From IMG/VR virus record IMGVR_UViG_3300007541_007663, positions 1-20,537 of that record: a stretch of DNA of 20,537 bases; one strand, written 5' to 3'. The position numbers and the translations under genes are program-made. The notes beneath the pieces were generated by a model that did not search any database, was not told the origin of the DNA, and saw nothing but the letters and a program-made list of their open reading frames with translations. Positions 1 to 20,537 of this stretch are shown here, in pieces. Source of the DNA: a virus. Numbering within the stretch: position 1 is the stretch's first letter; every line of letters begins with the position of its first letter.

Positions 1-1496
1 AAGTCGTCGAAGATAGCTGATACTTCTGAAGATACAACGATCCAGTTAGCACCACCTCTAAGAGTTGATTTGTGGATTTGAGCTGAAAGTTGGTTGATAG
101 CAGTGATCAACGTTTGGTTCCAGTCCTTCTGAGTGTAAGGAGTAGTTCCTGAAGAAGCTAATCTCTTCCATCCGTTGTAGTCCCAACGTAGATCCCATGC
201 CGCACCTTTTCTCAAGTCTCTCAAGATTTCACGGTCGATTTCAGCAGCCACTTGCTCAGACAACAAAGCTGTCAATTCAGCCTCAGCGTCGATGTTGTGG
301 AATGCTGCAACGTCTTGTGCCAATTCAGGAGACCATTGAGCTCTTAGTTTTCTTTCTGTAACTGATACTGTTACTGACTCAAGGTCGAAAGAAACTTCAC
401 CGATTTGATCTTCGAATTCCAAGTTGTCGTAGTTTCTGTAAACAGCAACAAACGCACTTGAAGCACCTGTAGTTGAAGAGAATGTAGATCCTGTGTATCC
501 GTCAGGTGATGTTTGACCACACTCAACACATACAGGAACTTGCAAATCAACTTCCAAATAGATTTTACCATCAGCGTTACAGATGTTGTTGTACTGACCA
601 CCTGAACCTGTACCAGGCCATGTAGTCGATGCTGTACTTCCGTATTCAACGATTCCCTTACCATATCTTTGAGTTACAACTCTAAACAAGTATGGGTTTT
701 TAACGTTAGCTGATGTGTTAGCGTTACCTGAAACACCTAAGATCAAAAGACCTGAAAGGAATTCTTCTGTATCCATCATGTTACCGTTAGGTCCGATCAA
801 CTGACCAGCACCTGCGTTCATGAATCCAGTCATTTCGATCAACACTTTTCTGTAGTTGTCCTCAGTGTAAGCACTTGGTACCAAAAGACTATCTTCCCAT
901 ACAACTGTTGTACAAGGAGCTGTGATAGCTGACCATCTACCTTTTGAGTAATCGAACAACCCTGGAGGGTTCAAAGCAGCTTCGTTACCTTCATAGAACA
1001 AGTCATACAAATCCTTAGTGTAAGCAGGATTGTAAGTACCAGCATCTACGTCTGTACCGTAACCTTTGTTTGGATCACCAGGATAGTTACCTGGAGAACC
1101 TACAGGAGCGTAGTGATCACCACTACCACCTGTTGCACCGTCCCAAGTACCACCAGAGTAACCTTGGATACGTGGTACAAAGTAGAACAACTTACCGATA
1201 GGTAGGTTCATAGCTTGTACTGATACGATGTCGTTTGCAAGAAGTTTAGAGAATACTCTTCTTACGATTGGGAAAACTACAGTTTCAAAAGAACCTGAGT
1301 CAGAAGTAGAAGAAGCTTCATTGATTAAGTGTGAAGCTTGGTTTTCATACAACTGAGCGATGTTTTCCTTAAGGTGACCATTAAGACCCTCTAAGAATCC
1401 TAATTTGTCCCATTTGTTGATTGTGTCTTCTTTGATAACTTTCAAATGCTTCATGCCGATGTTACCAACAAGACCACTTTCTAATAATGCACCCAT
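1..1496 (-). CDS. 23: T4-like major capsid protein (gp23 family), 3' end beyond window
   Basis: Shell protein of the phage head. The ATG is at 1496 and the frame stays open to the window edge: 498 residues are visible, so the C-terminus is missing (T4 gp23 is about 520 aa). Recognisable gp23 blocks are NDIVSVQAMNLPIGKLFYF (about 88-106), ERKLRAQWSPELAQDVAAFH (about 381-400), an Ala/Glu-rich helix ending EIDREI (about 419-424), and ANWIVVSSEVSAIF (about 483-496). LINE-A at 57-61 fits the gp21-type cleavage rule (I/L-x-E before a small residue), at nearly the position where T4 gp23 is cut. A Gly/Pro/Tyr-rich stretch at about 112-160 and a Thr/Ser/Gly-rich stretch at about 286-346 look like surface insertions. 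The second contains C306, C323 and C326. Codons often end in C (AAC, ATC, TAC), as expected of a highly expressed gene. It lies 23 bp downstream of the scaffold gene. The family call is firm. Confidence 0.95.
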   Translation of the reverse strand, partial: MGALLESGLVGNIGMKHLKVIKEDTINKWDKLGFLEGLNGHLKENIAQLYENQASHLINEASSTSDSGSFETVVFPIVRRVFSKLLANDIVSVQAMNLPIGKLFYFVPRIQGYSGGTWDGATGGSGDHYAPVGSPGNYPGDPNKGYGTDVDAGTYNPAYTKDLYDLFYEGNEAALNPPGLFDYSKGRWSAITAPCTTVVWEDSLLVPSAYTEDNYRKVLIEMTGFMNAGAGQLIGPNGNMMDTEEFLSGLLILGVSGNANTSANVKNPYLFRVVTQRYGKGIVEYGSTASTTWPGTGSGGQYNNICNADGKIYLEVDLQVPVCVECGQTSPDGYTGSTFSSTTGASSAFVAVYRNYDNLEFEDQIGEVSFDLESVTVSVTERKLRAQWSPELAQDVAAFHNIDAEAELTALLSEQVAAEIDREILRDLRKGAAWDLRWDYNGWKRLASSGTTPYTQKDWNQTLITAINQLSAQIHKSTLRGGANWIVVSSEVSAIFDD

Positions 1497-1519
1497 TTTT
1501 AATATTTTTTTTTTAGGTT

Positions 1520-3133
1520 TTATTTATTGATTTTTTGCATGATATCCTTCATTCTCAAGAACTGAGGATTCTCATACGTTTTTGACTCAATTAGATTTTG
1601 TGCTGAACCTGAAGCTGGTGATTTTTCAATCTTACTTACAGATTCAGTTACAACATTTTGAGTCGTAGTGTTTAGTTCATTCTTGATAGAATTGTAAAGA
1701 GACTTTGACTCTTTCAAAGATTCAACATCATCAAATCTTCTCAATATGTTAATTTTCTCTTGCTTCGTAGTTGTATGTTCTGTAAACAATCTTGTAGCGT
1801 ATGCTAAATTTGAGTTGAACACTGCAACTTCATTCAATTTTTCTCTGAACACGTTAAGAGCTTTACGATATTCTTCGTTTTTCTCTCTCAATCTTTGGAC
1901 TTCATTATTGATAGATTCAACTTTGACTCCGTTATCACCATAAACGTAGTTACGGTTATTAGTGATACCTTTTCTCAAACCACGACCTTCTTTAGAACCC
2001 ATTCCGTAAGTTCTTGCAGCTTCTTTAGCCTCAGACTTTTCGTAATCTTTCTTTCCAGGATGAGTCTTAGATTTGTCACCTTTATTTCCTCCGAATTTAC
2101 CTTCGTAGTCTTTATAGTGACCATCTTTACCTTCACCAGCCTTTTTCTTGACTCCGTCTACAGACTTACGCTTGTATTCGTGTTTGTTAGAACCCCAATC
2201 CTTTCCTTCTTCCATTTCCTCTTCAGTGAATTCGAATTTCTTAGGTTGTAAGTTCATACCAACTCCTTTAGCTTTACCCTTAGGTTCGATTGCCGCTTCC
2301 TTAGTTTCTGCTTTAGTCGTTAATTTTGCTGGTTTGGTGTTACCCATAACTGGTTTGATCGTCATTTTTGATTCGGACATATCGTCAGAGTCTTCATCTT
2401 CCTCTTCGTCCATTTCGATTTCATAAACTACTTCATCCATTTCTTCAGTATACTCAGAATCATCTTCCATATCCTTTTCTAAATCACGGATATGAGCCGC
2501 ATCATCTTTTTCTGCATCTCTGTAATGGTCGTATTCCTCACCTTCTCCCATTTCTGTTTCGTTGAAAATATCTTGAATCATCGCATCCAATTCCTCGTCT
2601 GAGATTTCATCTTCTTCAACATCAACATCCATGTCCAATTGTTCATCCAATTCGTCGCTCATAGAGTCTTCCTCTTCTTCGCTTTCCATTTGGATGATAT
2701 ATTCTACGTCAGCATCTTCATCTTCAATATGAACTTGATCATCGTCTTGTGTAACGATAATACCGTCTTCATCGCTCATCGCTTTGAAAACCTTCAAAAT
2801 TTCTTCATCAGACGCACCTGTAAGGTCGATTGGTAGTTCATCATCTTCCTCAGAATCAAAATCAATTTCCATTTCATCCTCTTCGGAATCCATTTCCACA
2901 TCATCACCTTCTTCGTCAGATTCTTCTGAATCCATGTCCAAAGCTAAGATATCTTCTTCTTGCTCGTCCATTTCTTCAGCGTGTTCAGCCTCCTTTAGAG
3001 ACTCTTTTACTAGTTCAGAGATTTCTTCCTTCATTGTTGAAGCAAGTATTCCTTTTGCATTCTCCGCTACTACTTGTTCCAAATTTTTCATTTGGAGTAG
3101 TGCTTCCTCTACTATAGATTTGTTTTCTGCCAT
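1520..3133 (-). CDS. 22: Acidic prohead core scaffold protein (gp22-like)
   Basis: Probable internal scaffold around which the prohead shell assembles. It sits directly before the capsid gene and two genes after the protease, the position of T4 gene 22. The 537 residues fall into three parts. Residues about 50-265 are an extremely acidic Asp/Glu run. Residues about 265-400 are a basic, Lys/Gly-rich segment. Residues about 405-440 are a predicted coiled coil (VESINNEVQRLREKNEEYRK), followed by a helical block with NSNLAYATRLFTEH and INILRRFDDVESLKESK. The C-terminal tail (ENPQFLRMKDIMQKINK) resembles the short helical ends of T4-like core proteins. It is about twice the length of T4 gp22 (269 aa), mainly through the acidic and basic regions. 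The start has no Shine-Dalgarno motif but has a TATTTATA element 25 bp upstream. The function is inferred from position and composition, since scaffold sequences diverge strongly. Confidence 0.75.
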   Translation of the reverse strand: MAENKSIVEEALLQMKNLEQVVAENAKGILASTMKEEISELVKESLKEAEHAEEMDEQEEDILALDMDSEESDEEGDDVEMDSEEDEMEIDFDSEEDDELPIDLTGASDEEILKVFKAMSDEDGIIVTQDDDQVHIEDEDADVEYIIQMESEEEEDSMSDELDEQLDMDVDVEEDEISDEELDAMIQDIFNETEMGEGEEYDHYRDAEKDDAAHIRDLEKDMEDDSEYTEEMDEVVYEIEMDEEEDEDSDDMSESKMTIKPVMGNTKPAKLTTKAETKEAAIEPKGKAKGVGMNLQPKKFEFTEEEMEEGKDWGSNKHEYKRKSVDGVKKKAGEGKDGHYKDYEGKFGGNKGDKSKTHPGKKDYEKSEAKEAARTYGMGSKEGRGLRKGITNNRNYVYGDNGVKVESINNEVQRLREKNEEYRKALNVFREKLNEVAVFNSNLAYATRLFTEHTTTKQEKINILRRFDDVESLKESKSLYNSIKNELNTTTQNVVTESVSKIEKSPASGSAQNLIESKTYENPQFLRMKDIMQKINK

Positions 3134-3158
3134 TTATTAAATGATTATTTTTTTACTC

Positions 3159-3168
3159 TATAAATATA
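3159..3168 (-). promoter_or_regulatory. Late-type TATTTATA element before scaffold gene
   Basis: The sense (minus) strand reads GTATATTTATAGAG, ending 25 bp before the scaffold ATG at 3133. The same core lies just upstream of at least five other leftward genes in this window. No TTG lies at host spacing upstream, so it does not look like an ordinary host sigma promoter. Confidence 0.55.
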
Positions 3169-3220
3169 CCCAAATACAAAAAAGTTTTTTTTTTGATAAT
3201 AAGAAATGAAATTAAATGAA

Positions 3221-3247
3221 GAATCCCCCACTTTTGATGGAGGATTC
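3221..3247 (-). terminator. Hairpin terminator after the 73-aa gene
   Basis: The arms GAATCCCCCA and TGGAGGATTC form a 10-bp stem with one G-U pair and a 7-base loop. On the minus strand the stem is followed by TTCATTT. It lies between the 73-aa gene (stop at 3268) and the scaffold promoter, so it separates the protease unit from the scaffold-capsid unit. Confidence 0.65.
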
Positions 3248-3267
3248 TTTCTATGTTAGTGTAAAAA

Positions 3268-3489
3268 TTACTTTTCTACAACTTCGTCGATTTTACTTTC
3301 AGATACAGCGGTGATTCTCCAATCGTGTGGAAATCCCTCGTATCTTTTGGTAACTTTAGCCTCAACGTCAGTAACGTTAAAACCTTTTACGAGTTTTTCT
3401 TCTCTAATTTTTTTGATTTTTCCTGAGTTCTCATCGGGGAGATCGTACATGATCTTTGCTACGAAATACTTTTCTTCCATGTTTTCCAT
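3268..3489 (-). CDS. DUF4494-like small protein
   Basis: A 73-aa protein of unknown function. The pattern resembles the small DUF4494 proteins common in Bacteroidota: an aromatic start (KYFVAKIMY), a GKIKKIREEKLVKGF strand-turn-strand, then VTDVEAKV and WRITAVSESKIDEV. I base this on pattern memory, not on an alignment. It begins 15 bp after the protease stop, has no promoter element of its own and ends just before a hairpin terminator, so it is probably co-transcribed with the protease gene. No T4 gene occupies this slot. Confidence 0.7.
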   Translation of the reverse strand: MENMEEKYFVAKIMYDLPDENSGKIKKIREEKLVKGFNVTDVEAKVTKRYEGFPHDWRITAVSESKIDEVVEK

Positions 3490-3504
3490 TTAATGTGTGT
3501 AAAA

Positions 3505-4236
3505 TTATTTTCCTAAATAATGATTAAGTTTTTGTAATAAGTCAATAGAGCGATTCATTCCTTTTCCAGTATCTGAACCTGTAGATGACATTCTAGACAT
3601 TTTTTCTTCCTCTAAGTTTTCCTCAAAATTATTTCTTTCTTTCGGATCAGTAAAAAGATATGCTCCGGGTGTAGACGGAGATGAAACCAAATCAAAACAA
3701 ATTAATTCGAAATCATCCTGTACTTCATTTTGTTCCCCAACCTTTTTTAAGGATCCCACTCCACGAGAAGATATACCTAATGTTACCCCTTGACGAAGTA
3801 GGTTAGCTGCTTGGTCACCTTTAGTTGATACAACACCTCTTTCGTGGAAACCTGGTGAGGTAAGAAGTTTTAGTTTACCCATCAGGATATGTCCATCCCA
3901 CCAAATCTCAGTAATAGCGTGTGATACACGATCCAAATCAATTAATGATGATTCAGGGTGATTGAGTTCAGATAGGGCAACACCCTTGTTGATCATTTTT
4001 TTGTAGTTATCCGCTTCTCTTTTGAGGATTCTTTCAGGATATACACGACCATTTCTATTTGGTGTATTGTATTTCTGAAGAACGGCATAAAACTCAAATG
4101 GTTTGGAATAATCCAACATACTTTTGTTGGACTCTTCAATAATTGATCGGTTTAATTCGTGAGTGGGGGATATATGTCCCGCATCCATCTCAATCAAAAT
4201 TCCCTTACCAATTTCACTTGGACCTAAAATTCGCAT
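3505..4236 (-). CDS. 21: Prohead core maturation protease (gp21-like)
   Basis: Serine protease that cleaves scaffold and capsid proteins after prohead assembly. The 243 residues carry the family signatures NTPNRNGRVYPERIL (about 57-71), SELNHPESS with the probable catalytic His93, and LGISSRGVG with the probable nucleophile Ser156 or Ser157, followed by FDLVSSPSTPGA (181-192). The length is close to T4 gp21 (about 212 aa). The C-terminal 45 residues are Glu/Ser-rich and end MNRSIDLLQKLNHYLGK, a likely scaffold-association tail. The ATG at 4236 has a TATTTATA element 16 bp upstream. Its expected substrates, scaffold and capsid, lie next downstream, and the capsid has a matching cleavage site (I-N-E before A, residues 58-61). 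Confidence 0.92.
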   Translation of the reverse strand: MRILGPSEIGKGILIEMDAGHISPTHELNRSIIEESNKSMLDYSKPFEFYAVLQKYNTPNRNGRVYPERILKREADNYKKMINKGVALSELNHPESSLIDLDRVSHAITEIWWDGHILMGKLKLLTSPGFHERGVVSTKGDQAANLLRQGVTLGISSRGVGSLKKVGEQNEVQDDFELICFDLVSSPSTPGAYLFTDPKERNNFEENLEEEKMSRMSSTGSDTGKGMNRSIDLLQKLNHYLGK

Positions 4237-4252
4237 ATAGATATCTTTTAGA

Positions 4253-4262
4253 TATAAATATA
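4253..4262 (-). promoter_or_regulatory. Late-type TATTTATA element before protease gene
   Basis: The sense strand reads GTATATTTATATC, 16 bp before the protease ATG. It is the same ten bases (TATATTTATA) as before the scaffold, 233-aa and 55-aa genes. Confidence 0.55.
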
Positions 4263-4266
4263 CTGA

Positions 4267-4707
4267 TTATAGTTCTTTTACTTTTTTTGAGAGTGTGAAC
4301 TCAAAGTTGGGGTTTTGCATAAAATTTTTGTGGTAAATTTCTCTACAAATTCTTTTGAGAGAAAACTTAATTTTGGGGTCCTTGAAATCAATTTCTCCCA
4401 CCATAAAAAAAGTTATTTCTAAATTCATAAAACTTTTTTTTCCGTATACTATTCCACTTGTTCGTAGATCCAAGTCTACTATGTAATTTGGTTTGAATAA
4501 CCCAGTATCTATTATTTCGTATACAGAATTTTTTATTGATTTGCTAAGATCTGAAACCACACGATTACAGTTCTCAAATTCATGTTTGGGGGTGACCCAA
4601 CTTTGGATATTTAGATAAATTGATTTTAGTTGTTTGGCGTCGACTGTACCATAATTGATCTTCGCTTCGGGGAAACCGATAATTCGCGAAGTTTTACCTT
4701 TTTTCAT
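4267..4707 (-). CDS. Unknown 146-aa head-module protein
   Basis: I do not recognise the family. I chose ATG 4707 (MKKGKTSRI). An in-frame TTG at 4725 would add six residues (152 aa) and cannot be excluded. The protein is basic with mixed alpha/beta character: INYGTVDAKQLKSIYLNIQ, then a helical part, then alternating strands (YIVDLDLRTSGIVYG, MNLEITFFMVG). A basic C-terminal helix includes RICREIYHKNF. It lies between the 233-aa gene and the protease, where T4 has the prohead core genes 67 and 68. Those are tiny acidic or basic proteins, so homology is not claimed. A host-like promoter (4742-4772) overlapping a palindrome lies upstream. Confidence 0.75.
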   Translation of the reverse strand: MKKGKTSRIIGFPEAKINYGTVDAKQLKSIYLNIQSWVTPKHEFENCNRVVSDLSKSIKNSVYEIIDTGLFKPNYIVDLDLRTSGIVYGKKSFMNLEITFFMVGEIDFKDPKIKFSLKRICREIYHKNFMQNPNFEFTLSKKVKEL

Positions 4708-4741
4708 ATATTTTTTGACATACAAATGTTTATTGCTGATA

Positions 4742-4772
4742 AAAATATATCATCTATTTGACCTTTAGTCAA
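4742..4772 (-). promoter_or_regulatory. Leftward promoter TTG-N20-TATATTTT with palindrome at -33
   Basis: On the minus strand TTG (4772-4770) is followed after 20 bases by TATATTTT (4749-4742), which matches five of six fixed positions of the Bacteroidota -7 box TAnnTTTG. The TTG lies inside a palindrome (4756-4774), the same arrangement as in both leftward promoters at 15391-15453. Confidence 0.5.
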
Positions 4773-4774
4773 AT
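4756..4774. promoter_or_regulatory. Palindrome with TGAC-N5-GTCA core between bS21 and 146-aa genes
   Basis: ATTTGAC-CTTTA-GTCAAAT is a perfect 7-bp inverted repeat around 5 bases, in the divergent gap between the bS21 gene and its leftward neighbour. Its core matches the two palindromes at 15408-15420 and 15440-15452. It could be an operator or activator site. It could also fold in RNA 30 bases before the bS21 start. Confidence 0.55.
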
Positions 4775-4804
4775 TTTATCAACATTCGTATTATTTAGTA
4801 ATAT

Positions 4805-4996
4805 ATGCTAATAGTCGAAGTCAAAAATAATAACATAGAAAAAGCACTAAAAGTGCTAAAAGGAAAAGTTATTAAAACAAAACAGTTGGATATTCTAAGA
4901 AACAGAAAAGAATTCCAAAAAAAATCTGTGATCAGAAGAACTGAAATTAATAAAGCAAAATATATTCAGAGAAAAAAAGATTCAGAATCTTATTGA
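4805..4996 (+). CDS. rpsU: Phage-encoded ribosomal protein bS21
   Basis: Small-subunit ribosomal protein; a phage copy could replace or supplement the host protein on ribosomes. The 63 residues follow the Bacteroidota bS21 pattern along their whole length: a MLIVEVK strand, N-IEKALKVLKGK, the LRNRKEFQKKSVIRRTEINKA helix region, and KYIQRKKDSE. It is highly basic. Tyr53 aligns with the tyrosine near position 54 of Bacteroidota bS21 that, as I recall, contacts the 16S rRNA 3' tail. It is the only rightward gene inside the head module, and its last 7 bp overlap the end of the convergent 233-aa gene. No Shine-Dalgarno motif precedes the start; TATTTAGTA, close to the late-type element, ends 4 bp upstream. 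bS21 genes are known from other phages, and this is the most natural reading. Confidence 0.87.
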   Translation: MLIVEVKNNNIEKALKVLKGKVIKTKQLDILRNRKEFQKKSVIRRTEINKAKYIQRKKDSESY

Positions 4997-5691
4997 ATAT
5001 TGTTGTAAAGTGAGAAAAGACGAACGTAATTTATTTTATTATATTCTTCTTTTGTGATTTGAGAAATTGTCTCTTGTAGTTTGTTCTTAGTAACATCATC
5101 ATCACTTTCGATAAGTTTGAGTGATGAAATTGTTTTTTCTTTTAATTCTTTATATTCCACTTCTAAATCAGAGTCCTCGGTCATCAATACTTTACCCAAA
5201 TCATTTTTTGTGGACTCATCCAAACTTTCGATATAATTTTCCAATTGTTTTCCAGCAATTTTGAAAATTGTTTCGATTGGTAAATTAATTGATTCTTTTA
5301 CTTGTGTTTTTTGGATTAGTGTTGATACCAAACTTTTTCTACTCTGAACTGATTCTAAAATAGTGGTAGGAGACGTATAGATGAGATTGTCGATGTTTTT
5401 GTACTTGTTCTCACAAACCACATCTTTGATCCATTTAGATACGTCAGAAACGTTTAGATTAGGTAATAATTTTTCAATCTGTCTGATTGATTCTGAAATA
5501 TATAGTTCGGCAGTTTCTTTGTCTAAACCTTGATTCTTGTCGAGTTCAGTGTAAAGGTGAGTCAAACTACTAATTGCTTTATTTTCCAAAACAATTTTTT
5601 TGAAGTTTAAGGTGTCTTCTTTCATAGTACCATTCACATAAGCTGATACCATTTTTGACTCAATTTTAGATAAAATTTCTCCGAAGTTCAT
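4990..5691 (-). CDS. Unknown 233-aa head-module protein
   Basis: I do not recognise the family. The protein is almost entirely helical by composition, rich in Lys, Glu, Ser, Ile and Leu, with no Cys cluster, signal peptide or membrane segment. Segments such as KELKEKTISSLKLIESDDDVTKNKLQ look amphipathic. It lies directly after the portal, the place of the T4 prohead core genes 67/68, so an internal core or portal-associated role is possible. That is inference from position only. It has its own TATTTATA element 14 bp before the ATG at 5691, between the portal stop and this start. Its 3' end overlaps the convergent bS21 gene by 7 bp. Confidence 0.8.
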   Translation of the reverse strand: MNFGEILSKIESKMVSAYVNGTMKEDTLNFKKIVLENKAISSLTHLYTELDKNQGLDKETAELYISESIRQIEKLLPNLNVSDVSKWIKDVVCENKYKNIDNLIYTSPTTILESVQSRKSLVSTLIQKTQVKESINLPIETIFKIAGKQLENYIESLDESTKNDLGKVLMTEDSDLEVEYKELKEKTISSLKLIESDDDVTKNKLQETISQITKEEYNKINYVRLFSLYNNIQ

Positions 5692-5705
5692 TTGATATAT
5701 TTTTC

Positions 5706-5715
5706 TATAAATATA
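5706..5715 (-). promoter_or_regulatory. Late-type TATTTATA element before the 233-aa gene
   Basis: The sense strand reads ATATATTTATAGAAAAAT, 14 bp before the ATG. It fills the gap between the portal stop codon (5716-5718) and the next start, which supports a regulatory role over chance AT-richness. Confidence 0.5.
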
Positions 5716-7530
5716 TTAATTTATCAATTTGCCCAAAACTTTCTCCATTTCCCCTAAAGAACGTCTTCCTTTTTCCAAGTCTAATTCATCAATATTTGTT
5801 GAATCACCATTTTCGAAAAGCATGTTCATTTTTTTTGTTTTACTTTCTGGTGTAACTTCACCTGTTGTCGGTGGTACTTCTCCTTCAATCGGAGTTGATT
5901 CAGGAGTTCCAAAATCTGTACCAGTCTCCATGCCAAATTCGTCGGTAGTTGTTTCACCAGTAACAGGCGTTTTACTACCATATAAATTATCCACATTATC
6001 GAATAAACCTGTTTTAGTAATAACGTTAGGCGTATTTTGAATTTCTGTCGCCACAGCTTTTTCGAGTCTCTGTTGTTGTAAATCAAGTTTGATTTCCTCA
6101 TCCGAGAAACCTAAAACATGTTTTTTAGCCCATGATTGAGATACCGGTGCAATACCCTCAATCGGCATTACAGCATCTTTGTATAACAACATTTTTTCTT
6201 TCCATACATCAATCGTCAACAAGTCAGCCTGTTTTGACGGGTTTGTCAAACTGAGTTGGAAGGAACCTAATTCATCCTCAAATCCCAAAAGAAATAAATG
6301 AATGATTGCGATTTTATTCAATTCAGCAATCATTGATTTCTGAATTCTGTTGATTGTACGAGCAAAACGAATGTCTTGTAAAGATAAGTTTCTACCATCA
6401 CCAACTACTTCTTCAAATCCCAAGAATGCTTTGGGGATTCTAAGAGCTGTCAACAATTTCTTTTGGATGTACTCAATGTCAGCAATTTCAGATAGATTCT
6501 GTGCTCCCTGTAAAGTTTCGATTGGGTTAGGTGCTGATGGATCACGAACAGGAATAAAGAAGTCTTGGTCCACAGCCATTTGGTTGAATCTCATGTCTAC
6601 GTTACCTGTCGTTGGATCTGTAACCATATCCTTTTTGAACTGAGCGGCAAATCTTTGTACATAAGGTTGGATGTCACCGTCATCCATATTTCCAACATAA
6701 ACTTTGAATACACGTCTTTCAGGTGCTCTTGATACACGATATACCAACATAGCGTCCTCACCAAGAACTAATTGTTTCCAAATTCTTCTAGCCTTTTCCA
6801 ACATAGAAGTTCCATAAGGAAGTTTTCTATCATCACCTAACAATCTAAAGTGAGCAATTTCCCAACTCTTGAAATCAAGTTGTTTGTTTTTCCAAGTAAA
6901 GGTCAAACCTTCAACCTTATCCCCAGTGCCAGCTAAAGCAGCTCCTGAAGTTGCTCTACCACGCATTCCGACTTCAATCCTTTCAATTTCTATGTTTGGA
7001 AGTTGTAAACAACCTACAACGCCTTTCTCGGGGTCTAATTTTAAGAATACAAAGTTATCACCATATTTTGCGGTATTTCTAGTCCACATTGGTAGATTCG
7101 TATTTACATCCAAGGAGTTGTTAAATAGGTCACCCAATATGGATTTTATTCTCGGTGAATCTGAATAAATTTGTAACATATACCCATTCTCATCTACTGT
7201 TGTAGATTCTTCCGCATATGTGTCTAAAGCTGCTGAAATTTCAGGGGTATATTCCATAGACTCATAATCATAATATGATGCAAGTCTTGTTGGTTCATAG
7301 TAGACGGCTTGTGAATAAAGATTATTTTCAATCTTAGCCCATTGTTGTGTAATATAGGCGGTTTGTCTTGCTTGTAGTTTTTCTCTTTCGTACTCAGCTT
7401 TATCTGTAGTTCTGAGAAGTTCTTTTTTGTCAAATTTGTAGGTAGGAACATCCTGACCCAAAAGTGAGTTGGGACCAAAGGTTTGCGATAACCTCTGCCA
7501 TATAGTTAGATTTTTGTCTTGCTCTGCCAT
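5716..7530 (-). CDS. 20: Portal vertex protein (gp20-like)
   Basis: Forms the dodecameric portal ring through which DNA enters the head and to which the tail is joined. The 604 residues (T4 gp20 is 524) show gp20 signatures: YDYESMEYTPEISAALDTYAEE (about 87-108), GEDAMLVYRVSRAPERRVF (about 257-275) followed by KVYVGNM, DFFIPVRD with LQGAQNLSEIADIEYIQKKL, and ALRIPKAFLGFEE. A Pro/Thr/Glu-rich, probably disordered segment (about residues 505-570) before the end accounts for part of the extra length. The start MAEQDKNLTIWQRLSQTFG is preceded by an A-rich stretch and no Shine-Dalgarno motif. It follows the terminase stop by 31 bp, so terminase and portal are probably co-transcribed. T4 has the tail sheath and tube genes between these two; here they are absent. 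Confidence 0.95.
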   Translation of the reverse strand: MAEQDKNLTIWQRLSQTFGPNSLLGQDVPTYKFDKKELLRTTDKAEYEREKLQARQTAYITQQWAKIENNLYSQAVYYEPTRLASYYDYESMEYTPEISAALDTYAEESTTVDENGYMLQIYSDSPRIKSILGDLFNNSLDVNTNLPMWTRNTAKYGDNFVFLKLDPEKGVVGCLQLPNIEIERIEVGMRGRATSGAALAGTGDKVEGLTFTWKNKQLDFKSWEIAHFRLLGDDRKLPYGTSMLEKARRIWKQLVLGEDAMLVYRVSRAPERRVFKVYVGNMDDGDIQPYVQRFAAQFKKDMVTDPTTGNVDMRFNQMAVDQDFFIPVRDPSAPNPIETLQGAQNLSEIADIEYIQKKLLTALRIPKAFLGFEEVVGDGRNLSLQDIRFARTINRIQKSMIAELNKIAIIHLFLLGFEDELGSFQLSLTNPSKQADLLTIDVWKEKMLLYKDAVMPIEGIAPVSQSWAKKHVLGFSDEEIKLDLQQQRLEKAVATEIQNTPNVITKTGLFDNVDNLYGSKTPVTGETTTDEFGMETGTDFGTPESTPIEGEVPPTTGEVTPESKTKKMNMLFENGDSTNIDELDLEKGRRSLGEMEKVLGKLIN

Positions 7531-7561
7531 TTTTACAATGTTAATCTATATCAAAATTTTA

Positions 7562-9334
7562 TCAACGTCTTATTCCTCCGAATACCCATAAATAGTCTTG
7601 ATAATCTCTTTTAGTCGGTTGATTTCTATATGCAGGATTATTCTCGTACATTCGATTGGGTAATTGAGGATTGAAAAACTGTTGATTTGGAGCTTGATAT
7701 GACTCAACTTGCCAAGATTCCAACATTGTTTTTGCCTGTTCATTCACCTTACTAAGTTGTGTGAATGAAGTTTCTGCAACATATACCGCCATGGCAATAG
7801 CCATAATTAAATCATCATGTTGACCCTTCATGTGATCAGGTCTACCGTTGATATAAACAAAAGTACTCATCTCATTTAATAATCTATTTGATCGTACCTT
7901 CAGTCCATGTCTCAAAGCTTCCTCATAAGCAGCAATAATCTGCACCCTTTTCTGACTAAAATTTAATCCAGGTATTTTATCCTTTACCTTCGGATCAAAT
8001 TTCCATTTATTACCATATTCAACACCCTCAACGTATAAATCCTTATATCCTAATTCTTGTAGTTTTCTTGAGGTTGCAACCCCCATACCACCAGTGATAT
8101 CAATAACAATAAATGCCGAATACATAGTTCCCCATTTGTAAGCAATTTCTGCCAATACATCGGGTGGAACTTTACCCAAATATTCCGCCACTTGTTCTCT
8201 CTCATCGAAATCATACACTTGAATTGTTGAAAAATCTTCAGAATCACCTCTTGACACGTCAACACCCATAATATATTTGTGACCAATTTCTGGCTCCTTC
8301 CAAATCCAAAAACCACCACTAATCATTTTACCAATTGGTTCCTTGATTGTATTTTCAGTAATAGTTTCAATCAAATTAGAATCAAATACATTATCACCCG
8401 ATCCCAAAAAATTACATTCCAATTCTTGAGCAACTTTTCGTTTGTCGTATTTGAGTTTTTTGACCATAGCTTCAAACCATGATGATGATGGTTTGTATCC
8501 CTCTTGAAATTTTTGTGTAATTTCTTCAAAATTACGTTCGAATGGATTCGTATTAGTATAATCAATCCTAATTTCATTGTCATTATATTCTTCACGATTC
8601 AAAAAGTAGTGGATAATGTCTTTAGTTTTGACTAAATATAAATCCTTAGTATATCGAGGGTCACGATACCAATACATTTCCGTAATCTTGAAATCATTCA
8701 TATTTCTTAAGGCTTGATCGTAGATTTCATAATAAATCGGATCGTACCCGTTAGGTGTGGAAATAACTATAACTTTACCACCTGTGGACAAAGATGCCAT
8801 ACACGCAGCCCAAAAGTCTCCATCAGCATCAATAAATGCCGCCTCATCAAAAATCAGAATAGTTGGGGAGTATCCACGTAGTGCGTCTTTAGATGTCGCT
8901 ACCGCTTTTATCTCACAACCATTTGTTAATTTGTAATGTTTGGCGGCGTTTTTGTCTGGTGAAAATCCAACACCTACCCAATCTGGCCATTGTGATGTAA
9001 ACTCTCTAATTTTGTTTGCAAATTCAACTGAAGTATCCTGTTTGTTTGCGATGATTAGTACTTTTTCAGGTTTGTTTTTTCTAGCAAAAACAAGTTTTTT
9101 ACTTGCCCAAGCGGCAGTTACTGTTGATACTCCAGCCTGTCTGTATTTCAGAGCAATATTTTCATTGTATGAATCGTAATCTTCTACTAACCTGACTTGG
9201 TCAGGAAACAACTCCAAAGGAACGTAACGTGATTGAGTATTATCGTAAGTTTGTAAATAAGTTTTCAAGGCGTATGACGTACTTGCCATACACTTGGAGT
9301 ATTCTAAAAGTAATTGTTCCTTAGATAATCCCAT
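7562..9334 (-). CDS. 17: Large terminase subunit (gp17-like packaging ATPase/nuclease)
   Basis: Motor that cuts concatemeric DNA and pumps it into the prohead through the portal. The 590 residues contain both domains. ATPase: RQAGVST (65-71) as a variant Walker A, ILIFDEAAF (159-167) as Walker B with D163 and E164, and ISTPNG (191-196) as the coupling motif. RNase H-like nuclease: GVDVSRGD with D359, IVIDITGG with D412, and GQHDDLIMA with D507/D508. The three acidic positions expected to bind metal are all present, so the enzyme appears intact. The length is close to T4 gp17 (610 aa). It starts 8 bp after the 431-aa gene. No protein that I can identify as the small terminase subunit is adjacent, although one of the upstream unknowns could serve. 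Confidence 0.96.
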   Translation of the reverse strand: MGLSKEQLLLEYSKCMASTSYALKTYLQTYDNTQSRYVPLELFPDQVRLVEDYDSYNENIALKYRQAGVSTVTAAWASKKLVFARKNKPEKVLIIANKQDTSVEFANKIREFTSQWPDWVGVGFSPDKNAAKHYKLTNGCEIKAVATSKDALRGYSPTILIFDEAAFIDADGDFWAACMASLSTGGKVIVISTPNGYDPIYYEIYDQALRNMNDFKITEMYWYRDPRYTKDLYLVKTKDIIHYFLNREEYNDNEIRIDYTNTNPFERNFEEITQKFQEGYKPSSSWFEAMVKKLKYDKRKVAQELECNFLGSGDNVFDSNLIETITENTIKEPIGKMISGGFWIWKEPEIGHKYIMGVDVSRGDSEDFSTIQVYDFDEREQVAEYLGKVPPDVLAEIAYKWGTMYSAFIVIDITGGMGVATSRKLQELGYKDLYVEGVEYGNKWKFDPKVKDKIPGLNFSQKRVQIIAAYEEALRHGLKVRSNRLLNEMSTFVYINGRPDHMKGQHDDLIMAIAMAVYVAETSFTQLSKVNEQAKTMLESWQVESYQAPNQQFFNPQLPNRMYENNPAYRNQPTKRDYQDYLWVFGGIRR

Positions 9335-9342
9335 AAAGTAGT

Positions 9343-10638
9343 TTAGGATCTACTAATACCCAAACTACCTAAAAAGTCATCTAAATCACCCAAATCATCG
9401 TCATCATCGGAATCAACGTCTGTTGCTGATTGATCGTCAGTTCCATAATCTTCATCATCATGAATTTCGTTTAGATGGTCAACAATTTCTGTAACCATTC
9501 TATCCAAGATTTGAGTTGCTTTAGCATCACCTCTAAGAATTGCCTTCGCTAGTTTGAAAAATTCTTCAGCAGTGAGTGCCGAAAAACGAGCAAATAGGTA
9601 GTTCTGTATCCATCGTTTATCTTCATCAAATAATTTTTCAGGATACGATGCTACAAACTTTTCCCATAATACAGGTCCAAGTCTGAGATCCCAAATTTCA
9701 TTTGCCAAAGTATCTGTTGATGCCATAACCATTTCGGCTTGTTTTGGGTCATCTGGTAATCCTTGAGTTCCGAGGATTTCCATGGTACCCTTAATCAATT
9801 CATGGACAAGAACAGGGAAAAATACCCCACGAGCTTTCACAGTCGGAGGGTCTGTCTCAATATCAACTTCTTCTTTTCCTGCGATACCTCCTTGACCCAT
9901 CATACCTTCCATGACTTGATCAGGTAAGACCCAATATAATAAATCGTTTACTGACATAAGGACACCATATAGATTCAACAAACGTGGATCAAGTCTATCT
10001 AATTCTTCTTTTACCAGTTCAAACATATAGTGACCTTTTTTAGAAGATCCTTGAATTAGAGCGTTGATGAATCTTCTTTTAGCCTTTTCAATATCGTACC
10101 TTTCGAATGCACTTACAAAATCATCAATCTGATCTTCTTGTTGTTGAAAGTTTTGTTCTATCTCCTCTTGTTCAGGTTCTTGACCTTCTTTGGAAAAACC
10201 TTCCATTCCAATTTCACCCATTCCAACTAGTTTAGCATCATATTGAACTTGATCGGGTCTAACACCCATTTCTTTACGAACCAAATCAACCGCTAAATTT
10301 TCTAAATATTCTTTATTTTCAGATTGTATACGAAACACGTCTCTTACAGCGCCCATCATTGCCATCTGTAAACCCATAAGGGCATTCTGACTACTTACTT
10401 CTTCTTGACCGGTATATCTTTTTACTTTTTCAACCACATCACGAAATCTTTTTGACGCAATTTTTTCTTCAAATGAAACGGGTATGGTTTCAGATTTTAC
10501 ATCAGGGAACGCAGGATTTTTTGAAAGAGGTGTCTCCCCTTTCTCCATTTTACTTTTGATGTCGGGAGACATTCCTTTAGTTTGTTTTTCAAACTCCCCT
10601 CTATTCTGAGCGTCTTGTTCTTGTATATTTTTTTTCAT
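9343..10638 (-). CDS. Unknown 431-aa protein upstream of terminase
   Basis: No family recognised. The N-terminal 60 residues are charged and probably disordered. The middle is largely helical (FRDVVEKVKRYTG, NALMGLQMAMMGAVRDVF, EQEEIEQNFQQQEDQIDDFVSAFERYD). A more globular region carries DLLYWVLPDQVMEGMMGQGG and FFPVLVHELIKGTMEILG. The last 40 residues are an Asp-rich tail ending DDLGDLDDFLGSLGI, which looks like a short docking helix on an acidic linker. The ATG overlaps the stop of the 284-aa gene by one base (TAATG), and terminase follows after 8 bp, so translation is probably coupled. A packaging or head/neck role is inferred from context only. Confidence 0.8.
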   Translation of the reverse strand: MKKNIQEQDAQNRGEFEKQTKGMSPDIKSKMEKGETPLSKNPAFPDVKSETIPVSFEEKIASKRFRDVVEKVKRYTGQEEVSSQNALMGLQMAMMGAVRDVFRIQSENKEYLENLAVDLVRKEMGVRPDQVQYDAKLVGMGEIGMEGFSKEGQEPEQEEIEQNFQQQEDQIDDFVSAFERYDIEKAKRRFINALIQGSSKKGHYMFELVKEELDRLDPRLLNLYGVLMSVNDLLYWVLPDQVMEGMMGQGGIAGKEEVDIETDPPTVKARGVFFPVLVHELIKGTMEILGTQGLPDDPKQAEMVMASTDTLANEIWDLRLGPVLWEKFVASYPEKLFDEDKRWIQNYLFARFSALTAEEFFKLAKAILRGDAKATQILDRMVTEIVDHLNEIHDDEDYGTDDQSATDVDSDDDDDLGDLDDFLGSLGISRS

Positions 10639-11492
10639 TACTTCTTGTTTTCAAAAGTAATTCCTAATTGGTCAAAAGTTAGATAATCAGGAATTTTTGT
10701 AACAGGTGCCTTAGGATTATTGTCCACCATATTTTTACCAGCCTTTGGTTTTGGTTGGTGTTTCGGATTTTTGAAAGGATCCATCTTACCAGGTTTTTCG
10801 GTAGTTCCTGGTTTTACTTTTGGTGGGGCAGTCGTTGGGGATTGTTCCATAGCTTCTTTTTTTGTCAAAGTATAAAGCTTTCCGATTGGTTTGTCCAATT
10901 TTGTTTTCCCGACTAATTTGTCCGTTAATGCGGATTTCAAAGATTTTCTTATGATACCACCTTCTTCCAACAAAGAAATGAACTCCTTCTTGGTCATTTT
11001 TGGGGTGAGATGTTTTTGAACTAACTTATCTATCGATGATTCCAAAATTGCCTGTACAGGATTTTTTCCCTCCTTTACATTTTTTTTCACGTCCTTGACA
11101 CATCTCTCGAATTTCTTTTTCTGAGCGTCAGTATATGAATCACGATCTTTACCTTCTAGACCTAATGAAGACGTACATACCGCCCAAGGGTTGTACTTAT
11201 TATCTTTTTCATCCAAGTCTTCAGATTCATCCATACCATCTTGATACATCCCGGGAGTTTGTCCAGGATCAACACCGAACCCATCATTTGTTGAAGCACC
11301 AACTTGATGAGGTTGTTGTGTTGTTTGACCAGATCCGTATGGGTTTAGAGGATCATCATCACCCTCTTTCATTTCTTTTTCGTATACTTGGTAAGTAGCA
11401 CCCTTTTGTTGCAACTTAATTTCATCTGGAGAACCTTTCTTTACTTTGATAGTAATAGTTTCTTGTTCTTTAGTTTCTTTTTTAGTTTTCAT
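10638..11492 (-). CDS. Unknown 284-aa protein with NPWAVC motif
   Basis: No function assigned. I use ATG 11492; an in-frame TTG at 11510 would add six residues. The protein is modular. It has a basic N-terminus (to about 40), a Gln/Gly/Asp-rich linker (44-98), then a compact block YNPWAVCTSSLG (100-111) and KKKFERCVKDVKK (126-138) in which C106 and C131 are the only cysteines. A helical part follows (about 145-210), then a Pro/Lys-rich tail (about 215-265), ending DYLTFDQLGITFENKK. The NPWAVC...C pairing is one I have met in other uncultured phage proteins, but I cannot name a domain. It overlaps the preceding 132-aa gene by 11 bp and the next gene by one base, so it is part of a tight operon. 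Confidence 0.8.
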   Translation of the reverse strand: MKTKKETKEQETITIKVKKGSPDEIKLQQKGATYQVYEKEMKEGDDDPLNPYGSGQTTQQPHQVGASTNDGFGVDPGQTPGMYQDGMDESEDLDEKDNKYNPWAVCTSSLGLEGKDRDSYTDAQKKKFERCVKDVKKNVKEGKNPVQAILESSIDKLVQKHLTPKMTKKEFISLLEEGGIIRKSLKSALTDKLVGKTKLDKPIGKLYTLTKKEAMEQSPTTAPPKVKPGTTEKPGKMDPFKNPKHQPKPKAGKNMVDNNPKAPVTKIPDYLTFDQLGITFENKK

Positions 11493-11880
11493 AGACTGTA
11501 TTTTTTTCAAATTCTAAAATTAGGTCTCTTGCGTACAATTTATCTTTTACTTTCTGTTCACTGTCACCAAATCTGAAAACTAATCTTTCGTTATTTTCAG
11601 AACTATCGTCAGTTTCCCAAGCTAAAGCAATAATATCTTCCATAGCGTCGGTCATCCCCATATAATCTGATTTTTGGATCAACTCCATATCTACAGATGT
11701 ATTTCTAAGAGTTGCAACTTTTTCTATAAAATTGATGTGGGGTGGTTCAGGATACCCGTTCGACGGTTTTGCATCCCAACTCTCACCCCACACATCAAGT
11801 TCTTTTCCGAAAATGAATTCGTACATATTATCACCTCTATAGTTAGGGCCCAACCCATTCACATAGATAAGATAACTCAT
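11482..11880 (-). CDS. Unknown 132-aa protein
   Basis: No family recognised. An acidic, aromatic-rich globular protein beginning MSYLIYVNGLGPNYRGDNMYEFIFG, with WGESWDAKPSNGYPEPPHINF in the middle, MTDAMEDIIALAWE, and a C-terminal helix KVKDKLYARDLILEFEKN. There is no Cys, signal peptide or membrane segment. The ATG and the stop of the preceding gene overlap as ATGA (11877-11880), a typical translational-coupling arrangement. The size would suit a head-completion or small terminase protein, but no residue pattern supports that. Confidence 0.75.
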   Translation of the reverse strand: MSYLIYVNGLGPNYRGDNMYEFIFGKELDVWGESWDAKPSNGYPEPPHINFIEKVATLRNTSVDMELIQKSDYMGMTDAMEDIIALAWETDDSSENNERLVFRFGDSEQKVKDKLYARDLILEFEKNTVYEN

Positions 11881-13118
11881 AACACTTCACCTTTGGTAGA
11901 TATTTTGATTTGTTCTCCTTTATGTTCAAAAACTAAATTTCCTTTGTTTGTTTTACCAAGAAATTTGATTTCAGAATTCTCGGACATAATGAATTCAGCT
12001 GCAAGTTTTTGCTCAACAGACTCAGAAATTTTGTCAAATGATTTTGTTGTTACCTTTTTAGGTTCTTTCTTTTCCGATTCAGAAATTACAAAATATTTTT
12101 CCAAAACCTTATCTACTTTTGACTCAGAGAAAATTGAATCCATGATTTTGGAAATTGATGAATGTGCTTTGTCCTCTTCACTCATTTCCTCGTCACGTTG
12201 TTTTTTGATATTCGAATAAACACCGACAACTTCACCTGGTCTTCCATCGAATTCGTCACGATCCTCTTCTTCACCCATTTCACCTTCAACAGGTTCTTCT
12301 ACGTCAAGGTCAAGATTCATATCCAAATCCTCATCACCAGTCACATCAACGTCCATCTCCTCTGAATCATAATCAGTTTCAACTTCCTCAATCTTAGCAA
12401 TGATATCTTCTTTATCTTCATCATCAAGTTTGTCTAAATCCAATGCTGACAAAATTGAATTTAGAACGTATTTGATGTCTTCAGATGTCATACCTACAGC
12501 ATCGTTCATGGTACGAATTTTTTGACCTAATTTTCCTGTAAGTTTTTGGATAACTTTGAAATCAACTTCCTCTTCTTCAGCACCCATATCAGGTGTTTCA
12601 GCGTCCATTTCCATATCCATATCCAACGACTCATCACCACCTTCAGAATCCATCTCCATATCCATATCCAATGACATGTCATCAACAGGAGCTTCCTCAG
12701 GAGCGGGTGCTGGTTCAGGAGTAGGTACTTCTTGCTTAGGAAGTTTCAAAGTGAATTTCTTTTGCTCTTCCAAAGTGAACATAGACACCTCCTCTTCGTT
12801 TTCGTTGAGTCTGTTCAACTCACCCGCCAAAAGATTCATTCTTTTTAGGGCTTGAGAATATGACTTATAGTACTTTCTATTTTTCATTGGCTCAATATAG
12901 TCCAATGACTCGTTTACATTTTTCTTGATTACGTAACCAAGTTTTTCTTTTACAATCTCATACTGTTGTCCATCGGCCAAAGTTTTACCGAATTCTACAC
13001 GAGATGTTTCATTAATTGAGGAAGGTCTAGTTTCTTTGTATCTAGCGATTTCAAGGATTCTATTTATCTTGTCTTGTCCTTGTAATTTTTCACTTCCGAT
13101 TGGTTTTAGGTCAGCCAT
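11877..13118 (-). CDS. Unknown acidic 413-aa protein with DMDMEMD repeats
   Basis: Function unknown, probably structural or assembly-related. The N-terminal part (about 25-105) looks folded: SRVEFGKTLADGQQYEIV, LGYVIKKNVNESLDYIEP, and YYKSYSQALKRMNLLAGELN. Next comes a Pro/Glu linker (about 130-148), then two copies of SLDMDMEMD in a very acidic stretch (about 149-187). A helical block follows (FKVIQKLTGKLGQKIRTMND, ILSALDLDKLDDEDKED), then a second acidic run (about 250-290). The C-terminal domain ends in short strands (KFLGKTNKGNLVFEHKGEQI). Acidic blocks between folded modules recall the scaffold gene at 1520-3133, so an internal head role is possible but unproven. A variant of the late-type element precedes the start. 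Confidence 0.8.
   Translation of the reverse strand: MADLKPIGSEKLQGQDKINRILEIARYKETRPSSINETSRVEFGKTLADGQQYEIVKEKLGYVIKKNVNESLDYIEPMKNRKYYKSYSQALKRMNLLAGELNRLNENEEEVSMFTLEEQKKFTLKLPKQEVPTPEPAPAPEEAPVDDMSLDMDMEMDSEGGDESLDMDMEMDAETPDMGAEEEEVDFKVIQKLTGKLGQKIRTMNDAVGMTSEDIKYVLNSILSALDLDKLDDEDKEDIIAKIEEVETDYDSEEMDVDVTGDEDLDMNLDLDVEEPVEGEMGEEEDRDEFDGRPGEVVGVYSNIKKQRDEEMSEEDKAHSSISKIMDSIFSESKVDKVLEKYFVISESEKKEPKKVTTKSFDKISESVEQKLAAEFIMSENSEIKFLGKTNKGNLVFEHKGEQIKISTKGEVL
12604..12674 (-). repeat. Two 26-bp direct repeats coding for SLDMDMEMD
   Basis: Copies at 12604-12629 and 12649-12674 match at 24 of 26 bases and are spaced 45 bp (15 codons) apart, in frame. Each copy is itself built from TCCATA-like hexamers. 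This looks like a recent in-frame tandem duplication inside the acidic linker of the 413-aa protein. Confidence 0.75.
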
Positions 13119-13127
13119 GTTTTGATA

Positions 13128-13136
13128 TATAAATTT
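13128..13136 (-). promoter_or_regulatory. Variant late-type element before the 413-aa gene
   Basis: The sense strand reads CAAATTTATATATC, ending 9 bp before the ATG at 13118. It keeps the ATTTATA core but not the full TATATTTATA sequence. It overlaps the stop region of the 55-aa gene only marginally. Confidence 0.35.
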
Positions 13137-13138
13137 GT

Positions 13139-13306
13139 TTAACTGTTTAACCCGTTAAATCCACCAATAGCTACCGCTGTGAGTTGTACCACATCTTGAT
13201 TTTGAGCTGTTGAATAGACTGGGTGAGGCAAAGGAGCAGTCGTAGTCGTACCACTACAATTGATACAATCTTCATAATTGTAAGTTCCCGCACTTAAAAC
13301 TTCCAT
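13139..13306 (-). CDS. Unknown 55-aa protein
   Basis: Reading from ATG 13306 to TAA 13139 gives MEVLSAGTYNYEDCINCSGT, a Thr/Pro-rich middle, and a C-terminus with VVQLTAVAIGGFNG. It has a C-x-x-C pair at residues 14-17. I do not recognise it. I believe it is real because a full TATATTTATA element lies 12 bp before the ATG and the frame fills the gap between two genes. The hydrophobic C-terminal part is too short to be a convincing membrane helix. A minor virion or decoration peptide is conceivable, but nothing proves it. Confidence 0.6.
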   Translation of the reverse strand: MEVLSAGTYNYEDCINCSGTTTTAPLPHPVYSTAQNQDVVQLTAVAIGGFNGLNS

Positions 13307-13318
13307 AATTTTTTTCTT

Positions 13319-13328
13319 TATAAATATA
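13319..13328 (-). promoter_or_regulatory. Late-type TATTTATA element before the 55-aa gene
   Basis: The sense strand reads CGTATATTTATAAAG, 12 bp before ATG 13306, in the gap after the nucleotidyltransferase stop. It matches the scaffold and protease copies over TATATTTATA. Confidence 0.55.
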
Positions 13329-13349
13329 CGAATATAACGAAATCTTTAG

Positions 13350-14102
13350 TTATTCAACCTCTTGATTTTCCAAAGACAGCTTTTTATCCATGAGTTTATT
13401 CTTAAAATCGTAAAGTTTGTCAATATATTGGTTACGTCTAAGGAATTTGAACACCAAATTCTCATAAGAAAATTCACCATCTTTCTCCAAACCCGAACTT
13501 CTATATTTTTTTAATTTTTCTTTAAACTTCTCAATTTTCCCTAAGGCTACATCCAATTCATCATCGGCAACATCATCCATCAAATTATCAATTTTTTCCA
13601 TGACATTAGCCACTTTCATCTTCAAGAATTCTTTGTCAATCGACACATTTTCTTTTTCTGGTTTGTGAATCCATTCGTCAAATAACACCGAATAAACTCC
13701 CGTAGAAAAATGAGTTTCATTCACATCTTCAGCATATAATTCTACTTCATAACCCTTTACCGTGATATTGTGAGTGGAATTAAATAAGGTTTTCTTTAAC
13801 TGAAATAGTTCTTTGTAAACCTCTCGATCTTTTGGGTCGAACTGAGAAAAATCAACATATAAATGAAGATCTATATCAGAGAATTCCGACCAATTAAAGT
13901 TAGCCAATGATCCTGTGAATCTTACGTCTTCTATGAACAAATTTTCACCCAAGTAATCCATGAATTCACCAGCAATTTCCAATAAAGCAATCCTAATATT
14001 TGACTTCAATACGGGATTGTCAGTATCAACATCATTCCAAATCTTTGGATTCAAAGTTTCCTTAGTTCCAAATGACATCAATATTTCAGAGTATTTGTCC
14101 AT
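13350..14102 (-). CDS. Nucleotidyltransferase-fold protein
   Basis: Likely transfers a nucleotide to an unknown acceptor. The 250 residues contain the Pol-beta-type signature RFTGSLANFNWSEFSDIDLH, with Gly64-Ser65 and the metal-binding pair D76 and D78. A third acidic strand, YEVELYAED, follows (E119/E121 candidates). The N-terminal ETLNPKIWNDVD followed by a helix (LKSNIRIALLEIAGEF) is a combination I associate with a phage-specific nucleotidyltransferase group. The C-terminal 90 residues are helical and charged. The catalytic residues are intact, so it is probably active. The substrate cannot be read from sequence; tRNA, protein or small molecule are all possible. TATTTATA ends 4 bp before the ATG. 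Confidence 0.82.
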   Translation of the reverse strand: MDKYSEILMSFGTKETLNPKIWNDVDTDNPVLKSNIRIALLEIAGEFMDYLGENLFIEDVRFTGSLANFNWSEFSDIDLHLYVDFSQFDPKDREVYKELFQLKKTLFNSTHNITVKGYEVELYAEDVNETHFSTGVYSVLFDEWIHKPEKENVSIDKEFLKMKVANVMEKIDNLMDDVADDELDVALGKIEKFKEKLKKYRSSGLEKDGEFSYENLVFKFLRRNQYIDKLYDFKNKLMDKKLSLENQEVE

Positions 14103-14106
14103 AAAC

Positions 14107-14115
14107 TATAAATAC
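14107..14115 (-). promoter_or_regulatory. Late-type element 4 bp before nucleotidyltransferase start
   Basis: The sense strand reads GTATTTATAGTTTATG, with the last G at the start codon. If this is a -7 box, the transcript would begin at or next to the ATG, that is, be leaderless. Confidence 0.45.
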
Positions 14116-14126
14116 TCCAATATTAA

Positions 14127-14372
14127 TTAAGGTAATTTTGTGAATTTGTAAGCTTTTGAAATCTTTGTGTTGAAATATTTTCCTTGTGATTCTGCCAATC
14201 TGAATTCCGCATAAACATTATGAGGTACATTCTCATATTCATATTTACTACCGTTCTTAAACTCAGCAATCATTTTTTTTGTTGCAGTATCATATTCAGT
14301 TTTGGAAATATTTGAAGAATCAATTTCATTGACAATTTTTGTTCCGTCGATTGTTTGTGATTTTACAGCCAT
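14127..14372 (-). CDS. KTSC-domain protein
   Basis: A small single-domain protein of the KTSC family (function unknown; the domain is seen alone or next to nucleic-acid enzymes). I chose ATG 14372 (MAVKSQTIDG, 81 aa) because it lies 1 bp after the stop of the upstream gene and the domain begins here. A longer in-frame reading to 14474 would overlap that gene by about 100 bp. Domain landmarks are the SSNISKTEYDTATKKMIAEF strands, KYEYENVP, then AESQGKYFNTKISKAYKF, where the family's usual Ser-Lys/Gly-Lys-x-(F/Y)-x-n-x-I pattern is visible. It is probably translated with the upstream 98-aa gene. Confidence 0.82.
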   Translation of the reverse strand: MAVKSQTIDGTKIVNEIDSSNISKTEYDTATKKMIAEFKNGSKYEYENVPHNVYAEFRLAESQGKYFNTKISKAYKFTKLP

Positions 14373-14373
14373 G

Positions 14374-14670
14374 TTACAAAGGGGTTTTTTTATCAATTCT
14401 ACCCAATAATTTGGTAAAGTAATCATCAATTTCAAATCCACCATCTTCAATGAGTCCAAACTTACGAGCATCACTTTTGATTTTTTTTATAGCGTAAATA
14501 ATTAACTCTCTTTGCATATACATGTTGTGAGTCATACCTTCACCACGTTCTAACTGACGATCTTTGATTCCGTTTTCAATGAACATTTTTCTCATTCTAA
14601 TGTACTCACGTAAAATATAATTTACATCAGAATTTTTCAGAGTTAGAAATCTTTTCAGTTGTGGTCTCAT
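14374..14670 (-). CDS. Unknown basic 98-aa protein
   Basis: No family recognised. I chose ATG 14670 (MRPQLKRFL). An upstream in-frame start at 14688 would lie beyond the TATTTATA element and inside a hairpin. The protein is basic and helical: LREYIRMRKMFIENGIKDRQ, MYMQRELIIYAIKKIKSDARK, then a more acidic end GGFEIDDYFTKLLGRI. It has no Cys or membrane segment. The stop is 1 bp before the KTSC start, which suggests coupled translation. Confidence 0.7.
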   Translation of the reverse strand: MRPQLKRFLTLKNSDVNYILREYIRMRKMFIENGIKDRQLERGEGMTHNMYMQRELIIYAIKKIKSDARKFGLIEDGGFEIDDYFTKLLGRIDKKTPL

Positions 14671-14674
14671 AGTA

Positions 14675-14683
14675 TATAAATAC
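14675..14683 (-). promoter_or_regulatory. Late-type element 4 bp before the 98-aa gene
   Basis: The sense strand reads GTATTTATATACTATG. The element sits directly between a hairpin terminator (14684-14714) and the ATG at 14670, the expected layout for a new transcription unit with a very short or absent leader. Confidence 0.5.
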
Positions 14684-14714
14684 AACAAACCCCCACTTTT
14701 GGGTGGGGGTTGTT
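14684..14714 (-). terminator. GC-rich hairpin between 41-aa and 98-aa genes
   Basis: AAACCCCCAC pairs with GTGGGGGTT around a 6-base loop, and the stem extends by three more pairs past a bulged A. The minus strand then reads TTTGTTGTATTTATA, so the T-run is short. It lies directly after the 41-aa gene and before the next promoter element. Confidence 0.6.
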
Positions 14715-14715
14715 A

Positions 14716-14841
14716 CTATTTTTCTTGTTTCAGATGACAGGAGCAAGAACCACATCCACAGTTTTTCTTTTCTGTTTTGGATGACACCAGAAGTGCGACG
14801 GCTCCTCCTAATAAAACTATTGAGATGATGACATTTATCAT
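14716..14841 (-). CDS. 41-aa Cys-rich single-pass membrane peptide
   Basis: Reading from ATG 14841 to TAG 14716 gives one hydrophobic helix (MINVIISIVLLGGAVALLVS, residues 1-20), a short basic stretch (SKTEKKN) and a Cys cluster CGCGSCSCH (residues 28-36), ending LKQEK. The layout resembles the small FeoB-associated Cys-rich membrane proteins common in Bacteroidota and Firmicutes, though phage small membrane peptides can converge on it. The four cysteines and a histidine could bind metal. The orientation is probably N-out or in the inner membrane with the basic, Cys-rich tail in the cytosol. It starts 11 bp after the UVR gene stop and ends at a hairpin, so it may close the UVR transcript. A variant ATTTAT element also precedes it. 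Confidence 0.65.
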   Translation of the reverse strand: MINVIISIVLLGGAVALLVSSKTEKKNCGCGSCSCHLKQEK

Positions 14842-14852
14842 ATCGATAAATA

Positions 14853-15323
14853 TTACATCTTCAACTTTTTGAGTTCTTCACGGATCTCGATCGCTCTTTC
14901 AAAGTTGTGGTCAGCAATTACCTGTTTGAGTTCAACTTCAAGTTTATCAATTGATTCTTGAGAGTTTTCTCGTTGTTTAATCTTATCACGGATGGCAATA
15001 GCCAATTCGTAATCTTCTGATTCAATCGCTAGTTGAAGTTCTTTTTGGAGTCCTTCAAGACCATTGTCTTTTTGTTTTTTGTTTTTGAATGGATTCATCA
15101 ACATATCGTCATCGAATCCTGAGGTACGGATAAAACTGGTGATCACAACTTTACCATCATTAGATGTGAAGGTTTCTTTGTTCCATTCACCATTTTCATC
15201 TTTTCCTTTTTCTATATTATTTTTTCCGTGGATACCAAATCTTCCACCGAACGGATTACTACGACCGAACATATTGTTTAGTTCATTGAACAAGTCATCA
15301 AAAGAATCACCTCTTCCAAACAT
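14853..15323 (-). CDS. UVR-motif protein, candidate partner of the phage ClpC
   Basis: A 156-aa protein with two UVR-type helical hairpins at the C-terminus: LQKELQLAIESEDYELAIAI (from about 92) and LEVELKQVIADHNFERAIEI (from about 128), each with the D/N-Y/F-E-x-A-x-x-I/L-R core. UVR motifs occur in UvrB, in the ClpC middle domain and in McsA-type ClpC regulators, where they mediate protein contacts. The N-terminus is Phe/Gly-rich (FGRGDSFDDLFNELNNMFGR), followed by a folded piece (WNKETFTSNDGKVVITSFIR) I do not recognise. It is divergent from the ClpC gene across a shared control region with two promoters of its own and two palindromes. An adaptor or regulator of the phage ClpC is the natural inference, not a demonstrated role. 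Confidence 0.8.
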   Translation of the reverse strand: MFGRGDSFDDLFNELNNMFGRSNPFGGRFGIHGKNNIEKGKDENGEWNKETFTSNDGKVVITSFIRTSGFDDDMLMNPFKNKKQKDNGLEGLQKELQLAIESEDYELAIAIRDKIKQRENSQESIDKLEVELKQVIADHNFERAIEIREELKKLKM

Positions 15324-15390
15324 ATTTTTTTCTTTTTAAATTTTTATTTGTTATCTTTGTCCCAATAATAGTAAATAATGTGCCAACAAC

Positions 15391-15421
15391 CAAAATTACT
15401 ATTCTCCTGACAAAATGTCAA
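15391..15421 (-). promoter_or_regulatory. Leftward host-type promoter P2 for the UVR gene
   Basis: On the minus strand TTG (15421-15419) is followed after 20 bases by TAATTTTG (15398-15391), a full match to TAnnTTTG. The TTG is within the edge of the palindrome at 15408-15420, so a protein bound there would cover the -33 region. Confidence 0.6.
15408..15420. promoter_or_regulatory. Operator-like palindrome, copy 1
   Basis: TGACA-AAA-TGTCA. Its centre lies 32 bp from copy 2, about three helical turns, so two bound dimers would sit on the same face of the DNA. It overlaps the -33 box of leftward promoter P2. Confidence 0.6.
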
Positions 15422-15423
15422 AA

Positions 15424-15453
15424 CAAAAATATAACAAACTGACAAATTGTCAA
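15424..15453 (-). promoter_or_regulatory. Leftward host-type promoter P1 for the UVR gene
   Basis: On the minus strand TTG (15453-15451) is followed after exactly 19 bases by TATTTTTG (15431-15424), a full match to TAnnTTTG. The -33 TTG overlaps palindrome copy 2, repeating the arrangement of P2. Confidence 0.6.
15440..15452. promoter_or_regulatory. Operator-like palindrome, copy 2
   Basis: TGACA-AAT-TGTCA. It overlaps the -33 of leftward promoter P1 and ends 3 bp before the -33 TTG of the rightward ClpC promoter, so one bound protein could control both directions. Confidence 0.6.
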
Positions 15454-15455
15454 TA

Positions 15456-15485
15456 TTGGTATTTGGAAAAATAATTGTATATTTG
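15456..15485 (+). promoter_or_regulatory. Rightward host-type promoter for the clpC-like gene
   Basis: TTG (15456-15458), 19 bases, TATATTTG (15478-15485) is a perfect match to the Bacteroidota primary sigma consensus. The -7 box ends 26 bp before the ATG. I see no Shine-Dalgarno motif in the leader. Confidence 0.75.
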
Positions 15486-15511
15486 TGGTGTAAATCAAAA
15501 ACTGAAATATC

Positions 15512-17506
15512 ATGATTGAATCTATGGACGATAACGATAAGGGAGCAAAATCCCGTCAAAAACAAAGTGGGACACCCGTCTTAGATAACTTTTCTAAAGA
15601 CCTTAACAAGATGGCCGCTGAGGGTAAACTTGACCCTGTAATCGGTCGGGAGATGGAAATCCACCGAATTGCACAAATCCTATCCCGTAGGAAAAAGAAT
15701 AACCCCATCATCGTGGGGGAACCTGGTAGTGGTAAAACCGCTATCGTAGAGGGACTCGCCAACAAGATCGTACAAGGCGATTGTCCCCGAAATCTTCGTG
15801 ATAAACGCATCGTCCTTTTGGACCTCACTTCAATTGTTGCGGGTACCAAATACCGTGGACAATTTGAGGAGCGTATGAAAGTTATTATCGAAGAACTGTC
15901 TGAAAATCCAGACATCATTATCTTTATCGACGAAATCCACACGATCGTAGGTGCCGGTAACGCATCTGGTTCAATGGACGCATCCAACATCTTCAAACCC
16001 GCTCTTGCCCGTGGTGAAATCCAATGTATTGGGGCAACAACTCTTGACGAGTACCGTACCAATTTCGAAAAAGACGGAGCACTTGAGCGTCGATTCCAAA
16101 AGGTGAGTATTGATTCTCCCTCTAAAGAAGAAACACTACTTATCCTTCAACAATCGAAATCACGTTATGAAGATTTCCACAAGGTCCTTTACACCGAAGA
16201 GATCTTGGAGATGTGTGTAAACCTTGCGGACCGTTACATCACCGATCGTGAATTTCCCGATAAAGCGTTTGACATCTTGGATGAGGTCGGAGCTCGTAGT
16301 CAAGTGGAAGTGAAAATTCCAGAGTCAATTGAGATTCTGAAGCAAAAAGCTGTAGAACTCAAACAACATAAATTGGACGTGGTCAAGAAACAAGATTACG
16401 AACAGGCTGCTGAGATTCGTGACAAAGAGAAAAAACTTTTGGAACGATTGGAGAAAGAAAAGGCTAAGTTCGAAAAAGAACAATCTGAAAACAAGAAATC
16501 CATCGAGCCAGAGTTGGTACTTGCTGTTGTGGCATCTATGACCAAAATCCCAGTGAACAAACTATCTCTTGATGATAAAGCGGCATTAGTTGGTTTGGAG
16601 GATTCTCTGAAAAAAGAAGTTATCGGTCAAGACGATGCTGTCAGCAAAATTGCTCGAGCAATGCGTCGTAACCGACTCGGAATCAAAGATCCAAACAAAC
16701 CAATCGGTTCATTCATCTTCTTGGGTTCAACAGGTGTAGGAAAAACTCACCTCGCAAAACAACTTGCAAAACAAATCTTCGGTTCTGCCGATAACCTGAT
16801 CCGAGTAGATATGTCTGAATATCAAGAGAAACACACCATTTCACGTTTGATTGGAGCACCTCCAGGATACGTGGGTTATGATGAGGGTGGCCAACTAACC
16901 GAACAGGTAAAGAACAAACCATACTCGGTTGTTCTTTTTGACGAGGTTGAAAAGGCAAACAAGGAGATCTTTCATACCCTTCTTCAAATGTTGGATGAAG
17001 GTCATCTTACAGATTCTTTGGGTCGTAAGATCAACTTCAAAAACACCCTCATTATCATGACCTCAAACATCGGTGTGAAGAAACTCCAAGACTTCGGTAC
17101 TGGTATCGGTTTTGGTGGTTCATCCTACTCGTCAGAGGAACAAAAGAAAGAGATCCTGAAGAAGGAAATGAAAAATTACTTCTCACCAGAATTTCTAAAC
17201 CGTATCGATGAGACCATCATCTTTAACTCTCTTGATCAAGTATCCCTTAAAAAGATTGTATCTATTGAACTCAATAAGTTGATGAAACGTCTAGGAGATC
17301 TAAAACTAAATTTCACTTTTGATGAAAAACTCGTTGATCATATCTCGAAAGTAGGGTTCGATGAGGTGTATGGCGCTCGACCTATCAAACGAGCAATTCA
17401 AGATGAAGTGGAAGACTTGGTTTCCGAATCCGTATTATCTGACACCGTAAAAGAAGGAGGGAGCTACACCCTCTCCGTGGAAGATGAAAAAGTGGTTATC
17501 AAGTAA
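15512..17506 (+). CDS. clpC: ClpC-like AAA+ unfoldase lacking the N-terminal domain
   Basis: ATP-driven protein unfoldase that would feed substrates into ClpP. The 664 residues start almost directly at the first AAA+ module (TPVLDNFSKDLNKMAAEGKLDPVIGRE, 21-47); the double Clp_N domain of full-length ClpC (about 840 aa) is absent. First module: GEPGSGKT (69-76), IIIFIDEIH (D140, E141), pore loop KYRG, finger LERRF (191-195). Middle domain about 278-325, with the UVR-like core KQDYEQAAEIRDKEKKL. Second module: GSTGVGKT (405-412), pore loop PGYVGYDEGG, VVLFDEVEK (D477, E478), NRIDE (563-567), GARPIKR. GIGFG (531-535) sits where ClpA/ClpC carry the ClpP-docking tripeptide. All ATPase motifs are intact. 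No clpP gene lies in the window, so the host ClpP is the likely partner. C-ending codons are more frequent than in neighbouring genes. Confidence 0.93.
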   Translation: MIESMDDNDKGAKSRQKQSGTPVLDNFSKDLNKMAAEGKLDPVIGREMEIHRIAQILSRRKKNNPIIVGEPGSGKTAIVEGLANKIVQGDCPRNLRDKRIVLLDLTSIVAGTKYRGQFEERMKVIIEELSENPDIIIFIDEIHTIVGAGNASGSMDASNIFKPALARGEIQCIGATTLDEYRTNFEKDGALERRFQKVSIDSPSKEETLLILQQSKSRYEDFHKVLYTEEILEMCVNLADRYITDREFPDKAFDILDEVGARSQVEVKIPESIEILKQKAVELKQHKLDVVKKQDYEQAAEIRDKEKKLLERLEKEKAKFEKEQSENKKSIEPELVLAVVASMTKIPVNKLSLDDKAALVGLEDSLKKEVIGQDDAVSKIARAMRRNRLGIKDPNKPIGSFIFLGSTGVGKTHLAKQLAKQIFGSADNLIRVDMSEYQEKHTISRLIGAPPGYVGYDEGGQLTEQVKNKPYSVVLFDEVEKANKEIFHTLLQMLDEGHLTDSLGRKINFKNTLIIMTSNIGVKKLQDFGTGIGFGGSSYSSEEQKKEILKKEMKNYFSPEFLNRIDETIIFNSLDQVSLKKIVSIELNKLMKRLGDLKLNFTFDEKLVDHISKVGFDEVYGARPIKRAIQDEVEDLVSESVLSDTVKEGGSYTLSVEDEKVVIK

Positions 17507-17509
17507 AAG

Positions 17510-17532
17510 AAAGGGGGTCAATGACCCCCTTT
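17510..17532. terminator. Bidirectional hairpin terminator after the clpC-like gene
   Basis: AAAGGGGGTC-AAT-GACCCCCTTT is a perfect 10-bp stem, with a T-rich run (TTATTTTTT) on the rightward side and A-rich sequence before it that gives a T-run on the leftward side. It lies between the convergent clpC-like and 57-aa genes and can stop both. Confidence 0.85.
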
Positions 17533-17705
17533 TATTTTTTACAAAATGATGATTCTTTTCCGAAATGTAGACAACGTAAAAGTTTCACTTCAATTCTCAT
17601 ATCATGGTATTTGTCACCATCACAGGCTTTATGTCCATTTCTAATTGATTTAAACAGTTCAAATTCTATCTGTAAAATTCGTTTCAGTAATTCCATTTCA
17701 TTCAT
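17532..17705 (-). CDS. Unknown 57-aa protein
   Basis: Reading from ATG 17705 to TAA 17532 gives MNEMELLKRILQIEFELFKS, then RNGHKACDGDKYHDMRIEVK, then LLRCLHFGKESSFCKK. The first half is an amphipathic helix. Three Cys and three His are scattered without a clear finger spacing. No family recognised. The frame sits between two hairpin terminators, convergent to the clpC-like gene, and no clear promoter is visible. Confidence 0.55.
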   Translation of the reverse strand: MNEMELLKRILQIEFELFKSIRNGHKACDGDKYHDMRIEVKLLRCLHFGKESSFCKK

Positions 17706-17732
17706 AAGCAAAAAAAATTAGGGCAAAAAAAA

Positions 17733-17748
17733 GAGGTCCAATGACCTC
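17733..17748 (-). terminator. Terminator of the oxygenase operon
   Basis: GAGGTC-CAAT-GACCTC forms a 6-bp stem, and the minus strand continues with eight T's (TTTTTTTT). It starts 5 bp after the oxygenase stop codon. A standard intrinsic terminator. Confidence 0.85.
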
Positions 17749-17753
17749 ATCTA

Positions 17754-18353
17754 CTATTCAACATCTTCATTTCGATTCAACCAAGTAGTCAGAATATATT
17801 TATCATTTGAAATTGGCATATGTCCTCGGTGGACATAAGGCCAAGGTGCTGGCCATACCAAAAATGTTCCCTGAGTAGGTTTTATCATCATTTCTTGATG
17901 TAAAAATTCGGTCTCACCACCTTCTTCTACATCATTAAGATAGAACATAACAGCGAATATTCGATTGTAGAATTCATAATATTCTCCTTCAGTGTGATAG
18001 GATTTGAAATGTCCTTCCCCTTTTTTATATTTCTGAAGTTGCCAAACAGGATAATATGTTCCATTTCCAAACAAATATTGAAAGGTATTAAATTCATCGT
18101 TTGTTGGGAATTTAGAAACATAGTCATTTACCTTTTCATTCGCAACTCTGACAATCCAATCGGTTTCGGATTTAAATTCTTCATGTGCTGCAATGTCAAA
18201 ATCGGTAGTATCTTTATACTCCGTGTTGTATCCGGATGCAGTTACACCAGAATAATGTAAGTGGGGATTTTCTTCGAAAATTCTGATTAATTTCTCACAA
18301 AAAGCTTTAGATAGAGCTCCAGGGTAAACTCCTATTGTATCCTTGACGTTCAT
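17754..18353 (-). CDS. 2-oxoglutarate/Fe(II)-dependent oxygenase (prolyl 4-hydroxylase-like)
   Basis: Probable hydroxylase using Fe(II), O2 and 2-oxoglutarate. The 199 residues show the double-stranded beta-helix signature: YKKGEGHFKSYHTEGE with the metal pair H120-x-E122 (Glu in place of the more common Asp), FAVMFYLND followed by GGETEF (145-150), GTFLVWPAPWPYVHRG with the second metal His175, and NDKYILTTWLN with K185 as the likely 2-oxoglutarate contact. The family includes prolyl hydroxylases, found in many T4-like phages; the substrate is unknown. It is the last gene of a leftward unit. Its start overlaps the peptidase gene by 47 bp, and a terminator follows its stop. No signal peptide, so it is cytosolic. 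Confidence 0.87.
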   Translation of the reverse strand: MNVKDTIGVYPGALSKAFCEKLIRIFEENPHLHYSGVTASGYNTEYKDTTDFDIAAHEEFKSETDWIVRVANEKVNDYVSKFPTNDEFNTFQYLFGNGTYYPVWQLQKYKKGEGHFKSYHTEGEYYEFYNRIFAVMFYLNDVEEGGETEFLHQEMMIKPTQGTFLVWPAPWPYVHRGHMPISNDKYILTTWLNRNEDVE

Positions 18354-19140
18354 ATTCGTGTTTAGTATATCCTAATCTATTTATCATCTCGTGTGCAGTA
18401 TGGATAGAATTTTGAAGATCCTCCACAACAACATACTCGTGCATCGTATGATAATTATAATAACCACAAGAAAAATTTATACAGGAAAAATCAAATTTCA
18501 TTTTCAATTGTGAAACATCTGTATAAGGGTGGATCTGAAACTCGTGGTGTGCAAACATTTCTGTCAAAACTTCATCAGCAATTCGGAAAAATTCCGAATT
18601 CCGATCAAATAAACGCACACCTGAACAGACTTCAGTAACCATGTAATTACTTGGGGCGTCCAACTGAATTGCATATGCAACATCCGAGAAAAACTCGGGA
18701 CTAGCTTGTCTAGAACCTATACACCCTACTTCCTCAGACACAAAAAATGCTGCTTTTACGTGAGGTAAGTTTCGAAGTGAAATCAAAGCACCATACACAC
18801 CACATTTATCATCACCACCAATACCAACAGGTTTACCATTTGGTCCATATCCCTTCAAGGACAATTTAGGTTGCTTTTGACGATTTGGTAGTTGTTCCTC
18901 TCGGACGATAATTTCATCTTCGAAATGGTGAACTGTGTCGGTATGTGCAACCATACAAGGGTAGAGTTTATCCTCATACCCTTGCGTGGTTTTGGTGGCA
19001 TAAACATTCATCATCTCATCGACTACATAAGGAATTCCCTCTTTGTCCAACCAATCACAAATGTATTGGACCATAAGTTCTTCATTGTAAGTTGCCGTGC
19101 GAACTGACAACAGTTCTTTCAAAAATTCTAAGTCATTCAT
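18307..19140 (-). CDS. Compact zinc metallopeptidase (M20/M28/M42-like)
   Basis: Aminopeptidase- or deacylase-type metalloenzyme. The 277 residues contain the co-catalytic metal set in order: MVAHTDTVHH (H66, D68), GIGGDDKCGVYGAL (D110/D111), VSEEVGCIGS (general base E136, ligand E137), QLDAP (D161), and YHTMHEY (H231, with H234 as alternative), preceded by YTDVSQ (D208). M20 and M42 enzymes usually have 350-400 residues. Here only about 70 residues separate D161 from H231, so the lid/dimerisation domain is reduced or missing. M28-type enzymes are closer in size. The ATG overlaps the stop of the cREC gene (ATGA), indicating coupled translation. Possible roles are peptide salvage or trimming of a specific peptide or amide; the sequence does not decide. 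Confidence 0.85.
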   Translation of the reverse strand: MNDLEFLKELLSVRTATYNEELMVQYICDWLDKEGIPYVVDEMMNVYATKTTQGYEDKLYPCMVAHTDTVHHFEDEIIVREEQLPNRQKQPKLSLKGYGPNGKPVGIGGDDKCGVYGALISLRNLPHVKAAFFVSEEVGCIGSRQASPEFFSDVAYAIQLDAPSNYMVTEVCSGVRLFDRNSEFFRIADEVLTEMFAHHEFQIHPYTDVSQLKMKFDFSCINFSCGYYNYHTMHEYVVVEDLQNSIHTAHEMINRLGYTKHEYERQGYNRSLPWSSI

Positions 19141-19490
19141 TTTCCGATGGATTTACGATAGTTTGAAAGAATTGAATTGATGTTTTGACGACCAACAGGA
19201 TTGGCACTTTGAATTGACCACGTAGGAACATCAATTCCACCATTATCCATACAGTAATTCACCAACCATTTTGCGGCGTTATGACCAGTACCAAGTTCAT
19301 CGTCACCCAAATCATGATCAAAGAAGATTTCATCAGGGAGACCAAACTCACGGATATAATCAACAAACTCGGGGTATTCTTTCACCCAAACAATCTCATC
19401 AACTTTCGAATCGTACTCAGGGATATATTGATCCCTCCATACACTCATATTCGGATCCCGAATGTCGTCTAACCACAAATACGTTTTCAT
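19137..19490 (-). CDS. Small receiver-like protein (cREC family)
   Basis: A 117-aa single-domain protein matching the cyclic-phosphate-processing receiver-like (cREC) family. It has YLWLDDIRDP (4-13) with the acidic pair, IFFDHDLGDDELGTGHNAAKWL (55-76) with the D-H-D-L-G core, and a final WSIQSANPVGRQNI (91-104). This family has been linked by comparative genomics to RNA end repair, but its reaction is not established to my knowledge. It begins the cREC-peptidase-oxygenase unit, directly behind a perfect host-type promoter, and its stop overlaps the peptidase start by 4 bp. Confidence 0.75.
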   Translation of the reverse strand: MKTYLWLDDIRDPNMSVWRDQYIPEYDSKVDEIVWVKEYPEFVDYIREFGLPDEIFFDHDLGDDELGTGHNAAKWLVNYCMDNGGIDVPTWSIQSANPVGRQNINSILSNYRKSIGK

Positions 19491-19506
19491 GTTGATAAGT
19501 TTTCAA

Positions 19507-19536
19507 CAAAGATACGAAAATATTTGTTGATATCAA
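19507..19536 (-). promoter_or_regulatory. Leftward host-type promoter for the cREC-peptidase-oxygenase unit
   Basis: On the minus strand TTG (19536-19534), 19 bases, then TATCTTTG (19514-19507) is a perfect Bacteroidota consensus. The -7 box ends 16 bp before ATG 19490. The -33 box overlaps the stop codon of the upstream 334-aa gene. Confidence 0.75.
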
Positions 19537-20537
19537 AATAGTCTATAATTTGTCAACAAATTCCTGACATCTTCTATTGGTAACCTAAATTTTTCACTTC
19601 TGTAATCACCTGGTTTTGAAACTCTAACATCCACTTTCTCAGTTTCATTGTCAAATTTTTCAATCATAAATGTATCATATTGATTTCCCTCAGGGAATTT
19701 TTTCCATGAACCTGGTGTTACCCCAAAATCTTGTAATAACTTATAATACTTTTGATCAGATGTAAAATCTCTACCTTCAAATTCTTCTTCTACAGCATCC
19801 AAAAGTCTATCAATATACCTGTGAATTGGCTCCATATCATAATCTTCACCCATTTCCCAAAAACCATCTTCGTAATTGGGGTAATGTCCTTGATTGTATA
19901 TCACATCCTTAATAATATCAGTAAGACTTTGGTCTTTTATTTCAGTTCCGTAATTCTCAATAAAATTCATCAACTGAGCCAGACTCACCAAGAATGTTTC
20001 CCTTGTTTTAACAGGTACCATTTGAAGAATTTTTCTCGGGAGAGGTATTGAGTAATCTTTATACAATTCTTGTTCAACCTCTTCAGAAATTTTATTATTT
20101 CTCTCTTCCACTACACTATCAACAATATCTGAAGTATATTGACCAAACTCATCATCCAAAAAAGTTGTAATTTTTTTTGCACAAGGTGTTTCACCCTCCA
20201 ATGAACACTCACCTTTTTTTATTTCAGGTATCATGTTGGACATCAAATTCAATAATCTTTCTTTCTGAGGAGTTGTGAACCAATAAAAACCCCAACCTTC
20301 TTCCCAATCGGTGTTCTGAGAGTCGTAATCAATAAAAAAGTCATTATAACTATTATAATTAGAGGTTACCGCATTTACAACCCACCTAGTATTGTCATCC
20401 AAACCAAATAAATCCCAATAGTCATCAAACTCCAAAAGAGCTCCCTTACCTTTTACTTCAATAATTTCAGGGATCTCATCAACAAGATCCTCAGCCGATA
20501 TTTTACCATCCAAATAATCTCTTATAACCTCAACCAT
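19533..20537 (-). CDS. Unknown protein, at least 334 aa, start uncertain at window edge
   Basis: No family recognised. The frame begins with an ATG formed by the last three bases of the window, so the true start may lie outside. The visible protein is acidic and rich in aromatic residues: ALLEFDDYWDLFGLDDNTRW (about 33-52) and a Trp-rich stretch with EEGWGFYWFTTPQKERL. A pair of Cys (KKGECSLEGETPCAKK), a helical middle, then DFTSDQKYYKLLQDFGVTPG and a C-terminal strand-rich end EKVDVRVSKPGDYRSEKFRL follow. No signal or membrane segment. It is on the same strand as the cREC unit, but that unit has its own promoter. Confidence 0.75.
   Translation of the reverse strand: MVEVIRDYLDGKISAEDLVDEIPEIIEVKGKGALLEFDDYWDLFGLDDNTRWVVNAVTSNYNSYNDFFIDYDSQNTDWEEGWGFYWFTTPQKERLLNLMSNMIPEIKKGECSLEGETPCAKKITTFLDDEFGQYTSDIVDSVVEERNNKISEEVEQELYKDYSIPLPRKILQMVPVKTRETFLVSLAQLMNFIENYGTEIKDQSLTDIIKDVIYNQGHYPNYEDGFWEMGEDYDMEPIHRYIDRLLDAVEEEFEGRDFTSDQKYYKLLQDFGVTPGSWKKFPEGNQYDTFMIEKFDNETEKVDVRVSKPGDYRSEKFRLPIEDVRNLLTNYRLF

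Follow-up and report, generated by a model that had tools for sequence, protein, structure and literature searches.

A small protein with two UVR motifs and an Hsp20 protein replace each other, among related phages, in the slot next to the gene for a ClpC-type unfoldase that has no N-domain. The case that we analyzed lies in a window of 20,537 nucleotides, a linear virus record of 20.5 kb (IMGVR_UViG_3300007541_007663). We interpret the arrangement as a phage proteostasis module in which the UVR protein would bind the N-less ClpC and act as its replacement adaptor or activator, a reading to which, from sequence comparisons, we assign a probability of roughly one half. The phages that carry an N-less ClpC together with a partner are many, large and from freshwater, and their hosts are probably Bacteroidota. 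No description of this composition (an N-less ClpC, a UVR protein interchangeable with Hsp20, and an operator shared with dnaK) was found in the open-licence literature searched.

An N-less ClpC and its divergent UVR protein

The window covers part of the genome of a bS21-type, T4-like phage that presumably infects Bacteroidota. Its minus strand carries T4-like head genes (Gp23-type capsid protein, S77 prohead protease, portal and terminase), and the gene for ribosomal protein bS21 lies antisense inside this block (Table 1), which is the layout reported for freshwater Bacteroidetes-infecting bS21 phages (PMC9723584) and the reason why the host is presumed to belong to the Bacteroidota. The promoters predicted in the control region of the pair are of Bacteroidota type, in agreement with this host.

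Table 1. Features of the window, with positions numbered from its first nucleotide.
Feature	Position	Strand	Basis or remark
Ribosomal protein bS21 gene	4805-4996	+	Pfam Ribosomal_S21, E 4.8e-10; antisense inside head-gene block
Nucleotidyltransferase-like gene	13350-14102	-	conserved
KTSC-domain gene	14127-14474	-	
UVR partner protein, 156 aa	14853-15323	-	two UVR motifs, Pfam E 1.6e-11
Shared divergent control region	15324-15511	.	188 bp
Operator copy 1, TGACAAAATGTCA	15408-15420	.	13-bp palindrome
Predicted Bacteroidota-type UVR-gene promoter, TTG-N19-TATTTTTG	15424-15453	-	conserved in only 8/87 U-type regions; 1.9% of shuffles
Operator copy 2, TGACAAATTGTCA	15440-15452	.	13-bp palindrome; overlaps predicted -33 element of UVR gene
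Predicted Bacteroidota-type clpC promoter, TTG-N19-TATATTTG	15456-15485	+	ClpC-ward match in 38/87 U-type regions; 1.6% of shuffles
ClpC-type Hsp100 unfoldase without N-domain, 664 aa	15512-17506	+	Pfam, PDB profile, alignment
2OG oxygenase gene	17754-18353		
M20/M42-type peptidase gene	18307-19140	-	
cREC_REC (cyclic-phosphate processing receiver) domain protein	19137-19490	-	Pfam E 4.1e-20

The Pfam matches of the ClpC open reading frame comprise AAA_2 (E 5.5e-66), AAA_lid_9 and ClpB_D2-small. Clp_N is not among the 25 families shown for it, and the alignment to its closest solved relative, S. aureus ClpC, begins at residue 149 of the chain, which bears out the original prediction of a ClpC without N-domain. 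Distinct phage ClpCs, where measurable, have short N-termini (usually 37-60 and at most 70 residues ahead of the first AAA module), so the absence of the domain is not a local truncation; as Clp_N is absent from the window protein and its relatives alike, we call these proteins N-less ClpC-like rather than full ClpC. The window protein has two AAA+ modules with Walker A and B motifs, pore loops and arginine finger, and these motor motifs are conserved among the phage ClpCs. The ClpP-docking loop reads GIGF, with [ILV]GF in 196 of 202 phage ClpCs, and the short middle domain contains a UVR-like hairpin with Y296, R303 and D304. In the alignment, residue 296 (Y or F) corresponds to F436 of S. 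aureus ClpC and is aromatic in 199/199 phage ClpCs, while R303 is kept in 199/199 and D304 in 198/199. A ClpB disaggregase was rejected on account of the short middle domain, which aligns with that of ClpC, the GIGF loop, and a score of 813 bits against a ClpB cut-off of 1232. ClpC-like open reading frames of 701 and 707 aa, also without an N-domain-sized region, occur in the huge phages LR745206 and LR756502, and N-less ClpC therefore extends beyond this clade; UVR or Hsp20 partners of the present types were not found in the slots of these two phages.

The two UVR hairpins of the leftward gene, likewise part of the original prediction, were recovered at residues 88-155 of its product, behind an N-terminal aromatic helix (8-21), a low-confidence beta region (33-66) and a disordered linker. 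AlphaFold2 was run with 28 and then with 69 homologues; the second model had the same elements at similarly low confidence. Confidence was modest overall (mean pLDDT 64-66, pTM about 0.3) and about 80-85 pLDDT for helical region 88-155 in the second model; a fold search of the first model against the PDB gave no match at E <= 0.001. In all 69 UVR proteins, the two hairpins each retain an aromatic residue and an arginine followed by D or E (N in one instance). This aromatic-A-RD pattern is a general UVR signature that is expected in any UVR protein, and it is therefore, taken alone, no proof of docking on ClpC. The best PDB profile match, which spans the UVR part only, is McsA (8wtb_B, E 1.6e-6). 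Identity with McsA was nevertheless rejected, given the absence of the zinc-finger cysteines (no cysteine in the window protein, 0-2 across the 69 homologues) and a score of 31.6 bits against the McsA cut-off of 210; no McsB-like gene was recognized in the window. The N-terminal region was also rejected as a degenerate Hsp20 (hhalign probability 1.7% against the Hsp20 partners, no Pfam HSP20 match). Only a short aromatic-helix motif is common to the N-termini of UVR and Hsp20 proteins (strict form in 40% and 32%, respectively, and in 0.08% of background open reading frames), an enrichment that is descriptive because the motif was picked by eye on the same sequences. Among the matches listed there was no full-length bacterial relative of the UVR protein, but three weak UVR-only matches.

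A swappable slot and an operator shared with dnaK

Relatives of the window ClpC were present in more than 600 viral stretches, of which the best 80 were kept. The divergent slot holds a UVR gene in 37 of these, an Hsp20 gene in 19 and neither in 24; one of the 24 has DnaK in the slot, and two (L059, L067) begin at a contig edge, so that their slot content is not visible. A second ClpC search centre gave 54 loci without partner, 23 with UVR and 3 with Hsp20, and slot proportions therefore vary with the region of the tree that is sampled. Seen from the partners, the pairing is repeated much more often than chance would allow: ClpC is the divergent neighbour in 85 of 89 viral loci retrieved by similarity to the UVR protein, the other four being contig ends at the UVR gene, and the same applies to 79 of 80 Hsp20 loci (the exception lies at a contig end), in sets that were all gathered by similarity, share contigs and are biased to close relatives. 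No locus among those examined has UVR and Hsp20 together; Hsp20 is absent from 16 whole U-type records and the UVR protein from 7 whole H-type records. Mapped onto the ClpC tree, the slot types require about 21 changes, and well-supported branches alone require no fewer than 10 changes for the Hsp20 label and 13 for the UVR label. Sister ClpCs can have unlike slots, as in L015 (Hsp20) and L049 (UVR) or L060 (DnaK) and L080 (UVR). Transfer of the partner gene by recombination between phages could explain the swaps, and our conclusion that one slot is served by different partners would still hold.

The co-occurrence of UVR protein and N-less ClpC was thus found to be conserved, as proposed. The UVR protein is not, however, obligatory for ClpC or exclusive to it, since the slot is occupied by Hsp20 about as often, once by DnaK, and is empty in many cases, and since UVR genes also occur in operons with dnaK. 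UVR homologues that are common in phages without any Clp ATPase had been named as evidence against a partnership; the proposal largely withstands this check, with no match to the UVR protein in 50,697 phage records and no full-length bacterial relative among the matches listed.

ClpP is carried by 16/25 and 15/34 large records in two samples. Sorted by slot type, it is present in 26/37 UVR or Hsp20 records versus 4/21 of the rest. A rule that a partner implies ClpP was near-perfect in the first sample (16/18 with partner, 0/7 without) and was weakened by the second (10/19 versus 4/14), and we treat the association as a tendency only because the records are fragments and the lineages are not independent. 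The one ClpP inspected (L257, from the record of L003, a close relative of the window) scores 240.8 bits with PRK14514, which falls below the equivalog cut-off of 361 bits, and 68.8 bits with the head-maturation model; by these scores it is of the ClpP family rather than a head-maturation protease. The 20,537-nt window itself has no ClpP gene. As many related phages also encode ClpP, the description of the system as self-contained is now better justified than when it was proposed.

The control region between the two genes had been described as containing back-to-back promoters and two palindromes, and both features were retrieved: promoters of Bacteroidota type (TTG-N19-TANNTTTG) are predicted in both directions, and each palindrome is a copy of the operator TGACANNNTGTCA, which is rare (0-3 occurrences per 90-320-kb record). 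The expected number of palindrome matches per window is 0.03, and two were reached in 0/100 shuffles. Within 330 bp upstream of ClpC, TGACANNNTGTCA has an exact match in 72/86 UVR-type regions (86/86 when one mismatch is allowed), in 29/67 Hsp20-type regions (60/67) and upstream of 0/50 partnerless ClpCs (2/50), with 0 exact matches and 0.7% with one mismatch in the shuffled control.

Tracing TGACANNNTGTCA sites away from ClpC led to dnaK, which lies far off in the genome. The operator precedes all ten phage dnaK loci examined (nine exact, one with one mismatch) at a distance of 47-112 bp, or of 558 bp where a UVR gene intervenes. The latter order, operator, UVR gene and dnaK with 4 bp between the genes, characterizes one subclade (7/7 loci, several of them near-identical) and suggests a wider chaperone role for the UVR protein. 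The distribution of the palindrome points to a phage chaperone regulon, which would be regulated through the TGACANNNTGTCA operator. We know of no described chaperone regulon in phages of Bacteroidota. The possibility that TGACANNNTGTCA is the operator of host dnaK was rejected for the Bacteroidales examined: the upstream regions of three dnaK genes from this order have no exact site and only matches with two mismatches. Inspection by eye showed a TTGGCAYA-like element about 11 bp past the palindrome, at nearly fixed spacing, upstream of phage dnaK (L351, L353, L357, L361); TTGGCAYN-like elements resembling sigma-54 promoters were also seen by eye at the three Bacteroidales dnaK genes.

Possible modes of action of the UVR protein

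The middle domain of S. aureus ClpC holds the inactive state, from which mutations of F436, R443 and D444 release the protein (PMC5699869). ClpC from which the N-domain has been removed forms head-to-head dimers and rods via the middle domain; in the head-to-head state it binds ClpP but shows no proteolysis before the middle-domain contacts are disrupted, and the adaptors characterized so far bind the N-domain, MecA contacting the middle-domain tip in addition (PMC12583610). Plastid ClpC1 traps several UVR proteins (PMC8889267). We propose that the N-less phage ClpC is a working unfoldase, probably feeding a ClpP that is encoded elsewhere, as in many related phages, or supplied by the host. 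The UVR hairpins would mimic the surface through which ClpC middle domains self-associate, and they retain the residues with which these domains keep ClpC inactive, so that the UVR protein may dock on the middle-domain tips and thereby open the repressed assembly. Clients would be held by its N-terminal aromatic helix and beta region and presented to ClpC. In other phages Hsp20 would fill this place, and its presence in the same slot suggests that the shared job is the handing of unfolded or aggregated proteins to ClpC. For the window phage we infer binding of the UVR protein to ClpC, activation, client delivery and the use of ClpP on these grounds. The UVR-dnaK operon is not predicted by an adaptor that serves ClpC only, and the many partnerless ClpCs, together with a ClpP that is not always encoded, speak against the adaptor reading in general. 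More tentatively, the UVR protein may represent a new class of Hsp100 adaptor that activates an N-less ClpC by copying its middle-domain face, within a regulon of ClpC, ClpP, UVR or Hsp20 and DnaK in which the UVR protein and Hsp20 are interchangeable client deliverers and one dedicated operator governs the whole set; we regard this wider proposal as possible rather than probable.

The exchange with Hsp20, the operon with dnaK and the N-terminal aromatic-helix motif common to both partners could also be accounted for by a general, sHsp-like holdase or co-chaperone that holds proteins of the phage or the host in solution for DnaK or ClpC without a specific contact to the middle domain. This is unlikely, however, as two UVR hairpins are unusual for holdases and typical of partners of Clp, McsA or Uvr, the comparison with the Hsp20 profile (1.7%) indicates no homology, and the shared motif is the one picked by eye. 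It is also conceivable that the genes merely form a stress regulon under one operator, with products that do not contact each other, which would agree with the same operator upstream of the distant dnaK and with the frequency of partnerless ClpC; the strict adjacency of divergent UVR and ClpC genes across many lineages and the mutual exclusion of UVR and Hsp20 make this distinctly improbable. A brake or decoy that shields the middle domain of the phage ClpC, or obstructs the ClpC or the McsA-type regulators of the host, and so prevents harmful proteolysis is very improbable, since the Hsp20 exchange is hard to reconcile with it and phages with partnerless ClpC exist. In its favour are the toxicity of deregulated ClpC for cells (PMC5699869) and the likeness of the UVR hairpins to the self-repressing surface.

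Should the UVR protein prove to be an adaptor that works independently of the N-domain, it would show how an Hsp100 protein can be switched on via the middle domain alone and would offer a direct test of a model derived from mutants (F436A, delta-N ClpC). The exchange of UVR and Hsp20 is a natural experiment on what is required of a ClpC partner, and a gene otherwise annotated merely as 'UVR motif protein' would receive a role.

Related systems and genomic surroundings

Bacterial ClpC (S. aureus 6em8, B. subtilis 3j3r) has, like the phage protein, two AAA+ modules, a short middle domain with the equivalents of F436, R443 and D444, and a ClpP-docking loop, whereas the phage ClpC is N-less, phage-borne and accompanied by a divergent UVR or Hsp20 partner. 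Delta-N ClpC constructs (PMC12583610) have the same domain make-up but are artificial deletions, while the phage form is natural and has a candidate middle-domain partner. McsA, the activator of a protein-arginine kinase, shares the UVR motif with the phage UVR protein and differs from it in its zinc-finger cysteines. Plastid ClpF, EXE1/2 and other UVR proteins trapped by ClpC1 (PMC8889267) are likewise associated with ClpC; these, however, are plant proteins with other domains, and their ClpC has an N-domain. Gp53 of phage SPO1 (PMC6873191) resembles the proposed role of the UVR partner in being a phage-encoded, adaptor-like protein that acts on ClpC, but it targets host ClpC, probably overlapping the MecA/McsB site, and is not a UVR protein paired with a phage ClpC. 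For phages with predicted Bacteroidota hosts, chaperones and Clp protease have been noted in bS21 phages (PMC9723584) and DnaK, DnaJ and Hsp20 in moraphages (PMC12619734). The UVR partner, the partner exchange and the shared operator are not mentioned in either paper as searched. The original statement that no phage system of this composition was known agrees with the literature searched, in which no description of the UVR partner was found, although chaperones and Clp protease had been noted in such phages.

PADLOC models gave nothing specific for the pair (no match for the UVR protein, partial AAA-ATPase matches only for ClpC), and an anti-phage defence system thus received no support. In many related loci, as in the window, the nucleotidyltransferase-like and KTSC-domain genes adjoin the partner slot. 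Most of the related loci listed have a gene for an M20/M42-type peptidase downstream of ClpC, usually convergent; in the window, the 2OG oxygenase gene separates the two, and the cREC_REC domain protein is encoded on the far side of the peptidase gene.
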